In this document: positions 1-64,000 of the stretch, one piece after another
Layout of the letters: each line of letters begins with the position of its first letter
Numbering within the stretch: the stretch's first letter is position 1
Assembly: GCA_018698975.1 (NCBI GenBank)
Contig: JABIPQ010000048.1
Coordinates: 1 to 64,000 of the forward strand
Source: Gammaproteobacteria bacterium
GTDB lineage: Bacteria; Pseudomonadota; Gammaproteobacteria; Pseudomonadales; Pseudohongiellaceae
Length of the DNA: 64,000 nucleotides
Direction of reading: 5' to 3'
The notes under the pieces: generated by a model
Databases searched by the model: none
What the model was told of the DNA's origin: nothing
The model's input: only the letters and a program-made list of their open reading frames with translations
Program-made: the position numbers and the translations under genes

Positions 1-249
1 CACCTGCGCACCCACATCGACAAAATCAAATGGCTGCAGGCTGCCAGAAGCAGTAATGGTGTTTTCAATATTGCCCATGCCCACTGTCACTATCAGTGGC
101 TGATTGCTTGTTTCCTGCTCGCCGGTGGATTGCCAGTAATACCAGCCACCCGCGCCAAAAATTACCAGAGCGATAGCCCCTAAAAAAAGTTTACGCCTTG
201 AACGCTTTGGACTCCTGAGAGAATCAGTTGCTGTATCACTTGTGCTCAT
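1..249 (-). CDS. Partial MacA-like efflux adaptor (N-terminus only)
   Basis: The first 83 codons are present and the gene runs off the left edge. The translation starts MSTSDTATDS, has a basic stretch (RSRRK), then one membrane anchor (LFLGAIALVIFGAGGWYYW). A segment beginning VTVGMGNIENTITASG follows and leads into FDFVDVGAQV. This matches the start of the periplasmic adaptor (membrane fusion, HlyD/MacA type) of tripartite efflux pumps, which links an inner membrane transporter to an outer membrane channel. A MacB-like ABC permease would be expected further left, outside the window. Assignment to MacA rather than an RND adaptor is inferred from the N-terminus alone. Confidence 0.75.
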   Translation of the reverse strand, partial: MSTSDTATDSLRSPKRSRRKLFLGAIALVIFGAGGWYYWQSTGEQETSNQPLIVTVGMGNIENTITASGSLQPFDFVDVGAQV

Positions 250-538
250 TAATTTTCTGCCGGCTCAATATATGAAAAATTTTTTGCTGCTAGGGCTTGT
301 ATTTTACGTTAAAACGCAAGATCTGGATGAATGGTTTACCGTGATTTGGGTAATTCACAATACCTCCTCATTCAGGTTCATGAAAGCCAATCCACCCGCG
401 TGTGGATTCTATCTTTATAAGACAGAGCAAATGAGAATTAATAAAGGATTTTCTATAGGGTTTACAGTAGCTTAGCGAGCACTTTAAAAAGCTACCCGCG
501 GGCGGGATATTGCATTTACTTGACCGGAATGTGAGCTT

Positions 539-823
539 TTAAGATTCTACCTGAGACTCTTTGAGTTCCAAGGGAATGTAAAGACAAACGCCAACAAAAG
601 CGGCAGTCAACACCAGTACAGTGACCATCCCGCCACCACTAAAACCGGAACTCAGTAAAGTACGCACCGCCAGGGCAAAATAGATGATGGACACTACGCT
701 GGTGTAGATAAGGTTCATTCTGAGTTCAACCCCGCAATTCTGGCAAACGTGGGGCCTTTTCATCAGTTTTGTCGTGGCATCCATTGCTTCACTTTGACAT
801 GCTGGACATTGGTTGCTGCTCAT
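539..823 (-). CDS. Small zinc-ribbon membrane protein, unknown function
   Basis: The 94-residue protein has two CxxC pairs (C6/C9 and C27/C30) that should form a zinc ribbon. Two hydrophobic segments follow, at about residues 39-58 and 66-84, so it is probably an inner membrane protein with a cytoplasmic zinc finger. An AGAGGA ribosome site lies 8 bases before the ATG, which supports the start. It sits downstream of trpD in the same direction, 119 bases away. No function is recognisable; similar ribbon-plus-two-helix proteins are common as hypothetical genes. Confidence 0.7.
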   Translation of the reverse strand: MSSNQCPACQSEAMDATTKLMKRPHVCQNCGVELRMNLIYTSVVSIIYFALAVRTLLSSGFSGGGMVTVLVLTAAFVGVCLYIPLELKESQVES

Positions 824-942
824 TTCGCGTTCCTCTCACTAGCTTCACGGCATAAATCTTTTGAATCGACGCATATTCTAATACATTATTTAGGTATTAC
901 CACTAAATTATTGTTTCTATTGTACTATTTTTTTTAAAATTA

Positions 943-1968
943 TTAACTATTGGTGATTTTGACCATATCTTCCAGTGCTGAGCGGGCTTTACCACTGTCT
1001 ATTGCTGAAGCCGCCATAGCGACGCCTTCCTTGATATTCGCGGCTTTATCGGCAATAAGCAGCGCGGCACCAGTACCAAATAAAACTATATCCCGATACG
1101 CATCCTGCTGACCATCGAGCAAGGCTGAAAGGCGTTCAGCATTATATGTGCCGTCGCCACCCTTCAGATCAGCCAGGCTTGCTCTGGGCAAACCTGCCTC
1201 TTCAGGGCTCAGATTAAACTCCCTGACACTGCCCCCACTCACTTCACAGATAGTATTTTCACCTGTCGTACTCAGTTCATCAAGGTGGTCTGCCCCATGC
1301 ACGACCCAGGCTTTTTCACAACCCAGTTTTGCCAATGTTTGCGCCATGGGTTGCACCCATTCCTGAGCAAAAACACCGATCAGATAACGTTTCACGCCAG
1401 CAGGGTTGCACAAAGGACCAAGGATATTGAACACTGTGCGTATCCCCATTTCAACGCGCACGGGCCCCACATATTTAAAGGATTCATGGTGACGCGGCGC
1501 CATCATAAAACCAATGCCGGCTTCGGCAATAGACCGCTCAATCAGGCTCATGTCAGCATCCAGGTTTACCCCCAATGCAGTGAGCACATCTGCCGCACCT
1601 GACTTGGACGATAATGCTCGGTTTCCATGCTTGGCAACAGGTATGCCGCAACCCGCAGTCACAATAGCTGTTGCCGTGGAAATATTTAATGTCCCCGAAC
1701 CATCGCCTCCGGTACCGACAATATCCATTGCGCCTGCAGGCGCATTGACAGACAAGGCCTTGGAGCGAATTACATCTACCGCCGCACTGATTTCATCTAC
1801 TTGCTCACCACGCATGCGCAGGGCAACCAGAAAACCGGCAATCTGGGCAGGTGTTGCCCGTCCGGACATAATGATCTCAAACGCTTCTCTGGCCTCGTCA
1901 AAAGTTAACACCTTTGCGTCAGCCACTTTCGCCAGATAGGGTTTGAGATCGGTCAGTGCATCAGTCAT
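943..1968 (-). CDS. trpD: Anthranilate phosphoribosyltransferase
   Basis: TrpD transfers phosphoribosyl from PRPP to anthranilate, the second committed step of tryptophan synthesis, in the cytoplasm. The 341-residue protein has the PRPP-binding glycine-rich loop GTGGDGSGTLNIST at residues 85-98 and the KHGNRALSSKSG motif at 113-124, both diagnostic. The length is normal for the family. The gene lies 17 bases downstream of folD, and its usual partners trpG and trpC are not adjacent. Its expression is therefore probably tied to folD rather than to a trp operon. The ribosome site is weak (AAGA 5 bases upstream), which fits readthrough from folD. Confidence 0.95.
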   Translation of the reverse strand: MTDALTDLKPYLAKVADAKVLTFDEAREAFEIIMSGRATPAQIAGFLVALRMRGEQVDEISAAVDVIRSKALSVNAPAGAMDIVGTGGDGSGTLNISTATAIVTAGCGIPVAKHGNRALSSKSGAADVLTALGVNLDADMSLIERSIAEAGIGFMMAPRHHESFKYVGPVRVEMGIRTVFNILGPLCNPAGVKRYLIGVFAQEWVQPMAQTLAKLGCEKAWVVHGADHLDELSTTGENTICEVSGGSVREFNLSPEEAGLPRASLADLKGGDGTYNAERLSALLDGQQDAYRDIVLFGTGAALLIADKAANIKEGVAMAASAIDSGKARSALEDMVKITNS

Positions 1969-1985
1969 ATTTCTTACTCTGCCAA

Positions 1986-2858
1986 CTATTTCATATTGAT
2001 GGCGTTAAGGGTGTTTTGCATCAGGGAAGCGATAGTCATCGGGCCTACACCACCTGGAACCGGTGTAATGAAACTGCACTTGTCCTTAACCCCGTCAAAA
2101 TCCACATCGCCGGTAAGGCGCCAACCTCTCTCCCGGGAATCATCAGGGACTCGTGTAGTACCCACATCAATAACCACAGCACCATCCTTCACCATATCTG
2201 CTGTCACAAATTCCGGTTTGCCAATGGCAACAATAAGAATATCAGCACTGGCACAAATCTCTTTCATGTTTGAAGTACGGCTGTGCACCATAGTCACCGT
2301 GCAATTCCCTGGATTGGCATTGCGCGACATGAGAATGGACATCGGTGTACCCACGATATTACTGCGCCCGACAACCACACAATGCTTGCCGCTGGTTTCA
2401 ATATTATTGCGTTTTAATAATTCGACGATGCCGTTAGGTGTGGCGGAAATATGAGTGGGAAGTCCGAGCATCATGCGCCCCAGGTTTTCCGGATGGAAAC
2501 CATCCACATCTTTGCGCGGATGAATTGTCAGAGTGACCTTGTCTTCGTCAATATGCTCAGGCAGTGGCACCTGAACAATGAAACCATCTATGTTTTCATC
2601 GTTGTTCAGTTTGTCCACTAATGCCAGCAATTCTTCTTCAGAAGTTTCCTCTGGCAATTCAATCAAGGTGGAGTCAAAGCCGACTCGCTCACACGCCACC
2701 ACCTTGTTATTAACATACGTTTTACTGCCACCATCGCTGCCGACAAGAATCGCAGCAAGATGGGGAACCTTGCCGCCTGCTGCTTTAATTTCAGCAACTT
2801 TCGCTGCGATATCTTCTTTCAGGGCTTCGGCAGTAGCTTTGCCATCGAGTAATTCCAT
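1986..2858 (-). CDS. folD: Bifunctional methylene-THF dehydrogenase/cyclohydrolase
   Basis: FolD interconverts 5,10-methylene-THF and 10-formyl-THF through methenyl-THF, using NADP. The 290-residue protein carries the catalytic Tyr48 and Lys52 (YVNNK), the [10 protein letters not shown] motif, the nucleotide-binding motif [11 protein letters not shown] and the C-terminal GGVGPMT. An AGAGG ribosome site precedes the ATG. It is first in a folD-trpD pair. Together with fhs at 7389 the window encodes both routes to 10-formyl-THF, so the cell can draw one-carbon units from formate or from methylene-THF. Confidence 0.96.
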
Positions 2859-2960
2859 AGAGACCTCTGTGCGCTCAGTAAAAAAGCCGCCATTTTACAG
2901 AAAGTGCACCCAGAAGTGGAGCAGGAATAATTACAGAGTTTAGAGGGAATTATAAGGGGG

Positions 2961-5096
2961 TCAGATACGCTCAATCGCGTCGAGAATAATCCCTTCAGTC
3001 AAGAGTTGTGGCAATACTTCCGCGGGTGAATCAGGATCAGCGGGATACATCAGATACAGAGGAACTCCACTGGTTTGGAAACGTTTCAGCACTTCAGTAA
3101 TTTCCGGGTCATTATTTGTCCAATCCCCTTTCAGGTAAGTGACATTATTGTCTGCCATGCTCTGTAACACCTCGTCACTACTCAGAGCCACTCTTTCGTT
3201 GACCAGGCAGGTAATGCACCAGGACGCTGTCATGTTGACAAATACCGGTGTGCCATTGCTGCGCAACTCTGCCAGACGGGCATCACTATACACTTCAAAA
3301 TTCTCGCCCTCGACAGCAACAGTGGCTGTTTGCCCCGATTGCAGCATAGGGGAATTCAAAACACTAAAAACACCAACAATACAGGCAATGATTACAGCGA
3401 CTTCCAGATAACGCCATTTGGATTGAGACTGGCGCTGGTATAACCAGGCCGCTACAGCAATAAATACGCAACTCAAGGCGATAAGTGCCATGGCATCAAC
3501 ACCAGTCTGCCTGCCAAGTACCCACAATAACCAGACTGCAGTGCCATAGAGGGGAAAGGCAAGAAATTGACGGAAAGTCAGCATCCAGCTACCTGGCCTA
3601 GGCAGCATTCTGGTCAATGCCGGAACGAAAGAAAATAACAGGAAAGGCAGGGACATACCGAAGCCCAATGCAACAAATACCGTTAATGCTATAAACATGG
3701 TCTGAGTTAAGGCAAAGCCAAGTGCAGCTCCCATAAACGGAGCCGTACAAGGACTGGCGACAACGCTGGCCAAAATTCCGGTAAAGAAAGATCCACTATA
3801 GCCTTCTTTGTCAGCAAGCTCGGATCCCACTCCCATAATTCCCGACCCAATTTCAATGACACCGGACATAGACAGCCCCATCAGGAAAAACAGATACACC
3901 AGCGCGGCAACGAACCAGGGCGACTGCAACTGAAACCCCCAGCCAATGAGAGCACCACCGGCCTGAAGGCTCAGTAAAATGATGGCAAGGGTAAGGAAAG
4001 ACAAAATGACACCGGCAGCATAAGCCACACCATGCAATCTCTGCTCTCTGACCGGAGCATTGGAATTACTGGCAAGACTCATTGCTTTTAACGACAAGAC
4101 TGGAAATACACAGGGCATCAGGTTCAAAATTAACCCGCCAGTCATGGCGAACAAAAAGATCATCAGCAAGCCCATATCGCCAGCGACATTTGCCCCGGAG
4201 GAAGGCATCAGCCCTTCCAGAGCAGCCATAGTGACGCCTTCCGGCGCAGCCTCTACTTCATAGGCAGTTATTTCACCGAGCTGATTTTCTACAATAATAA
4301 TGCCACCAAGTCGTTGTGGCGGTTCACGCACCGCTCGGGAATGCGCCTTTTGCGATAACTGCAAACTGGACAATTGGTAAGTGATTTCCTGGGGCGCAAT
4401 GTAATCAACCATGCGATGGGTATCGGGGATAAAGGCAATATTTTCGGCATCTTCAAAAACAGGGTCTGTGGCCTGTACCAGAAGATTTATATTGCCATCT
4501 ACAAGTGAGAACATCGCATCAATCGCAATGTCTGCACGTGGCAGGCTTTCTCTGGTTGCTGCAAAACCGTCTGCCCAGCGCGCATCTGTCACCGATGCAT
4601 CATTATCTGAAACCTGGATACTCAGGCTGACCTGGGCACCGCCAGGGATACAAATTTCTTCGCATTCCAACCAAACAACATCGGCACTGATATCAAGCAC
4701 TGAAGCAGAATAGTTTTCTGGGATGCTCAATTGGGTAAGCAAAAAAATCTCTTCGGTATAGCCAAAATCCACCAGGTCAGCTGGCAACTCAAAGCGTTCA
4801 GGCAAAGGCCAAACTATTTCTCCGGCGGTAATGCCTTCCGGCAGACTCCAGCTGATTTCTGTAGGCTTGCCTGCATCACCAGGATTTTTCCAGTAGGTAT
4901 GCCAGTTCTCCATGTGCTCTAGTCTGAGTGCAAGCCAGAGCGATTCTCCGGGTACTACTGTTTCGGTCTCAGCAACAAGCTGGGCATCAACATGTTCGCC
5001 AACAACCAGTTCTGAAATTCCCTGGGCATTAACAACACCGGAAAGCAGCAATAACAAACCGGAAAGAAAGGAGTATTTGAAATTTTTATTGTTCAT
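2961..5096 (-). CDS. DsbD/ScsB-like thiol:disulfide reductase
   Basis: The 711-residue protein starts with a signal peptide (about residues 1-25, ending VVNAQ). It has a periplasmic N-terminal domain with a cysteine pair in LECEEICIPG, then a polytopic CcdA-like region. That region has the paired membrane cysteines in MPCVFPVLSLK and SPCTAPFMG. A C-terminal thioredoxin-like domain has a CITC active site at 627-630. This architecture moves reducing equivalents from cytoplasmic thioredoxin to periplasmic thiols. The start overlaps the end of the hydrolase gene by 11 bases and has no good ribosome site of its own, which suggests translational coupling. The exact substrate (DsbC, cytochrome c or a copper-resistance partner) cannot be read from sequence. 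Confidence 0.88.
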   Translation of the reverse strand: MNNKNFKYSFLSGLLLLLSGVVNAQGISELVVGEHVDAQLVAETETVVPGESLWLALRLEHMENWHTYWKNPGDAGKPTEISWSLPEGITAGEIVWPLPERFELPADLVDFGYTEEIFLLTQLSIPENYSASVLDISADVVWLECEEICIPGGAQVSLSIQVSDNDASVTDARWADGFAATRESLPRADIAIDAMFSLVDGNINLLVQATDPVFEDAENIAFIPDTHRMVDYIAPQEITYQLSSLQLSQKAHSRAVREPPQRLGGIIIVENQLGEITAYEVEAAPEGVTMAALEGLMPSSGANVAGDMGLLMIFLFAMTGGLILNLMPCVFPVLSLKAMSLASNSNAPVREQRLHGVAYAAGVILSFLTLAIILLSLQAGGALIGWGFQLQSPWFVAALVYLFFLMGLSMSGVIEIGSGIMGVGSELADKEGYSGSFFTGILASVVASPCTAPFMGAALGFALTQTMFIALTVFVALGFGMSLPFLLFSFVPALTRMLPRPGSWMLTFRQFLAFPLYGTAVWLLWVLGRQTGVDAMALIALSCVFIAVAAWLYQRQSQSKWRYLEVAVIIACIVGVFSVLNSPMLQSGQTATVAVEGENFEVYSDARLAELRSNGTPVFVNMTASWCITCLVNERVALSSDEVLQSMADNNVTYLKGDWTNNDPEITEVLKRFQTSGVPLYLMYPADPDSPAEVLPQLLTEGIILDAIERI

Positions 5097-5796
5097 TTTT
5101 TATAAACCATCGCAGAAGAATTGTACTCACTTCTTCCGGTTTTTCCATTGTAACCATATGACCTGCATCTTTTACGACTTCCAGATGAGAGCGATTAATG
5201 CGCTCCGCCATAAACTTATGTTGATCCGGTGAACTATGCGAATCTGCCTCCCCGGCGATGAGTAAAACTTCCTGACTGATAAGGCCCAGGTTTTCAGTCT
5301 GATCTTTTCTGTTCAGGAGTGCCTGCATCTGTCCTAAAAAGTCATCAACACTGTTGCGCATTATCATTGCATTGATTGCTCCGATAAGGTCCTTATCCTG
5401 ATGCCTGTCCGGATGTACCATCGGCAGTATCCAGGAATCAGCAACCGCTTGCAGCCCATCACTTTGCGCTTTATCAAGTAAAACCTGCCGTTTTGCAGGC
5501 TCATCCGGCTTTACTGGGTGTACACCAGTATCCAGGACCGCGAATTTATCAATTCTATTTCCGGCCAACTCCATTAATTCCCAGGCCACCCTGCCGCCCA
5601 TGGAATGTCCCGCTACAGAAAATCGCTCCGGTGCCTTTTCAAGGACATACTTCGCCATCTGGACCAATGAATCAAAACCCCGAAATACAGGGATAATCAC
5701 CTGTGCATAAGGAGAGAGAATTTGTTCCTGATGAAGCCAGACGGCTTCATCACACATCAGGCCAGGCAACAGGAATAAAACGGGTTTATCTGACAT
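5086..5796 (-). CDS. Alpha/beta hydrolase
   Basis: The 236-residue cytoplasmic protein has the nucleophile elbow GHSMGG, an aspartate-containing segment (LIAGEADSHSSP) and the catalytic histidine in DAGHMVTMEKPEEV near the C-terminus. The N-terminal PGLMCDEAVW region forms the oxyanion-hole side, as in short esterases and MhpC/BioH-type hydrolases. The substrate is unknown. It is followed with an 11-base overlap by the DsbD-like gene, so the two are co-transcribed, although no functional link is obvious. Confidence 0.82.
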   Translation of the reverse strand: MSDKPVLFLLPGLMCDEAVWLHQEQILSPYAQVIIPVFRGFDSLVQMAKYVLEKAPERFSVAGHSMGGRVAWELMELAGNRIDKFAVLDTGVHPVKPDEPAKRQVLLDKAQSDGLQAVADSWILPMVHPDRHQDKDLIGAINAMIMRNSVDDFLGQMQALLNRKDQTENLGLISQEVLLIAGEADSHSSPDQHKFMAERINRSHLEVVKDAGHMVTMEKPEEVSTILLRWFIKNEQ

Positions 5797-5826
5797 AGTT
5801 TTAAATTTCTACATTGAAAAACATGC

Positions 5827-7092
5827 TTATTCTTGAAAAATTTCTGGCTTTGTATCCTGCAGGATAGCCGCAATGGCGCTTCGGTCATCTTCCTCCAGAG
5901 ATGTGAAAATTTCTACCTGAGTCGCACCGGCCAGTATCTGACGAATGCGACGATAAAGAACATTTTTTACCGCGTTCGGCAGCGCATCAATTGCCTCTGA
6001 ATATATTAGGTAACTCAGGGGGTACTTGAAGATTCTTGTTTGCAGATCAAACTCGCGCAGAGAGCGTCCCATCTTGTCTTCAGGACCCAAAGATTGAAAA
6101 TATTCGGCAAAACCTGAAGTGCCGGCAACCTCGTCGGTCAGTGACACTTCATTTAACATAAACAGAGACTCCAGCAAGGGTTGAATTAATGCCTCCACTT
6201 CAAGCTCGGTAATAACTCCCTGTTGATGAATTCGTGTGCGACTTTCAAAATTCACTCTGGATATTCTGTTTTGTACTTCGACCTGATGCTCCATCACCAT
6301 CAGGGCAACAATATCACTACCTCCACTTATATAAGGTGAAGTATCCAGATACTCCGACAAATCGGCTTTATTACCATTAACAGCAAGATTCAGATTCCTC
6401 AGCTTGTCCAGATCATCAATAACGAAATTGCCCATAATTTCCTGACTGCCATGACTCCCGGTAACATAAAAGCCACCCCAGCGCCGGTCGAGCCGGGTAC
6501 TGGTATCGGTCATGATGCTTATTTCATGGGTAACAATTTCACCATCAGGATCAGCCAACACAGAACTGAGTAAAAACCGGGGTACTCCTCCCCCAGTCAT
6601 CGAATAGGAATCATGGCAACGCAGACAACGATTCAATTCTCTTTCCACACTTATTTCTTCCGGATCCTGAGCCAGTACCATGAAGACAGGCCCAAGGTTC
6701 GGGTCCATAGTCGCAATTTCAAGAGAGCGGCTATTCTGGATAAAGGCGATATAGGTATCATCGTTGAAATACAGTGCCCGCGGTGTCACTGCCGTCACAA
6801 AGCGCGTTTTTAATGCCGTTTTGGAAAACACCAGGGATTGTGACGACGGATCGATTTCCAGGGCTGCCAGAAAAGAATCCAGATAGCCCCTACCCTGTGC
6901 GTCAAACTCAAGGGCAATCTTTCCCTCTTCGATTTCAGCGATCAGGCGGGTCACTCTGTCAGTCAGAAGCCCTGACTCATAATTTACACCAGGGTAGGCC
7001 TCGGCATAGGAGAAGACCTGCGCATATCCTGTTGCAGGGAAAACAGGAATGATACAAAGACATAATAGTATGGTTAAAAGCTTCTCATGCAT
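5827..7092 (-). CDS. Periplasmic protein with one heme-c motif, unknown family
   Basis: From the chosen start the protein has 421 residues, with a signal peptide (about 1-25, ending TGYAQ) and a single heme-c attachment site CLRCH at residues 156-160. The rest is soluble and not recognised. I chose 7092 over the upstream in-frame ATG at 7152 for two reasons: a perfect AAGGA site lies 8 bases before it (7101-7105), and a TATAAT box at 7159-7164 would place the transcript start at about 7152. It probably is an exported electron carrier or redox enzyme. The neighbouring DsbD-like reductase could keep the heme-binding cysteines reduced, which is inference. Confidence 0.72.
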   Translation of the reverse strand: MHEKLLTILLCLCIIPVFPATGYAQVFSYAEAYPGVNYESGLLTDRVTRLIAEIEEGKIALEFDAQGRGYLDSFLAALEIDPSSQSLVFSKTALKTRFVTAVTPRALYFNDDTYIAFIQNSRSLEIATMDPNLGPVFMVLAQDPEEISVERELNRCLRCHDSYSMTGGGVPRFLLSSVLADPDGEIVTHEISIMTDTSTRLDRRWGGFYVTGSHGSQEIMGNFVIDDLDKLRNLNLAVNGNKADLSEYLDTSPYISGGSDIVALMVMEHQVEVQNRISRVNFESRTRIHQQGVITELEVEALIQPLLESLFMLNEVSLTDEVAGTSGFAEYFQSLGPEDKMGRSLREFDLQTRIFKYPLSYLIYSEAIDALPNAVKNVLYRRIRQILAGATQVEIFTSLEEDDRSAIAAILQDTKPEIFQE

Positions 7093-7158
7093 GGTGATGG
7101 TCCTTGCCGGCAGGTCGAAGAATGCTGGCTCGAAATTCATGTTTATAGTCATCTGCCT

Positions 7159-7164
7159 ATTATA
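7159..7164 (-). promoter_or_regulatory. -10 promoter box of the heme-c protein gene
   Basis: A consensus TATAAT lies on the minus strand upstream of the heme-c protein gene. The -35 region (about 16-17 bases further up) is weak. The predicted transcript start falls near 7152, supporting translation from the downstream ATG at 7092. Confidence 0.5.
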
Positions 7165-7197
7165 GGGTGTTCTGGAAATTAATTGGACTTTCTATAT

Positions 7198-7219
7198 ATA
7201 TCGAAATATTTTTCGATAT
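7198..7219. promoter_or_regulatory. Perfect 9-bp inverted repeat, operator candidate
   Basis: The arms ATATCGAAA and TTTCGATAT flank a 4-base centre (TATT). The repeat lies in the divergent promoter region between the heme-c protein gene and fhs, about 35 bases upstream of the TATAAT box. Its size and symmetry fit a dimeric repressor site (ArsR or TetR type). No regulator gene is next to it, so the binding protein is unknown. Confidence 0.45.
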
Positions 7220-7388
7220 GTGAAAGTTAATCCCGTCCCAAGGCTTCAGAGCAGTTAATTTTCCCGGTTAAAGGTGCTAAAATCGCCCGCCTTTGACTCC
7301 CTTGGAATGAAGAAAAGAGCAAAGAACAGAGCCAACAAGAGATAATATTTACACGTTTTTACAGAACAAATAAAAGGATATATTCCAT

Positions 7389-9062
7389 ATGACGCAACCG
7401 TCAGATATAGATATTGCACAGCAAGCCACTCCACAGCAGATTAGCGAAATCGGTAAAAAACTGGAGATACCCCAGGACGCCCTGCTTCAGTATGGCCCTT
7501 TTAAGGCCAAAATTGACTACGGCTTTCTGCGTTCCAAAAAAGATAACCCTAACGGCAAACTGATTCTGGTGACAGCGATTTCGCCAACCCCTGCCGGTGA
7601 AGGCAAGACCACTACTACGGTTGGACTGGGTGATGCCCTGAGCAAGATTGGTAAAAAAACAGCCATCGCACTCCGTGAACCAAGCCTTGGCCCCTGCTTT
7701 GGCATGAAAGGTGGCGCTGCAGGTGGCGGTTATGCACAAGTAGTACCAATGGAAGATATCAATCTTCATTTTACTGGCGACTTTCACGCAATCGGCGCTG
7801 CTCATAACCTGCTTTCAGCCATGCTGGATAATCACATTCATCACTCCAATGAGCTCGGCATTGATGTTCGTCGTATCAGCTGGCGTCGTGTGGTTGACAT
7901 GAATGACCGTGCATTGCGTGATATCACCGTGGCTTTGGGTGGACCTGGCAATGGCTTCCCTCGACAGACAGGATTTGACATTACTGTGGCATCTGAAATC
8001 ATGGCCATTTTCTGTCTTTCCACCGATCTTGAAGACCTGCGCACACGCCTGGGCAGGATTGTGGTTGGCACAACCCGCGATCTTAAACCCATTACCTGTA
8101 AAGACATCAAAGCTGATGGCGCAATGACTGCTTTGCTGAAAGACGCCATGATGCCAAATCTGGTACAGACTCTGGAAGGCACTCCGGCCGTTGTCCATGG
8201 TGGTCCATTTGCCAATATCGCCCACGGTTGTAACTCTGTTATGGCTACCAATGCTTGCCTGAAACTGGCTGACTATGTAGTAACAGAAGCAGGTTTTGGT
8301 GCTGACCTGGGTGCCCAGAAATTCTTCGACATCAAATGCCGCAAGACTGGCCTGAAACCAGATGCAGTCGCTATTGTCGCCACTGTTCGTGCATTGAAAA
8401 TGCATGGTGGTGTAGCGAAAACTGAACTTAAAGGTGAAAACCTGGATGCCCTGGCAAAAGGCATGTGCAATCTGGAACGCCATATCAGTAATGTTGGTAA
8501 ATATGGAGTACCTACAGTGGTAGCCATCAACCGCTTCACTGATGACACTGATGCCGAAGTTGAGTTGATCCGCTCAAGCTGTGAAAAGCTGGGTGCCAAA
8601 GTGATTGCCTGTACTCATTGGTCTGATGGTGGTGAAGGCACTATTGATCTGGCCAATACTATAGTAGATATTGTTGATAATCAGGAAAGCAACTTCACCA
8701 CGCTCTATCCTGATGACATGTCTCTGTGGGAAAAAACACGCACTATTGCCAGGGAAATTTATGGCGCTGAAGACATAATTGCTGACGATAAAGTGCGCAA
8801 GCAATATGATCATCTGCAGGCTCTGTATCCAAACTTCCCTGTTTGTATGGCAAAAACACAATACAGCTTCTCCACTGACCCTGCGCTGATGGGCGCGCCA
8901 AGTGGTCACGTTGTTGGTGTTCGTGAACTGCGTCTTTCCGCCGGTGCTGAATTTGTCGTGGCAGTGTGCGGCGACATCATGATTATGCCAGGCCTGCCTA
9001 AAGTTCCTGCAGCCGAAGGTATTTCTGTGAATAGCGATGGCCAGATAGAGGGACTGTTCTAG
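7389..9062 (+). CDS. fhs: Formate-tetrahydrofolate ligase
   Basis: This ATP-dependent enzyme makes 10-formyl-THF from formate and THF. The 557-residue length is typical. The P-loop-like TPAGEGKTT lies at residues 67-75, followed by the conserved [18 protein letters not shown] region. An AAAGGA site precedes the ATG. The gene is a single unit with its own terminator at about 9088-9123. It complements folD at 1986. Many gammaproteobacteria lack fhs, so its presence suggests use of formate or formate-yielding substrates. Confidence 0.97.
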
Positions 9063-9087
9063 TCACTAGCTAAAAATCTCGAGCCCT

Positions 9088-9123
9088 AAAGCCGGTTTCA
9101 TCATTTGAAACCGGCTTTTTTAT
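9088..9123 (+). terminator. Rho-independent terminator after fhs
   Basis: An 11-bp stem (AAGCCGGTTTC / GAAACCGGCTT) with a 7-base loop is followed by a T-run. It closes the fhs transcription unit. Confidence 0.88.
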
Positions 9124-9320
9124 TTCTGCCAGAAACCTGCCTGCCCTGACAAAACACTTATCTTTTAGTCAGTTTCACCGCAATGTTGGGAAATATCCCA
9201 ACATGACGCCATTAAATATTTAAGCATAGATTTTGTTGACTCCATTCCATCCTTTGTTTAACTTGTTTGAAATCAATCAGGAATAAGGGCAATTGGTCCA
9301 AACCTGAAAAAGAGGAAAGC

Positions 9321-10784
9321 ATGGCTGTCATTGAGACTTTGATTGGGGAAATCGAAGCGTTCTGCAAGCAGCAGCGTATCTCTAAATCCACTTTTGGATT
9401 AAGAGTGGTTAATGATGGCAAGCTGGTTAACCGTTTAAAAGATGGCAAAGGGGTAACCCTGAAAACCATCACTAGAATTCAGGACTATCTGGGTAAAAAC
9501 CAGAACAGCCAAAATAATGAACCAGATGATAATAATGAAAGTGATACGGGGGGCATCATGGCAGCAGCAAAACCAAAAAAAGCATCACCAAAAATAAACG
9601 CAAAGAAAGCCGCACCAGCAACCAAGGCCAAAACAAAGCAGATCAAGAAAAAAGACAAGAATGCTGAGCCATTCCGCTTTTATGATAATCGTCAAAACTA
9701 TCTTGCCTTCATTAATACCTGTAATGAAAAGTCCGCAATTTCCAAACGCATTAGTAAGGAGTTTCAGTACATACACCCATCACCACCCGCTTTTCGCATG
9801 TTTGATGCCGGCATGGGGGATGCGACTGTACTTTCTAACTGTATGCGAGACCTTCACCACCGATTTCCAACTGTGCCTCATTTTATTGTTGCCAAAGAAA
9901 TCAGCATGGAAGACGTACGCATTGGACTTGATAAAATGGTGGACCGCTTCAGTGAACATCCGGCCACAATCCTGGTACTGACTAACCTGAATTATGCAGA
10001 AGCACCGAAACTTATGCCTTCAGACGTAGCAACAGCAAATGCCATGAACTGGCAGGAAATAAGACTGGAAGGTACCAATTCATACAACTACAAGGAACAG
10101 CTCGAAAGCATGCATGACATGTTCGCCGATGGCTGGGCCACCCAAACCAGCAAGGTTTCCGGTAACCCGGTATTTAAACGCCCCTCTGTTGTGGTGATTT
10201 ACCGTGAAGATCATAAAATATTACTCGATTCAGTCATCCCCAAACCCGGCTTACAACAATGGGAATATGACTTCATTCTTGCCTCCCAACCCTGGCGCGC
10301 AAAAACTTCGGCAAAATTCAAAGCAGAAAAAATTGTCGCCCCACTGGCGAAAGCCCTGGCACCTGGTGGCCGCTTGCTGGCCATCCAGTCTTGCGGAAAG
10401 GATCCAGCTTTTGAAGTCATCAAGGAATTTTGGCCTGACTCCAACCCCTTCCCTGTTTCCCGACACGACATACTACGGGAAGTAAGAAGAGTACTGGGGC
10501 GTGAAGCACGTAACTATAATATCAAGGAAATGTCGGATTCCCGCTCTATCTTCGAATACAGAATGCATGCCCTGCCTTCTGAAATTGGCGGAGCTAACAT
10601 CGGTACATCGACCCTGTTCGCCGCCTGGAATGCCTCTGTCTATGTTAACCAGATTGAAGATGAACTCGTTGAGCAGGTGATTGAAGACGGAAATTATCTC
10701 AAAGTGACCTCCAAGATACTGAACAAGTATGGCGGCCTCTGGTTCAATGACGAAACTTTCGTGGTGAGTCGAACTAAAAGTTAG
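9321..10784 (+). CDS. HTH-like domain + Lys/Ala linker + SAM methyltransferase
   Basis: From the chosen ATG (AGAGGA site just upstream) the protein has 487 residues. Residues about 5-60 look like a small helix-turn-helix module (FCKQQRISKSTFGLRVV followed by LKTITRIQDYL). Residues about 62-115 are a low-complexity acidic then Lys/Ala/Pro-rich linker resembling histone H1 tails. From about 118 a class I methyltransferase domain follows, with motif I DAGMGDAT at 162-169, a later ILASQPWRAK segment and LAPGGRLLAIQSCG. An internal ATG at the linker start could give a methyltransferase-only product. The methyl acceptor is unknown. It is a single gene between two strong terminators. Confidence 0.78.
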   Translation: MAVIETLIGEIEAFCKQQRISKSTFGLRVVNDGKLVNRLKDGKGVTLKTITRIQDYLGKNQNSQNNEPDDNNESDTGGIMAAAKPKKASPKINAKKAAPATKAKTKQIKKKDKNAEPFRFYDNRQNYLAFINTCNEKSAISKRISKEFQYIHPSPPAFRMFDAGMGDATVLSNCMRDLHHRFPTVPHFIVAKEISMEDVRIGLDKMVDRFSEHPATILVLTNLNYAEAPKLMPSDVATANAMNWQEIRLEGTNSYNYKEQLESMHDMFADGWATQTSKVSGNPVFKRPSVVVIYREDHKILLDSVIPKPGLQQWEYDFILASQPWRAKTSAKFKAEKIVAPLAKALAPGGRLLAIQSCGKDPAFEVIKEFWPDSNPFPVSRHDILREVRRVLGREARNYNIKEMSDSRSIFEYRMHALPSEIGGANIGTSTLFAAWNASVYVNQIEDELVEQVIEDGNYLKVTSKILNKYGGLWFNDETFVVSRTKS

Positions 10785-10824
10785 CCAACCAGGACAATCA
10801 TCAACTTCTCGTTGAAACACAAAG

Positions 10825-10870
10825 CCCGTGAGGCAGGCTGATTTGAAAAGCCTGCCTCACGGGTTTTATT
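10825..10870 (+). terminator. Strong rho-independent terminator
   Basis: A perfect 15-bp stem (CCCGTGAGGCAGGCT and its complement) with a 9-base loop is followed by TTTTATT. It ends the methyltransferase unit. Confidence 0.9.
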
Positions 10871-10987
10871 CATTTAAGCTGAGCGTTACAGGATCGACTA
10901 TTGCTGTTTTGCAGTTGTGGCTAAATTGCATAGTCGGTATCATTCGCGCCTCAATAATTCGCTATTTCTCCAATATCAGGTTTTAAA

Positions 10988-13045
10988 TTGAGCCAGCGCA
11001 AAATCCTTGTTACCAACGCCCTCCCCTTTGCCAATGGGCCTATACACCTTGGACATCTGTTGGGTTATATTCAGGCGGATATCTGGGTTCGTTTCCAGCG
11101 CATGCTTGGCAATAAAGTAGCCTATGTCTGTGCCGACGATACCCATGGTACGGCGATCATGCTCAGTGCTGAAAAGGCAAATGTTACGCCGGAAGAGTTA
11201 ATCGCCCGGGTAAATCAGGAACATGCGCGCGACTTTGCCGATTTCCATGTGGATTTCGATATTTACTACACCACGCATTCTGATGAAAATCGTGAATTGG
11301 CAAGCATGATTTATGGGCGCCTGAAAGATGCTGATAAAATAGCCCAGCGCAGCATTAGCCAGCTATACGACCCAGAGAAAGAAATGTTTCTTTCCGATCG
11401 CTTTATCAAGGGTGAATGTCCAAAATGCGGAGCAGCAGATCAATATGGCGACAATTGTGAATCCTGCTCATCCACTTATGCTGCGACCGATCTAAAAAAC
11501 CCTTACTCAACAATTTCCGGGGCAAGGCCAGTAAAAAAAGACAGTACTCATTTCTTTTTCAAACTCCCTGAATTCACCGACATGTTAAAAGAATGGACCC
11601 GCAGTGGCGTGCTGGCCCCCCAAGTGGCAAACAAATTATCCGAATGGCTTGATTCCGGGCTACAGGAATGGGACATCAGCCGTGACGCGCCTTATTTTGG
11701 CTTCGAAATCCCCGGCGAAACAGGCAAATATTTTTATGTCTGGCTGGATGCACCTATTGGCTATATGGCCAGCTTCAAAAAACTTTGCGAAACTCGTGAT
11801 GACCTTGAATTTGGTGACTACTGGAATAAGGAGTCTGATACACAGCTATATCATTTTATCGGCAAGGATATTATTAATTTTCATGCCCTGTTCTGGCCAG
11901 CCATGCTTGAGACAGCTGGCTTCAAAAAACCGGACCTCATTAGCGTCAATGGCTTCCTCACCGTGAATGGACAGAAAATGTCCAAATCGCGCGGGACATT
12001 TATCATGGCGGAAACTTACCTGAACTATTTAAACCCTGAATACCTGCGCTATTACTTTGCTGCAAAACTGGGAAATACCCCTGAAGACCTGGATATGAAT
12101 CTGGAAGACTTCGCGCAAAGAGTGAATTCCGATGTTGTCGGCAAAGTCGTTAACATTGCCAGCCGATGTGCAGGTTTTATCAACAAGAATTTTGACGGGC
12201 ATCTGGGAAGCACCCTTGAAGTTCCAGAATTGATCATTGAATTTCAGAAAGCCGGCAGCGAAATTTCTGCACTATTTGAAAATCGTGAATTTTCCAAAGC
12301 CATTCGATTGATCATGACTCTTGCCGACAAGGCTAACCAGTATATTGCTGAACAGCAGCCCTGGGTGCTGGCTAAAGAAAACCCCCAGGATGAAAGAGTC
12401 CAGGCAATCTGTTCTACTGGCCTGAATCTGTTCTGCATATTAATTGTCTATCTGAAACCTGTATTACCAGTAATTGCAGAAAAAGTTGAAGCCTTTCTGC
12501 AAGTCGACCCGTTAAGCTGGAACGACTCACAGAGTCTGCTTACAGAACATGAAATTGCCCGCTTTGAACCACTGATGACCCGCATTGAAGTTTCAAAAAT
12601 TGAAGAAATGGTAGATGCCAGCAAGGAAAGTCTTGTGACTGAAGAACAAACAGAAGCCAAAACCTCAAGCGCCAGCTCACCGCTTGGTAAAGACCCGATC
12701 AGCGAAGAAATTGAATTCCCTGATTTTGCCAAAGTAGATCTGAGAATCGTCAAGATCTTGCATGCTGAGCATGTAGACGGCGCTGACAAGTTGCTTAAAC
12801 TCACTCTCAGCCTTGGTCTGGATGACTCTGGAGAAGAGCTAACCCGTTCGGTGTTTTCCGGCATCAAGGCAGCCTATACCCCCGAAAAGTTGATTGGCAT
12901 GAATACTGTCATGGTTGCAAACCTGAAACCCAGGCAAATGAAGTTCGGTCTTTCAGAAGGGATGATTCTGGCAAGTGGCGAAGGCAACAAGGTCTTTCTA
13001 CTGGAACCCCATGACGGCGCCGAACCTGGCACCAGGGTTACTTAA
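10988..13045 (+). CDS. metG: Methionyl-tRNA synthetase
   Basis: MetG charges tRNA-Met and initiator tRNA. The 685-residue protein has the HIGH-type motif HLGH at residues 20-23 and a zinc knuckle with C144, C147, C157 and C160. KMSKS is at 330-334, and a C-terminal tRNA-binding (EMAP/Trbp111-type) domain follows a low-complexity linker near residue 560. The start is a TTG codon, chosen because family members begin right before the KILVTNALP strand; an AGG lies about 8 bases upstream. metG upstream of an rnf cluster is also seen in pseudomonads. Confidence 0.96.
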
Positions 13046-13060
13046 GAGTCTTTCTTGAAG

Positions 13061-13831
13061 CTATATTGATGTGCTTCTTACAAGACGAGGCGAAATTTCG
13101 GAATAAGCAGCCAATGGTATTCCCTGCTTGATCCTCAATCGATAATCAATTCCCGACTTGTCATTTACCGCCAGGGATAAACGAAATCCCCCTTCGGTCT
13201 CAAGCTGCCAGAACTTCCACAATGCCGGATCATCTTTGAGTAAGGGTGAAAAACTGACATTAATACCCGAGTCATCAGGGAAGATGAAACTGAATTCTTG
13301 CAGCGGAGTTCTTATCCCGGTCCCGCAAGCCTTGAGATAAGCTTCCTTGAGTGTCCACAAATCATAAAAGCGGGTATTCCACTGCTCTACAGGGAGTGCA
13401 AGCAGTGCTTCTGCTTCATCTCTGGAAAAATAGCGTTCAGTCAGATTTTTGATATCGGCCTGTCTGCTCAGATATTCCACATCTATGCCCACAGGATCTA
13501 CCTGCATTACAGCAAGTGCGATCAGACCATTGGTGTGGGAAAGATTAAATTGCAGAGTGGTCTCAATCAGCAGTTCTGGCTTGCCATGCTTGCTCGAGCC
13601 AAATTCAAGACTGGCGGGATCTTCTATATCAAGGTATTGGGCTAGAACATCACGTACCAGTGCCCTGGCCACGAGAAACTGCAGACGATGCCGGGTAAAA
13701 ATCAAACGTTCGTGCCTTGCTGCTTCCTCGACACTTAATAGTTGTGCATACTGCTCAAGGAGAGTGGAATCTTCAATTTGCCGATAATCCACCAGCCAAA
13801 TATCAATATCGTTACGGGCTGCTTCCAACAT
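13061..13831 (-). CDS. Sfp-type 4'-phosphopantetheinyl transferase
   Basis: The enzyme moves 4'-phosphopantetheine from CoA to carrier proteins. The 256-residue, two-lobed Sfp-type length fits. Conserved motifs are KHGKP at 81-85, FNLSHT at 95-100, the magnesium-binding GIDVE at 115-119 and WTLKEAYLK at 159-167. No polyketide or peptide synthetase lies in the window, so the target may be the fatty-acid ACP or a remote cluster. The gene is convergent with metG, only 15 bases apart. Confidence 0.9.
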   Translation of the reverse strand: MLEAARNDIDIWLVDYRQIEDSTLLEQYAQLLSVEEAARHERLIFTRHRLQFLVARALVRDVLAQYLDIEDPASLEFGSSKHGKPELLIETTLQFNLSHTNGLIALAVMQVDPVGIDVEYLSRQADIKNLTERYFSRDEAEALLALPVEQWNTRFYDLWTLKEAYLKACGTGIRTPLQEFSFIFPDDSGINVSFSPLLKDDPALWKFWQLETEGGFRLSLAVNDKSGIDYRLRIKQGIPLAAYSEISPRLVRSTSI

Positions 13832-13897
13832 GGCGGGAGTCTCTCATTATTGGCATAATTGTGCTACTCAAAAATTTTAATTCACCAGGATACTCTT

Positions 13898-14281
13898 ATG
13901 CGACTATTGCACACCATGTTCCGTGTTACCGACATGGATAAATCTATCGACTTTTACACTAATATTTTTGGCATGAAGCTGCTGAGAAGAAAAGATTTTC
14001 CAGAAGGAAAATTCACTCTTGTCTTTCTTGGCTATGGTAATGAAGAAGAAAATACGGTTATTGAATTAACCCATAACTGGGAGACTGGCAGTTATGAAAT
14101 GGGCACTGCTTATGGCCATATTGCTATTGGCGTAGAGGATGCCTATAAAGCCTGTGATGAAATCACTGCAAAAGGTGGTGATGTGGTACGCCCTGCAGGA
14201 CCCATGAAAGGGACGACTACAGTCATCGCTTTTGTTAAAGATCCTGATGGCTACATGATCGAACTCATTGAAGGCAAATAA
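13898..14281 (+). CDS. gloA: Lactoylglutathione lyase (glyoxalase I)
   Basis: GloA isomerises the methylglyoxal-glutathione hemithioacetal to S-lactoylglutathione. With the ATG at 13898 (AGGA 7 bases upstream) the protein has 127 residues. It shows the four metal ligands of the nickel-type enzyme, H5, E56, H74 and E122, at the same positions as in Escherichia coli GloA. It is 39 bases upstream of rnfA in the same direction and could be co-transcribed with it. Confidence 0.95.
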
Positions 14282-14320
14282 AAGACCGCAGGCAGGGTCT
14301 CCAGAGTTACGCCCATTTAA

Positions 14321-14896
14321 ATGACCGACATTTTCCTCATTCTTGTAGGCGCAATACTGGTCAATAATTTTGTCCTGACACAGTTCCTCGGGCTGTGTCC
14401 TTTCATGGGTGTTTCCGGCAAAGTGGAAACAGCTATAGGGATGTCTGCAGCCACTCTGTTTGTGCTAACCCTGGCATCGGCCTGCAGTTATCTGGTATTT
14501 CATTACTTACTTGTCCCACTGGGTCTGGAATACCTGAGAACCATTTCATTTATTGTTGTTATTGCCGCAGTAGTCAGTATCACCGAAATGGTCATGCATA
14601 AAACCAGTCCTTTGCTGTATCGGGTACTGGGGATATTTCTGCCGTTAATTACCTCCAACTGCGCTGTACTCGGTGTTGCGCTACTGAACATAAACCAGGC
14701 TCATAGTTTTGCCCAATCAATTTTCTATGGCTTTGGCGCTGCCTCAGGTTTTTCGCTGGTGCTGATTCTATTTTCTGCCATGCGGGAAAAGCTGTCCCAA
14801 TGCGATATTCCTGAACCATTCCAGGGTGCCGCTATTGCCATGATCACCGCAGGCTTGATGTCGCTGGCGTTCATGGGCTTTAGCGGCATGGTGTGA
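14321..14896 (+). CDS. rnfA: Electron transport complex subunit RnfA/RsxA
   Basis: RnfA is an integral membrane subunit of the Rnf/Rsx complex, which couples ferredoxin/NADH redox chemistry to an ion gradient or, as Rsx, reduces SoxR. The 191-residue protein has six hydrophobic segments and the conserved half-motifs [11 protein letters not shown] and [12 protein letters not shown]. Each carries the cysteine thought to bind a membrane-embedded iron-sulfur cluster. The stop overlaps the start of the next gene by one base (TGATG), a sign of coupling. No clear ribosome site precedes the ATG. Confidence 0.95.
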
Positions 14897-15870
14897 TGGC
14901 AACCTCATTTTTCAGTGTATTTCCCGCGCTGGTAAACCCTGTAGTGGCGCTGTTGGGCATGGGGCTTGGTATTGGCGCCCTGCTCGCCTTTGTGTCGAAA
15001 ACTTTTCGCCTGGAATCTGATCCCGTGGTGGAAAAAATAAACGACCTGCTGCCGCAAACTCAATGCGGTCAGTGTGGCTATCCTGGCTGCAAACCCTATG
15101 CAGAAGCCATTGCCCTGGGAGATGCCATTAATAAATGTCCTCCTGGCGGCGAAAAAACAATTCTCAATCTGGCTGATTTACTTAACGTGCAGGTGCTACC
15201 TCTTGATGAAACCTACGGTCATGAGGAAATAAAGAAGGTCGCTTTTATTCGGGAGGAAGAATGTATTGGCTGCGCCAAATGCATCCCCGCCTGCCCCGTG
15301 GATGCCATTCTTGGGGCACCCAAATTCATGCATACGGTTATTGAAAGCGAATGTACCGGTTGCGATCTCTGCATTGAACCTTGTCCTGTGGACTGCATCG
15401 ATTTGATTGAAGTAAGCCAGGTTTCTTTATCCTCTTCCCAGGCAATGAATGATGAAGAGTACCTTGCCTGTATAAATTGCGGGTTGTGCATAGATGAATG
15501 CCCTGTCGATATTTTGCCCCATGAACTTTATTGGGCCTGCCGTGGAGGAGAACTGGAACAGGCAGAAGCATTGAATTTGATGCACTGCATAGAATGCGGC
15601 AAGTGCGACAAGATATGCCCCAGCCATATTCCCCTGGTAGATTTTTACCAGTCCAGCAAGCTTGAACTGAAGTCGCAACAACGGCAAAAAGTGGATGCAG
15701 AAAATGCCAAACAGCGTTTTGAAAACCATCAGATACGCATGGCAAAACTGGATGCAAAAGAAGAACACCGGCGCAATAAAAGAGCGGAGCTGGCGAAACA
15801 GAACAGGCAACAGACGTCTTCAGAAAGTATTAAAGCCGCCCTGGAAAGAGTGAAGGCCAGGAAAAAATAA
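14896..15870 (+). CDS. rnfB: RnfB fused to the C-terminal ferredoxin domain of RnfC
   Basis: The protein has 324 residues, against about 190 for ordinary RnfB/RsxB. Residues 1-170 are complete RnfB: one membrane anchor, the CGQCGYPGC cluster (C57, C60, C65, C81), then two 4Fe-4S motifs (C123/126/129/133 and C153/156/159/163). From about residue 185 the sequence is that of the C-terminal part of RnfC. It has two more 4Fe-4S motifs (C192/195/198/202 and C231/234/237/241), [23 protein letters not shown] and the charged helical tail. The first ~370 residues expected for RnfC, with the NADH/FMN-binding domain, are absent from the window. ATG 14896 is preferred over GTG 14893. Confidence 0.93.
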
Positions 15871-15935
15871 TTACTCTTTAAATTTTATCTTTTATCTGAA
15901 AGAATCCTGTAAACCAAAATAAAGGACAATATCCA

Positions 15936-16712
15936 ATGGACAGCAAAGTCCTGATGTCATTTTTTATAATCCTGACAGTTTTTCTACCAACCTTCACCTA
16001 TGCCCAGGATCAAATAAACGGCAAACCAAATTTAAATGGCATGTGGCAGGCTTTGGGTACAGCATACTGGGACCTTGAAGCACACAGCGCACAAGAGCTC
16101 CCCCAAATCTGGCCAATGGGCGCCTTAAGTGGCATTCCAGCCGGGCAAAGCTATGTTGTCGGGGGCTTAATCCCCTACTTGCCCGGAGGCCGTGACAAAC
16201 AGGAAGAAAATAAAGCAGCCTGGCCAGAGGCCGACCCCATGATCAGCTGTTTCATGCCGGGTATTCCCAGAGCCACTTATATGCCCTTCCCGTTTCAGAT
16301 TATCCAGAGTGATGGTGATATGCTATTTGCCTATGCTTTTGCTACGGCAAACCGCACTATCCATATGAGCGAAGTGGATGAAGCTCCCATTGATATGTGG
16401 ATGGGTTGGTCAAAAGGTCACTGGGAAGGCGATACACTGGTTATTGAGGTCACCTCAAATGATGACAGAACCTGGTTCGACCGAGCAGGAAATCATCACA
16501 GTTATATGATGAAAGTAACCGAACGCTATACGCCAATTGATAGCGATCATCTACAGTATGAAGCTAGCATCGAAGACCCGCTGACTTTCAGTGAACCATG
16601 GACCATTAGCATGCCCTTATACCGCTATATCGATGACAATGCCGAACTGCTTGAATACAAATGCGTGGAATTCTCCGAAGAACTGCTTTACGGAGAATTT
16701 GAAAAAGAGTGA
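15936..16712 (+). CDS. Secreted protein of the GHWEGDTLVIE family
   Basis: The 258-residue protein has a signal peptide (about 1-24, ending TFTYAQ) and an AAGGA site before the ATG. It carries the motif KGHWEGDTLVIEV near residue 160, shared with the genes at 17225 and 35195. The mature part starts near NLNGMWQALG, a pattern common in secreted proteins of marine gammaproteobacteria and acidobacteria that travel with DUF6152 genes. The function is unknown. The DUF6152-type gene follows 44 bases downstream, so the two form a pair that the fusion at 35195 combines in one chain. Confidence 0.7.
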   Translation: MDSKVLMSFFIILTVFLPTFTYAQDQINGKPNLNGMWQALGTAYWDLEAHSAQELPQIWPMGALSGIPAGQSYVVGGLIPYLPGGRDKQEENKAAWPEADPMISCFMPGIPRATYMPFPFQIIQSDGDMLFAYAFATANRTIHMSEVDEAPIDMWMGWSKGHWEGDTLVIEVTSNDDRTWFDRAGNHHSYMMKVTERYTPIDSDHLQYEASIEDPLTFSEPWTISMPLYRYIDDNAELLEYKCVEFSEELLYGEFEKE

Positions 16713-16756
16713 GTATTTTTCACTTTGAGTCAAAAGTCATAAATGAGTAAAACGCC

Positions 16757-17164
16757 ATGAACAGAACACTGTTTGTCACTTTAGTACTTTTTGTAATTTC
16801 CTCAGTACCGGTTAGCGCATTTGCCCATCATTCATTCGCCTCCGAATTTGACATCAACCAGCCTGTGGAACTTGAAGGTCTGGTTACCCGCATGCAATGG
16901 AGTAATCCTCACGCCTGGGTGCATATGGAAATCACCACTTCTGATGGCGAGAAACAACAGTGGATGGTTGAAGGGGGTGCGCCAAATGCGCTGATAAGAC
17001 GAGGCTGGAATCGTGATTCCCTGCCATCAGGAACAGCAATCAAGGTATTGGGCTATAGGGCCAGAGATGGTTCTTTCCGCGCCAATGGCACCGATATTAC
17101 TCTACCGGATGGTTCCAAACTGTTTGTAGGCTCTTCAGGCCGGGGTGCCCCGGGCAGCGAATAA
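16757..17164 (+). CDS. DUF6152-type secreted protein
   Basis: The 135-residue protein has a signal peptide ending near AFAHH. The hallmark HHSFASEFD is followed by ELEGLVTRMQWSNPHAWVH, a small beta-barrel fold of unknown role. It is the downstream partner of the gene at 15936, and its sequence matches the N-terminal half of the protein at 35195. The gene ends in a bidirectional terminator shared with the convergent gene at 17225. Confidence 0.75.
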   Translation: MNRTLFVTLVLFVISSVPVSAFAHHSFASEFDINQPVELEGLVTRMQWSNPHAWVHMEITTSDGEKQQWMVEGGAPNALIRRGWNRDSLPSGTAIKVLGYRARDGSFRANGTDITLPDGSKLFVGSSGRGAPGSE

Positions 17165-17180
17165 TAGTTCCAAAAGAAAT

Positions 17181-17210
17181 AAAAAAGGCGCATTTTGCGC
17201 CTTTTTTATT
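17181..17210. terminator. Bidirectional terminator
   Basis: A perfect 12-bp stem (AAAAAAGGCGCA / TGCGCCTTTTTT) with a 3-base loop has an A-run before it and a T-run after it. It lies between two convergent genes and can serve both. Confidence 0.9.
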
Positions 17211-17224
17211 AGCGAAGATAACAA

Positions 17225-18355
17225 TTAATCAACTGCATCCTCTTCACCAATTTGAATAATTTCAGCACCTTCCTGAGGAGCAGCATAGATACTGAAACCT
17301 CCTGCCCTCTCCGGCATAGTTTCCCCATTAGCCATAGCTTCAGCGACCTGCCTTTCCCATGCTCTTTCACCACTTAATGTGTGACCCACGGCCCCATTTC
17401 CTTCATGACAGGAATATTCATAAAGTTGATAGCCTGGCTGACTGGTTATGGTAAAACGAAAGGAAAATGGCGCTGTATAAGTCACCGGGTCATTCACTGT
17501 AATGATGTAATCAATCATTTCATCATCAACCCTGGTCATATGTTCAGTCATTACCATTTCTTCACTGTGACGAGTGCCATTGCCATTGCCACCGATACTG
17601 GTCTTATCAGTTAGATTACGCGTTTCAATGACCAGTGTATCTCCATCCCAATAACCACGAGAACTGCCCAAATATTGGCGAATGGCATCATCCAGAAAAG
17701 GACTCTCATCAATGGGAATTATACGAGTGTCATGAATCATCTCGTAGGATATGACTACTGAATCGGGCGTTTGCAAAATGCGCATACCGTTACCGTAGAG
17801 TACCGGCAATACCGAACCCACAATGCCACGACTGATACAGCGGTCATAATTAGTAAAATCTTCCACAGTATTGAATGGACCACTGCCAAATGTGCCCCGA
17901 TCTCTTGGCGCTGCTCGAGATTTACCGACGTCTGTCATCTCAGGAATTCGACCATTTGGCGGATCTATAACCAGAGAGGTATAGCCAAAAGTTCGAATAC
18001 CATATTCATTGCGTAAAAAAGTTTCATCATTTACTGCACGATCCATTCCTGCCTGATCTCGATTGGCGCGCTGCGCAAATTCTTCAGCTGTAAGGGAAGT
18101 ACGCTCACCGAACTGCTGTGGCCTGTTGGTGGGTACCCCACGCATATCATCACTGGTCCAGATGCCCTGAATATCTGGATGGCCCCAGGATGTTCTCGGT
18201 GGCTGCCAGTTATTATCGTTACGGGAAGCCGCAAGGGATTCAGCCGGAACAGACCGGATATCATTCACCATCGCCTCCTGAGCCAGGGTAGCATTGGAAA
18301 AAAGCGACATAGACATAATAGCCAGTGTTCTGTATGCGTTTTTCAAGATTTGCAT
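17225..18355 (-). CDS. Secreted protein of the GHWEGDTLVIE family (longer form)
   Basis: From ATG 18355 (GGGAG ribosome site) the protein has 376 residues and a signal peptide ending near NATLAQ. An upstream in-frame start at 18445 would bury this signal and is rejected. The central region carries RGYWDGDTLVIETRNLTD, the same motif as in the genes at 15936 and 35195, preceded by HPDIQGIWTSDD. It is a paralogue convergent with the DUF6152-type pair. Function unknown. Confidence 0.72.
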   Translation of the reverse strand: MQILKNAYRTLAIMSMSLFSNATLAQEAMVNDIRSVPAESLAASRNDNNWQPPRTSWGHPDIQGIWTSDDMRGVPTNRPQQFGERTSLTAEEFAQRANRDQAGMDRAVNDETFLRNEYGIRTFGYTSLVIDPPNGRIPEMTDVGKSRAAPRDRGTFGSGPFNTVEDFTNYDRCISRGIVGSVLPVLYGNGMRILQTPDSVVISYEMIHDTRIIPIDESPFLDDAIRQYLGSSRGYWDGDTLVIETRNLTDKTSIGGNGNGTRHSEEMVMTEHMTRVDDEMIDYIITVNDPVTYTAPFSFRFTITSQPGYQLYEYSCHEGNGAVGHTLSGERAWERQVAEAMANGETMPERAGGFSIYAAPQEGAEIIQIGEEDAVD

Positions 18356-18532
18356 AATCACTCCCTTTTTATAACGATGCATTACCAAATACGCTTGAGC
18401 TGTAAGCCCTTGCATCCGCAGATTCAGCAAGATCCAAACAGACAAATACCTTAAAGATTATTTAAAAAAGTTATAGCATGAAGATAGCATTGAACAGATA
18501 GCCAATAAACCTTCAATCTAGGGAAATCAGCA

Positions 18533-19690
18533 ATGAGAAAAAGCAAAGACAGAATTTTGACCACGCATGTGGGCGCACTCCCGGCGCCAGAAGGTATATG
18601 GGGCAGAAAAGATATTCCTGAAGAGCAACTGACCCAGGCAGTGAGTGACCTTGTTCAGTTCCAGCGAGATGCTGGCGTGGATATTGTCAACGAAGGCGAG
18701 CTGACCAAGGGAGGCAACTGGGTTTCCTTTATCAATTCAAGACTGACTGGATTCTCACCGGTAGAAAGCGGAGAACTTGGCAAGCTGCTCATGAGCAGCC
18801 CGGACTGGACCGAGTTCAGTGATTATTATCAGGCAGCAATGAATAACGGTACTCTATTTGAGCAGACCGCTAAAGCACCGGTCCAAACTGTTGATAATGG
18901 AGAAGTGCGTGACATGGTCTGTGATGGACCTATCGTATATACGGGGCTGGAAGAACTGGAAACAGAGCTGAGAGTCGCTAAAGCCGCGCTTGGTGCTGGC
19001 AATCCCGCTGACATGTTCATCACCAGTACTGCCCCTGCATCTTTGGAGCCTGGCCGGGTCAATCAATATTATAAAAGCGATGAGGACTACCTTTTTGCAC
19101 TGGCTGATGCCATGCGAGTGGAATATGAGGCCATCACCAATGCCGGATTTATAGTCCAGGTTGATGATGCATGGCTGGCAGCCCTTTGGGACCGGATTGG
19201 TATTGGCATGGGGATCGAGGCTTACAGAAAATACGCCGCCTTGCGTATGGAAGCACTTAACTATGGTTTACGTAATATTCCTGAACATCAAATACGCTAC
19301 CACATGTGCTGGGGAAGCTGGCACGGCCCCCACTCACATGATTTACCACTGGAAAATATTGTCGATGTACTCTTAACGGTTAAAGCACAAACCTACCTGA
19401 TTGAAGGGGCCAATGTGCGCCATGAACATGAATATACTGTCTGGGATTCTGTAAAGCTGCCGGAAGGAAAAATACTCGCACCGGGCGTCGTCTCGCATGC
19501 AACTACCCTGATTGAACATCCTCAGCTGGTCGCTGAACGCATTTGTAGATATGCCAACAGGCTGGGCAAAGAAAATGTTATAGCCTCAACCGATTGCGGA
19601 CTTGGCTTACGATGTCATCCACAAATTGCCTGGGCCAAATTGAAAGCCCTGAGTGAAGGGGCCAGATTGGCTACTGAAAAATTATGGTGA
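18533..19690 (+). CDS. MetE C-terminal-like (cobalamin-independent methionine synthase family) protein
   Basis: The 385-residue protein has the UROD/MetE barrel pattern: TTHVGALPAP at the N-terminus, then VDIVNEGELTKG, QVDDAWLA and GANVRHEHEY, and near the end ASTDCGLGLRCHP, which resembles the zinc-ligand cysteine region of MetE. It is only half the length of full MetE, like methyl or epoxyalkane:CoM transferase-type homologues. It may move methyl or alkyl groups between thiols; the substrate is unknown. The start has AGGGA upstream. Confidence 0.78.
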   Translation: MRKSKDRILTTHVGALPAPEGIWGRKDIPEEQLTQAVSDLVQFQRDAGVDIVNEGELTKGGNWVSFINSRLTGFSPVESGELGKLLMSSPDWTEFSDYYQAAMNNGTLFEQTAKAPVQTVDNGEVRDMVCDGPIVYTGLEELETELRVAKAALGAGNPADMFITSTAPASLEPGRVNQYYKSDEDYLFALADAMRVEYEAITNAGFIVQVDDAWLAALWDRIGIGMGIEAYRKYAALRMEALNYGLRNIPEHQIRYHMCWGSWHGPHSHDLPLENIVDVLLTVKAQTYLIEGANVRHEHEYTVWDSVKLPEGKILAPGVVSHATTLIEHPQLVAERICRYANRLGKENVIASTDCGLGLRCHPQIAWAKLKALSEGARLATEKLW

Positions 19691-19726
19691 TTGAGCGCAA
19701 TTGATTCTTGCCTAAATCAATCCCTC

Positions 19727-20902
19727 TTAAAGAAACAGGAAGTAAACCAATCCTGCCGAGTAGCTTGAAACAAGTATGACTGACAAATTCTTTTCGATCA
19801 GCGTCGGTTGGTCAACGTATTCAAGTTTTGGGCCCAGTGGAGCGAAGTATAGGTAAACAAAGCCTGCAATGAAGCCTCCGATGTGGCTGTAATAATCTAC
19901 ACTAGTTAACCAAAATATCTCTAGCAATAATTCCCCAATTAAAAGGAACACAAGCCTACCATTTGGTAGAACATTAATACTCCCCGGAAGATATTTTCCA
20001 TATTTATACTTTAGGCATACATATGCACCCCATAAGCCAAATATGCCACCAGAAGAACCGATGCTTGCATCAAATGATGAAAATTGATTGCTCGTTAAAA
20101 CCGATATAATGCCTGATATAAATACAATGTTTATAAGCCTAATACTTGAAAAAACTTTTTCAAGGCATTGCCCTAATAGCCCTAAGACTAAAATATTTAG
20201 TATCAAATGATTTGGTCTTGTATGAAACCAAAATGAAGAAAATATTCTGTAAATCTCTAAATTTAAAAAAATTTCTTTTGTATTAGCAGCAAACAACAAA
20301 AACTCTTCACTGGGAGAAGAATTTGCAGATGCGACCAAGCTAAACAAATAACAGGTTATAAGAACCAACGCTAAAATATTTGTGCTGGTACTTTTTTTAT
20401 TCACTTGCCCTTTCGCAAGCACTTCAAATACACCTAACACCTCTTCATTATGTTTTTTATTAACTTCTTTTTGTAATACATTAAAAAATTTTTCAAAATC
20501 CTTATCATTCACAAATATACTTTTATCAACAAGGTACCTTGACCTATTTTTAATACCTAAAACCAGCCCCAAATTCTTATTCATTCCACGGAGAAATTCG
20601 ACTGAATCTACATTTTCTATAGAATAACTTTTTACACCTAAGAAAATATTAGGTATTGAAATAGAAGCTTCTGACACCTCAATCTTCATTTTTTTCTTGT
20701 GGCATGTATACAAACGAAACAGCAAGATAAATTGAATTAATAAAAAGGATAAAACAAAATATACTTCGAAAAAAATTTGCGTTTCAAAAAATCTAGAAAC
20801 TTTGTTGTTTGAGAATAAAATAAGAAATAACAAGAAAAAAGAAAGGCACATAGTAGAGAAAATACTATGTGTTGCTTTTTTTATATTAAATTCCAATTCC
20901 AT
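19727..20902 (-). CDS. Rhomboid-family intramembrane serine protease with N-terminal PH-like domain
   Basis: The 391-residue protein has two N-terminal membrane helices (about 13-33 and 44-64) and a cytosolic PH-like stretch (about 70-150). A rhomboid core follows: WFHTRPNHLILN (H227, H232, N236), the catalytic serine S284 in GSSGG and the catalytic histidine H340 in YYSHIGGF. Rhomboids cleave single-pass membrane proteins within the bilayer. The gene is visibly richer in A+T than its neighbours, suggesting acquisition. It lies 89 bases downstream of the double-glycine peptide gene on the same strand, separated by an attenuator-like hairpin. The peptide is a plausible substrate, which is inference. 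Confidence 0.86.
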   Translation of the reverse strand: MELEFNIKKATHSIFSTMCLSFFLLFLILFSNNKVSRFFETQIFFEVYFVLSFLLIQFILLFRLYTCHKKKMKIEVSEASISIPNIFLGVKSYSIENVDSVEFLRGMNKNLGLVLGIKNRSRYLVDKSIFVNDKDFEKFFNVLQKEVNKKHNEEVLGVFEVLAKGQVNKKSTSTNILALVLITCYLFSLVASANSSPSEEFLLFAANTKEIFLNLEIYRIFSSFWFHTRPNHLILNILVLGLLGQCLEKVFSSIRLINIVFISGIISVLTSNQFSSFDASIGSSGGIFGLWGAYVCLKYKYGKYLPGSINVLPNGRLVFLLIGELLLEIFWLTSVDYYSHIGGFIAGFVYLYFAPLGPKLEYVDQPTLIEKNLSVILVSSYSAGLVYFLFL

Positions 20903-20938
20903 ATGGGATTTATAAAAGATTAATATGTAAATATTTAT

Positions 20939-20984
20939 AAAAACGAGAAATACTTTGTTGTTGAAAAGTACTTCTCGTTTTTTT
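20939..20984 (-). terminator. Attenuator or terminator between peptide and rhomboid genes
   Basis: On the minus strand, a stem of AAACGAGAAGTACTTT with AAAGTATTTCTCGTTT (one mismatch) is followed by TTTTTAT. It lies directly after the peptide stop codon and would let the peptide be made in excess over the downstream rhomboid. Confidence 0.75.
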
Positions 20985-20991
20985 AAAGCAC

Positions 20992-21207
20992 TTACCTAAA
21001 CACCTGGTAGCCTCCAGCTACAGTTAAAATACCTATCCCTAGCAAACCTATAGGGCTGACTCCCAAAGCAGAAACGGCAGCCATTGAGGCCCATCCTGAC
21101 CCAAAGACTCCCTGTGCCAACACGGCCGCACTCCCCCAATACTTCGCAGCATCAGCAATATTACCGCCACTCACCTCACCCAACTCATCCATTGTCAGTT
21201 CTCTCAT
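20992..21207 (-). CDS. Microcin-like double-glycine leader peptide
   Basis: From ATG 21207 (GGAGG 8 bases upstream) the product has 71 residues. The first 15, MRELTMDELGEVSGG, closely match the leader of class II microcins such as microcin V and end in the Gly-Gly cleavage site. The 56-residue core is hydrophobic and rich in Gly/Ala, with a likely membrane helix (LGVSPIGLLGIGILTVAGG). It has no cysteines. This fits a pore-forming bacteriocin or a small secreted membrane peptide. The usual C39 peptidase/ABC exporter and an immunity gene are not in the window; the only neighbour is the rhomboid protease. Confidence 0.72.
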   Translation of the reverse strand: MRELTMDELGEVSGGNIADAAKYWGSAAVLAQGVFGSGWASMAAVSALGVSPIGLLGIGILTVAGGYQVFR

Positions 21208-21294
21208 CTTCCTTACCTCCATGTAATTAACTATGCAGTATTGCATTACCCGTTTTAGTACAGGTTTATGCAATCTGCCAATAAATAGTTAAAA

Positions 21295-22155
21295 TCAGGG
21301 CAAGGTATGTCTGCTTAAAAACTCCCAGATCAGCTCGCTGGCTTGCACATCATTATTGCTGCTACTCGGCCAGGTGTGACCGCCGACTTGCCTTAAGTAA
21401 AACATTATTTCGGCGGAACCATTGCAGTCAGTCCAGGAATAGTGATTCACATTCTGCGACAGCTTGTTGTCCTCATTACTTAATGAACAGCCATTTGCCT
21501 GTCGCCATTTATCCAGAGCAGTTTCTACGCCCATGCGCCAGTAAGGCCGGGAATTTTTACTGACGGTATATTGGTTGGTTCGATCATCCAGGGCATGAAA
21601 GGAAATGATCGGGATCGGACGTTTCAAGGTGCAATCATCGGGATACTGCAGACCAGCTACTGGCGCAGCCGCAGCCAGTACATCTGAGAGTTCACAGGCC
21701 AGACGGCTACTCATTCGGGCTCCACCAGAAAAACCGGAGGTATAAACACGACTGTGATCAATATTTACCCTTCCTGCAATATCTTCAATCATGTCACGGA
21801 CAAACTGAACATCGTCAACCCCGGCATCTAAATTGGCATTCCAGCTACGTCGCGAGACTGTATTGGTATAGGCTCCCGCCGGAAACACGACGACAAAGCC
21901 ATGCTGATCTGCCAGAGAATCGAAATGACTGGTATCCACCTGATTTTGTGGCATGCTACCTGAACCATGCAGGCTAAACAGTAAAGGCACAGACTCACCT
22001 GTGTACCCTTCAGGGATATAAAGCAAATATTCTCGCTCCGCGCCAGCAGAGACCAGGCTGTGCGTGGAAAAGCCCTGATCAACCTGCGACAAAGCCACGG
22101 AACAATTCAGCCACAAGAATAGTAATATCATTCGTTTCATGACGACCTTTTGCAT
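21295..22155 (-). CDS. Secreted PHB-depolymerase/feruloyl-esterase-like hydrolase
   Basis: The 286-residue protein has a signal peptide (about 1-24). It has the LFSLHGSG oxyanion region, the serine elbow SGFSGGARM, an aspartate in HALDDRTNQY and a catalytic histidine in VGGHTWP. This is the LpqC/poly(3-hydroxybutyrate) depolymerase family, which hydrolyses extracellular esters. It is first in the minus-strand series ahead of the peptide and rhomboid genes, but the 87-base gap leaves room for a separate promoter. An in-frame ATG at 22140 is an alternative start. Confidence 0.82.
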   Translation of the reverse strand: MQKVVMKRMILLFLWLNCSVALSQVDQGFSTHSLVSAGAEREYLLYIPEGYTGESVPLLFSLHGSGSMPQNQVDTSHFDSLADQHGFVVVFPAGAYTNTVSRRSWNANLDAGVDDVQFVRDMIEDIAGRVNIDHSRVYTSGFSGGARMSSRLACELSDVLAAAAPVAGLQYPDDCTLKRPIPIISFHALDDRTNQYTVSKNSRPYWRMGVETALDKWRQANGCSLSNEDNKLSQNVNHYSWTDCNGSAEIMFYLRQVGGHTWPSSSNNDVQASELIWEFLSRHTLP

Positions 22156-22197
22156 ACTTCTTCCCTCTTGAATTTATTATTTGCAAGCATCATACGT

Positions 22198-22214
22198 TGA
22201 AAAAATATTTTTCA
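22198..22214. promoter_or_regulatory. A+T-rich palindrome between divergent genes
   Basis: TGAAAAA and TTTTTCA flank a 3-base centre. Direct copies of GCAAGCAT lie on each side (22183-22190 and 22215-22222). It sits between the esterase gene and rnfD and may be an operator, or a scar at the edge of the inserted segment. Confidence 0.3.
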
Positions 22215-22276
22215 GCAAGCATACATATGTTCAGCGGGCTTGATGCACCCACTGCAAGCTGGCAACATGCCCGCAC

Positions 22277-23314
22277 ATGACACTGTCGACTCTATTTCTC
22301 AAACCTGCCAAACACAGTCTGAGTACAGCCCAGATCATGCTGCTGGTGCTTATTGCCTGCATTCCTGGTATCGCCGCCATGAGTTGGTTTTTTGGTGCAG
22401 GCGTACTGTTGAACATCCTGTGGCTAATGCTATGCGCATTGGCTATTGAGGCGGCCATTCTGATAATTCGCAAGAAACCTGTCCTTCAGTCACTGGGGGA
22501 CTTCAGCGCCCTGGTCACTGCCTTGTTACTTGCCCTGTCCATGCCGCCCGCCTCCCCCTGGTGGCTAGGGCTCATCGGTATATTTTTCGCCATTGCTGTT
22601 GCCAAACATTTATACGGTGGTCTTGGTTACAATCCTTTCAATCCGGCCATGGTGGGATACGCGGTATTACTGATTGCCTATCCACTTGAAATGACGCGCT
22701 GGCTGCTGCCCGAAAATGTGAATGGAATACTTCCTGAACTGATGACGCTAATAAAGCAGTTTTTGGGAAACATTCCGGAGACCATGGACGCCTTTGTGGG
22801 TGCTACAGCTCTGGATCAATTTAAACTGGATCGGGGCGGCTTGACGATTGCTGAATACTGGCAGGGAAACCCCTTGTTCGGCTCTCTGTCGGGCGCAGGC
22901 TGGGAGTGGGTCAATGCCGGTTTTTTGCTTGGCGGCCTTTACATGCTTTATCGAAAAATTATCACCTGGCATATTCCTGCAGCAATGCTTGGCACGATGG
23001 CAATTATGGCACTGTTTTTTTATGACGGCGGCAGTTCAGCCAGCCATGGCTCGCCCTTATTCCATCTCTTTGGTGGCGCCGCCATGCTGGGTGCATTTTT
23101 TATTGCCACTGATCCGGTATCCGGACCGGCAACTAATAAAGCAAAAGTACTTTACGGAATTTTGATTGGCATGCTTATCTACAGCATTCGTGTTTGGGGT
23201 GCCTATCCTGACGGGGTTGCCTTTGCTGTTTTACTGGGCAACTTCGCCGCACCGGCCATTGATTATTTCCTGCGCCAGCAAAAACAAGAAGACGACACCA
23301 GCCATGTCGAATAA
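22277..23314 (+). CDS. rnfD: Electron transport complex subunit RnfD/RsxD
   Basis: RnfD is the membrane subunit that carries covalently bound FMN. The 345-residue protein has about nine hydrophobic segments. It has the conserved GGLGYNPFNPAMVGYA stretch, the FMN-attachment region FVGATALD with the expected threonine, and FIATDPVSGP. Its stop overlaps rnfG by 11 bases. It is normally directly downstream of rnfC; here about 6.4 kb of unrelated genes separate it from rnfA-rnfB. No clear ribosome site precedes the ATG. Confidence 0.94.
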   Translation: MTLSTLFLKPAKHSLSTAQIMLLVLIACIPGIAAMSWFFGAGVLLNILWLMLCALAIEAAILIIRKKPVLQSLGDFSALVTALLLALSMPPASPWWLGLIGIFFAIAVAKHLYGGLGYNPFNPAMVGYAVLLIAYPLEMTRWLLPENVNGILPELMTLIKQFLGNIPETMDAFVGATALDQFKLDRGGLTIAEYWQGNPLFGSLSGAGWEWVNAGFLLGGLYMLYRKIITWHIPAAMLGTMAIMALFFYDGGSSASHGSPLFHLFGGAAMLGAFFIATDPVSGPATNKAKVLYGILIGMLIYSIRVWGAYPDGVAFAVLLGNFAAPAIDYFLRQQKQEDDTSHVE

Positions 23315-23966
23315 ATCATCGACATCCGTGCAAACCTCAATTGTGAAAACCAGTATTACTCTTGGCATCTTTGCCTTGCTGGCCGCTTTACTTCTCGGGG
23401 TAGTCAATTTATCAACGGCAGATAAAATCCAGGAACAACAGCTGGCCGCAGAACGTCGTGCTCTTGGCGAAGTTCTACCATTCTCCTTCCATGATAATGA
23501 CTTACTGAGCAAACCACTGGCCCTGACTCCCCTGGCAAACAATTATGCAGCAATAGAATTACTTGAACTGTCTGTCGAGCGCCAGGCCTATATTGCCCTG
23601 CTGGAAAACACCTTTAGCGGCGCTATCCTGCCAGTAGAAGCTCATGATGCTTACAGTGGAGATATTAACCTGCTAGTGGGTATCCTCGCCGACGGTACTG
23701 TCAGTGGAGTACGTGTCCTGGCGCATCGGGAGACCCCGGGACTGGGCGATAAAATTGACATCCAGGTGTCTAACTGGATACTCGGCTTTGATGGTAAATC
23801 TCTGGCAAACCCTTCACTACCACAATGGAAAGTTGTCAAAGATGGCGGTGAGTTTGACCAATTGGTCGGCGCCACCATTACGCCAAGGGCCGTCATTAAT
23901 GCCGTACAAAGGGCACTGCAGTTTTTTCAATTAAACCAGAGCAAACTGGAAAACTCTGCTAACTAA
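23304..23966 (+). CDS. rnfG: Electron transport complex subunit RnfG/RsxG
   Basis: RnfG has one N-terminal membrane anchor and a periplasmic FMN-binding domain with covalent FMN. From ATG 23304 the protein has 220 residues. It has an anchor at about 14-32 and the flavin motif VGATITPRAV, whose second threonine carries FMN, near residue 190. The longer reading frame from 23166 lies inside rnfD and is not used. It overlaps rnfD and precedes rnfE. Confidence 0.94.
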   Translation: MSNKSSTSVQTSIVKTSITLGIFALLAALLLGVVNLSTADKIQEQQLAAERRALGEVLPFSFHDNDLLSKPLALTPLANNYAAIELLELSVERQAYIALLENTFSGAILPVEAHDAYSGDINLLVGILADGTVSGVRVLAHRETPGLGDKIDIQVSNWILGFDGKSLANPSLPQWKVVKDGGEFDQLVGATITPRAVINAVQRALQFFQLNQSKLENSAN

Positions 23967-24012
23967 TTTAGAGTCAAATTAAAATTAATTTTGAGTTATT
24001 AATCATTAAATA

Positions 24013-24717
24013 ATGCAGCAATCATCTCAATCAGTAAAAGAAATCACTCTCCAGGGGCTCTGGGGCAACAACGCCGCGCTGGTACAGCTTCTCGGTTTAT
24101 GCCCACTACTGGCAGTCAGTAATTCAGCGTTGAATGCACTGGGTCTTGGTCTGGCTACTATTCTTGTTTTGCTGGGCTCCAATGGCATGGTTTCCTTATG
24201 TCGTCATCACCTGACGCCCGCAATCCGTCTGCCAGTATTTGTACTGATCATTGCTACATTCACTACTTGTGCTGAATTACTGTTACGCGCCTTTGCTATT
24301 GAGCTATACCAGGCTTTGGGAATCTTTATCCCTCTGATAGTAACCAACTGCACCATATTGGGCCGTGCAGAAAGTTTTGCCTCCAAAAATTCCTTACTGC
24401 CTTCTTTACTTGATGGTCTGATGACTGGTCTGGGTTTTGCCGCCGTGCTGCTTGTACTGGGGCTGCTAAGGGAGCTGGCAGGCACCGGGCTGATATTTGC
24501 CAACATGGATCGACTGTTTCCTTTTGCCGGTAGCTGGACTATGGAAGTATTTTCAAACTACACGCCCTTTCTGCTCGCAATTCTGCCTCCCGGGGCTTTC
24601 TTTTTTATGGGTTGCCTGATTGCCCTGAAAAACATTCTGGATAAACACTTTGCCTTACCCGAAGCTGAAAGCGAAACGCCCGAAACAGGTAGTCAACGAG
24701 TCAGGGTCACCGGATGA
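24013..24717 (+). CDS. rnfE: Electron transport complex subunit RnfE/RsxE
   Basis: RnfE is the membrane subunit homologous to RnfA but inserted in the opposite orientation. The 234-residue protein has six hydrophobic segments and the paired motifs LLGLCPLLAVS and IPLIVTNCTILGR, each with the cysteine proposed to share a membrane iron-sulfur cluster with RnfA. It overlaps nth by 4 bases (ATGA). Confidence 0.95.
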   Translation: MQQSSQSVKEITLQGLWGNNAALVQLLGLCPLLAVSNSALNALGLGLATILVLLGSNGMVSLCRHHLTPAIRLPVFVLIIATFTTCAELLLRAFAIELYQALGIFIPLIVTNCTILGRAESFASKNSLLPSLLDGLMTGLGFAAVLLVLGLLRELAGTGLIFANMDRLFPFAGSWTMEVFSNYTPFLLAILPPGAFFFMGCLIALKNILDKHFALPEAESETPETGSQRVRVTG

Positions 24718-25349
24718 ACAAAAACAAACGTACAGAAATTTTTACGCGTCTGCGTAATGAAAACCCCAATCCAACCACTGAACTAAAATTTGATTCAACT
24801 TTTGAGTTACTCATTGCCGTGATGTTATCTGCCCAGGCGACAGATGTCGGCGTCAACAAAGCCACAGCAAAGCTTTTCCCGGTGGCTAATACGCCAGAGG
24901 CGATTTATGCTCTGGGCGAAAAAAAACTGAAAGACTACATCAAGACCATTGGACTTTTTAATACCAAGGGCAAGAATGTCATTCTTACCTGCAAACTACT
25001 GATGGATAAACACGCATCACAAGTCCCCAACACACGAGAAGAACTTGAAGCTTTACCGGGAGTCGGGCGTAAAACTGCCAACGTGGTTTTGAATACTGCC
25101 TTCCGCGAACACGCCATGGCCGTTGATACCCATATCTTTCGCATCTCCAATCGCACCGGCATTGCCCCCGGAAAGAATGTACTGGAAGTCGAAAAAAGAT
25201 TAATGAAATTTATTCCGGAAGAATTTTTGCTGGATGCGCATCACTGGTTAATTCTGCACGGCAGATATACATGCATTGCAAGAAAACCCAGATGTGGCTC
25301 TTGCGTGATTTCGGATTTGTGTGAATACAAGAAAAAAGAGTTGGACTAA
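24714..25349 (+). CDS. nth: Endonuclease III
   Basis: Nth is a base-excision glycosylase/AP lyase acting on oxidised pyrimidines. The 211-residue protein has the helix-hairpin-helix LPGVGRKTANVV with the catalytic lysine, the catalytic aspartate in AVDTHIFRISNR, and the C-terminal 4Fe-4S ligands in the spacing C-x6-C-x2-C-x5-C. Its position at the end of the rnf cluster matches other gammaproteobacteria, so the right half of the locus is ancestral. Confidence 0.97.
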   Translation: MNKNKRTEIFTRLRNENPNPTTELKFDSTFELLIAVMLSAQATDVGVNKATAKLFPVANTPEAIYALGEKKLKDYIKTIGLFNTKGKNVILTCKLLMDKHASQVPNTREELEALPGVGRKTANVVLNTAFREHAMAVDTHIFRISNRTGIAPGKNVLEVEKRLMKFIPEEFLLDAHHWLILHGRYTCIARKPRCGSCVISDLCEYKKKELD

Positions 25350-25394
25350 ATCTGGCATCTCAGGCTTCTGCATATTAGCCAACGACCTACCAAC

Positions 25395-25525
25395 AAACTG
25401 TCTCTTGTCTTTTGACTTTTGTCAGCTCCCTCTTGTCGCTACAGTAGAGTTTCCATCCCATCCACCCCACTGTACCAACCACCTGCAGCCTTCAACCTTT
25501 AGCTTTTAGCCTGTCTCTTGTCCCT
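25395..25525. repeat. Degenerate pyrimidine heptad tract (intergenic)
   Basis: The spacer between convergent nth and argG is strongly C/T-rich on the plus strand. It contains loose 7-bp units such as CCTTCAA, CCTTTAG and CTTTTAG, and several CTCTTGT copies. It resembles the cleaner heptad tracts at 41811, 61450 and 62367. No gene or clear terminator was seen. Confidence 0.5.
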
Positions 25526-26736
25526 TATTTTTTTCGTTTGCTGGCAATTGTGCGTAAGCGCAAGGCATTAAGTTTAATAAAGCCTTCAGCATCTTTCTGA
25601 TTATAAGCACCTTCATCGTCTTCAAATGATGCGACCATATCATCATAGAGTGATTCATCGGACTTGCGTCCCACAACAATTACATTGCCTTTGTATAGCT
25701 TCAAGCGCACAGAACCGTTCACGTGTATTTGGGTCTGATCAATAAGCGTCTGCAATGCTTCCCGTTCTGGAGACCACCAGTAACCGTTATAAATCAGCGA
25801 GGCATAACGTGGCATCAGTTCATCTTTCAAATGTGCGGCTTCCCGATCCAGCGTCAAGGATTCCATGGCTCGATGCGCTTTCAGAATAATAGTGCCGCCT
25901 GGTGTTTCATAACACCCTCTGGCCTTCATACCAACATAACGATTTTCTACAATATCGGTACGACCAATACCATTGGCACCACCAACCTGATTAAGTTCTT
26001 CAAGAATAGTCGCGGCTGATTTCTTCTCACCATTAATAGCAACAACATCCCCTTTCTCAAAGTCCAGTTCAATATATGTTGGGGCATCCGATGCATCTTC
26101 CGGAGACACTGACCACATCCACATATTTTCTTCGGGCTCTGCGGCAGGATCTTCAAGAATGCCTCCTTCATAGGAAATATGAAGCAGATTTGCATCCATG
26201 GAATATGGCGACTCATTGCCACGTTTCTGCTCCACGGGAATATTGTGTTCGGCACAATAATCCATAAGCTTCTCTCGAGAATTCAAATCCCACTCACGCC
26301 AGGGCGCGATTATCTTGATGCCAGGTTTCAAGGCATAGGCACCCAGTTCAAAGCGCACCTGATCATTACCTTTACCGGTAGCCCCATGGGCAATAGCATC
26401 TGCACCGGTTTCTTCAGCAATTTCAACCAGACGTTTGGCTATCAAGGGCCTGGCAATGGACGTGCCGAGCAAGTATTCGCCTTCATAAATAGTGTTGGCC
26501 CGAAACATGGGAAAAACATAGTCGCGCACGAATTCTTCACGGATATCGTCGATATAGATTTCCTTAACGCCCAGGGCTTCAGCCTTGGCACGTGCTGGCT
26601 CAACTTCCTTGCCCTGCCCCACGTCAGCAGTGAAGGTCACGACTTCACACTGATAAACATCCACTAACCATTTAACGATTACCGAGGTATCCAGACCGCC
26701 TGAATAGGCAAGGACGACTTTTTTGATATCCGACAT
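25525..26736 (-). CDS. argG: Argininosuccinate synthase
   Basis: ArgG condenses citrulline and aspartate with ATP, the penultimate step of arginine synthesis. From ATG 26736 (GGGAG upstream) the protein has 403 residues. It has the ATP-PPi loop AYSGGLDTS at the N-terminus, then [14 protein letters not shown] and [16 protein letters not shown]. The in-frame TTG one codon upstream is not needed. argD and argF lie together at 41.9-44.0 kb; argH is not in the window. Confidence 0.97.
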
Positions 26737-26937
26737 CAATTTCTCCCGTTGCGAGCTTTAATTTGGGTGCGCAATTCACCCCTGATGTAAAAAAGGCGGG
26801 TATTGTAACGCTGGTAATGGAAATTGCGAAATTAAAGCGTGAGTGTCCATGAATTACCGCCAGAATTGCCATATCCTGCTATAATTGATAACCAACAAAG
26901 ACCTGACAGAAGCAATCGCACAAGGAACCCCGTTTTA

Positions 26938-27975
26938 ATGCAGGAAATAACCCTGGTCAGGCCAGATGACTGGCATCTCCATCTTCGTGACGGTTCCGCA
27001 CTTCCAGACACAGTCGCTCAAACGGCCCGCTATATGGGACGGGCGATCGTTATGCCAAATCTGTCTCCCCCGGCAACAAGCACTGACGATGCCCTTGCCT
27101 ATCGGGAAAGGATTCTTGCCCATGTGCCGGGTGGCAGCTCTTTTGACCCTTTGATGACCCTTTACCTCACCGATAATACCGCCCCTGAAGAAATAGCCCG
27201 GGCGAAAGAAAGTGGACGTGTCTTTGGTATCAAGCTTTATCCTGCAGGTGCTACAACAAATTCTGACCAGGGTGTTACCGACATTACCAGCACTTATTCA
27301 GCACTTGAAAAAATGAGTGAGCTGCAAATGCCCTTATTAATCCATGGTGAAGTCACCCGGGATGAAATCGATATTTTTGATCGAGAACGGGTTTTCATCG
27401 ACGAAATTCTTTACCCTTTGCACAAGCGTTTTCCAGACTTAAAAATAGTTTTTGAGCACATAACAACAAAAGATGCTGTGGATTTTGTACTTTCAGCAGA
27501 CAGCAACATCGCTGCCACTGTCACCCCTCAACATCTAATGTATAACCGTAATCATTTGCTGGTGGGTGGAATCCGCCCTCATTTTTATTGTCTGCCAATA
27601 CTCAAACGTAATATTCACCAACAGGCCTTGCTGGATGCTGTCACAAGTGGCACAGCCAAGATCTTCCTGGGGACTGATTCTGCACCACACGCCATAGACC
27701 AAAAGGAAAGCGCCTGTGGTTGTGCTGGCTGCTTCTCGGCTCATGCTGCCCTGGAACTTTATGCTGAAGTTTTTGAAAGCCTGAACATTCTGGACAAACT
27801 TGAAGCCTTTGCGAGTTTTCATGGCCCTGATTTTTACGGCCTGAAAAGAAACGAAGATCAAATTACCCTGCGCAAGGAAAGCTGGACGGTACCGTCAAGC
27901 TATAATATGGGCAATGAGCAGGTGGTGCCGCTATATGCTGGCAACAATCTGGCATGGTCAGTGGTGGATAAATAA
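26938..27975 (+). CDS. pyrC: Dihydroorotase (class II)
   Basis: PyrC closes carbamoyl-aspartate to dihydroorotate in pyrimidine synthesis. With ATG 26938 (AAGGA about 11 bases upstream) the protein has 345 residues, near the 348 of Escherichia coli PyrC. It has the zinc motif DWHLHLRDG, the carboxylated-lysine region [18 protein letters not shown], the [10 protein letters not shown] segment and LGTDSAPH. The longer frame from 26839 adds a non-conserved tail. rnt follows 3 bases downstream. Confidence 0.96.
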
Positions 27976-27978
27976 AAA

Positions 27979-28623
27979 ATGACTAGCCCTGAATCAAAAC
28001 AAACAAAACCGACCTCCCTGCTTGCAGGTCGTTTTCGTGGCTACTTGCCAGTTATCGTAGATATTGAATGCGGCGGCTTTAACAAAGACACAGATGCCAT
28101 CCTGGAAATTGCTGCCGTCACTGTCGGCATGGATGAAAATGGCATTTTGGAGCCGGAAGACACCTGGTTCTTTCGCGTTGAGCCCTTCCCTGGAGCCAAC
28201 CTGGAAGAGTCTGCCTTGAAGTTCACCGGTATTGATCCATATCACCCACTGCGAATCGCACATAAAGAGCCGGAAGTCTTTAAAGAAATATTCAAAAATA
28301 TTCGTAAGAAAATGAAAGATGAATATTGCACACGTGCCATTCTGGTCGGGCACAATGCACATTTTGACCATGGCTTTGTAAATGCTGCAGCCGAGCGTAA
28401 CAAGCTTAAACGTAACCCTTTCCATCCTTTTTCAAGTCTGGATACCGCATCCATCAGTGCGCTGGCTTTTGGCCAAACAGTTTTGTCCCGAGCCTGCGAA
28501 TGTGCCGAAATCGACTTCAATAATGAAGAAGCTCACTCCGCACGATATGATGCCGAAAAAACTGCTGAACTATTTTGTACCATTATCAATCGCTGGCAAC
28601 ATCTGGGCGGCTGGCCTCTTTAA
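27979..28623 (+). CDS. rnt: Ribonuclease T
   Basis: RNase T is a DEDDh 3'-5' exonuclease that trims tRNA and other stable RNAs. The 214-residue protein has the acidic motifs in [22 protein letters not shown] and the final [11 protein letters not shown]. The basic patches needed for RNA binding ([16 protein letters not shown]) are present. It is co-transcribed with pyrC, an arrangement also known in pseudomonads. Confidence 0.96.
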
Positions 28624-28652
28624 ATTTATTGCGCAAATCACTTAATTAAGAT

Positions 28653-28693
28653 TTGATTAAGGTCAAGGTGATTGCCTGCCGTGTCTTTATAGT
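28653..28693 (+). promoter_or_regulatory. FNR/Anr-type box with -10 (class II promoter)
   Basis: TTGATTAAGGTCAA at 28653-28666 matches the FNR/Anr half-site pair TTGAT-N4-ATCAA with one mismatch. TATAGT at 28688-28693 gives a transcript start near 28700. The box centre is then about -41, the position expected for direct activation. It controls the universal stress gene that follows. Confidence 0.72.
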
Positions 28694-28734
28694 TACTCTT
28701 GTCACTACTAATTGTAATTGTTCAGGAGTAAAAA

Positions 28735-29541
28735 ATGGCAGATGGAAGAAAGGTATTGGTTATTGTTGAAGCGACACAAGAGCAGCATCTTGCTCTGGAG
28801 CGCGCTGTTATTACCTCGGAAATTAAGGAACCTGGATCCCATGTTCATCTGTCCATCAGTGTTGATTCTGAAAAGACCAACCTGAGTGCCGACAATGAAA
28901 ATCTTTACCGGGATGATCACTGGTTAAACGCAATAATGGACAAGCTCAAAAATGCGGGCGCATCATTTAGTTTTGAGCTGTGCTGGTCCAATGAATGGCA
29001 AAAAGCCGTTCTGGCAAGTGCACAACGTTTTCAACCTGACCATATCTTTATGCCGGATTCGCGCGATGAGAAAAAATCCCTGTTCAGCAACCAGCAATGG
29101 GCCTTGTTAAGAACTTCTGTAGCACCTGTGACTATCGTTCGCTCAAGCGAAATTAAACCACGCAAGAAAATTCTCGCCGCAATAAATATCCAGAAACATG
29201 ATATTCCTGAATATGCCCGGCTCAATGAGAAGATTCTGATTGATGGTCAGAATATTGCAAAACACTACAATGCTGATTTCTTTGTGGTCAATGCCTATAA
29301 AGACAGCATGCATTTCCCCGACTGTCAAAAAATCATGAAAATTTCCGGCCTGCCCAGTGATCGTGTGCATGCCGAAGAAGGCGATCCCGCTTCTGTCATT
29401 TCGCGCTATGCGAAGGAAATTGATGCCGATACCGTATTGATAGGCACTATGGCCAGACAAGGAGCATCTGCACTGATGAAAGGCAATACCTCAGAGAAAG
29501 TCTTAAGCAAAATTGACGTAGACGTTATTGCTTATTCCTGA
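28735..29541 (+). CDS. Tandem universal stress protein (UspE-like)
   Basis: The 268-residue protein has two Usp domains in tandem, an arrangement like UspE. The second carries the nucleotide-site pattern DTVLIGTMARQG with GNTSEKVL, while the first is degenerate. Such proteins support survival under energy or oxygen limitation. This agrees with the FNR-type promoter just upstream. A GGAG site precedes the ATG, and the unit ends in a strong terminator at 29565. Confidence 0.86.
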   Translation: MADGRKVLVIVEATQEQHLALERAVITSEIKEPGSHVHLSISVDSEKTNLSADNENLYRDDHWLNAIMDKLKNAGASFSFELCWSNEWQKAVLASAQRFQPDHIFMPDSRDEKKSLFSNQQWALLRTSVAPVTIVRSSEIKPRKKILAAINIQKHDIPEYARLNEKILIDGQNIAKHYNADFFVVNAYKDSMHFPDCQKIMKISGLPSDRVHAEEGDPASVISRYAKEIDADTVLIGTMARQGASALMKGNTSEKVLSKIDVDVIAYS

Positions 29542-29564
29542 GTCACTTCCCTGATTCAGTGCAC

Positions 29565-29605
29565 AAAAAACCGGGCCGGCTCTCGCAGCTTTCCCGGTTT
29601 TTTTT
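29565..29605 (+). terminator. Rho-independent terminator after the usp gene
   Basis: An 11-bp stem (AAAAAACCGGG / CCCGGTTTTTT) with a 17-base loop is followed by T residues. Two heptad units (ACTTTCC and ACTTGTA, 29607-29620) follow directly. Confidence 0.85.
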
Positions 29606-29772
29606 CACTTTCCACTTGTATCAAACCCTTCCCCTGATTCAGCAGGGTATTTTTCTTCGCCGATTAACTGGCACACGCACCACCTTACAGTTTATTATTG
29701 CATCTCTCAGCTTTATTTCATTCCCATTAGATAGCCAGAAAAACATCAAGCTATAATAATTACACTGCATAA

Positions 29773-31440
29773 ATGACTGACTTCCCTCAAGACAATTCAA
29801 TTAACACATGGATGGAATATCTAGATACCTTCCCCTCTCTCGGTGAGCATTGGGTAGAGACATCAATGCGTCGTGGAAATCCAGTTGTCTTGTCAGACAC
29901 CCTGGGGGCAAACCTGAAAGCCCGCACAGCACTAACCGGCTCCTTGCTCCTTTCTAAACGCATAGCCAGAATCAGTGAAGAACAAAATGTCGGCTTGCTG
30001 TTACCCACTACTGCTGGAGGCTTACTTGCCAGCATGGCCGTGATGCTGTTGGGAAAAACTCTGGTCACTTTAAATTACACAGCTCCTATAGATGGCATGT
30101 TGTCAGCCATTGATCAGGCAGGACTGAAAACAGTATTTACCTCTTCAAGGTTTCTGGAAAAATGTAAAACTCGAGGCATCGATTTAGAGCCCCTGGGCGA
30201 AAAAGTGACTCTTGTAATGCTGGAAGATATACAGGCAGGCATTTCATCCTGGGAAAAGCTAAGCACACTGCTGTGCTGTAAATTATTGCCTGCATCCAGG
30301 ATCAAGAAAAAGTATTGCGCCCGTCCAGCACTGGGCAGCACCGCAGTAATTCTTTTTTCCAGCGGTAGCGAAGGCCCCCCCAAGGGGGTCATGTTGAGCC
30401 ATAAAAATATTCTCGCTAACGTTAAGCAGTTAAATCACATACTTAATGCCAATGCTGACGATGTCATCCTGGCTAATTTACCGATATTTCATTCCTTTGG
30501 CATGACAGCTTGTCTTTTCCTGCCCTTATTGGAGCGCATCAAAGTGGTGTGTCATCCGGACCCTACAGATGTAGTGATCATCGCGAGAACTATCAGGGAG
30601 AAAAAAGCCACCCTGTTTTTCGGAACATCCAGTTTTTTCCGCCTCTATATTAAAAACCAAAAAGTGTCAGAACAGGACCTTGCCACACTCAGGTTAACTG
30701 TCGCCGGCGCAGAAAAACTACAATCAGAAATCAGTGCCGGTTTTAAAAAACGCTTCAATAAAACCATCTATGAGGGTTTTGGCTGTACCGAATTATCTCC
30801 TGTCGCCACCGTTAACACGCCCTTTCCCAATCTGAACAATCCAGGTTTAAAAGACAATTCCAAGCCCGGCACTGTTGGTAAGCCAATTCCTGGCACTCTG
30901 GTTCACATTGTCGATCCAGACACTCTGAAGCCGCTTGCTCAGGGAACAGCGGGCATGGTCCTGGTCGCTGGGCCGCAAGTGATGCAAGGCTATTTGGAAA
31001 ACAAAAAGCTTACCGATCAGGTTGTTGTAGAACGAGAAGGTCAGCGCTGGTATGTCACTGGAGATAAGGGATCAATTGATGAAGATGGCTTCTTGAGCAT
31101 TGAAGACCGCTACGCCCGCTTCGCCAAAATCAGTGGTGAAATGATTGGCTTGGGGACGGTCGAGCAGGTCCTGCGTAAATCAGTGAATAATGATGATGTG
31201 GAATTGCTGGCAATCAATATTCCTGATCCAAAAAAGGGAGAAATGATTGTTATTTTATCCACTCAGGATCTCGAAGAAAGTGCATTGCGCCCTAAACTTT
31301 TGGCAGGGGGATTAAATAATCTATCTTTGCCTGCAGCCTATATAACGGTAGATGATTTACCAAAACTGGGTTCCGGAAAATCTGATTTCGCTACCGCCAA
31401 AGAAGTTGCCAAACAAGCAATGTACAGCCGAACATACTGA
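29773..31440 (+). CDS. AMP-forming acyl-ACP/acyl-CoA ligase (Aas C-terminal-like)
   Basis: The 555-residue protein belongs to the adenylate-forming superfamily. It has the phosphate loop LFSSGSEGPPKGVMLSH, the YEGFGCTELSP motif, the YVTGDKG hinge region and the final LPKLGSGKSDF catalytic-lysine motif. It most resembles the synthetase half of Aas (2-acylglycerophosphoethanolamine acyltransferase/acyl-ACP synthetase) but lacks the N-terminal PlsC domain. It probably activates fatty acids for phospholipid repair. A separate PlsC-type gene lies at 55916. No good ribosome site was seen. Confidence 0.82.
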   Translation: MTDFPQDNSINTWMEYLDTFPSLGEHWVETSMRRGNPVVLSDTLGANLKARTALTGSLLLSKRIARISEEQNVGLLLPTTAGGLLASMAVMLLGKTLVTLNYTAPIDGMLSAIDQAGLKTVFTSSRFLEKCKTRGIDLEPLGEKVTLVMLEDIQAGISSWEKLSTLLCCKLLPASRIKKKYCARPALGSTAVILFSSGSEGPPKGVMLSHKNILANVKQLNHILNANADDVILANLPIFHSFGMTACLFLPLLERIKVVCHPDPTDVVIIARTIREKKATLFFGTSSFFRLYIKNQKVSEQDLATLRLTVAGAEKLQSEISAGFKKRFNKTIYEGFGCTELSPVATVNTPFPNLNNPGLKDNSKPGTVGKPIPGTLVHIVDPDTLKPLAQGTAGMVLVAGPQVMQGYLENKKLTDQVVVEREGQRWYVTGDKGSIDEDGFLSIEDRYARFAKISGEMIGLGTVEQVLRKSVNNDDVELLAINIPDPKKGEMIVILSTQDLEESALRPKLLAGGLNNLSLPAAYITVDDLPKLGSGKSDFATAKEVAKQAMYSRTY

Positions 31441-31564
31441 TTTATATAGCATTTTAATGCGCATGTAGTTGCCTTGATACAGATCATACGCATCCAGTAA
31501 TAAGCCAGCGACAATACCTCCTCCGAAAGATTCAACACCGGGAAAATTTCTAAACAAGCTGTTT

Positions 31565-31583
31565 GACAATGATTCTCATTTAG
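31565..31583 (+). promoter_or_regulatory. Fur box upstream of bfd
   Basis: The 19-bp site matches the Fur consensus at 13 of 19 positions and contains AATGATTCTCATT. It lies about 55-70 bases before the bfd start. Iron-bound Fur would repress bfd, as in other gammaproteobacteria. Confidence 0.7.
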
Positions 31584-31635
31584 CTTAGCATTCTCATCGT
31601 TGTTTAGAAACTTCAGAAGAGATCAATCAATAGCC

Positions 31636-31824
31636 ATGTATGTTTGTCTTTGCAAAGCTGTAACAGACCGCCAGATAAAGGAATTTGTGAATGGTGGCGC
31701 AGGCACTTTTGAAGATGTCTGCAAGGAGCTGGGCGTAGCCAGCCAATGTGGTAAATGCAGTCAACTCGCACAAAACATCGTAGAAACAGCGGTTAAAAAA
31801 GCCCATTTCGAGCCAGCCGTTTAA
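31636..31824 (+). CDS. bfd: Bacterioferritin-associated ferredoxin
   Basis: Bfd is a 2Fe-2S protein that reduces the iron core of bacterioferritin to release iron. From ATG 31636 the protein has 62 residues, the usual size. It starts MYVCLCKAVT and ends with SQCGKCSQ, giving the C-x-C and C-x2-C cluster ligands. The longer frame begins at an unlikely TTG. It is preceded by a Fur box and followed by bfr, its partner. Confidence 0.95.
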   Translation: MYVCLCKAVTDRQIKEFVNGGAGTFEDVCKELGVASQCGKCSQLAQNIVETAVKKAHFEPAV

Positions 31825-32023
31825 TTCCCCTCCTGCTGATAACCCGGCACAGAATATAATAAATATTAATACGAGCAATAAGCATTCGTATTTACGCTTT
31901 ATTGTTATAAATTAAGCACTTATATAAGATTCAAACTGGACTTTTATGCGCTTCCCCGCCACAATGGCAGCGCATAAGCAGGGCAAAACCACTGCCATTT
32001 TTAACACTAGGGAAATATTTTTT

Positions 32024-32503
32024 ATGAAAGGTGACAGCAAAGTAATTGAACATTTGAACACCATACTGGGTAATGAACTTGTTGCCATTAACCAGTACTT
32101 TCTTCACGCAAAAATGTTTGACGACTGGGGCCTGAAGGAACTGGCCGAATTTACCAAGCATGAATCCATTGATGAAATGAAGCATGCCGACAAAATCATT
32201 GAACGGATTCTCTTCCTGGAAGGCCTGCCCAATCTTCAGAGTCTGGGAAAACTGCATATTGGGGAACATACTGAAGAGATGCTGCGTTGCGATCTCGATC
32301 TGGAATTACGTGCCATACCTGATCTGCGTGAAGCCATTGCTCATAGTGAAACCGTTAAAGATTATGTCAGTCGCGATCTGTTCCAGACCATTCTTGATGA
32401 TGAGGAAGAACATGTGGATTGGCTGGAATCCCAGATATACCTGATAGAAAATATGGGTATCCAGAATTATCTGGCAGAGAAAATGGACCAGGGTGGAAAT
32501 TAA
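32024..32503 (+). CDS. bfr: Bacterioferritin
   Basis: Bfr forms a 24-subunit iron-storing shell. With ATG 32024 (AGGGA upstream) the protein has 159 residues. It has the ferroxidase ligands E18, E51, H54, E94 and the EEEH-type pair near residue 127, and the heme-binding methionine in [11 protein letters not shown]. The match to Escherichia coli Bfr is close along the whole length. The frame upstream of this ATG is not conserved. bfd lies 200 bases upstream, but the A+T-rich spacer probably holds a separate promoter. Confidence 0.96.
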
Positions 32504-32530
32504 TCCGTTTTGAATCCACTCTTTAAATGT

Positions 32531-32560
32531 AAAAGGCAGCCTATGAGGCTGCCTTTTTTT
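32531..32560. terminator. Bidirectional terminator between bfr and the pnuC-type gene
   Basis: A perfect 12-bp stem (AAAAGGCAGCCT / AGGCTGCCTTTT) with a 3-base loop and a T-run lies between two convergent genes. Confidence 0.9.
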
Positions 32561-32567
32561 TATTTTT

Positions 32568-33140
32568 CTATCCCGTCTGCAAATATATTTTTCGCCATTG
32601 CAGGAAACCATAAATCACCAGCACTACATAGCCTGCAAATAAACAGGCGGTCAGGTAAAGCTCACGATCCAGGTATAAAACGATTGAAATACTGTCTATA
32701 AGTAGCCAGTACAACCAGTTTTCAAGAATTTTCCACACTACCATGAAGGTGGTAACGACACTTGCCCAGGTGGTAAATGCATCAAGATAAGGCCAGGCAG
32801 CATTGGTATTCTCCTGCAACAACCAGCCGTTTATCGAGGCTGCAATTAACAGGGAGGAAATAATTAATCCGTGCTGCCACAACTTTAATGTACGTATAGG
32901 TACACCTTCATGCTCTGTACCGCCAAAGCGCCATTCAAACCACCCTACCACCGCCATCACTACGTAAAAGCCGTTCAACATGGATTCCATTAGCAAACTG
33001 ACATCCCAGAAAACGAACATAAAGATGGCAGAGCTGACAAAGGCAAAATACCAGCATGCAATATGTGCCCGTGTTGCCAGAATCAGGTAGCCAATGGCCA
33101 GGACGACTGCAATAAATTCAGCGACTTCAAGTAATAACAT
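32568..33140 (-). CDS. PnuC-type vitamin transporter (possibly thiamine, PnuT-like)
   Basis: The 190-residue protein has about seven hydrophobic segments and the PnuC-family pattern WYFAFVSSAIFMFVFW near the N-terminus. A later WKILENWLYWLLIDSISIVLY stretch carries the substrate-site aromatic and asparagine residues. PnuC proteins import unphosphorylated vitamins (nicotinamide riboside, riboflavin or thiamine) by facilitated diffusion. Here it is translationally coupled to a thiamine-binding-type protein (start and stop overlap), which favours thiamine. No kinase gene or TPP riboswitch is adjacent. Confidence 0.82.
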   Translation of the reverse strand: MLLLEVAEFIAVVLAIGYLILATRAHIACWYFAFVSSAIFMFVFWDVSLLMESMLNGFYVVMAVVGWFEWRFGGTEHEGVPIRTLKLWQHGLIISSLLIAASINGWLLQENTNAAWPYLDAFTTWASVVTTFMVVWKILENWLYWLLIDSISIVLYLDRELYLTACLFAGYVVLVIYGFLQWRKIYLQTG

Positions 33141-33391
33141 TAATCAGTCAGTTCATGGCCAGGTATGAATTTAGTGACGAACACTGCACGGCCATGCGTT
33201 GTGTAACTCCAGGCAATCATTGCTTTCAGGCTGTCCATAAGATGATCATATTCACCATGAACCATTGTGGAGGTCTCTGAAGTTTTGATTATCAGTCCCT
33301 CACATTTGTTCAGCTGAGTAATAAAGCCCTTGATGAGCGTTTTATAGTCCTCGTTAAAAGGATACATACTGATTTCCACGGTTAACTGCAT
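33140..33391 (-). CDS. YkoF/MTH1187-type thiamine-binding protein
   Basis: The 83-residue protein starts MQLTVEISMYPFNEDY and contains TSETSTMVHGEYDHLM. This pattern belongs to the small ferredoxin-fold family that binds thiamine or hydroxymethylpyrimidine (YkoF/thiamine_BP/DUF77-like). It precedes the PnuC-type gene with overlapping stop and start codons, so the pair is made together. AAGGAAA lies before the ATG. Ligand identity is inferred from family membership only. Confidence 0.7.
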   Translation of the reverse strand: MQLTVEISMYPFNEDYKTLIKGFITQLNKCEGLIIKTSETSTMVHGEYDHLMDSLKAMIAWSYTTHGRAVFVTKFIPGHELTD

Positions 33392-33419
33392 AAGGTTTTC
33401 CTTTCATTTTCATGAAATT

Positions 33420-33576
33420 TATCACTTTTAACTTTGAATTCATTCGGGGTTAAAACCCCTCCTACAAACTTTTAATTTGCACCTTATTCAGGCGGAGGCT
33501 GTCCACCATGTCGGATGACGTCCCTGCGGTCCTTTTCCGACCTACATTCCTTCCACTTTTAACTTGTAGCTTGTAA
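33420..33576. repeat. Composite repeat: heptad tracts plus REP-like palindrome
   Basis: The region holds heptad-like units at 33422-33437 (ACTTTTA, ACTTTGA), at 33466-33486, and a clearer run at 33554-33576 (ACTTTTA, ACTTGTA, GCTTGTA). Between them, 33510-33545 is a REP-like element: GTCGGA pairs with TCCGAC and is followed by CTAC. The same layout recurs at 62287-62424. A short GGGGTTTTAACCCC hairpin lies near 33455. Confidence 0.65.
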
Positions 33577-34956
33577 CTACTTGGGTCTGCCATTAAAACC
33601 CGGTGTTTCCATCTCGATGGTATAAATGGTCATGGCAATATTGCGAATGCCAGCCGGGGTAGTCCACTGCTTACCATCAAACCCGATGGCTCCCAGTGCC
33701 GGTGCATAAAGAGTCTTTTTATCTGGTCCGGAAAAAGCCACGGTGATAGCACGTCGGGGGGTGGGTATCATTCCCAGGTACTCGCCATCTTCAGCAATCA
33801 CATGAATTCCGGTATTTCCTGTCACATAAACACGCCCTTGTGCGTCGATGGCCATGCCATCACCGCCATTATCTCCACCGAGAGTTGCAAAAACACGGCG
33901 GTTGCGAGCGCTGCCATCACGCCTGACATCAAAGGCCAGTACTTCAGTGTTATTGGTGACATAAAGAACGGATCCATCACGATTCAACATTATGCCGTTG
34001 GAGGATATGTTTTCGTCTGCAACAGTTTTGATTTCCCCCTCAGCATTGACATGCCAGGCACCCCGGGCGGTAAAAAAGGCCCCGCCTCTGCCATCGGCAA
34101 TAAGGTCATTCACTCTGCCCAGGGAGGAGCCATCAGAAAAACTGTTTGCCAGCAATCGATATTCAGGCGCGATTTGCGCAACACGGTTGAGTTCATTACA
34201 ACCAGCCAGCTCATCATTCAAGGGTTCAGTACAGGTGCGCTCGGCAATGAAGATTCTGCCCTGCGCATCCATGGAAACAGCACCACCGCCATTGGTGTTC
34301 TCAAACAGGGTGTATTCATTACCATTGAGTAATTTCTTTACAGTGTCGGTTTGCTCCTGGGCAAATATTAATCCTCCATCCGGGGTCCCTACGACGCCGT
34401 CAGCAGTAAATTCATCAGCCCAGATGCTTTGCCATCGGGCGCCTTCACTAACAACGCCGGGGATAGCTGTGATATTAACTGCTCTTTCGCCGTCCAGCTG
34501 TCCCTGGGCTTTGAAGATGAAATAGGTAATCTCTTCACCTTCTCCTACCATTACATAGTGAGGTAGTCCGGCAGGGATATGCACCACATCCCCTTTACCG
34601 ATTCGACGTACCGTGCCCCCTTCTATGCTAGTACCCCGCACCTCTCCAAGGGCGTATTCTGTTTCATCAACAATACTCCCGCCGGTTGCGATAGTCGCGC
34701 TGCCGGAAACAACGAAATACAAATCTGCCCAGGCAGCATGCCTTTCAGAAAAACCAGGTCCCGCTTCCCGATGCACCATGGCGGCGTAATAACCGCCCTC
34801 CTGGATAATATTATTGAGAATAGCGGCATTATTCGGGCCAACTTGATCTGACAGTGAGTTACTCAGGCCATCCAGATCTTTCGCACTCCAGAAATCCTGT
34901 GCCAGCACTGCTTTTGTGCAAAGTAAAATAAGCGTAAAAGTAATTATTTTTTTCAT
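33577..34956 (-). CDS. Secreted cupin + SMP-30/gluconolactonase-like fusion
   Basis: The 459-residue protein has a signal peptide (about 1-19). A cupin domain follows at about 30-150, with the metal-site pattern H..AAWADLYFVVSG and GDVVHIPAGLPHY. A six-bladed SMP-30/gluconolactonase-like propeller covers about 170-440, with repeated DAQGRIFIAE, NDLIADGRGGAFF and DAQGRVYVTG strands. Propellers of this type often are calcium-dependent lactonases. Joining a cupin to it suggests two steps on one sugar or aromatic-acid derivative in the periplasm. The substrate is unknown. Confidence 0.8.
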   Translation of the reverse strand: MKKIITFTLILLCTKAVLAQDFWSAKDLDGLSNSLSDQVGPNNAAILNNIIQEGGYYAAMVHREAGPGFSERHAAWADLYFVVSGSATIATGGSIVDETEYALGEVRGTSIEGGTVRRIGKGDVVHIPAGLPHYVMVGEGEEITYFIFKAQGQLDGERAVNITAIPGVVSEGARWQSIWADEFTADGVVGTPDGGLIFAQEQTDTVKKLLNGNEYTLFENTNGGGAVSMDAQGRIFIAERTCTEPLNDELAGCNELNRVAQIAPEYRLLANSFSDGSSLGRVNDLIADGRGGAFFTARGAWHVNAEGEIKTVADENISSNGIMLNRDGSVLYVTNNTEVLAFDVRRDGSARNRRVFATLGGDNGGDGMAIDAQGRVYVTGNTGIHVIAEDGEYLGMIPTPRRAITVAFSGPDKKTLYAPALGAIGFDGKQWTTPAGIRNIAMTIYTIEMETPGFNGRPK

Positions 34957-34997
34957 CGTTAACCCTGTGTTTTATTCTTTAAATTTCTTTTGCTCCC

Positions 34998-35183
34998 ATG
35001 GACTGGCTTCGTATCATCGGTGCTTTCTACATCCCTGTATATATTTTCCATGCCTTGAAAAATGTCTATCGGGAAACAACCCTCAAAACCAGTATTAAAG
35101 CTTTCTTTTTACTGCTGAGTTACTTTATCTTTATTGGCGTGGTGATAGCTTTCGGCTTCTTAGTTGCCGCCCTGGCGATTTAA
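34998..35183 (+). CDS. Small two-helix membrane protein
   Basis: The 61-residue reading frame has two hydrophobic segments (about 5-17 and 37-60) around a charged YRETTLKTSIKAF hinge. It resembles the C-terminal end of DUF3667-type proteins, so it may be a stand-alone form or a remnant. An in-frame stop lies five codons upstream and no Shine-Dalgarno is seen. It sits alone between two minus-strand genes. Confidence 0.45.
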   Translation: MDWLRIIGAFYIPVYIFHALKNVYRETTLKTSIKAFFLLLSYFIFIGVVIAFGFLVAALAI

Positions 35184-35194
35184 AAAAGCTGCGC

Positions 35195-36220
35195 TTAATA
35201 ACGTTCCAGGCACTCATAGTCATGCACTGACATTTCCGGATACCAAACGAAATATCTGGTCAGCGTAAAAGGTTCAGAAAAGTATTCTGCATCAGTCACT
35301 GTCAGTTCATAGTCAAGACGATCATATTCTGAATTGGGAATAAAGCGTTCTACCAAGGCTATCTGATCACTTTGCCGCGCACCCATATGATCAAAATATC
35401 CTGCCGCCACATGGTCTGTTTCGACCACTAATGTACTGCCTTCCCAATGTCCCCGTGAAAATCCAAACTGCGTATGCTCAGCAGGCGCTACGGCATCCGC
35501 TGACATATGAATAAGACGTCTTACATCATATTCCTCCATGCGCAGAAGAATGTCCTCACCCTGATGAACAAAATCAACAGGGATAGGCGAAATCATAATC
35601 AGCGGCATGCCCTTGTTACCACATTCAAACAATTCATTGTTATTGGGATCCCAGGCTGCCAGAGCCTGTTGCCCGGCTACATTTAATGGATAATCTCCCT
35701 TGTACATAGGAAATGCTGCAGGGTCGCTCATAATAGTGCTCCACACCCTGAAGATGCCATCGGCTTCGTCAATAGCCCGCTGCGTATCAATATCAGGGGC
35801 TGCCCTGCCAATCAGCTGTCCGCTTTTTCCCGCTTCAAAATAGGCAATCCCGGAACCAAAATCGAACTCGTCGCCACTGGGCAATAAAATATTATTGCCT
35901 AGCATAAACGGTCTGCTTCTTCGTGAGGGCCGACCTGCAACAGTGACCACATCACCAACAGCAAGCACGTCTGAACTGACCCCGCGGTTTCGCAGAATGC
36001 TGATCGATGCTGTTTCCACTTCCCATTTCTCGACATTGCCAGATTCATCCCTCACATCGAGAAAAATACGTCCATGCGGATTCCGCCAGGAAATCTCCGT
36101 GATAGTTCCTCGCACTTCAATTGTGCGATCCTGTTCAAAAATACCGACAGTGCTGTGATGAGAAAATACTGGAAAAGCAAAACCAAGTAGCGAAATCAGA
36201 ATTAGAGCGTGGCGTGTCAT
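35195..36220 (-). CDS. Secreted fusion: DUF6152 domain + GHWEGDTLVIE-family domain
   Basis: The 341-residue protein has a signal peptide ending near FPVFSHH. The N-terminal part (about 20-125) matches the DUF6152-type protein at 16757, with VRGTITEISWRNPHGRIFL. The C-terminal part (about 130-341) matches the protein at 15936, with RGHWEGSTLVVETDHV and an EYDRLDYELTVTDAEYF stretch. It therefore joins in one chain what are two adjacent genes elsewhere in the window. The function is unknown, but the two domains very probably act together. Confidence 0.8.
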   Translation of the reverse strand: MTRHALILISLLGFAFPVFSHHSTVGIFEQDRTIEVRGTITEISWRNPHGRIFLDVRDESGNVEKWEVETASISILRNRGVSSDVLAVGDVVTVAGRPSRRSRPFMLGNNILLPSGDEFDFGSGIAYFEAGKSGQLIGRAAPDIDTQRAIDEADGIFRVWSTIMSDPAAFPMYKGDYPLNVAGQQALAAWDPNNNELFECGNKGMPLIMISPIPVDFVHQGEDILLRMEEYDVRRLIHMSADAVAPAEHTQFGFSRGHWEGSTLVVETDHVAAGYFDHMGARQSDQIALVERFIPNSEYDRLDYELTVTDAEYFSEPFTLTRYFVWYPEMSVHDYECLERY

Positions 36221-36280
36221 CGATTAATCCCTCACATTTCATTTTTTTATTTAGCAGCAGAAGTGTACAACTGCAAAAGC

Positions 36281-37162
36281 TTAATTACTATCAATGGCAA
36301 TATCAGCAAGCACTACTTTTTTAGAACTTTTTTTCCACATCACATTCAAAATTACACCCGCCAGTACCAAGGCCATACCAAGGTAGGTCAGAAGATTAAA
36401 ACCCTCTCCAAAAAAGATATAGCCCATGATAATTGCATAAATAATACCAGTGTAATTAACAATGGACACAGTAGAGATTTCTGCGAGCTGGTAGGAGCGC
36501 GTCATAAAATATTGTGCCACCTGGCTGGTAATACCCACCATGAACAGATAAAACCATTCAAGGCCTTCTGGTTGTACCCAGAACAGCAAGCTCCACAGGC
36601 CTGTAATAGGAAGACAGACCAGAGGGAAATATAAAATAATGACCAGAGGATGCTCACTGGTAGATAGTTTGCGCACGCAATTGTAAGCCAGGCCCATAAA
36701 CAGGCAGGTCACCAAACCAACCCCCAGGTGCAACAATGAAATTCTTGCGTCAAAACCCTGAATCACCAGAATGCCGGAGAAGCTGATGGCAAAAAACAGA
36801 AACTGCAGAGGACTGACTTTTTCCTTTACAAACCAGATGCCGATGATGGTTGTGGATATTGGGGCCAGGTAGGTGAGTGTGGATGCTGCGGCCAGAGGTA
36901 TTTCCTGAATTAGCCAGAAATTCAGTGACAGGGCCGTAACACCGGCCACACCACGCAGGATCAGCATGCCTTTGTTATGTCCCCAGATAGATACTCGCGC
37001 CCGCTTGATTCCCCAGTAACTAAGTACCACAGCGACTAGCGCGCGGAAAAAAATTATCTCCAGTGCAGGAATAGCAGGAACCAGTTTCACGAAAACGGTC
37101 ATCAGCCCAAATATAAAAGTGGCCAGGGCCATGTACCAGACACCACGAGAGGAATCAGACAT
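36281..37162 (-). CDS. EamA/DMT-family exporter
   Basis: The 293-residue protein has ten hydrophobic segments arranged as two EamA repeats. The first contains the EIIFFRALVAVVLSY pattern and the second ends with YIFFGEGFNLLTYLGMALVLAG. Members export amino acids or other small metabolites; the substrate cannot be read. It begins about 105 bases downstream of the TonB receptor gene on the same strand. Confidence 0.88.
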   Translation of the reverse strand: MSDSSRGVWYMALATFIFGLMTVFVKLVPAIPALEIIFFRALVAVVLSYWGIKRARVSIWGHNKGMLILRGVAGVTALSLNFWLIQEIPLAAASTLTYLAPISTTIIGIWFVKEKVSPLQFLFFAISFSGILVIQGFDARISLLHLGVGLVTCLFMGLAYNCVRKLSTSEHPLVIILYFPLVCLPITGLWSLLFWVQPEGLEWFYLFMVGITSQVAQYFMTRSYQLAEISTVSIVNYTGIIYAIIMGYIFFGEGFNLLTYLGMALVLAGVILNVMWKKSSKKVVLADIAIDSN

Positions 37163-37266
37163 AAATGTTTTTTAGCGGGGAAAAAGAAAGGCGGATTGTA
37201 CGTAACCCGCTTTGTTTAGGCAAAGCGTTAAGGCGCTGGCCAGATCTATGAAAATGCAGCTCTCTT

Positions 37267-39492
37267 TCAGAAGCGCATTCTGGCACCCATTGCCGCAGTG
37301 CGCGCCTTGTTTGGTCTTGCCCCATAGGGATGACGCCCCAATATATCACTCTCATCGCCAAGATTTTCCACTCGGGCAAATATATTAAGCCTGTCGTTCA
37401 ATTGGTAGTTGGCCGAGAGATCTATTGTCAGGGAGTTATCTGTTTGCTCTGCTTCGCTACAGGAAGCCCTGACGCAAACTTCATCAACATAGTTAGCGCT
37501 CAGAGTCAGTCCCCAGATCATGGTTTCATAACCCAGTGAGAAGCGATACTGATTTTCAGGGATATAGGGGATTGGATCACCAGCACTGACATCACCAAAA
37601 AATGCCGTATCAGCAACATCAGTATCAAATTCACCATCGATCCAGGTATAAGTCAGCATAAAGGGTATAGAGATATCAGAAGTCTTGCTTAAATCTGCGC
37701 TAAGCAGAAATTCCAGACCGTTTACAGTGGCAGCGTCGCCATTAAAGGCATCGCCGATAATACAATCAGTTCCTGAAGAAGCGGTACAAACACCAAGCAG
37801 GTTTTCATAATCACTGTGGAACCAGATAGCTTCTGTGCTGATTGAGGCATTTGAAAAGCGAAATCCCATTTCATAATTAATCGCTTGCTCTTCATCTACG
37901 CCCGGAGAATTGGATGGTGTCGCAAACCCTTTATGAACACCCCCCAAAACTGTCAGACTGTCATTAACCCTGTAGCTGGCACCAATCCCCGGCAACAATA
38001 CTTGCACATTATTTTCGCGTCCATCTCGATAGTCACGCTGTACCCCGCCATTAAAACGCGTGCGGCCAAGTTCAATATCTTCATAACGCAAACCCGGAGT
38101 AATTAACCAGTTCCCCCATTCAATACGATCATAAACATGAACTGCCAACGCCTGGGCCTCCTGAATTCTGTTTCCGGCGGCACCCAGCACACCAACATCA
38201 TTTAATACAAGCGCACCATTTAACTGCTGGTATGAAGAATCATATTGCAAACGATCTTCTTCATCCCGATGCAGGCGCACTCCTGCTTGCAAACTGTGAG
38301 AGCTGGCGCCTATGTCGCCATCAAGATTCAAGCCGAACTGAACTCCTCTGGAAAAATATTCACGATTGTTGGCGCGCACATCGATACTGCCAACAGGTGT
38401 ATCAAGTGTGCCATCAAGAATGGACTGCAATTGATCACTTGTGAAACCATCCCGACTATTACCCTGGTTGATGTCATTGATTATATTGCCCCAGCCAACC
38501 CGGCTCAGAGAGTCCGCATCTGTACTGCCATCCAGGTCGAGCCCTTCAGTCTTATACCAACTGCGGGCATGCTCATTATTGTATGCTGTTGCACTGAGCC
38601 TGAGATTTTCAGTCGCATTAAATTCGTAACGCAGGATTACCTGTTCGTGCTCGGTATTAATATTGTCCAGATCAGATATCCCATAGCGACGATAGGCATC
38701 TGCTGTAAAATCCGCATCAGTCAAACCAAGATAGCTCTGATTTGAATCCTGCTGCGCAAGTTGCAGCTTCAACTCCATCTTATGGCGAGAATCCTGTGGC
38801 GCCCAGGCAAGTTTCACTGTGTAGTCCTCTACATCCAGACCCGTATCATTATTACTACGGTCAATAGTCTGGAAGCCATCAGACTGCCATTGGTGCGTTT
38901 CCACCAAAAATCCAAAGCCATCTGCATTATAGCCACCATAAGTGGCATGCACGCGATAGGTTGAATCCTCTGCCCTTTCCAAAAGAAGGTTACCCTGGGC
39001 CATGCGTGGAATCGGTGTCGAAATCATGTTCAGTGCACCACCGATAGTATAGGGACCCTGAGTAATCGCAGCAGGTCCTTTAACTACTTCAAAACCTGCA
39101 AAACGACCAGCCGTAGGGAAGTAATAAGCGGATGAGGCGGCATAAGGTGCGGGTGCTATCAATACATTATCTTCCAACAGCGTTATTCGACTGGAACGCT
39201 CAGTGGTCACTCCACGAATACTGATATTGGGTCTGAGTCCATAACCGTCTTCCAACTGGATAGAAACCCCGGGGATTTCCCGAGCAATTCGCTGCACATC
39301 AGAATAGGCAAAAGTCGCCAGTTGATCACTGTCAATATAATGTGCAGAACCTGGCAAACGTTCAATACGTTCTCTACCACCAGTAATCAGAATTTCTTCA
39401 AAAACAGGAGTTGATGTGTTTTGTGCCAATGCAGGCCAGGTCCCGGCAATTGTTACCGACAGCACTAAGCGGGAAATGGTTTTGACTTTCAT
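37267..39492 (-). CDS. TonB-dependent receptor (FecA-like)
   Basis: The 741-residue outer membrane receptor has a signal peptide (about 1-23), a plug domain (about 35-150) with REIPGVSIQLEDGYGLRPN and NISIRGV, and a beta-barrel ending in aromatic GARMRF. It has features of ferric-citrate-type (FecA) receptors. A good Fur box lies 64 bases upstream (39556-39574), so it should be induced by iron starvation. No FecIR-type regulator or inner membrane transporter is adjacent, so the ligand stays open. Confidence 0.9.
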   Translation of the reverse strand: MKVKTISRLVLSVTIAGTWPALAQNTSTPVFEEILITGGRERIERLPGSAHYIDSDQLATFAYSDVQRIAREIPGVSIQLEDGYGLRPNISIRGVTTERSSRITLLEDNVLIAPAPYAASSAYYFPTAGRFAGFEVVKGPAAITQGPYTIGGALNMISTPIPRMAQGNLLLERAEDSTYRVHATYGGYNADGFGFLVETHQWQSDGFQTIDRSNNDTGLDVEDYTVKLAWAPQDSRHKMELKLQLAQQDSNQSYLGLTDADFTADAYRRYGISDLDNINTEHEQVILRYEFNATENLRLSATAYNNEHARSWYKTEGLDLDGSTDADSLSRVGWGNIINDINQGNSRDGFTSDQLQSILDGTLDTPVGSIDVRANNREYFSRGVQFGLNLDGDIGASSHSLQAGVRLHRDEEDRLQYDSSYQQLNGALVLNDVGVLGAAGNRIQEAQALAVHVYDRIEWGNWLITPGLRYEDIELGRTRFNGGVQRDYRDGRENNVQVLLPGIGASYRVNDSLTVLGGVHKGFATPSNSPGVDEEQAINYEMGFRFSNASISTEAIWFHSDYENLLGVCTASSGTDCIIGDAFNGDAATVNGLEFLLSADLSKTSDISIPFMLTYTWIDGEFDTDVADTAFFGDVSAGDPIPYIPENQYRFSLGYETMIWGLTLSANYVDEVCVRASCSEAEQTDNSLTIDLSANYQLNDRLNIFARVENLGDESDILGRHPYGARPNKARTAAMGARMRF

Positions 39493-39555
39493 CAGTTTTA
39501 AAACTCCGGAATTACTGACATCACTTGATATCTACTTCTTTGGGAGTATTTTAAT

Positions 39556-39574
39556 CTTAATGAGAATCGTTATC
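39556..39574 (-). promoter_or_regulatory. Fur box upstream of the TonB receptor
   Basis: The 19-bp site matches the Fur consensus at 15 of 19 positions and contains AATGAGAATCGTTATC. It lies in the promoter region of the receptor gene. Confidence 0.82.
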
Positions 39575-39616
39575 AACAGCATTTGCATTATATCCTGGCT
39601 TATTTATACCAGGAAC

Positions 39617-39652
39617 AAAAAAGCCGGGATGATCAATCAGCCCGGCTTTTAT
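39617..39652 (-). terminator. Terminator after grxD
   Basis: A 10-bp stem (AAAAGCCGGG / CCCGGCTTTT) with a 12-base loop and flanking A/T runs ends the grxD transcript ahead of the receptor promoter. Confidence 0.85.
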
Positions 39653-39680
39653 TAAATTCAAAATATTGTACTGAGGTAAT

Positions 39681-40040
39681 TTAACCTTCGCTTTGCTCCT
39701 GCGTTTCGCCACGACTGGCTGCAGATTCATCCAGCAAGGTTTTCAGCTCGCCCTTCTCGTACATGTCGGTCATGATGTCACAGCCACCAACAAGTTCTCC
39801 ATCCACAAACAACTGCGGGAAGGTTGGCCAGTCAGACACTTTTGGCAGATTGGCGCGAATATCCGGATTGCTGAGAATATCCACGTAGGCAAATTTCTGG
39901 CCGCAGGCCATCAGCATCTGGGTAGACTGCGCTGAGAAGCCACACTGTGGCGCATTAGGATTACCCTTCATATAAAGGATGATGGGATTGTTGTTGATTT
40001 GGTCTTTGATGATGCCTTCGATGGATGCTTCGGTGCTCAT
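39681..40040 (-). CDS. grxD: Monothiol glutaredoxin
   Basis: The 119-residue protein has the monothiol active site CGFS in MKGNPNAPQCGFSAQ, followed by WPTFPQLFVDGELVGGCDI. The family carries a 2Fe-2S cluster with glutathione and delivers it in iron-sulfur assembly. Its location near Fur-controlled genes fits iron homeostasis. The C-terminus has a short acidic tail (GETQEQSEG). Confidence 0.95.
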   Translation of the reverse strand: MSTEASIEGIIKDQINNNPIILYMKGNPNAPQCGFSAQSTQMLMACGQKFAYVDILSNPDIRANLPKVSDWPTFPQLFVDGELVGGCDIMTDMYEKGELKTLLDESAASRGETQEQSEG

Positions 40041-40172
40041 GGATATTCCTGAAATAGATAAATGGAAGTTAGATGTATAGCTTTAGTGGGTACATTTTAC
40101 CCGATTTCAATGACAACCGCAGGAAAATACGACACGAATTTAGAGTATAAAAACCCTTTAATAGATAGGGCT

Positions 40173-41741
40173 TTATTGCTTGCCCCAACCTCCCCCTCCC
40201 GGGGTTGCGATGCTTAGTAGATCACTGCTATCGACAAACAAAGAGGCTTTTCCGGGTAAGGCTTTGCCATTTAAAAAGTTCTCTCCTGGCTTTCCTGGCT
40301 CACCACCCTGCAAGCCCCAGGGAGCATGAGTACGTCGTTCAGTAAGCAAACTAAGTTGCGCAGGAGCCAGAAATTCATATTCCCGCACGAGTCCATCACC
40401 ACCCTGATGAAGCCCTTTACCGCCACTGTTATCCCTTATGGCATAACGATTAACACGAATGGGGTAATGCATTTCAAGACTTTCGACCGGGGTGTTCAGC
40501 GTATTGGTCATATGGGAATGCCTGGCACTGAGTCCATCAAAATATGGCCCTGCACCATGCCCGCCAGCTAAAGTCTCATAATAATCCCAACTGTCATTTG
40601 CCCCGTCCTGCCCCCTGTGTCCCATGGCAATATTATTCATACTGCCCTGGCTGGCTGCGGGAATTCTCTCTGGCAAGGCTTTTTCCAGTGCACCCAAAAC
40701 CACATCGACAATGCGTGTTGAGGTTTCCACATTGCCAGCTGCCACCGCAGCTGGATGACATGCATTCACCAGCGAGCCTGAAGGCGCTTTTATTTCAATG
40801 GGACTGAACAGTCCGGCACAGGCTGGTGCGTAGCTGGGCATGAGACAACGAAATACATAGTAGACCGCGGCAGCGACGACTGGCAGTGGGCAGTTAATAT
40901 TGCCCGCGACCTGATCACTGGTGCCGGTAAAGTCTACAACTATGGCTTGTTTACTAATCTTCAGTTTTACCCGAATAGGAATGTCTTTTTCGCCAAGTCC
41001 ATCATCATCCATAAAATCTTCAAATTCAAAACACCCTTCCGGAATAGTATCCAGGCAAGCGTGGGCAACACGTTCACCATATTCATTAAGTTCAAGCAGT
41101 CCTACTTTATAAGGCATTAATCCCAGCTGTCTGATCAATTCCTGCATACGTAAAACGCCGGTGCGCACTGAGCTGACCTGAGCGGCAAAATCACCATCGA
41201 GACTCGTTGCATTTTTCTGTCCATGCACTGACGCCAATGCTTGCCAGACAGTCTTATTCAGCTCCCCCTGTTTTATTAATAGTTGCGGAGAAATAATGAT
41301 GCCTTCTTCTTCCAGCTTGCTGGTTATTGGCATTGAGCCAGGTGAGTCTGAACCAATATTGGCATGATGCGCGCGATTCACTGCAAAGGCTGCCAGCTCC
41401 CCATCCACAAACACCGGAGCAACAATAGTTACATCCGGTAAATGCGTCCCGCCAAGATAGGGGTCATTCAAGACCAGCACGTCACCGGCTGCCCATTCGA
41501 AATGTCCTACTATGTCGGCCATTGCAAAGGCCATACTTCCCAGGTGCACCGGAATATGTGCAGCTTGCGCGCACAGTAGCCCTTGCTTATCAAACAGGGC
41601 GCAGGAAAAATCCAGACGATCCTTGATATTGGGTGAAAAAGCCGTGCGTTGCAGCACTACGCCCATTTCATCGCAAACGGCTTCCATGCGACTGACGAAT
41701 AAACTGAGTTCAATTGGATTCATGAGTCGATTATATGACAT
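40173..41741 (-). CDS. HyuB-type hydantoinase/oxoprolinase B subunit
   Basis: The 522-residue protein matches the B subunit of ATP-dependent hydantoinases/oxoprolinases. It has SPNIKDRLDFSCALFD, ILVLNDPYLGGTHLPD-type (VLVLNDPYLGG) and the C-terminal SLLTERRTHAPWGLQGG. These enzymes normally need the A subunit (HyuA), which is not present. An in-frame ATG at 41723 is an alternative start. A TATAAT at 41730-41735 would place the transcript start almost on it, suggesting a possible leaderless message. Confidence 0.85.
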   Translation of the reverse strand: MSYNRLMNPIELSLFVSRMEAVCDEMGVVLQRTAFSPNIKDRLDFSCALFDKQGLLCAQAAHIPVHLGSMAFAMADIVGHFEWAAGDVLVLNDPYLGGTHLPDVTIVAPVFVDGELAAFAVNRAHHANIGSDSPGSMPITSKLEEEGIIISPQLLIKQGELNKTVWQALASVHGQKNATSLDGDFAAQVSSVRTGVLRMQELIRQLGLMPYKVGLLELNEYGERVAHACLDTIPEGCFEFEDFMDDDGLGEKDIPIRVKLKISKQAIVVDFTGTSDQVAGNINCPLPVVAAAVYYVFRCLMPSYAPACAGLFSPIEIKAPSGSLVNACHPAAVAAGNVETSTRIVDVVLGALEKALPERIPAASQGSMNNIAMGHRGQDGANDSWDYYETLAGGHGAGPYFDGLSARHSHMTNTLNTPVESLEMHYPIRVNRYAIRDNSGGKGLHQGGDGLVREYEFLAPAQLSLLTERRTHAPWGLQGGEPGKPGENFLNGKALPGKASLFVDSSDLLSIATPGGGGWGKQ

Positions 41742-41768
41742 ATGAGGAAAAGCGCGTCAGACTAGAGA

Positions 41769-41847
41769 TACAAGGTGCAAGTTGAAAGTGAATTAATTGC
41801 TGATTCTGAACCTTGCCCACTTGTACCTTGTAACTTGTAACTTGTAC
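41769..41847. repeat. Inverted and direct heptad repeats (intergenic)
   Basis: The run at 41819-41846 reads ACTTGTA, CCTTGTA, ACTTGTA, ACTTGTA. An inverted copy at 41769-41782 (TACAAGGTGCAAGT) pairs with 41819-41832 with one mismatch, so the spacer between divergent hyuB and argD can form a 14-bp hairpin with a 36-base loop. Confidence 0.75.
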
Positions 41848-41918
41848 CCCCTTTCATTAGAATTCTCGCCTTTCCCGGGTAGCTTTGGCTGCCCTTTTCG
41901 TTTCTGGGGATAGTGAAA

Positions 41919-43118
41919 ATGAAAGATACACATGCCGTGATGAATACCTATAACCGGATTCCGGTGGATTTTGTGCGCGGTGAAGGTTCCTGGCTATATG
42001 ACACTGATGACAATAAATATCTCGACGCCATCAGCGGCATTGCCGTGTGCGCACTTGGCCACAACCATCCCGGTTTTATCAAGGCGGTTCAGGAACAAGT
42101 AGCAAAGCTGGTCCATACATCTAACCTTTATGGCATTCCCCTGCAGGAAGAACTCGCTCAAAAGCTGTGCCAGGCTTCCGGCATGGACAGTGTCTTTTTC
42201 TGTAATTCAGGGGCTGAAGCCAATGAAGCGGCCATTAAAATGGCGCGCATGTATGGACACAGTAAAAATATTGACCTCCCTGGCATCATCGTTATGGAAG
42301 GCGCCTTTCATGGCCGCACCATGGGCGCCCTCACAGCGACCCACAGCAACCGTCATCAGGGAGGCTTTGCCCCTTTTCTGGATGGCTTTTACCGGGTCCC
42401 TTTTAATGACATTCCTGCTGTTGAAGAATGCATCAAAAACAATCCCAATATTGTGGCTGTGCTGGTTGAACCAATTCAAGGTGAAGGCGGCATCTGCATC
42501 CCGGTTTCTGATTACCTGAGCAAGTTGCGCAGCATTTGTGACGACAATGAGATGTTGTTGATGCTGGATGAAGTGCAGACCGGCAATGGCAGAACCGGCA
42601 AGTATTTTGCCTACCAGCATAATAATATTTTGCCCGACGTGCTCTCTACTGCCAAAGGCCTGGGCAACGGCTTCCCCATCGGTGCCTGTCTCGCCAGTGG
42701 CAAAGCTGCAGAAATTTTTCAACCCGGACATCATGCCACCACCTTTGGTGGAAGCCCGCTGGCTTGTGCTGCAGCGCTAGCAGTATATGAAGCCATAGTG
42801 GCAGAAGATCTGCTAGCTAATGCCTGCGTGCAGGGTGACCGAATAAAATTCGGCTTAAGTATGCAACTGCAAAGCAGCCCGCATGTTGTCGCCATTCGCG
42901 GCAGCGGCCTGATGATTGGCGTTGAAATCAACCGGCCCTGTGCAGAACTGGTCGCTCAGGCACGAGACAAGGGCGTATTAATTAATGTGGCATCAGGCAA
43001 TGTTGTCAGACTGGTACCGCCATTGAATATCAATGAAGAAGAAAGCGATTTCATCATAGAAACCATCAGTGACCTTATTAAGGGCCAGTCGGTGGGGTCG
43101 CCGGGAGAAACACAATGA
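41919..43118 (+). CDS. argD: Acetylornithine aminotransferase
   Basis: ArgD transfers the amino group from glutamate to N-acetylglutamate semialdehyde in arginine synthesis, and often also acts in lysine synthesis. From ATG 41919 (GGGGA 8 bases upstream) the protein has 399 residues. It has [29 protein letters not shown] and the PLP lysine K246 in STAKGLGNG. The GTG two codons upstream is less well placed. The stop overlaps argF by 4 bases. Confidence 0.95.
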
Positions 43119-44017
43119 GTACAAGACATTTCCTGAGCCTGCTCGATTTGAACCGGCAAGAACTCAGGGACATAATAGGCAGAGCAATTGAGCTGAAAAG
43201 TTTTCAGGTCCAGGGAACATCCCATGAGCTGTTGAAAAATAAAGTCCTGGCAATGATCTTTGAAAAGTCCTCTACCCGCACCCGTGTATCTTTTGAAGCC
43301 GGCATGGAGCAAATGGGGGGATCAGCCATCTTCCTTTCCCCTCAGGATACCCAGCTAGGCAGAGGCGAACCGGTGGAAGATACTGCTCGCGTCCTCTCCA
43401 GAATGGTAGATGCCATCATGGTGCGTACTTTTGAGCATGAAAAAATTCAACGTATAGCCGATTTCTCCACTGTGCCGGTAATCAATGCTCTCACCGATGA
43501 CTATCACCCCTGTCAGTTACTGGCCGATATGCAAACTTATCAGGAGCACCGTGGAGATATCCAGGGTAAGACCGTGGCCTGGATCGGCGATGGCAACAAT
43601 ATGTGCCATTCCTATATTAATGCGGCCAGACTTCTTGATTTTGAACTTGTGGTGGCCTGTCCTGAGGGCTATGAACCAATGCCTTCTCTCGTTGAGTCCA
43701 ATAAAGACCGCGTCAAAATTGTAAGAACTCCAGAGCAAGCGCTGCCAGGAGCCTCACTGGTCAGCACTGATGTGTGGGCTTCAATGGGCCAGGAAGATGA
43801 AAGATTAAGACGCATGAAAGACTTTGAAGGTTTTGAAGTAAGCCTGGAACTGATGAGTATTGCCTCAGAAGATGCCCTGTTTATGCATTGCCTGCCGGCT
43901 CACCGCGGTGAAGAAGTCAGTGCTAATGTTATTGATGCGCCAGATTCCGTTGTTTGGGAACAGGCAGAAAACCGCCTGCATGCCCAGAAAGCCCTGCTTG
44001 AATTTCTCATGTGCTAA
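43115..44017 (+). CDS. argF: Ornithine carbamoyltransferase
   Basis: ArgF makes citrulline from ornithine and carbamoyl phosphate. The 300-residue protein has the carbamoyl-phosphate motif [10 protein letters not shown] and the ornithine-side motifs DDYHPCQ and [11 protein letters not shown]. It overlaps argD (ATGA) and feeds ArgG at 25525. This is the short anabolic type. Confidence 0.97.
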
Positions 44018-44041
44018 AGTGAATATTCGATGTAATCAGGC

Positions 44042-44782
44042 ATGGCCACTGACATGAACTCTTTGCTGGAAGTCCGCAATATTAACTGCCGTTATGATGA
44101 CCAGGTCATCATCGAAGACCTGAGTTTCATGGTCGGACAGCATCAGATTGTCAGCCTGTTGGGACCAAGTGGTTGCGGCAAGACCACAGCCCTGCGTGCC
44201 ATTGCCGGCCTGGAAAATATTTATGCCGGCCAAATCCTTCTTGATGATAAGATCTTGAGCACATCAGCGAGCCTTTTGCCTCCAGAGCAACGTCATATCG
44301 GGATGGTGTTTCAGGATTACGCCTTATTTCCCCATCTTAGTGTCTCCAGAAACATTGCTTTTGGCTTACATGGTCGCGACAAGGCAGAAACCGCTGAAAT
44401 CGTTCAACAGCTCCTGACTCTGGTCCACCTGGAAAAGCATGCAGATAAATATCCTCACCAGCTGTCTGGTGGCCAACAGCAACGTGTCGCACTTGCCAGA
44501 GCTTTGGCACCGGATCCTAAACTGCTGTTGATGGATGAACCGTTTTCCAACCTTGACAGTGAAATGCGCAAAAACCTGAGCCGGGAAGTTCGTGAAATTC
44601 TCATTGCACGTAAAATCAGCGCAATACTGGTGACCCATGATCAGGATGAAGCCTTTACTGTTGCCGATGAAACCGGCGTGATGCTCGAAGGAAGTCTGCA
44701 GCAATGGGGAACTGCGGAGCAATTAATGGAAAATCCTGCCAATGACTTTATTGCCCGTTTTATTGGACAAAGTTCCTCTTAA
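44042..44782 (+). CDS. Orphan ABC ATPase (FbpC/iron(III)-type)
   Basis: The 246-residue protein has Walker A GPSGCGKTT, the Q-loop MVFQDYALFPHLSV, signature LSGGQQQR, Walker B LLLMDEPFSNLD and the H-loop LVTHDQDEAF. It resembles ATPases of ferric-ion or spermidine/putrescine importers, but lacks the full C-terminal regulatory domain. No permease or binding protein is adjacent. It starts 24 bases after argF, so it is probably co-transcribed with the arginine genes. Confidence 0.85.
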   Translation: MATDMNSLLEVRNINCRYDDQVIIEDLSFMVGQHQIVSLLGPSGCGKTTALRAIAGLENIYAGQILLDDKILSTSASLLPPEQRHIGMVFQDYALFPHLSVSRNIAFGLHGRDKAETAEIVQQLLTLVHLEKHADKYPHQLSGGQQQRVALARALAPDPKLLLMDEPFSNLDSEMRKNLSREVREILIARKISAILVTHDQDEAFTVADETGVMLEGSLQQWGTAEQLMENPANDFIARFIGQSSS

Positions 44783-45065
44783 AATCACTCTGCCAACAAA
44801 ATTCCCTAAACACTACATATAGTATTTGTCTTTTTTGCTTTTTTTGCCCCATATTGCCCCATAAGCGGGCACCCCAATACGCCCTTTAAGTGAAAATAAC
44901 ATCTGATTAGCCCGAAAGCCCCGTTTTTCAAGGCATCTTTGCAACTGCAACCGGAATCCTGAAGACAGCTCTCCCTGCTCAGTCCTGCTCACTGTTGATG
45001 CAATGTCACACCAGGCCCCGCAAGCACTGAAAACAATACCTGTTAATACCCACTCTATACACAAT

Positions 45066-45074
45066 TTATCCACA
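45066..45074 (+). promoter_or_regulatory. DnaA box (TTATCCACA)
   Basis: An exact consensus DnaA box lies 30 bases upstream of the candidate nrd -35 element. A second exact copy is at 45403-45411. DnaA sites upstream of nrdAB are known in Escherichia coli, where they link nucleotide reduction to replication. Confidence 0.75.
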
Positions 45075-45111
45075 TGAATTTCACACATTATTGACTTGCA
45101 TCCGGGAAAAT

Positions 45112-45158
45112 ATACCTGATATAGTGGCCTAACAATATTTTTACACCATATATTGTGC
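45112..45158. promoter_or_regulatory. NrdR box pair, 31-bp spacing
   Basis: The downstream box ACACCATATATTGTGC (45143-45158) matches 14 of 16 positions of the NrdR palindrome. The upstream one (45112-45127) is weaker and covers the -10. They are exactly 31 bp apart, three helical turns, as expected for cooperative NrdR binding. Confidence 0.78.
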
Positions 45159-45402
45159 TTTTACGATCTTTTGACTAGTATTTAAATAGGCAAGAAGAGG
45201 GTTAAAAATCCAATAACAACCACAGCTTAGCTTATCAAGTTAAGGTAAGTTGAAAAACCAGATATAGAAGTGATATCGAAGTACAGAGGATGAAGTAAAT
45301 CAGGGCTGCAGAACATGCCAAGGCTTTTTTTGTCATTTTCAGGCGCTACAGGGCTTTAAAACCGTGATTTGCTGATTATTCACCCCCCTCTCTACAGATG
45401 GT

Positions 45403-45411
45403 TTATCCACA
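45403..45411 (+). promoter_or_regulatory. DnaA box (TTATCCACA)
   Basis: A second exact DnaA consensus lies 45 bases before the third good NrdR site (45456-45471). Confidence 0.72.
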
Positions 45412-45455
45412 GGCTACTGTGAGCTTTAAAACAGAGCCAGGTGGATTTCGTCAAA

Positions 45456-45471
45456 ACACTACATCTTGTGT
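45456..45471. promoter_or_regulatory. Additional NrdR box
   Basis: ACACTACATCTTGTGT is nearly palindromic and close to the NrdR consensus. It stands alone, 222 bases before the nrdA start. A similar site (44810-44825) follows the end of the upstream ABC gene. Confidence 0.6.
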
Positions 45472-45692
45472 TTACGAATTCAACATAAAAGCGCCCTTAA
45501 ACGGTGAAACATACCGGGAACGGCAGGAAGAAAAGTCAGTAAAAGCGTTACTAAAGGCCTTACTAGAAGCATTACAAGAAGAAAAGAAGCGCCAATGCAG
45601 AATTTACAGGTATAAGCAGTAATACCGCAAAACAAACGACACCAGAAAAATAATAAATAACTAATAATTAAAAAGATTATCCGGAGCCATCA

Positions 45693-48578
45693 ATGCACAC
45701 AGAAGTAGATTCTTCCACCCCCTCTTCTACCACTACCGCACAAGCACAGGAAGCGACAGACAATTCAATTACCGCCATGGCGCCAGGTACCTTGCGCGTG
45801 ATCAAGCGTAACGGAGCAGTTGTTGGCTATGACAATTCCAAAATAACCGTTGCCATTACCAAGGCCTACATTGCCGAAGAAGGTGGAACAGCAGCAGCAT
45901 CCTCCCGCATCCATGAGACTGTGGACAAAATGGCCAGTGAAATCAACGAAACCTTCAAGCGCCGCATGCCATCAGGGGGCAGTATTCATATCGAGGAAAT
46001 TCAGGATCAAGTTGAACTGATGCTGATGCGCAGTGGTGAACACAAGGTTGCCAGAAGCTATGTCATCTATCGTGCAGAACGCGCCCGTGATCGTCAGGAG
46101 CATTTAAAGACTCAACCCGAATCTGAAGATAAATCCGACCTTCTGGTTACGCTGGATGATGGCTCTACCATCCCGCTGGATACGGCCCGTATTCGCACAA
46201 TCATCGCAGAAGCTTGTCATGGTCTGGAAGATGTCAACGGCGATGAAATTTATACAGAGACTCTGAAAAACCTCTATTCCGGCGTGAAATTTACTGATGT
46301 CCAGATCACCCTGGTGATGACCGCTCGCACCCTTGTGGAAGTGGAACCTAATTATTCTTTTGTTGCTGCCAGACTGCTGCTGGATAACCTGCGCAGTGAA
46401 GCTCTGACATTTCTTGGCGTTGCCGACAATGCCACGCAATCTGAAATGCATTATAAATATGCCACTACCCTGCGTTCATATATCGATAAAGGCGTTGAGC
46501 TGGAACTGCTGTCACCCCATCTACTTGAGTATGACCTGGATCGCCTCGGTGAAGCCCTGAAAGCTGATCGTGATGAACAGTTCACGTATCTGGGTCTGCA
46601 AACCCTCTACGACCGCTACTTCATTCACAGTGAAAATACCCGTTTTGAACTACCACAGATCTTTTTCATGCGTGTAGCCATGGGTTTAGCCTCTAATGAG
46701 GAAAACAGGGAAGAAAAAGCGATCGAGTTCTATAACCTGCTTTCCAGTTTTGATTACATGGTTTCAACACCACAGCTATTTAATTCAGGCACCCTGCGTC
46801 CCCAGCTGTCTTCCTGCTTCCTGACTACTGTCCCTGACGATCTGAGCGGTATTTACGGAGCCATCCATGACAATGCCATGCTGTCCAAATGGGCTGGCGG
46901 TCTGGGTAATGACTGGACCCCTGTGCGCGCACTTGGCGCCTACATCAAGGGCACCAACGGCAAATCCCAGGGCGTAGTTCCTTTCCTGAAAGTAGTTAAT
47001 GACACTGCCGTGGCTGTAAATCAGGGTGGCAAACGCAAAGGCGCTGTATGTTCCTATCTGGAAACCTGGCACCTTGATATTGAAGAGTTTCTTGAGCTTC
47101 GTAAAAACACTGGTGACGACCGTCGCCGTGCCCACGACATGAACACGGCTAACTGGGTTCCAGACCTGTTTATGAAAAGGGTATTCGAAGATCAGGAATG
47201 GACGCTTTTTTCGCCAAATGAGGTCCCCGACCTGCATGAACTTCATGGTAAGGCCTTCGAAGAACGCTATGAGCACTACGAAAATAAGGCCAGGGATGGC
47301 GCGCTCTATGTGTACAAAACTGTGCGGGCTGCGGACCTCTGGCGGAAAATGCTTTCCATGCTTTTTGAGACAGGACATCCCTGGATCACTTTCAAGGACT
47401 CTTGCAATGTTCGCTCTCCACAGCAACATGTAGGCACTGTTCATTCATCCAACCTGTGTACCGAGATCACCCTGAACACCAACAAGGAAGAAATTGCTGT
47501 GTGTAATCTGGGGTCTATCAATATGGTCAACCATGTTGCTGAAGCAGGCCTGGACACAGACAAACTACGCAAGACAATTCATACCGCAGTACGCATGCTC
47601 GATAACGTGATCGACATTAATTATTACTCGGTACCCCAGGCAAAGACTTCCAACATGAGGCATCGCCCTGTTGGTCTGGGCTTGATGGGCTTTCAGGATT
47701 CTCTGTACATCCAGAAGATACCTTACAGTTCTGAACAAGCGGTGCAATTTGCCGACAATTCCATGGAAGCCATCAGCTATTTTGCTATTGAAGCCTCAAC
47801 ACTTCTGGCGGAAGAACGCGGAGCCTATGAAAGCTATGAGGGCTCGCTCTGGAGCCAGGGCATTCTGCCAATCGATTCCCTGAAGAAGCTTCAGGATGAA
47901 CGAGGCGAACAATATCTGGAAGTTGACTTCAGCAGCACCCTGGACTGGGATGGTATGCGCGCACGAGTCAAACAGACCGGCATGCGTAATTCCAATGTGA
48001 TGGCCATTGCACCAACCGCCACCATTGCCAATATTACCGGCGTCTCCCAGTCTATCGAGCCCACGTACCAGAACCTGTATGTGAAATCTAACCTTTCCGG
48101 TGAATTCACCGTAGTTAACCCTTACCTGATTCGTGATCTGAAAGCAGAAGGTTTATGGGATAGCGTCATGATCAATGACCTGAAATATTACGATGGCAGT
48201 GTGCAGAAAATCGATCGCATTCCTCAACTCCTGAAAACACTGTATGCCACCGCATTTGAAATCAATCCCCGCTGGATTGTCGATGCTGCCAGCCGCAGAC
48301 AGAAGTGGATTGACCAGGCACAGTCACTGAATCTGTATATCAGTGAAGCCAACGGCAAGAAACTGGATGTCACTTATCGCATGGCCTGGTATCGCGGTCT
48401 GAAGACGACTTATTACTTGCGCGCCATGGCCGCTACCAGCACAGAAAAATCCACTGTCAGTTCCAGCACGATGAATGCAGTGTCTTCCAATATGGATGCC
48501 CCGGTTGTTGCGGCAGGACCTGCGGAAGTGCCTCAAGCATGTTCGCTGGATGATCCGGATTGTGAGGCATGCCAATAA
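45693..48578 (+). CDS. nrdA: Class Ia ribonucleotide reductase, alpha subunit
   Basis: NrdA holds the active site that turns ribonucleoside diphosphates into deoxy forms. The 961-residue length reflects two N-terminal ATP-cones: a complete one (LRVIKRNGAVVGYDNSKI... to about residue 130) and a degenerate second (about 150-240), as in the Pseudomonas aeruginosa enzyme. Active-site segments NSGTLRPQLSSCFLTTV and NLCTEITLNTN are present. The redox-relay tail ends CSLDDPDCEACQ. The ATP-cone gives allosteric activity control. nrdB follows; NrdR boxes lie upstream. Confidence 0.97.
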   Translation: MHTEVDSSTPSSTTTAQAQEATDNSITAMAPGTLRVIKRNGAVVGYDNSKITVAITKAYIAEEGGTAAASSRIHETVDKMASEINETFKRRMPSGGSIHIEEIQDQVELMLMRSGEHKVARSYVIYRAERARDRQEHLKTQPESEDKSDLLVTLDDGSTIPLDTARIRTIIAEACHGLEDVNGDEIYTETLKNLYSGVKFTDVQITLVMTARTLVEVEPNYSFVAARLLLDNLRSEALTFLGVADNATQSEMHYKYATTLRSYIDKGVELELLSPHLLEYDLDRLGEALKADRDEQFTYLGLQTLYDRYFIHSENTRFELPQIFFMRVAMGLASNEENREEKAIEFYNLLSSFDYMVSTPQLFNSGTLRPQLSSCFLTTVPDDLSGIYGAIHDNAMLSKWAGGLGNDWTPVRALGAYIKGTNGKSQGVVPFLKVVNDTAVAVNQGGKRKGAVCSYLETWHLDIEEFLELRKNTGDDRRRAHDMNTANWVPDLFMKRVFEDQEWTLFSPNEVPDLHELHGKAFEERYEHYENKARDGALYVYKTVRAADLWRKMLSMLFETGHPWITFKDSCNVRSPQQHVGTVHSSNLCTEITLNTNKEEIAVCNLGSINMVNHVAEAGLDTDKLRKTIHTAVRMLDNVIDINYYSVPQAKTSNMRHRPVGLGLMGFQDSLYIQKIPYSSEQAVQFADNSMEAISYFAIEASTLLAEERGAYESYEGSLWSQGILPIDSLKKLQDERGEQYLEVDFSSTLDWDGMRARVKQTGMRNSNVMAIAPTATIANITGVSQSIEPTYQNLYVKSNLSGEFTVVNPYLIRDLKAEGLWDSVMINDLKYYDGSVQKIDRIPQLLKTLYATAFEINPRWIVDAASRRQKWIDQAQSLNLYISEANGKKLDVTYRMAWYRGLKTTYYLRAMAATSTEKSTVSSSTMNAVSSNMDAPVVAAGPAEVPQACSLDDPDCEACQ

Positions 48579-48631
48579 GCAAAGAGGCAAGATAAAAGGA
48601 GCGCAGGTCAGAAAAACGAAGCGCCATCCGA

Positions 48632-48654
48632 CAGGACGGACACAGTCCGTCCTG
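48632..48654 (+). other. Hairpin between nrdA and nrdB
   Basis: A perfect 9-bp stem (CAGGACGGA / TCCGTCCTG) with a 5-base loop lies in the 126-base spacer. It is not followed by a T-run, so it is more likely an mRNA stability or processing element than a terminator. Confidence 0.5.
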
Positions 48655-48704
48655 AAACCAAATTTAATAGAATCCGAGTAAAGAGAGACCAAGGGGTTAA
48701 AAAT

Positions 48705-50072
48705 ATGTTGTCATGGGATGAATTTAACAAAGACGAGAACGCGCCCGCGGTGGCGCCAGTGCAACCTGTGGAAGCAGAACTGGCAGAACTGCCAGAACTG
48801 CCAGAACTAAAAGTCGAGGCAGAACCTGCCGCTGCCTTCCAGGATGAAACATCATTCCAGCCTCAAAAACAGAAAACGGAAGACGTCGCAGCAAGCACAC
48901 CGCAAGCAAAAGCCCCGTCTGAAACATCGGCGCCTGCTGAATCAAAAGCTGATACTAATGCTAACGACAGTGAGCTAAGTGCAGTCGAGCTGGCACAAAA
49001 AGCAATTGCTGACATGGATTACACAGACGGCGAGGAAGAGCTCGCCGGCGCTGCAGAACGAGTTACTGTAGATCAGAAACGCATGATTAACTGCCGTGCC
49101 GACCTCAACCAACTCGTGCCTTTCAAGTATGAATGGGCCTGGCAAAAGTATCAGGATGGCTGCGCCAATCACTGGATGCCGCAGGAAGTTAACATGACTG
49201 CAGATATTGCCCTGTGGAAGAAACCAGACGGCTTAACCGAAGACGAACGCATTATCGTTAAACGCAATCTCGGCTTCTTTTCTACAGCAGACTCTCTGGT
49301 TGCCAATAATCTGGTACTGGCTATTTATCGTCTGGTCACCAATCCGGAATGCCGGCAGTACATTCTCAGACAAGCCTTTGAAGAAGCCATTCATACTCAT
49401 GCTTATCAGTACTGCATAGAATCACTGGGTATGGACGAAGGCGAAATTTTTAATATGTACCATGAGATACCTTCAGTGGCTAAAAAGGCGTCCTGGGGCC
49501 TCAAGTATACAAAAGACATTTCAGATCCAACCTTCAATACAGGTACAACTGAAACAGATCAGCAGTTACTGAAAAACCTGATCGCATTTTATTGCTGTCT
49601 CGAAGGTATCTTCTTCTACTGCGGATTTACCCAGATTCTCTCCATGGGACGTCGTAACAAGATGACTGGTACCTCTGAGCAATTTCAGTACATCCTGCGC
49701 GATGAATCGATGCACCTTAACTTTGGTATCGACATGATCAATCAGATCAAAATGGAAAATCCCCAGCTATGGACTGACGAAATGAAACAGGATGCAACAC
49801 AGATGATCCTGGAAGCCACCCAGCTGGAAATTGAATATGCCCGGGATACCATGCCGCGTGGTGTGCTCGGCATGAATGCATCCATGATGGAAGAATATCT
49901 CCAGTTTATAGCCAATCGTCGTCTTGCCCAGATCGGTCTGCCGGAACAATTCCCCGGTGTCCAGAATCCTTTCCCGTGGATGAGCGAGATTATGGACCTG
50001 CGCAAGGAGAAAAACTTTTTCGAAACGCGTGTTATCGAATACCAGACAGGTGGCGCATTGACCTGGGACTAA
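48705..50072 (+). CDS. nrdB: Class Ia ribonucleotide reductase, beta subunit
   Basis: NrdB houses the diiron-tyrosyl radical. The catalytic part starts near residue 120 ([20 protein letters not shown]) and has the iron ligands in [12 protein letters not shown] and [12 protein letters not shown]. The 455-residue length exceeds the usual 375-415 because of an N-terminal extension of about 110 residues, acidic and Pro/Ala/Glu-rich with a short AELPELPEL repeat. An AAGGGG site precedes the ATG. The extension is probably disordered. Confidence 0.95.
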
Positions 50073-50171
50073 ACATTACTCCCTGCTCAATCAAAGCAAA
50101 GTATTTATGGAAGATAATAATAACAACTGGAATGATGTAATTTAATTCGGGCAACACAAGGACTCAATCCT

Positions 50172-50462
50172 ATGGCCGACAAGAAAGACGTGGAAAAAAA
50201 TTCAGAGCAGACGCTCATTACACTGGATCAGCTAAGCCAGACACTTGAAGTTATGACCTGTGTAGTGGATCGTCTAAAACAACATTTAACCCGTCAGATG
50301 TCTCTAAATGCAGAAATGTTTCAGGATGAAGCCAAGGTGGAGAAAGCCGAGGCACAGGAACGTGTGGAAGCAACCAAGAAACTGCAACAGGAGAGCTTTG
50401 TGGTAGAAATAAGCCAGAAAGAACTGGAGGAAGGCAGCGATCCTAACAAAGTAGTTCATTGA
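50172..50462 (+). CDS. Small coiled-coil protein, unknown
   Basis: The 96-residue, highly charged protein has no signal or membrane segment. Its central part (about 40-75, with AKVEKAEAQERVEATKK) is likely a coiled coil. AAGGA lies 9 bases before the ATG. It follows nrdB by 99 bases and may share its transcript, since no terminator was seen between them. A role with ribonucleotide reductase is only suggested by position. Confidence 0.62.
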   Translation: MADKKDVEKNSEQTLITLDQLSQTLEVMTCVVDRLKQHLTRQMSLNAEMFQDEAKVEKAEAQERVEATKKLQQESFVVEISQKELEEGSDPNKVVH

Positions 50463-50592
50463 GAACTTCTCTGGAAGGTGCGCTAGAGTTTTACACACTG
50501 CCTCGCCTGGCTAATTAGTGAGGTCTATTTTTTCCTGACTTCGCCATTTACAGTCCAGGGCAAGGCGGATGCGCTTGCCGACTACCCTCATC

Positions 50593-50628
50593 AACCGGAA
50601 ACGCTCCTTGCTGACGCTTCCGGTTTTT
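50593..50628 (+). terminator. Rho-independent terminator
   Basis: The stem AACCGGAA / TTCCGGTT, extended by imperfect pairs around a CTCCTTGCTGA loop, is followed by a T-run. It ends the nrd unit or a small RNA in the 50463-50719 spacer. A second hairpin (GGCAAG / CTTGCC near 50560) precedes it. Confidence 0.75.
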
Positions 50629-50719
50629 TATTGCTCTGCATTTATGTCTGCAAATGATCACTATATTTTGACCTTTCATGTCACACCTTCTGTCTATTTA
50701 CTTATGATAAACTCCTCTT

Positions 50720-50989
50720 ATGTCGATCAAAAAAATCAATAATGAAAAAGAATTGCTGCATGAGGCCATTCGAATTGGCACCGCCTATTTTGAAAAGCGT
50801 GGTGCCGGTAAATTTGATCCCGAGGATCATGCTGACATAAAAGTGCGGGCCATCTACACTCTTCTGGTGAAGGATAATTTGATACAGCCGCTGGCCAAAG
50901 GCCAGGAAGATGCCATTCATATGAAACACAAACTGGCCCTATGGATTGAACGCACCTTACCTGCTGACCACCCATTAAAAGCAGGATAA
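50720..50989 (+). CDS. Small conserved protein (DUF5062-like)
   Basis: The 89-residue cytoplasmic protein contains IRIGTAYFEKRGAGKFD, then LLVKDNLIQPLAKGQED and the final KHKLALWIERTLP. This looks like the DUF5062 family of marine gammaproteobacteria; the assignment is from memory of that pattern. It is probably in one unit with the cyclophilin gene 14 bases downstream. Confidence 0.6.
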   Translation: MSIKKINNEKELLHEAIRIGTAYFEKRGAGKFDPEDHADIKVRAIYTLLVKDNLIQPLAKGQEDAIHMKHKLALWIERTLPADHPLKAG

Positions 50990-51003
50990 TTCCGGTTAAT
51001 ATC

Positions 51004-51951
51004 ATGCGTGCTTTTCTACCCTTGCTGGTTCTTTTTTTTACCGTTAATGCTTACGCAGCGGTACCAACTAGTAGCAACGTCCTGCTTGAGCCACTGGATA
51101 CTCTTGAGCTATCAGCAAGCTCTTTAGAGCAGGATGCCATTCCTTCTGAAACACTGAGCACTCCAAGTATCACTATCAACTTCAGTCGAGAGGATTTTGA
51201 CAATCCAGTAGTTGAAATTCGTACCAATGTTGGCTCTATGATTCTTGAATTATTTCCTGATGAAGCTCCGCTGGCGGTTGCTAATTTCCTGGGCCTTGCC
51301 GAAGGTACTTTACCCTGGATAGATCCGGAAACCGGAGAACAGGTATTGCGCCCTCTTTATGATGGTTCTATTTTTCATCGGGTCATCGATGGCTTTATGA
51401 TTCAAGGTGGAAGTCCCACTGGCTCCGGTGATGGTAATCCAGGCTTCCAGTTCAGAGATGAAATTAATGCCCGCAGTCTTGGTCTGGATAAAATGCAAGT
51501 TATCGACCAAACAGGTTCCCCCCACCCAATTCTGGCCATCAGTAACCAGCAGGATTTTCAGCAGAAAATTCTTATTCCCTTATACCAGAAAATGGGCATT
51601 TCCAGTCAGGATGAACTGGATGCCAATATAGATTCAGTCAATCGTCGTTTACGTAACATGACGGTAAAGGAAAGTTTCGAAAACCTCGGCTACCAATATA
51701 CCGAACGGGTTATCTCCAGGATGCCCGTACGTGGCGTCATAGCTCTGGCAAACAGCGGCCCAAACACCAATGGCTCTCAGTTTTTTATCAATCTTGTAGA
51801 CACAGACTGGCTAACAGGCAAGCACACAGTTTTTGGCAAAGTCAGGGTTGGTCTTGAAGTACTGGATGCCATAGGCAAGGTTGAAGTGGACAGCCTGGGT
51901 CGACCTGTGCAAAATATTGTGATTCTCTCAATTCGACAACTTGAACCCTAA
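51004..51951 (+). CDS. Periplasmic cyclophilin-type peptidyl-prolyl isomerase with insertion
   Basis: The 315-residue protein has a signal peptide (about 1-19) and a cyclophilin domain starting near residue 65 (VVEIRTNVGSMILELFPDEAP). Conserved segments FHRVIDGFMIQGG and ALANSGPNTNGSQFFI are present. Between them lies an extra stretch of about 80 residues (from about INARSLGL to SRMPVRG) that standard bacterial cyclophilins do not have. It helps fold exported proteins; the insert may bind a partner. Confidence 0.9.
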   Translation: MRAFLPLLVLFFTVNAYAAVPTSSNVLLEPLDTLELSASSLEQDAIPSETLSTPSITINFSREDFDNPVVEIRTNVGSMILELFPDEAPLAVANFLGLAEGTLPWIDPETGEQVLRPLYDGSIFHRVIDGFMIQGGSPTGSGDGNPGFQFRDEINARSLGLDKMQVIDQTGSPHPILAISNQQDFQQKILIPLYQKMGISSQDELDANIDSVNRRLRNMTVKESFENLGYQYTERVISRMPVRGVIALANSGPNTNGSQFFINLVDTDWLTGKHTVFGKVRVGLEVLDAIGKVEVDSLGRPVQNIVILSIRQLEP

Positions 51952-51975
51952 ACCTAGCAATCAAAAGAAAAAATA

Positions 51976-52596
51976 ATGGCAGAAAATAAAAGCAAAAATA
52001 TTGTTTGGCATGAAAGCCGAGTAGACAGAGCATCGCGGAATGAAATATTCAAACAGTCAGGAGCAACACTGTGGTTTACAGGACTAAGCGGTTCTGGCAA
52101 AAGCACACTTGCCTTTACGCTGGAGCATTTGCTGATACAAAAAGGGTATAACAGCTACGTCCTTGATGGTGACAACATACGTCATGGCCTGAATAACAAT
52201 CTTGGTTTTTCAGATTCTGACCGGGAAGAAAATATTCGTCGTGTAGGCGAAGTATCAAAATTATTCGCAGATTCTGGAATGATTGTGCTATCAAGCTTTA
52301 TATCTCCCTTTGAAAAAGATAGACACCAGGTTCGTGATATTCACCAACAAGATGAGTTACCCTTTATCGAAGTTTTTATAGATACCCCCATCGCAATCTG
52401 TGAAGAAAGGGATCCAAAGAATCTATATGTAAAAGCCAGGCGTGGAGAGATTAAAAACTTTACCGGAATTGATTCTCCTTATGAAATTCCTGAGAATCCG
52501 GAACTGGTCATTCTTCCCTCGGCATCTCCGGAAAAAAGCGCAGAATCAATTTTCACTTATTTAATTGACCAGAACATACTACAGGCTATCGATTAG
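51976..52596 (+). CDS. cysC: Adenylylsulfate kinase
   Basis: CysC phosphorylates APS to PAPS. The 206-residue protein has the P-loop GLSGSGKST, the [10 protein letters not shown] motif and the FISPFEKDR region. The sulfate adenylyltransferase genes cysD/cysN are not adjacent, so it works with distant partners. It starts 24 bases after the cyclophilin gene. Confidence 0.94.
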
Positions 52597-52649
52597 CCTG
52601 TAGTGAAATCATGCACCCGGCCTCTCTGGTGCCAGATACCTTCTCATTG

Positions 52650-53549
52650 CTATTTTCTTTTCCCACCCCGACTCTCGACTTGATCTTGTGTGTTGTGCAA
52701 AAAATTTTCAGCTGAATGACGTTCATGCAATTGTGAGTCTAAAGGACCTCTAGTGCTATTGACCATACTCCCCCGCTTTACTGCGGGCCGATCACCAATC
52801 AAATTTACCCAACGTCGAATATTCTTGTACTCATTCACCGACAGAAATTCCGCAGCTTCATAGGCGTTATTCATTATGGCCCCATACCAGGGCCACACAG
52901 CAATATCGGCAATAGTGTAGGTGTCCCCTGCAAGATATTCTCTGTCAGCAAAATGCGTTTCAAGCACATGCAATTGCCGCTTGGTTTCCATGGCGTAACG
53001 GTCAATGGGGTATTCCATCTTGAAAGGCGCATAGGCATAAAAATGACCAAAACCACCTCCCACAAATGGGGCAGAGCCCATCTGCCACATTAACCAATTC
53101 ATCGTTGCGGTCCGCCGGTAATGCTCCGAAGGAAACAATTCTCCGAACTTTTCCGCCAGGTAAAACAGGATTGAACCGCTCTCGAAAACTCGGGTAGCCG
53201 GATCGCTGGAATAATCCATTAAAGCCGGAATTTTTGAATTTGGATTCGCCGCAACAAAGCCACTGGTAAACTGATCTCCCTTGCCAATATTAATCAGCCA
53301 GGCATCATACTCTGCCCCAACATGTCCGAGCGCCAGCAACTCTTCGAGCATAATGGTCACCTTGACTCCATTCGGAGTGCCCAGGGAATATAGTTGCAAG
53401 GGATGATCACCAACAGGCAAATCCTTTTCCTCAGTGGCACCACTTATTGGCCGATTAATACCAGACCACCCCCCTCCATTGTCAGCATCCCAACACCAGA
53501 TTTTCGGGGGTACGTAACCAGAGGGTTGATTGTTTTCAGCATCACTCAT
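52650..53549 (-). CDS. yghU: YghU-type (Nu-class) glutathione S-transferase
   Basis: The 299-residue protein starts with the long N-terminal arm typical of YghU. A thioredoxin-like domain (LYSLGTPNGVKVTIMLEEL) and a helical C-terminal domain (LAGDTYTIADIAVWPWYGA) follow. Nu-class enzymes bind two glutathiones and show disulfide-bond reductase and peroxidase activity. It is a single gene, convergent with cysC. Confidence 0.9.
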   Translation of the reverse strand: MSDAENNQPSGYVPPKIWCWDADNGGGWSGINRPISGATEEKDLPVGDHPLQLYSLGTPNGVKVTIMLEELLALGHVGAEYDAWLINIGKGDQFTSGFVAANPNSKIPALMDYSSDPATRVFESGSILFYLAEKFGELFPSEHYRRTATMNWLMWQMGSAPFVGGGFGHFYAYAPFKMEYPIDRYAMETKRQLHVLETHFADREYLAGDTYTIADIAVWPWYGAIMNNAYEAAEFLSVNEYKNIRRWVNLIGDRPAVKRGSMVNSTRGPLDSQLHERHSAENFLHNTQDQVESRGGKRK

Positions 53550-53642
53550 AATTGCACCCTCAACTCACCCCTTCAGGTTCCTCAGTTTGCTCGTTCTCAG
53601 ATAAATATAGTTGAAAATAAATAAGCATTGAAGATCAATAAA

Positions 53643-55811
53643 TTATATCTCTTTAGCCGGCACAGCAGCTGTGGGTATGAAAGTTTCAACTTTATATGGC
53701 GGTAGAGAATTGACTATACCCTTGCCATAAAATTTCTTTAGCAGCCGTTCATCCAGTATGGTGATAGATCCTGAGTCTTTTTCTGTACGCAGAAGTCGCC
53801 CTGATGCCTGAATCAAGCGCATTGATGCCTCCGGCACCGATATTTCACTGAAAGGATTTTTGCCTTGTCCCTTGATCCATTCTCCCAACGTTTTTTCTAC
53901 TGGATCATTGGGGACAGAAAAGGGAATTTTGGCAATAATCACTTGCGTACAATAATCTCCGGGCAGATCAATACCTTCTGTAAGACTGGCCAATCCAAAA
54001 ATAATACTGGTCTGTCCTTTGTCGACTCTTTCTTTGTGCAATCTGATCAATTCCTGCTTTGAATGATCATCTTGTGAAAGACTTTTATACTGAAAAGCTT
54101 CGTCCATACCCTGTAAAACCAATTGCATTTGGCGGCGCGAAGAAAACAGTGCCAGCGCCCCCTTATTCTCCTCGACCAGTTCAGGGAGTATTTCTATAAT
54201 CGCCTGCGTATGTGCATCGGCGTTGGAAGGATCAAAACCCTGGGTTGGTATCCGCAATGTGCCCTTATTGTAAAAATCGAAAGGACTGCCTATTTGTTTA
54301 AATACAGTTTCATCATGCAAGCCTGATCGCATACTCAGAAAATTGAAAGTTCCCAGGGCCGTTAATGTCGCTGAAGTGAGCACCGCTGCAAAACACTCAT
54401 TCCAGAGGAAGTCTGTCAGCGCATCGGCAGCTATCACCGGACTGGATGACAGGGTTATTTCAGTATCTGCACCCAGAGGACGATAAGTCAGCCAGCGAGC
54501 GTTAGGGGCGTAATCCCCATGGTCTTCAATGGAAAAGGATCGCCATAACGCAATTGCTGCTTCTGCACGGGTTAACATAATACCAATCACCGGAAACCAG
54601 TTTTCCGCAGTCTGTCGATCAACTTCCCCGGCATCATTTTCCATGAAGTCTTTCAGTCGATCAGTTATTTTACTCAGCCTTTCTTCCAGATCACGAAATT
54701 CCAGCAGGATGTTATGACTCGTTTCGCGAATTTCTTCAGTCACAATACCCTGATCAAATGTGTGTTGAGTGATATCACCAGTAACATTGGCAGATTCGGC
54801 ATTGTCAGCAAAAGCCTGAAACAGTGGCAGGTGTTCCTGCAATACCGCCCTGGTTTTATCGGCCGCCAGCCTGGCTCTTTCAAGTTGTGTGACAAGCTCG
54901 CTATCCTGCCCCATCTCTACGGTCATTCCCTTGAAAATTGTAGTGATGCGATCAAGCCAGGTGAGCGTTGCTTTCAAACGAATGTAATGTGAAAAATGAG
55001 AAATTCCTTTCACGGGAAGGTGATGAGCTTCATCAAAAATATAAATACACTCTTCAGGCGGCGGCAAAATAATGCCGCCCCCCAGGCTCAGGTCAGCAAG
55101 GACCAGATCATGATTTGCAACAATACAATCAGCCTTCTCCATATTGTTTCGGCTTCTGAAGAAACAGCAGTTACTAAAGTTAGAACAGCGATTACCTGAA
55201 CACTGCCCTTTTTCAACAGCCACACCACGCCACTGGGGGTCTGTTAAGACACGTGGCCAGTCATCGCGATCTCCTTTCCATTTGTTATCAATGAGTGCAT
55301 CCAGCATATCCTGGTAAAGAGCCTTGTCGGCGGCGCTTGGATCTTCGAGTTCCAGACCATACAGGTCCGCCATGGCATCCTGACTGCTATTTGATTTGAG
55401 TACATTATCCAGTTTGGACAGACACAGATAACGCCCTCTGCCCTTAGCCAAAGAATAAGTGAATTTCATATCGCTGTGTTTCAGCAGGTCAGGAATATCC
55501 TTGTTCATTACCTGTTCCTGAAGCGCAACAGTCGCTGTCGCAAGGACCACCTTCTTTCCCAGAGCCTGGGCTACAGGTATGACTGACAACAGATACGCAA
55601 TGGTTTTACCGATACCAGTGCCGGCTTCGATAACACATATTGCCGGCTGGGGGGAAATCCTTTTGCCTTCAGCATCCATTTCCACAGAACCGAGACAATT
55701 GGCAATTTCAGCAATCATCTGTTTTTGGCCCAGACGATTTTGCAGATTTTTATTATCTACAAGCGTGGAATAGTTTTGCTGAATGGTTTTTTTGAGTTCT
55801 TCAGATAGCAT
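53643..55811 (-). CDS. dinG: ATP-dependent DNA helicase DinG
   Basis: DinG is a 5'-3' superfamily 2 helicase with a 4Fe-4S cluster, active in replication-transcription conflict and repair. The 722-residue protein has Walker A EAGTGIGKT, a cluster region CSGNRCSNFSNCCF, the DEAH box in IFDEAHHLP and the C-terminal motif VI QASGRLLRT. Its GGAG site sits in the 3' arm of a perfect inverted repeat (55819-55849). No LexA box was found. Confidence 0.92.
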   Translation of the reverse strand: MLSEELKKTIQQNYSTLVDNKNLQNRLGQKQMIAEIANCLGSVEMDAEGKRISPQPAICVIEAGTGIGKTIAYLLSVIPVAQALGKKVVLATATVALQEQVMNKDIPDLLKHSDMKFTYSLAKGRGRYLCLSKLDNVLKSNSSQDAMADLYGLELEDPSAADKALYQDMLDALIDNKWKGDRDDWPRVLTDPQWRGVAVEKGQCSGNRCSNFSNCCFFRSRNNMEKADCIVANHDLVLADLSLGGGIILPPPEECIYIFDEAHHLPVKGISHFSHYIRLKATLTWLDRITTIFKGMTVEMGQDSELVTQLERARLAADKTRAVLQEHLPLFQAFADNAESANVTGDITQHTFDQGIVTEEIRETSHNILLEFRDLEERLSKITDRLKDFMENDAGEVDRQTAENWFPVIGIMLTRAEAAIALWRSFSIEDHGDYAPNARWLTYRPLGADTEITLSSSPVIAADALTDFLWNECFAAVLTSATLTALGTFNFLSMRSGLHDETVFKQIGSPFDFYNKGTLRIPTQGFDPSNADAHTQAIIEILPELVEENKGALALFSSRRQMQLVLQGMDEAFQYKSLSQDDHSKQELIRLHKERVDKGQTSIIFGLASLTEGIDLPGDYCTQVIIAKIPFSVPNDPVEKTLGEWIKGQGKNPFSEISVPEASMRLIQASGRLLRTEKDSGSITILDERLLKKFYGKGIVNSLPPYKVETFIPTAAVPAKEI

Positions 55812-55818
55812 TGGCTAG

Positions 55819-55860
55819 ATTTACTCCAACAAAAATAATTGGAGTAAATTCACTATAGTG
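55819..55860 (-). promoter_or_regulatory. dinG control element: 11-bp inverted repeat plus palindromic -10
   Basis: ATTTACTCCAA and TTGGAGTAAAT flank a 9-base spacer; the 3' arm contains the dinG ribosome site. Next to it, CACTATAGTG (55851-55860) is a perfect palindrome that contains a -10-like TATAGT. It may act as an operator over the transcript start, or as an mRNA hairpin that hides the ribosome site. Confidence 0.65.
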
Positions 55861-55915
55861 TATGTCTGGAGTATTTGCCAAAGAGTCGAGGGCCCTGTCC
55901 ATTCTCTAATATGCT

Positions 55916-57079
55916 TCAATCTTTGCCAATTTCTGATTTTCTGATAACAGGATTGGCGTACATATTAAGAATATAGGGATGCAGTTTTTTCGGAATTTTA
56001 GCCAGTCTTTTCTTGAATGCGCTACGTTTCTGGCTGATTTCTCCAGGTGTTGTATCCAACAAATCAGGCAAGCGGGAAAAGTCCATGTAATCTTTCTGAA
56101 TCATTTCCATTGCCAGATAGTTTACGGCATGAAGTTTATAATTTTTAATGATTTGTTCATCAATCTGTAAGGCTACGCCTTCTGCCGTTACCGCATCAGA
56201 AAAAACGATCCTGGAACCGAAAGCTACATGAACCTCCCCTTTATCACCCACTATTCCGCTAAGGATACTGCGCACATCAGAGTTCTGATCCTTTTCAAAC
56301 TTGCCGGTAGTTTCAATGGTATGTAATTCTTCCGCCTTGAGACGATCACAAGGATCAAATTCATAAGAAATAGATACCGGCACGATATTCAGGGAATTAA
56401 TTGATTCTTGCAGAGTCAGCTTCAGGATCGACTCCCTGTCGGCCATATGCAGCATTTTGATGATGGCGGTTTCTGTTTTATCGATACCGTCCTTTGCTCG
56501 ACCTTCGCGCTGTGCAATCCAGACGTTTTCACCACTCTTGATACAGTGATGTATATAAGCAGAGAGCTGTTTGCTGGCTTTAAGCAGATCACGTCCCTGC
56601 ACTGAACGCTTAACCAGAAAACTTTTATTGAGCCGCATCAGGTCTGAAAGAAAGGGGCGTTTCAGCAAATTATCACCAATAGCAATCTGTAGAGTATCCA
56701 GGCCATGGTGATAAATCATGTAATTGACCAGCGCCGGATCCATACTGATATCGCGGTGATTACTGATGAAAAGATAAGGCTCATCCTTGTCAATTTTGTT
56801 CAGCCCTTCAGAGGTAAGCCCACTGGTCGTGCTCTCAATCAATTTATCCAGGTATTTTTCTATGACAAGCTGGACATCATGAATGGTCTGAACATGAGCC
56901 AGATCTTTGGTCAGCGTCGTTTGGACCTTTTCTGTTATCCATCCAGGCAAGAATTTAAATAACAGTGGGTGCTCAAATTTAGCCAAGGCTTTGGAAAGAT
57001 CTACATCTTTCAGAAGCCTTTCCACAACAGGCCTGACCTCCTCATCACGATAAGGTCTGATATCCTCAAATTCTTCCAT
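55916..57079 (-). CDS. PlsC-type phospholipid/glycerol acyltransferase
   Basis: The 387-residue protein has the acyltransferase motif FISNHRDISMDPAL, a variant of NHxxxxD in which the aspartate is one residue further. A later VWIAQREGRAKDG carries the EGxxR-type block. It resembles LPLAT-family proteins annotated as 1-acylglycerol-3-phosphate acyltransferases. No membrane helix is obvious, so it may be peripheral. It could act with the acyl ligase at 29773, which lacks a PlsC domain. Confidence 0.8.
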   Translation of the reverse strand: MEEFEDIRPYRDEEVRPVVERLLKDVDLSKALAKFEHPLLFKFLPGWITEKVQTTLTKDLAHVQTIHDVQLVIEKYLDKLIESTTSGLTSEGLNKIDKDEPYLFISNHRDISMDPALVNYMIYHHGLDTLQIAIGDNLLKRPFLSDLMRLNKSFLVKRSVQGRDLLKASKQLSAYIHHCIKSGENVWIAQREGRAKDGIDKTETAIIKMLHMADRESILKLTLQESINSLNIVPVSISYEFDPCDRLKAEELHTIETTGKFEKDQNSDVRSILSGIVGDKGEVHVAFGSRIVFSDAVTAEGVALQIDEQIIKNYKLHAVNYLAMEMIQKDYMDFSRLPDLLDTTPGEISQKRSAFKKRLAKIPKKLHPYILNMYANPVIRKSEIGKD

Positions 57080-57183
57080 ACAGAATTGCGTTTCCGACAG
57101 TTAATTATTATTAAGTGAATAGGGCAATTTTAAAGGCTTAAGCGGCAAATTGGAAAATTATCTGCACTGCTTTTTTTCCTGGC

Positions 57184-58410
57184 TTAAAACTGCGCCTGCA
57201 ACTGGTTAAAAAACAGATAACCAAACACCAGCATACACGCTATCAATAAACTTTTACTTATCCATGTATTGGCCAATTCCTTGAGCCAGCTTCTGGAATT
57301 ATTCATATATAGCAGCAATGCTGCCAGCAAAGGCATAAATACCGCCCCTGAAATCGTATAAATGATCACTATCCATACCGGTCTATCCAGGCTTAGCAAG
57401 CTCATTGGCACAATAGCCAGGTAGATCAAGTAGGCCCGATATGCCGTTGTTTTCGAGATACTTCCTGGCGTCTCAATCAGATGGGTATGTAGTCGATAAT
57501 GATAAATAAAGTTGGCGAACAAAAAAGGCACCCCATGCCATACTCCTATCATGGAGCTAAAGACAGCCCCCCAAAAGCCAAACAGAAAAATCCACTTACC
57601 GGTTTTTCCCATTACCGGCACCAGCTGATCTGCGACTGCCAGGGCCATATTATTGCCTGAGACCACTTCTGGCTGAACCCCAGCTGAGACTATGATAATG
57701 CCGATGCCAAAAAGTGCCGTCAGACCATAGGCTATACCAAGATCAATGCGCATGGTTGGAATCATGTCCTTGCCCTGCCAACCAGCTTCTCTCATCCAAT
57801 AGCCATAACTCATAATAGTGATACTTCCCCCAACGCCACCGATCACGCTAAGGACAAAGGCCAGGCCTAAATCAGGTATTGAAGGGATAAACATTCCACG
57901 GGCAATGATTGAAATATCCGGCATCACGCGCAGAGCGCAAAAAAGAACAGTAAGAAACATCAGACCAATGAAAAACTTCATCGCAGTTTCCAGAACCTTG
58001 TAAGCACCAAACCAGACAATGGCCAGCGCTACCAGAGCATGAATGATACCCCATTGCGTCACGGACAAAATTGGGAAAAAGGCATACGCTGCCAATCCGC
58101 AAGCAGCCATCATCGCGGCTGCCACCATGAAGGTCCATAGAAAAAGATAAACCAGAAAGTAGGCACTGAAAAATTTAGGCAGCTTTTCGATCCAGCCTTC
58201 CAGTAAAGTGGTATCAGTGGCTAACTGCCAGCGACCAATGCCTTCGGTCAGCGCAAATTTTAGCACACCTCCAAACACAACAGCCCACAACAACACGGTG
58301 CCAAATTGAGCCCCGGCGGCAGAGGCGGCCACAATATCTCCAGCACCTAAACCTGTTGCTGCGACAACAATGCCCGGGCCTGTTTTACTCAGTAGACTTT
58401 CACTGCTCAA
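57184..58410 (-). CDS. Nramp-family divalent metal transporter
   Basis: The 408-residue protein has about eleven hydrophobic segments. The first carries TGLGAGDIVAASAAGAQFG, the Nramp TM1 metal-site region with its aspartate. Another carries the SYGYWMREAGW stretch, but the classical MPH of TM6 is not clearly seen, so substrate preference (Mn, Fe or another ion) is uncertain. Start overlaps the sbcB stop by 4 bases, indicating one transcript. Confidence 0.8.
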   Translation of the reverse strand: MSSESLLSKTGPGIVVAATGLGAGDIVAASAAGAQFGTVLLWAVVFGGVLKFALTEGIGRWQLATDTTLLEGWIEKLPKFFSAYFLVYLFLWTFMVAAAMMAACGLAAYAFFPILSVTQWGIIHALVALAIVWFGAYKVLETAMKFFIGLMFLTVLFCALRVMPDISIIARGMFIPSIPDLGLAFVLSVIGGVGGSITIMSYGYWMREAGWQGKDMIPTMRIDLGIAYGLTALFGIGIIIVSAGVQPEVVSGNNMALAVADQLVPVMGKTGKWIFLFGFWGAVFSSMIGVWHGVPFLFANFIYHYRLHTHLIETPGSISKTTAYRAYLIYLAIVPMSLLSLDRPVWIVIIYTISGAVFMPLLAALLLYMNNSRSWLKELANTWISKSLLIACMLVFGYLFFNQLQAQF

Positions 58411-59855
58411 GCTTCAACTCCGAACTGTTCGCAGAGAGATTCACCGTAGTCTCTCAGGGAATCAAATAATGTTTGTAGTTCTGGTTTTTCAATTGTCAGC
58501 ACATCCAGGCGGCTGAAATACTCACTCGCTGGCAACCCCATGCCGTTGGTATTATTTTTCAATTGCTCCCCACACCAGACAATCCAGCGCGCAGCCTCTT
58601 CCTTATTCAAACTGTCAGGAAAATTACGCGCGCGATAACGAAACAGCATTTCCGGCAGACGTTTGTCCTGAAATGGGAAATCAAGGGCAGAGAGAGACTC
58701 ACTATTGGCAAGTCTGACCTCATTCATCATATTCCTGTCCTGATCATTAAAAAATCCGCCGCTGTATAACATCTGATCAGGATCAGTGGTGGGTTCAAGT
58801 TCTGGTTCAGCAAAAACTTCACTTAGTTTTGCGAACAATTTCTCTGCTTTCAGCAATTTTTCCCGATGCTCCGTACAGAGATCCAGATCAATGGCAAAAC
58901 GATTCACGCTTTCCTCATTGAGGACGGACATCGGTGCCAGTGCCGGACATTTATTAATATGTACCGTTTTCAATGCCACTCTTTCCAGACCTTCTTCCAG
59001 ATCGGCACTGCGGGTAAATAGCCGGTGACGGATGGCATCAACACCAAGATCAAGCCAGCTGTCCGGATCCTGACTTAAATCATAAACAATAACGCCATTA
59101 TTATTCACTGGATGCATAATCAGCGGCATTACAACGGCAAGACAACCGCGACTGGAAGAATACATACCGGAAATATGCAAGAGCATTTCCCGGGTATTTA
59201 AATTCAGTAAAGGTAAGACCTTGTGTTTGCTACGCAGTTGATAAACCCAGTCGTAAAGTTTGGGCTGGTGAGTTTTTACCAGCTTTGCCATTTCAATCGT
59301 GGCAGTAACATCAGCCAATGCATCATGTGCGCCAGAATGCTCAATATCATTGGCCGCGGTGAGCTTTTCCAGTTTAAAACTGGGACTACCATCTTCTTTT
59401 TTTGGCCAATTGATCCCTTCCGGTCTGAGAGCAAAGGTCATGCGCAACAGGTCTATAATATCCCAGCGTGAATTACCATTTTTCCATTCACGTTCATAAG
59501 GATCATAAAAACAACGGTATAAAAGGTGTCTTGTTACCTCATCATCAAAACGAATACTGTTATAGCCGCTCACACAAGTATTGGGCTGCATGAACTGCTC
59601 AGCGATGCGTGCACAAAATTCCGCTTCGTTGACGCCCTTTTCCAGGGCCTCCTGAGGCCTTATTCCCGTGACAACACAGGCATCCGGATGGGGTAAAAAC
59701 TCAGGCGAGGGACGGCAATACAGCTCGATGGGGTCGTCGATTATATTCAAATCCTCGTCTGTACGAAGACCGGCAAACTGGCAAGGCTTGCTCTTGCGGG
59801 CATTGCTTCCCCAGGTTTCATAATCATGCCAGAAAATGGTTTTATGCGTGCTCAA
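58407..59855 (-). CDS. sbcB: Exodeoxyribonuclease I
   Basis: SbcB degrades single-stranded DNA 3'-5' in recombination and repair. The 482-residue protein has the DEDDh motifs FWHDYETWG, SGYNSIRFDDEVTRH and GAHDALADV, plus the SH3-like and C-terminal helical parts (YRARNFPDSL). The start is a TTG codon: an in-frame TAG lies three codons upstream and no nearer ATG exists. It overlaps the Nramp gene. Confidence 0.94.
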   Translation of the reverse strand: MSTHKTIFWHDYETWGSNARKSKPCQFAGLRTDEDLNIIDDPIELYCRPSPEFLPHPDACVVTGIRPQEALEKGVNEAEFCARIAEQFMQPNTCVSGYNSIRFDDEVTRHLLYRCFYDPYEREWKNGNSRWDIIDLLRMTFALRPEGINWPKKEDGSPSFKLEKLTAANDIEHSGAHDALADVTATIEMAKLVKTHQPKLYDWVYQLRSKHKVLPLLNLNTREMLLHISGMYSSSRGCLAVVMPLIMHPVNNNGVIVYDLSQDPDSWLDLGVDAIRHRLFTRSADLEEGLERVALKTVHINKCPALAPMSVLNEESVNRFAIDLDLCTEHREKLLKAEKLFAKLSEVFAEPELEPTTDPDQMLYSGGFFNDQDRNMMNEVRLANSESLSALDFPFQDKRLPEMLFRYRARNFPDSLNKEEAARWIVWCGEQLKNNTNGMGLPASEYFSRLDVLTIEKPELQTLFDSLRDYGESLCEQFGVEA

Positions 59856-60089
59856 TACAGTCTAATTCCTTATCCGCATGCCTGATTGCTAAATAACTAA
59901 TGACTTGAAGCATCCCACAAACCACGATGATTGGTAAGGGGCTGGAGAAAATTATTCAAACCACTATTTTGAGCTAATCGGGACTAAATTTTCCAGATCC
60001 ATAAGTCCTGATTATTTTAATTGATGCCACCGCTTTCCAGCATTGGAAGATTGGGCTATATTCAAGACTCAAACGCCAGGAGAATAATG

Positions 60090-61364
60090 ATGAAAAAACT
60101 GGTCACCTCAAAGGGAATACGTCTAAAAACTGTCGCGCACGCTATCGCTCTTCTATTCACCTTATTTACACAACTGCTATCTAGCATGCCATTATTTGCG
60201 CAGCAGTTTGGTCCGAACGCACTGAATCTTGATGACATTACACTCGAATACCCAAGACCCTGGGACAGAGAGGCATTGGTAGTTCTGGACTTCACGGTGA
60301 AAAGTGATGGCTCCATTGATGACATTGAAGCCGTTGCAGGTTTTCATGAACCCCGCTTTGTCGATGCAGCTATTGCTGCCGCACGTCAGCTGCAATTTGA
60401 CCCTGCGACTGAAAAAGGGGATGCAGTTGACTGGCCAGGATTTCGACTAAGTGCACGTTTTGTTTATCGAGATCTTTTCCATACGATGTTTATCAATGCC
60501 AACGAGGCCTTGAAGGAAGCCGAAGCCTTAATGTCTGATAATAAGGCGGTGGAAGCCGAGACACTATTAAAGGAAGCCATAACCAATAATACAAAGTTGT
60601 ACTTTGAAGATGCTATTTTTCATCTGAGGCTGGGTGAGGTTTATCTCGCCACCAACAGGGCAGCCGAAGCAGTCCAGGAATTCAAACTGGCGACTCAAAC
60701 CTATTTGCCTGACGAGCATACAGATTTCAACACAGAAACCGCACGCACTCACAATCGCATTTTTGTGCAAAACCTGCCTGAGTTCTTTGTCGACGATTTT
60801 ACTTCCACACGTCTGCAAACCCACTCTCATGAAAATATGCCAAGACAACCCTTTTCAGCACCTGTACGTGGGGGCGCGCAACGGGGACAAGCGCAACGTG
60901 CATCGGGCGTACTCAGCCCAAAAATCACTCTCGAAGTATTAAATAATGTCTTGCTGGAATCTGCTTATCAGCGTGCCTATATCGCCAATATTACGACAGG
61001 AAATATCTCTGATGTGATTAACACCTACAACAAACTGGAAAACCTCAATGATGATGTGATTTCCGAGCAGATGGAAAACCAGATTGCCCAGGTGCAAGAA
61101 TTACAAAATGCAGGTCAGCGTCTGACTTCTGCCCAGGCAATCTACAATGGTGAAACCATGTTCCACCCTAGCCATCGTATTCTGGCTGCAGTCAATGTGA
61201 GCGGCGAAATTGAAACACTGGACTTCCAGTGCGAATCCCGGGTCATCCGTCTTCCCTTCCAGGCTGAAGTGGAATGGAGCATGCCGGAAAGCTGGGGACA
61301 ATGTGCCTTGCGCTTTCGGGGCGAAAACGGAGCAAGTTTTAATCTGGTGGAGTTTCCGGATTAA
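60090..61364 (+). CDS. Secreted TonB-C/TPR-like protein
   Basis: From ATG 60090 (AGGAG 7 bases upstream) the protein has 424 residues and a signal peptide ending SSMPLFAQQ. A TonB C-terminal-like fold follows at about 35-125 (ALVVLDFTVKSDGSIDDIEAV and FVDAAIAAARQLQFDPA). A TPR-like helical region comes next (about 140-220), and a second C-terminal TonB-C-like stretch (about 350-424). It lacks a Pro-rich spacer and a TonB-type anchor, so it is not an energy transducer. Function unknown. Confidence 0.7.
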   Translation: MKKLVTSKGIRLKTVAHAIALLFTLFTQLLSSMPLFAQQFGPNALNLDDITLEYPRPWDREALVVLDFTVKSDGSIDDIEAVAGFHEPRFVDAAIAAARQLQFDPATEKGDAVDWPGFRLSARFVYRDLFHTMFINANEALKEAEALMSDNKAVEAETLLKEAITNNTKLYFEDAIFHLRLGEVYLATNRAAEAVQEFKLATQTYLPDEHTDFNTETARTHNRIFVQNLPEFFVDDFTSTRLQTHSHENMPRQPFSAPVRGGAQRGQAQRASGVLSPKITLEVLNNVLLESAYQRAYIANITTGNISDVINTYNKLENLNDDVISEQMENQIAQVQELQNAGQRLTSAQAIYNGETMFHPSHRILAAVNVSGEIETLDFQCESRVIRLPFQAEVEWSMPESWGQCALRFRGENGASFNLVEFPD

Positions 61365-61449
61365 AGAAGAGGCAAGACAATAATGTAGCGCAAAACTATC
61401 TTGTCAAACTTTTTCCCCAAAACTCTCAGGTTTCCTCTTACCCTTTGTA

Positions 61450-61512
61450 CCTTGTACCTTCTACCTTGTACCTTCTACCTTGCACCTTTTACCTTTTACC
61501 TTGCCTCTTGTA
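61450..61512. repeat. Perfectly phased heptad tract (9 units)
   Basis: Nine consecutive 7-bp units run CCTTGTA, CCTTCTA, CCTTGTA, CCTTCTA, CCTTGCA, CCTTTTA, CCTTTTA, CCTTGCC, TCTTGTA. They lie in the 178-base spacer between two plus-strand genes, just ahead of the DUF4159-type gene. It is the clearest member of the window's heptad family. Confidence 0.85.
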
Positions 61513-61542
61513 TCTAGTTACCAAGGCCATTAAATTAGCACC

Positions 61543-62280
61543 ATGAAACATACCCTCTGCTTAGCCATCCTTGCCTTGTTGTTGTGCCACTCGGCCAATG
61601 CTCAATTCGGTGGCGGAGGTCGCGGCTTTCGCATTCAGCAAAACATTCCTCCCGCCAAAGAGTTTACTGCTGCCCGCTGGCACTTTGGCACTAATGGCTA
61701 TATTGGACACATGGGCTGGTCCCACAACTATCCCGACTCTGATATTAATCTTAATGAATTTCTTGAACGATCCACTCGCATTGATATGGCTATCGAATCC
61801 TATCGCATCATTGAGCTTGGAGAAGAAGATGTCTTTGACTACCCCTTTGCCTATGTCAGTGAGCCCGGGGAAATGGAATTAACTGATCGGGAGGTCATAA
61901 ACCTGCGCGAATACGTACTCAAGGGCGGCTTTATACTAATGGATGACTTTGATGGCCCGGTCCAATGGGGACAAATGCGCTCGCAGGTAAAACGCGCCTT
62001 TCCTGAAAACGACTTTGTACCGGTGCGTCTGGACCACGAAGTTTTTCGCATCCATACGTCTCTGGAAAATTTACAAGCAATGGCGGATTCTGTTCCCGGA
62101 GGAGAAATTACCTATTATGGTCTCTTCGACCAAAGTGGGCGTTTGGGAATATTGGCCGGTCACAACAACGACCTGGCCAATTTCTGGGATTGGTATTCCG
62201 ATGGCAGAATGCCGTTAAAACCGTCAACCGATGCCTTCAGACTTGGCACCAATGCAGTGATTTATTCTTTTACGCATTAG
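61543..62280 (+). CDS. Secreted DUF4159-type protein
   Basis: The 245-residue protein has a signal peptide (about 1-20, ending SANAQ). The mature part contains FTAARWHFGTNGYIGHMGWSHNYPDSD, then EVINLREYVLKGGFILMDDF and VFRIHTSLENL, as in DUF4159 proteins, which may be amidotransferase-like. The function is unknown. It is followed by repeat-rich spacer and the convergent quinoprotein gene. Confidence 0.78.
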   Translation: MKHTLCLAILALLLCHSANAQFGGGGRGFRIQQNIPPAKEFTAARWHFGTNGYIGHMGWSHNYPDSDINLNEFLERSTRIDMAIESYRIIELGEEDVFDYPFAYVSEPGEMELTDREVINLREYVLKGGFILMDDFDGPVQWGQMRSQVKRAFPENDFVPVRLDHEVFRIHTSLENLQAMADSVPGGEITYYGLFDQSGRLGILAGHNNDLANFWDWYSDGRMPLKPSTDAFRLGTNAVIYSFTH

Positions 62281-62286
62281 GGAGGG

Positions 62287-62424
62287 TACAAGGTACAGGT
62301 TACAAGTGGGCGTCTTTCAGACGCCTTGCCGGATGACGGCCTTGCAGGCCTTATCCGACCTACCAAACTTTCCACTTTCCACTTTTAACTTAACGCCGGA
62401 CATTGCTGCGCTCTTCCGGCCTAC
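62287..62424. repeat. Composite repeat: heptads and two REP-like palindromes
   Basis: An inverted set of three heptads (62287-62307) is followed by a REP-like element at 62328-62363. Four phased heptads come next at 62367-62394 (ACTTTCC, ACTTTCC, ACTTTTA, ACTTAAC). A second REP-like element follows at 62395-62424, with GCCGGA pairing to TCCGGC and then CTACC. It fills the spacer between two convergent genes; I saw no classical terminator. Confidence 0.72.
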
Positions 62425-62450
62425 CTGCCCCACTTGAGACTTGCGACTAT

Positions 62451-64000
62451 CTAGTCCAGCGCAAACACCCAAAGTACCCCACCCTGAGGCACAATAGTTG
62501 TTCTACCCTGCAACGCATCAAGACGGCGTTGCATACCTGCCGCATCAATACCCCAGCCAGACTGTACCGCCACATACTGCTTGCCAGCCACTTCAAATGT
62601 TGTGGGAACACCGGTTATGCCAGAGTTCAGACGCTGCTCCCATAGTAATTCCCCGGTACTGGCGTTATGTGCGCGAAAATAACGATCCGCGGTACCACCA
62701 CTAAAAATCAGGTTGCCGCCTGTCGCCAGGATCGGTCCCCAATTAGCCAGTTCAAATTCCCGCGTCCAGACTTCTTCTCCGGTATTTACATTCCAGGCCT
62801 GAATTTCGCCAATATGATCAGCGCCTTCAACAATACTGGCGCTCATATTAGTGATGCCGGTAAATCCCTGACCAGGACGATACTCAGCTTCCACGCCCTC
62901 CCAGGAAGAACAGTAGTTGTCATTGGCAGGAATATACAACAAGCCAGTTTGGGGACTATATGCTGCTGGTACCCAGTTTTTACCACCTGAAAGAGATGGA
63001 CAATATGACGCATTCTTGCCCAGACCCGGTTTATGGGATTCATCATAGGTAGGCCTGCCAGTGTCCGAATCCAGTGAAGTGAATACATTCTGATAAACAA
63101 AAGGCTCGGCATCGACAAAGTTGATACTGTCCTGTGTTCTCTCCAGAACCCACAGGAAGCCATTGCGCCCCGGATGCACAAGACCTTTAAAGGTGCGTCC
63201 ATCTCTTTCCACGTCCATCAAAAGTGGTGTGGAGACTTCATCCCAGTCCCAGGAACCATTCCAGTGATATTGGTGATAGCCTTTCAGCTCACCACTATCC
63301 AGATCAAGGGCAATCACAGAATTGGCAAATAAATTATCTCCTGGCCGGGCTTCGCCTGCCCAGGGACCCGCATTACCAATTCCCCAAAATGTAAGATTCA
63401 TTTCTGGATCATAATTTCCCGTTACCCATACGGACGCTCCTCCGGTTTCCCAGGCATCTTCTGTCCAGGTGTCATGGCCCATTTCGCCAGGTCCAGGAAT
63501 GGTATAGGTTTTCCAAATTTCATCGCCACTTTCAGCATCCAGGGCAGTAATAAAGCCGCGAATTCCGCGTTCACCTCCGGAGACACCAACCATGATTTTC
63601 CCTTGAGCGGCAAGAGGAGCCAAAGTCATATAGTAGCCGTTGCGATAATTAGCCACTGCTTTTTCCCAGACCACTTCACCGGTCATGGCATCCAGTGCCA
63701 CCACACTGGCATCGGAAGTCGCCATGTAAATTTTATCCCCATATAAGGCAACACCCCGGTTTGTAGGATGAATGAGACTGATATCAAATGGCATTTGACG
63801 ACTGTATTCCCATAGCCCATCACCACTGGCGGCATCAATTGCCAGCACATGATTTAAAGGCGTGGTGATATACATAATGCCGTTATTGACGATGGGAGGA
63901 GACTGATGGCCTTCTGTCAGACCTGTCGAAAGTGACCAGACGGGCTTGAGATTTCTGACATTACCCGCATCGATGTCATCCAGTGGTGAATAACCCCAAC
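62451..64000 (-). CDS. PQQ-type quinoprotein dehydrogenase (partial, 5' end missing)
   Basis: The frame stays open to the right edge. The visible 516 codons include WGYSPLDDIDAGNVRNLKP, typical of the N-terminal region, then repeated propeller blades such as VVALDAMTGEVVWEKA and LDSGELKGYHQYHWN. The protein has WDWDEVSTPLLMDV, GLVHPGRNGFLWVLERTQ and a C-terminal LWVFALD. This is the periplasmic PQQ-dependent alcohol/glucose dehydrogenase-type eight-bladed propeller. No heme-c domain is fused at the C-terminus. The ATG at 63875 is internal, not the start. Confidence 0.88.
   Translation of the reverse strand, partial: WGYSPLDDIDAGNVRNLKPVWSLSTGLTEGHQSPPIVNNGIMYITTPLNHVLAIDAASGDGLWEYSRQMPFDISLIHPTNRGVALYGDKIYMATSDASVVALDAMTGEVVWEKAVANYRNGYYMTLAPLAAQGKIMVGVSGGERGIRGFITALDAESGDEIWKTYTIPGPGEMGHDTWTEDAWETGGASVWVTGNYDPEMNLTFWGIGNAGPWAGEARPGDNLFANSVIALDLDSGELKGYHQYHWNGSWDWDEVSTPLLMDVERDGRTFKGLVHPGRNGFLWVLERTQDSINFVDAEPFVYQNVFTSLDSDTGRPTYDESHKPGLGKNASYCPSLSGGKNWVPAAYSPQTGLLYIPANDNYCSSWEGVEAEYRPGQGFTGITNMSASIVEGADHIGEIQAWNVNTGEEVWTREFELANWGPILATGGNLIFSGGTADRYFRAHNASTGELLWEQRLNSGITGVPTTFEVAGKQYVAVQSGWGIDAAGMQRRLDALQGRTTIVPQGGVLWVFALD

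Follow-up and report, generated by a model that had tools for sequence, protein, structure and literature searches.

We found that a gammaproteobacterial rnf operon contains a single gene joining a complete RnfB to the C-terminal ferredoxin domain of RnfC, while the part of RnfC that binds FMN and NADH is missing. The operon lies within a 64,000-nt stretch of DNA (hereafter the window). Judging from sequence, we consider it reasonably probable that the operon encodes a working Rnf/Rsx-type membrane complex without the RnfC NAD(H)/FMN module, in which the hydride port would have become a one-electron [4Fe-4S] port. Four observations favor this reading: the core residues are intact, RnfB is complete, the RnfC cluster domain is kept and the RnfD arm motifs are gone.

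RnfB is fused to the ferredoxin domain of RnfC

The fusion gene (rnfB::rnfC′) is one intact open reading frame without internal stops, and its ATG overlaps the stop codon of rnfA (TGATG). The features of the gene and of the other rnf genes in the window are as follows.

14321..14896, + strand: rnfA, membrane subunit; both [2Fe-2S]-pair cysteines kept
14896..15870, + strand: the fusion gene rnfB::rnfC′, encoding 324 aa; ATG overlaps the end of rnfA
14932..15000, + strand: RnfB transmembrane anchor, residues 13–35; hydrophobic stretch, helix in a low-confidence model
15064..15138, + strand: RnfB FeS domain (PF04060), one [4Fe-4S] motif (C57, C60, C65, C81); invariant in 14/14 family fusions
15241..15405, + strand: RnfB ferredoxin domain (PF14697), two [4Fe-4S] motifs; 7/8 cysteines invariant in 14/14
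15412..15462, + strand: junction linker, residues 173–189; sequence and length unconserved
15463..15651, + strand: RnfC C-terminal ferredoxin domain, residues 190–252, two [4Fe-4S] motifs (TIGR01945 350–434; 8ahx chain C from 364); 8/8 cysteines invariant in 14/14
15652..15867, + strand: RnfC-type charged helical tail, residues 253–324 (NF003454 positions 358–501); weaker constraint
22277..23314, + strand: rnfD; retains the flavinylation threonine (VGATAL), has lost the motifs of both arms (N- and C-terminal)
23304..23966, + strand: rnfG; retains the flavinylation threonine (VGATIT), approximate start codon
24013..24717, + strand: rnfE; both [2Fe-2S]-pair cysteines kept
24714..25349, + strand: nth (endonuclease III), the usual neighbor at the end of an rnf operon

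Residues 13–176 matched the RsxB/RnfB profiles above their cut-offs (NF003475, 256.4 bits against 203; TIGR01944, 250.3 bits against 68.7), and all the expected parts of RnfB were found in the window: a transmembrane anchor, an FeS domain and a two-cluster ferredoxin domain. For residues 177–324, only the end of RnfC was matched, at positions 350–434 of 435 in TIGR01945 (78.5 bits, cut-off 245.95); residues 181–324 corresponded to positions 358–501 of 556 in NF003454 (141.6 bits against 345). Solved structures gave the same boundaries. In 8ahx, which we take to be the A. vinelandii Rnf complex, chain B was covered by positions 12–175 of the family profile, and chain C was matched only from residue 364 of 496. 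An AlphaFold model of the fusion, built on an alignment of four rows, was too poor for use (mean pLDDT 48, pTM 0.24).

The RnfC residues absent from the fusion number about 360–380 and make up the FMN- and NADH-binding part. Full-length RnfC proteins of relatives begin their ferredoxin domain at residue 371–384 (six rows of seven; 452 in the other), counted from the start codons of the open frames. The profile matches and the missing residues confirmed the first-pass annotation, which had described an RnfB fused to the C-terminal part of RnfC with the NADH/FMN domain lost.

The fusion recurs and its cluster domains are conserved

Using the fusion as a query over 95 genomes and counting one-frame matches that spanned both parts, we found it in 14 of the 59 family genomes examined. 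These comprised all six genomes of the window genus (g1), all five of g2, two of g8 (G039 and G051) and one of g4 (G015, in which a contig end truncates the fusion at its start). Outside the family, a profile search of 369 genomes identified the fusion in at least six genomes of the class (G186, G306, G203, G319, G228 and G184); searching 398 genomes across the phylum added at least one more, G787. Single open frames span both fusion parts in G319 and G228, although the profile search had flagged a stop. G741, a further candidate, was rejected: it has a separate RnfB and a 585-aa RnfC-like frame instead.

This recurrence bears on whether the joint is real. The window (G000:C3) belongs to a draft genome of 2.79 Mb in 151 contigs, 95% complete, and in such a draft the fusion might be an artefact of assembly or annotation; but the same architecture occurs in 13 other family genomes and at least seven outside the family, which makes an artefact vanishingly improbable and disposes of the misassembly at the junction that the first-pass annotation had allowed for.

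In a 14-row alignment of the family fusions, 19 of the 20 cluster cysteines were invariant; the twentieth, C159, was kept in 13 of 14 rows, the residue in G028 being ambiguous. Within the genus, divergence at codon positions 1, 2 and 3 was 0.11, 0.07 and 0.53 for the RnfB ferredoxin domain, 0.22, 0.17 and 0.51 for the RnfC′ domain, 0.35, 0.33 and 0.61 for the charged tail, and 0.70, 0.50 and 0.69 for the linker. The low divergence at positions 1 and 2 in both cluster domains, which the linker does not share, indicates that the domains are under selection and that the joint is not. The junction, initially described as clean, is therefore no fixed joint, since the linker varies freely between two constrained domains.

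Three RnfC′ positions that are conserved in full RnfC are changed in 15 core-type fusions. Position 236 is A in 37 of 40 full RnfC proteins versus 2 of 15 fusions; position 239 is Y in 30 of 40 full RnfC proteins and mostly A, R or K in the fusions; position 252 is R in 38 of 40 full RnfC proteins and Q in 12 of 15 fusions. We infer that these three residues once faced the lost module.

No gene for the NADH/FMN module was found

Searching beyond the window upheld the initial claim that no other frame supplies the NADH/FMN part: RnfC_N (PF13375) had no match anywhere in the window assembly, which is 95% complete. Nor did we detect RnfC_N together with NuoF-like FMN/NADH domains as an RnfC of the window, where PF13375 was absent and TIGR01945 reached 78.5 rather than 245.95 bits. 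When 95 genomes were searched, none of the 14 family fusion genomes gave a PF13375 match; all of these reach 90% completeness except G039 (88%) and G051 (73%). A full RnfC was thus not found elsewhere in these genomes, in line with the expectation that fusion-bearing genomes would lack a full rnfC. Of the six fusion genomes of the class named above, three had no PF13375 match, and four partial matches were spread across G306, G228 and G184; the only outside match over the cut-off lay in a 1574-aa frame of G228.

Complex1_51K was found in two proteins of the window genome: NuoF, in the complex I operon, and the product of one other gene, behind a NuoE-like gene, which from its sequence we read as a putative formate-dehydrogenase-type subunit. 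NAD(H) access might thus be provided in trans, with NuoF, the FMN subunit of formate-dehydrogenase type or some unrelated NAD(P)H-ferredoxin reductase docking on RnfC′, where the exposed cluster would be a natural docking place. We consider this quite unlikely. Both Complex1_51K genes sit in settings of their own, within the complex I operon and behind the NuoE-like gene, no RnfC_N gene was found elsewhere in the window assembly or in the 14 family fusion genomes, and the version with an unrelated reductase would merge with our main explanation. The state of RnfD, described next, also speaks against access in trans.

RnfD has lost the motifs of the arms that hold RnfC

In the C. tetanomorphum Rnf complex, RnfC encloses the N-terminal arm of RnfD and carries the C-terminal arm on its surface (PMC9588780); in the A. 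woodii complex, RnfD loops occupy RnfC cavities (PMC11889175). If the RnfC module were truly gone, the RnfD arms would be expected to be free to change, and the arm motifs did change. The N-arm motif, defined as [STCH]SP[HFMQY] or TP[HF], was present in 37 of 38 operons with full RnfC (the exception being G072), in none of 16 fusion operons and in none of three operons with a separate mini-RnfC. The corresponding counts for the C-arm motif were 34 of 38, 2 of 16 (G051 and G186) and 0 of 3. Among the fusions of g1, g2, g8 and f129, the N-arm motif was found in 0 of 13. These counts exclude loci without rnfD (2 of 40 full-RnfC and 5 of 21 fusion loci); the patterns were written after the sequences had been viewed and the rows are related, and the Fisher value of 8e-13 is descriptive. 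G787, scored as N-arm-negative, has a near match (KSPHF) on a protein barely recognizable as RnfD.

The loss of the motifs also argues against an RnfC-type module acting in trans, as the arm that holds RnfC in a solved structure is affected.

The Rnf core is intact in the window genus

In the alignments, RnfA and RnfE of the window have four of four [2Fe-2S] cysteines, and the flavinylation motifs read FVGATAL in RnfD and LVGATIT in RnfG, a reading of residues and not of flavin. The rnfDGE genes (22277–24717) are located about 6.4 kb downstream of the fusion gene, behind unrelated genes, and are not adjacent to it. This split counts against our main reading because it touches the co-expression of the two halves.

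The region that separates rnfA-BC′ from rnfDGE (15936–22155) encodes small exported proteins and MetE-like, rhomboid-like and esterase-like proteins, the names being our reading. Parts of this gene set also occur in G005, G002, G003 and G004. In G001 and the five g2 genomes, BC′ adjoins rnfD.

We used alignments to read the cysteine and flavin residues of RnfA, RnfE, RnfD and RnfG in the other fusion genomes as well. Besides the window, the operons with a full set of four RnfA/E cysteines are those of G001, G002, G005, G039, the five g2 genomes and the two f129 genomes. Among the g1, g2 and g8 fusion operons that hold both rnfA and rnfE, 10 of 11 have all four, and G051 has lost one. G003 and G004 keep the RnfA cysteines, and their loci end before rnfE. 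At the flavin sites of RnfD and RnfG, the 13 operons of g1, g2, g8 and f129 have T throughout, save for an S in RnfD of G013. RnfA of the window is 88–92% identical to that of the other five genomes of the genus.

Some fusions accompany cores in a worse state. In G051, the lost cysteine is in RnfA; in G015, the RnfE cysteines are lost and rnfG is missing between D and E, with RnfA beyond the contig end. G203 and G319 have one RnfA cysteine changed to histidine, and no RnfE or RnfG was recognized within the stretches examined. RnfA and RnfD are hardly recognizable in G787, and the G228 locus ends after the fusion. Fusions thus also occur with a damaged core (G015, G051, G203, G319 and G787) or with none (G184), and losing the NADH module can therefore be a stage on the way to decay. 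The G184 locus (L094, 7897–8802) encodes an RnfB-RnfC′ without a transmembrane anchor, between metG and nth, with no adjoining Rnf core gene.

RseC follows the redox core and SoxR is rare

RseC exceeded its cut-off in 14 of the 59 family genomes. It was present in all 12 family genomes in which four RnfA/E cysteines were seen and in none of the 15 in which one or more were lost, a group in which G041 has a below-cut-off match with stops only; G003 and G004 make up the remaining two RseC-positive family genomes. Among genomes of other families with four cysteines, 20 of 21 have RseC, the exception being G060 (75% complete), and G076, with an intact RnfA and no RnfE found, lacks it. The presence of RseC tracks the cysteine-intact core, which indicates that RseC goes with the redox core rather than with the NADH module. 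Among the fusion genomes, it is present in those of g1 and g2 and in G039. The split between RseC and cysteine states is visible within g8 (L054 and L056 versus L055, L096, L097 and L099), among others.

ApbE was found in all 14 fusion genomes, with two matches in the window genome, yet it was also found in 91 of 95 genomes overall and hence carries little weight. SoxR (TIGR01950) had no match in any of the six genomes of the window genus, which makes the SoxR-like partner proposed in the first-pass annotation unlikely there; the Rsx pairing of SoxR with RseC is therefore incomplete in this genus, with RseC found and SoxR not. SoxR exceeded its cut-off in a single one of the 14 fusion genomes (G013) and in 6 of the 59 family genomes, and because it is this rare throughout the family, its absence says nothing special about the fusions.

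Origins of the fusion and other reduced Rnf loci

The fused domains by themselves (67 rows, 307 columns) gave a tree that did not reject a single origin of all fusions (p-AU 0.286), nor did it reject one clade of g1, g2 and g8. When seven subunits were joined (40 rows, 1461 columns), leaving out the g3, g4 and g6 rows and rows without A, B, D or E, the tree rejected one clade of all 13 fusions (p-AU 0.025) and did not reject a single clade of g1, g2 and g8 (p-AU 0.547). The constrained trees beat the quick free search in score, so both trees are rough. Two or more origins of the fusion are indicated, not proven.

We observed several other reduced forms. In g3 and g4 (L057, 6871–12246; L059, L073 and L101–L105), the reduction is the opposite one: full RnfC is kept, RnfA and RnfE lack the [2Fe-2S] cysteines, and there is no room for rnfG between D and E. 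L048 (7242–9758), like L047 and L049, has a degenerate RnfA, an RnfB, a separate mini-RnfC (177–202 aa) and a short RnfD (275–282 aa), with no G or E recognized ahead of nth. The core that accompanies such a separate mini-RnfC gene is degenerate in g3 (the RnfA cysteine and the RnfD flavin residue are gone) and unrecognized in g4. L060–L065, from six genomes of the same family, have rnfB immediately ahead of nth, and no other rnf gene was recognized in the 16 kb examined. L071 (7890–9737; G066, another family) has a 615-aa RnfD-like plus RnfG-like frame between an RnfB-like gene and nth.

Such variety raises the question of whether the fusion is a decay intermediate, part of a stepwise dismantling toward an orphan rnfB-nth pair, with RnfB selected as an iron-sulfur protein and not as part of a pump. 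This would account for the full-RnfC operons without RnfA/E cysteines, the mini-RnfC loci with degenerate cores and the orphan rnfB-nth pairs of the same family, for G051, which is short of one of its four RnfA/E cysteines, and for the G184 fusion, which has neither transmembrane helix nor core genes. It fits less well with g1, g2, G039 and f129, which keep the cofactor residues of RnfA, RnfD, RnfG and RnfE wherever the genes are present, with the high identity of RnfA within the window genus and with the retention of RseC in g1, g2 and G039. We regard decay as an unlikely explanation. The initial judgement that the gene is functional rather than decayed holds for the window genus, where signs of function are found, and does not extend to some other fusion lineages, whose cores are decayed.

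A proposed electron path with a one-electron port

Two structural reports give the electron path of solved Rnf complexes as ferredoxin, RnfB, the RnfA/E [2Fe-2S] cluster, RnfG FMN, RnfD flavins, RnfC clusters, RnfC FMN and NAD (PMC9588780, PMC11889175). The nearest carriers of RnfB and RnfC are 25 Å apart in C. tetanomorphum (PMC9588780) and more than 30 Å apart in A. woodii (PMC11889175), and RnfC itself is not anchored in the membrane (PMC9588780). Between the RnfD riboflavin and the RnfC FMN, the ferredoxin domain of RnfC forms the bridge (PMC12174285).

In the working complex that we propose, the U-shaped path from RnfB through A/E, G and D to the RnfC′ clusters would be retained. With the FMN domain gone, it would end at an exposed one-electron [4Fe-4S] port, where other Rnf complexes have a two-electron hydride port. 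The RnfC′ port would trade electrons with a soluble one-electron carrier, such as a ferredoxin or flavodoxin that an NADPH-linked reductase might charge, and the ion gradient would lift electrons to a low-potential carrier at RnfB, or the system would run in reverse. Fusion to the RnfB membrane anchor may replace the tether that was lost when the RnfD arms had nothing to hold, an idea that the degenerate or unrecognized cores beside untethered mini-RnfC fit weakly.

The first-pass annotation had instead envisaged five clusters acting as a wire that links RnfD/G/A/E to a soluble partner. This is topologically doubtful because the RnfB and RnfC clusters form opposite ends of the U-shaped path in solved Rnf, which places three clusters at one end and two at the other. 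In a related short-circuit reading, the fusion would act as a five-cluster ferredoxin relay or as a one-way feed to RnfG and the periplasm; five [4Fe-4S] motifs do lie on one chain, and the unconserved linker is presumably flexible. Yet the RnfB and RnfC carriers lie at least 25 Å apart in the two solved complexes, and a complete return arm (RnfD) is kept, and we hold a short circuit to be highly unlikely.

A broader and more tentative proposal, to which we give appreciable but lesser credence, is that these fusions represent a second Rnf class: a gradient-linked, NAD-independent transformer that passes single electrons between two different cytosolic carriers, the first docking at RnfB and the second at the tethered RnfC′, and that may have evolved more than once in Gammaproteobacteria by loss of the hydride module and the docking arms.

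Relation to known systems

The window system resembles RnfABCDGE/RsxABCDGE in its A, B, D, G and E subunits, its order next to nth, its cofactor residues, ApbE and RseC. It differs in that RnfC is cut to a two-cluster domain on RnfB, there is no NADH/FMN module and the RnfD arm motifs are lost; it differs from Rsx also in that SoxR was not found in the window genus. The parts are known Rnf parts, but the complex fails one defining feature, an RnfC with NADH and FMN sites. In the open-licence PMC literature searched, we recognized no description of such a fusion or of an Rnf complex without the RnfC NADH domain.

Na+-NQR shares a homologous membrane core, and its NqrA has no cofactors, so that the RnfC homolog has given up its redox role (PMC12174285). 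Whereas NqrA kept the fold and lost the cofactors, in the window fusion most of the fold is gone and the clusters stay. The NqrA and NqrB pair was not found: the sole PF03116 match was rnfD, and the genome had no match to PF13375, a profile that finds the 450-aa frames taken for NqrA in relatives weakly. The NQR/RNF-like partial systems are likewise reduced, rearranged Rnf-type systems tied to flavinylation and combine an RnfD-like membrane domain with a NAD-binding NqrF-type domain in two subunits (PMC8238504, PMC11334425). By comparison, the window system has lost NAD binding and keeps five genes. It has no PF03116-PF00175 fusion, its only PF03116 protein being RnfD (345 aa). Orphan RnfB-type ferredoxins beside nth share the RnfB cluster domains, and PRK06991 and PRK08764, presumably models of such orphans, match the fusion below cut-off. 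The orphans lack core subunits, and RnfC′ is absent in those examined, except for G184.

Rnf is described as a ferredoxin:NAD oxidoreductase, and its role in aerobic Gammaproteobacteria is only partly settled. The A. vinelandii complex supplies ferredoxin for nitrogenase. In E. coli, Rnf (Rsx) serves SoxR reduction (PMC12174285). The fusion appears to be a recurrent, selected Rnf form that is seemingly unable to use NAD(H); with no SoxR in the genus either, such a complex must have another electron source or sink. Nature would here have separated the pump core from the NAD module, and the fusion Rnf yields two predictions, a one-electron port and loss of the RnfD arms. Together with the related loci, the fusion shows Rnf-type complexes taken apart within one bacterial family.

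Elsewhere in the window genome (L141 and L142; G000:C60), the neighbors of a complex I operon are apbE and a transhydrogenase-like gene. In G014 and G033, apbE is located about 7 kb from a gene taken for nqrA. This suggests that complex I may have replaced Na+-NQR at the G000:C60 place.
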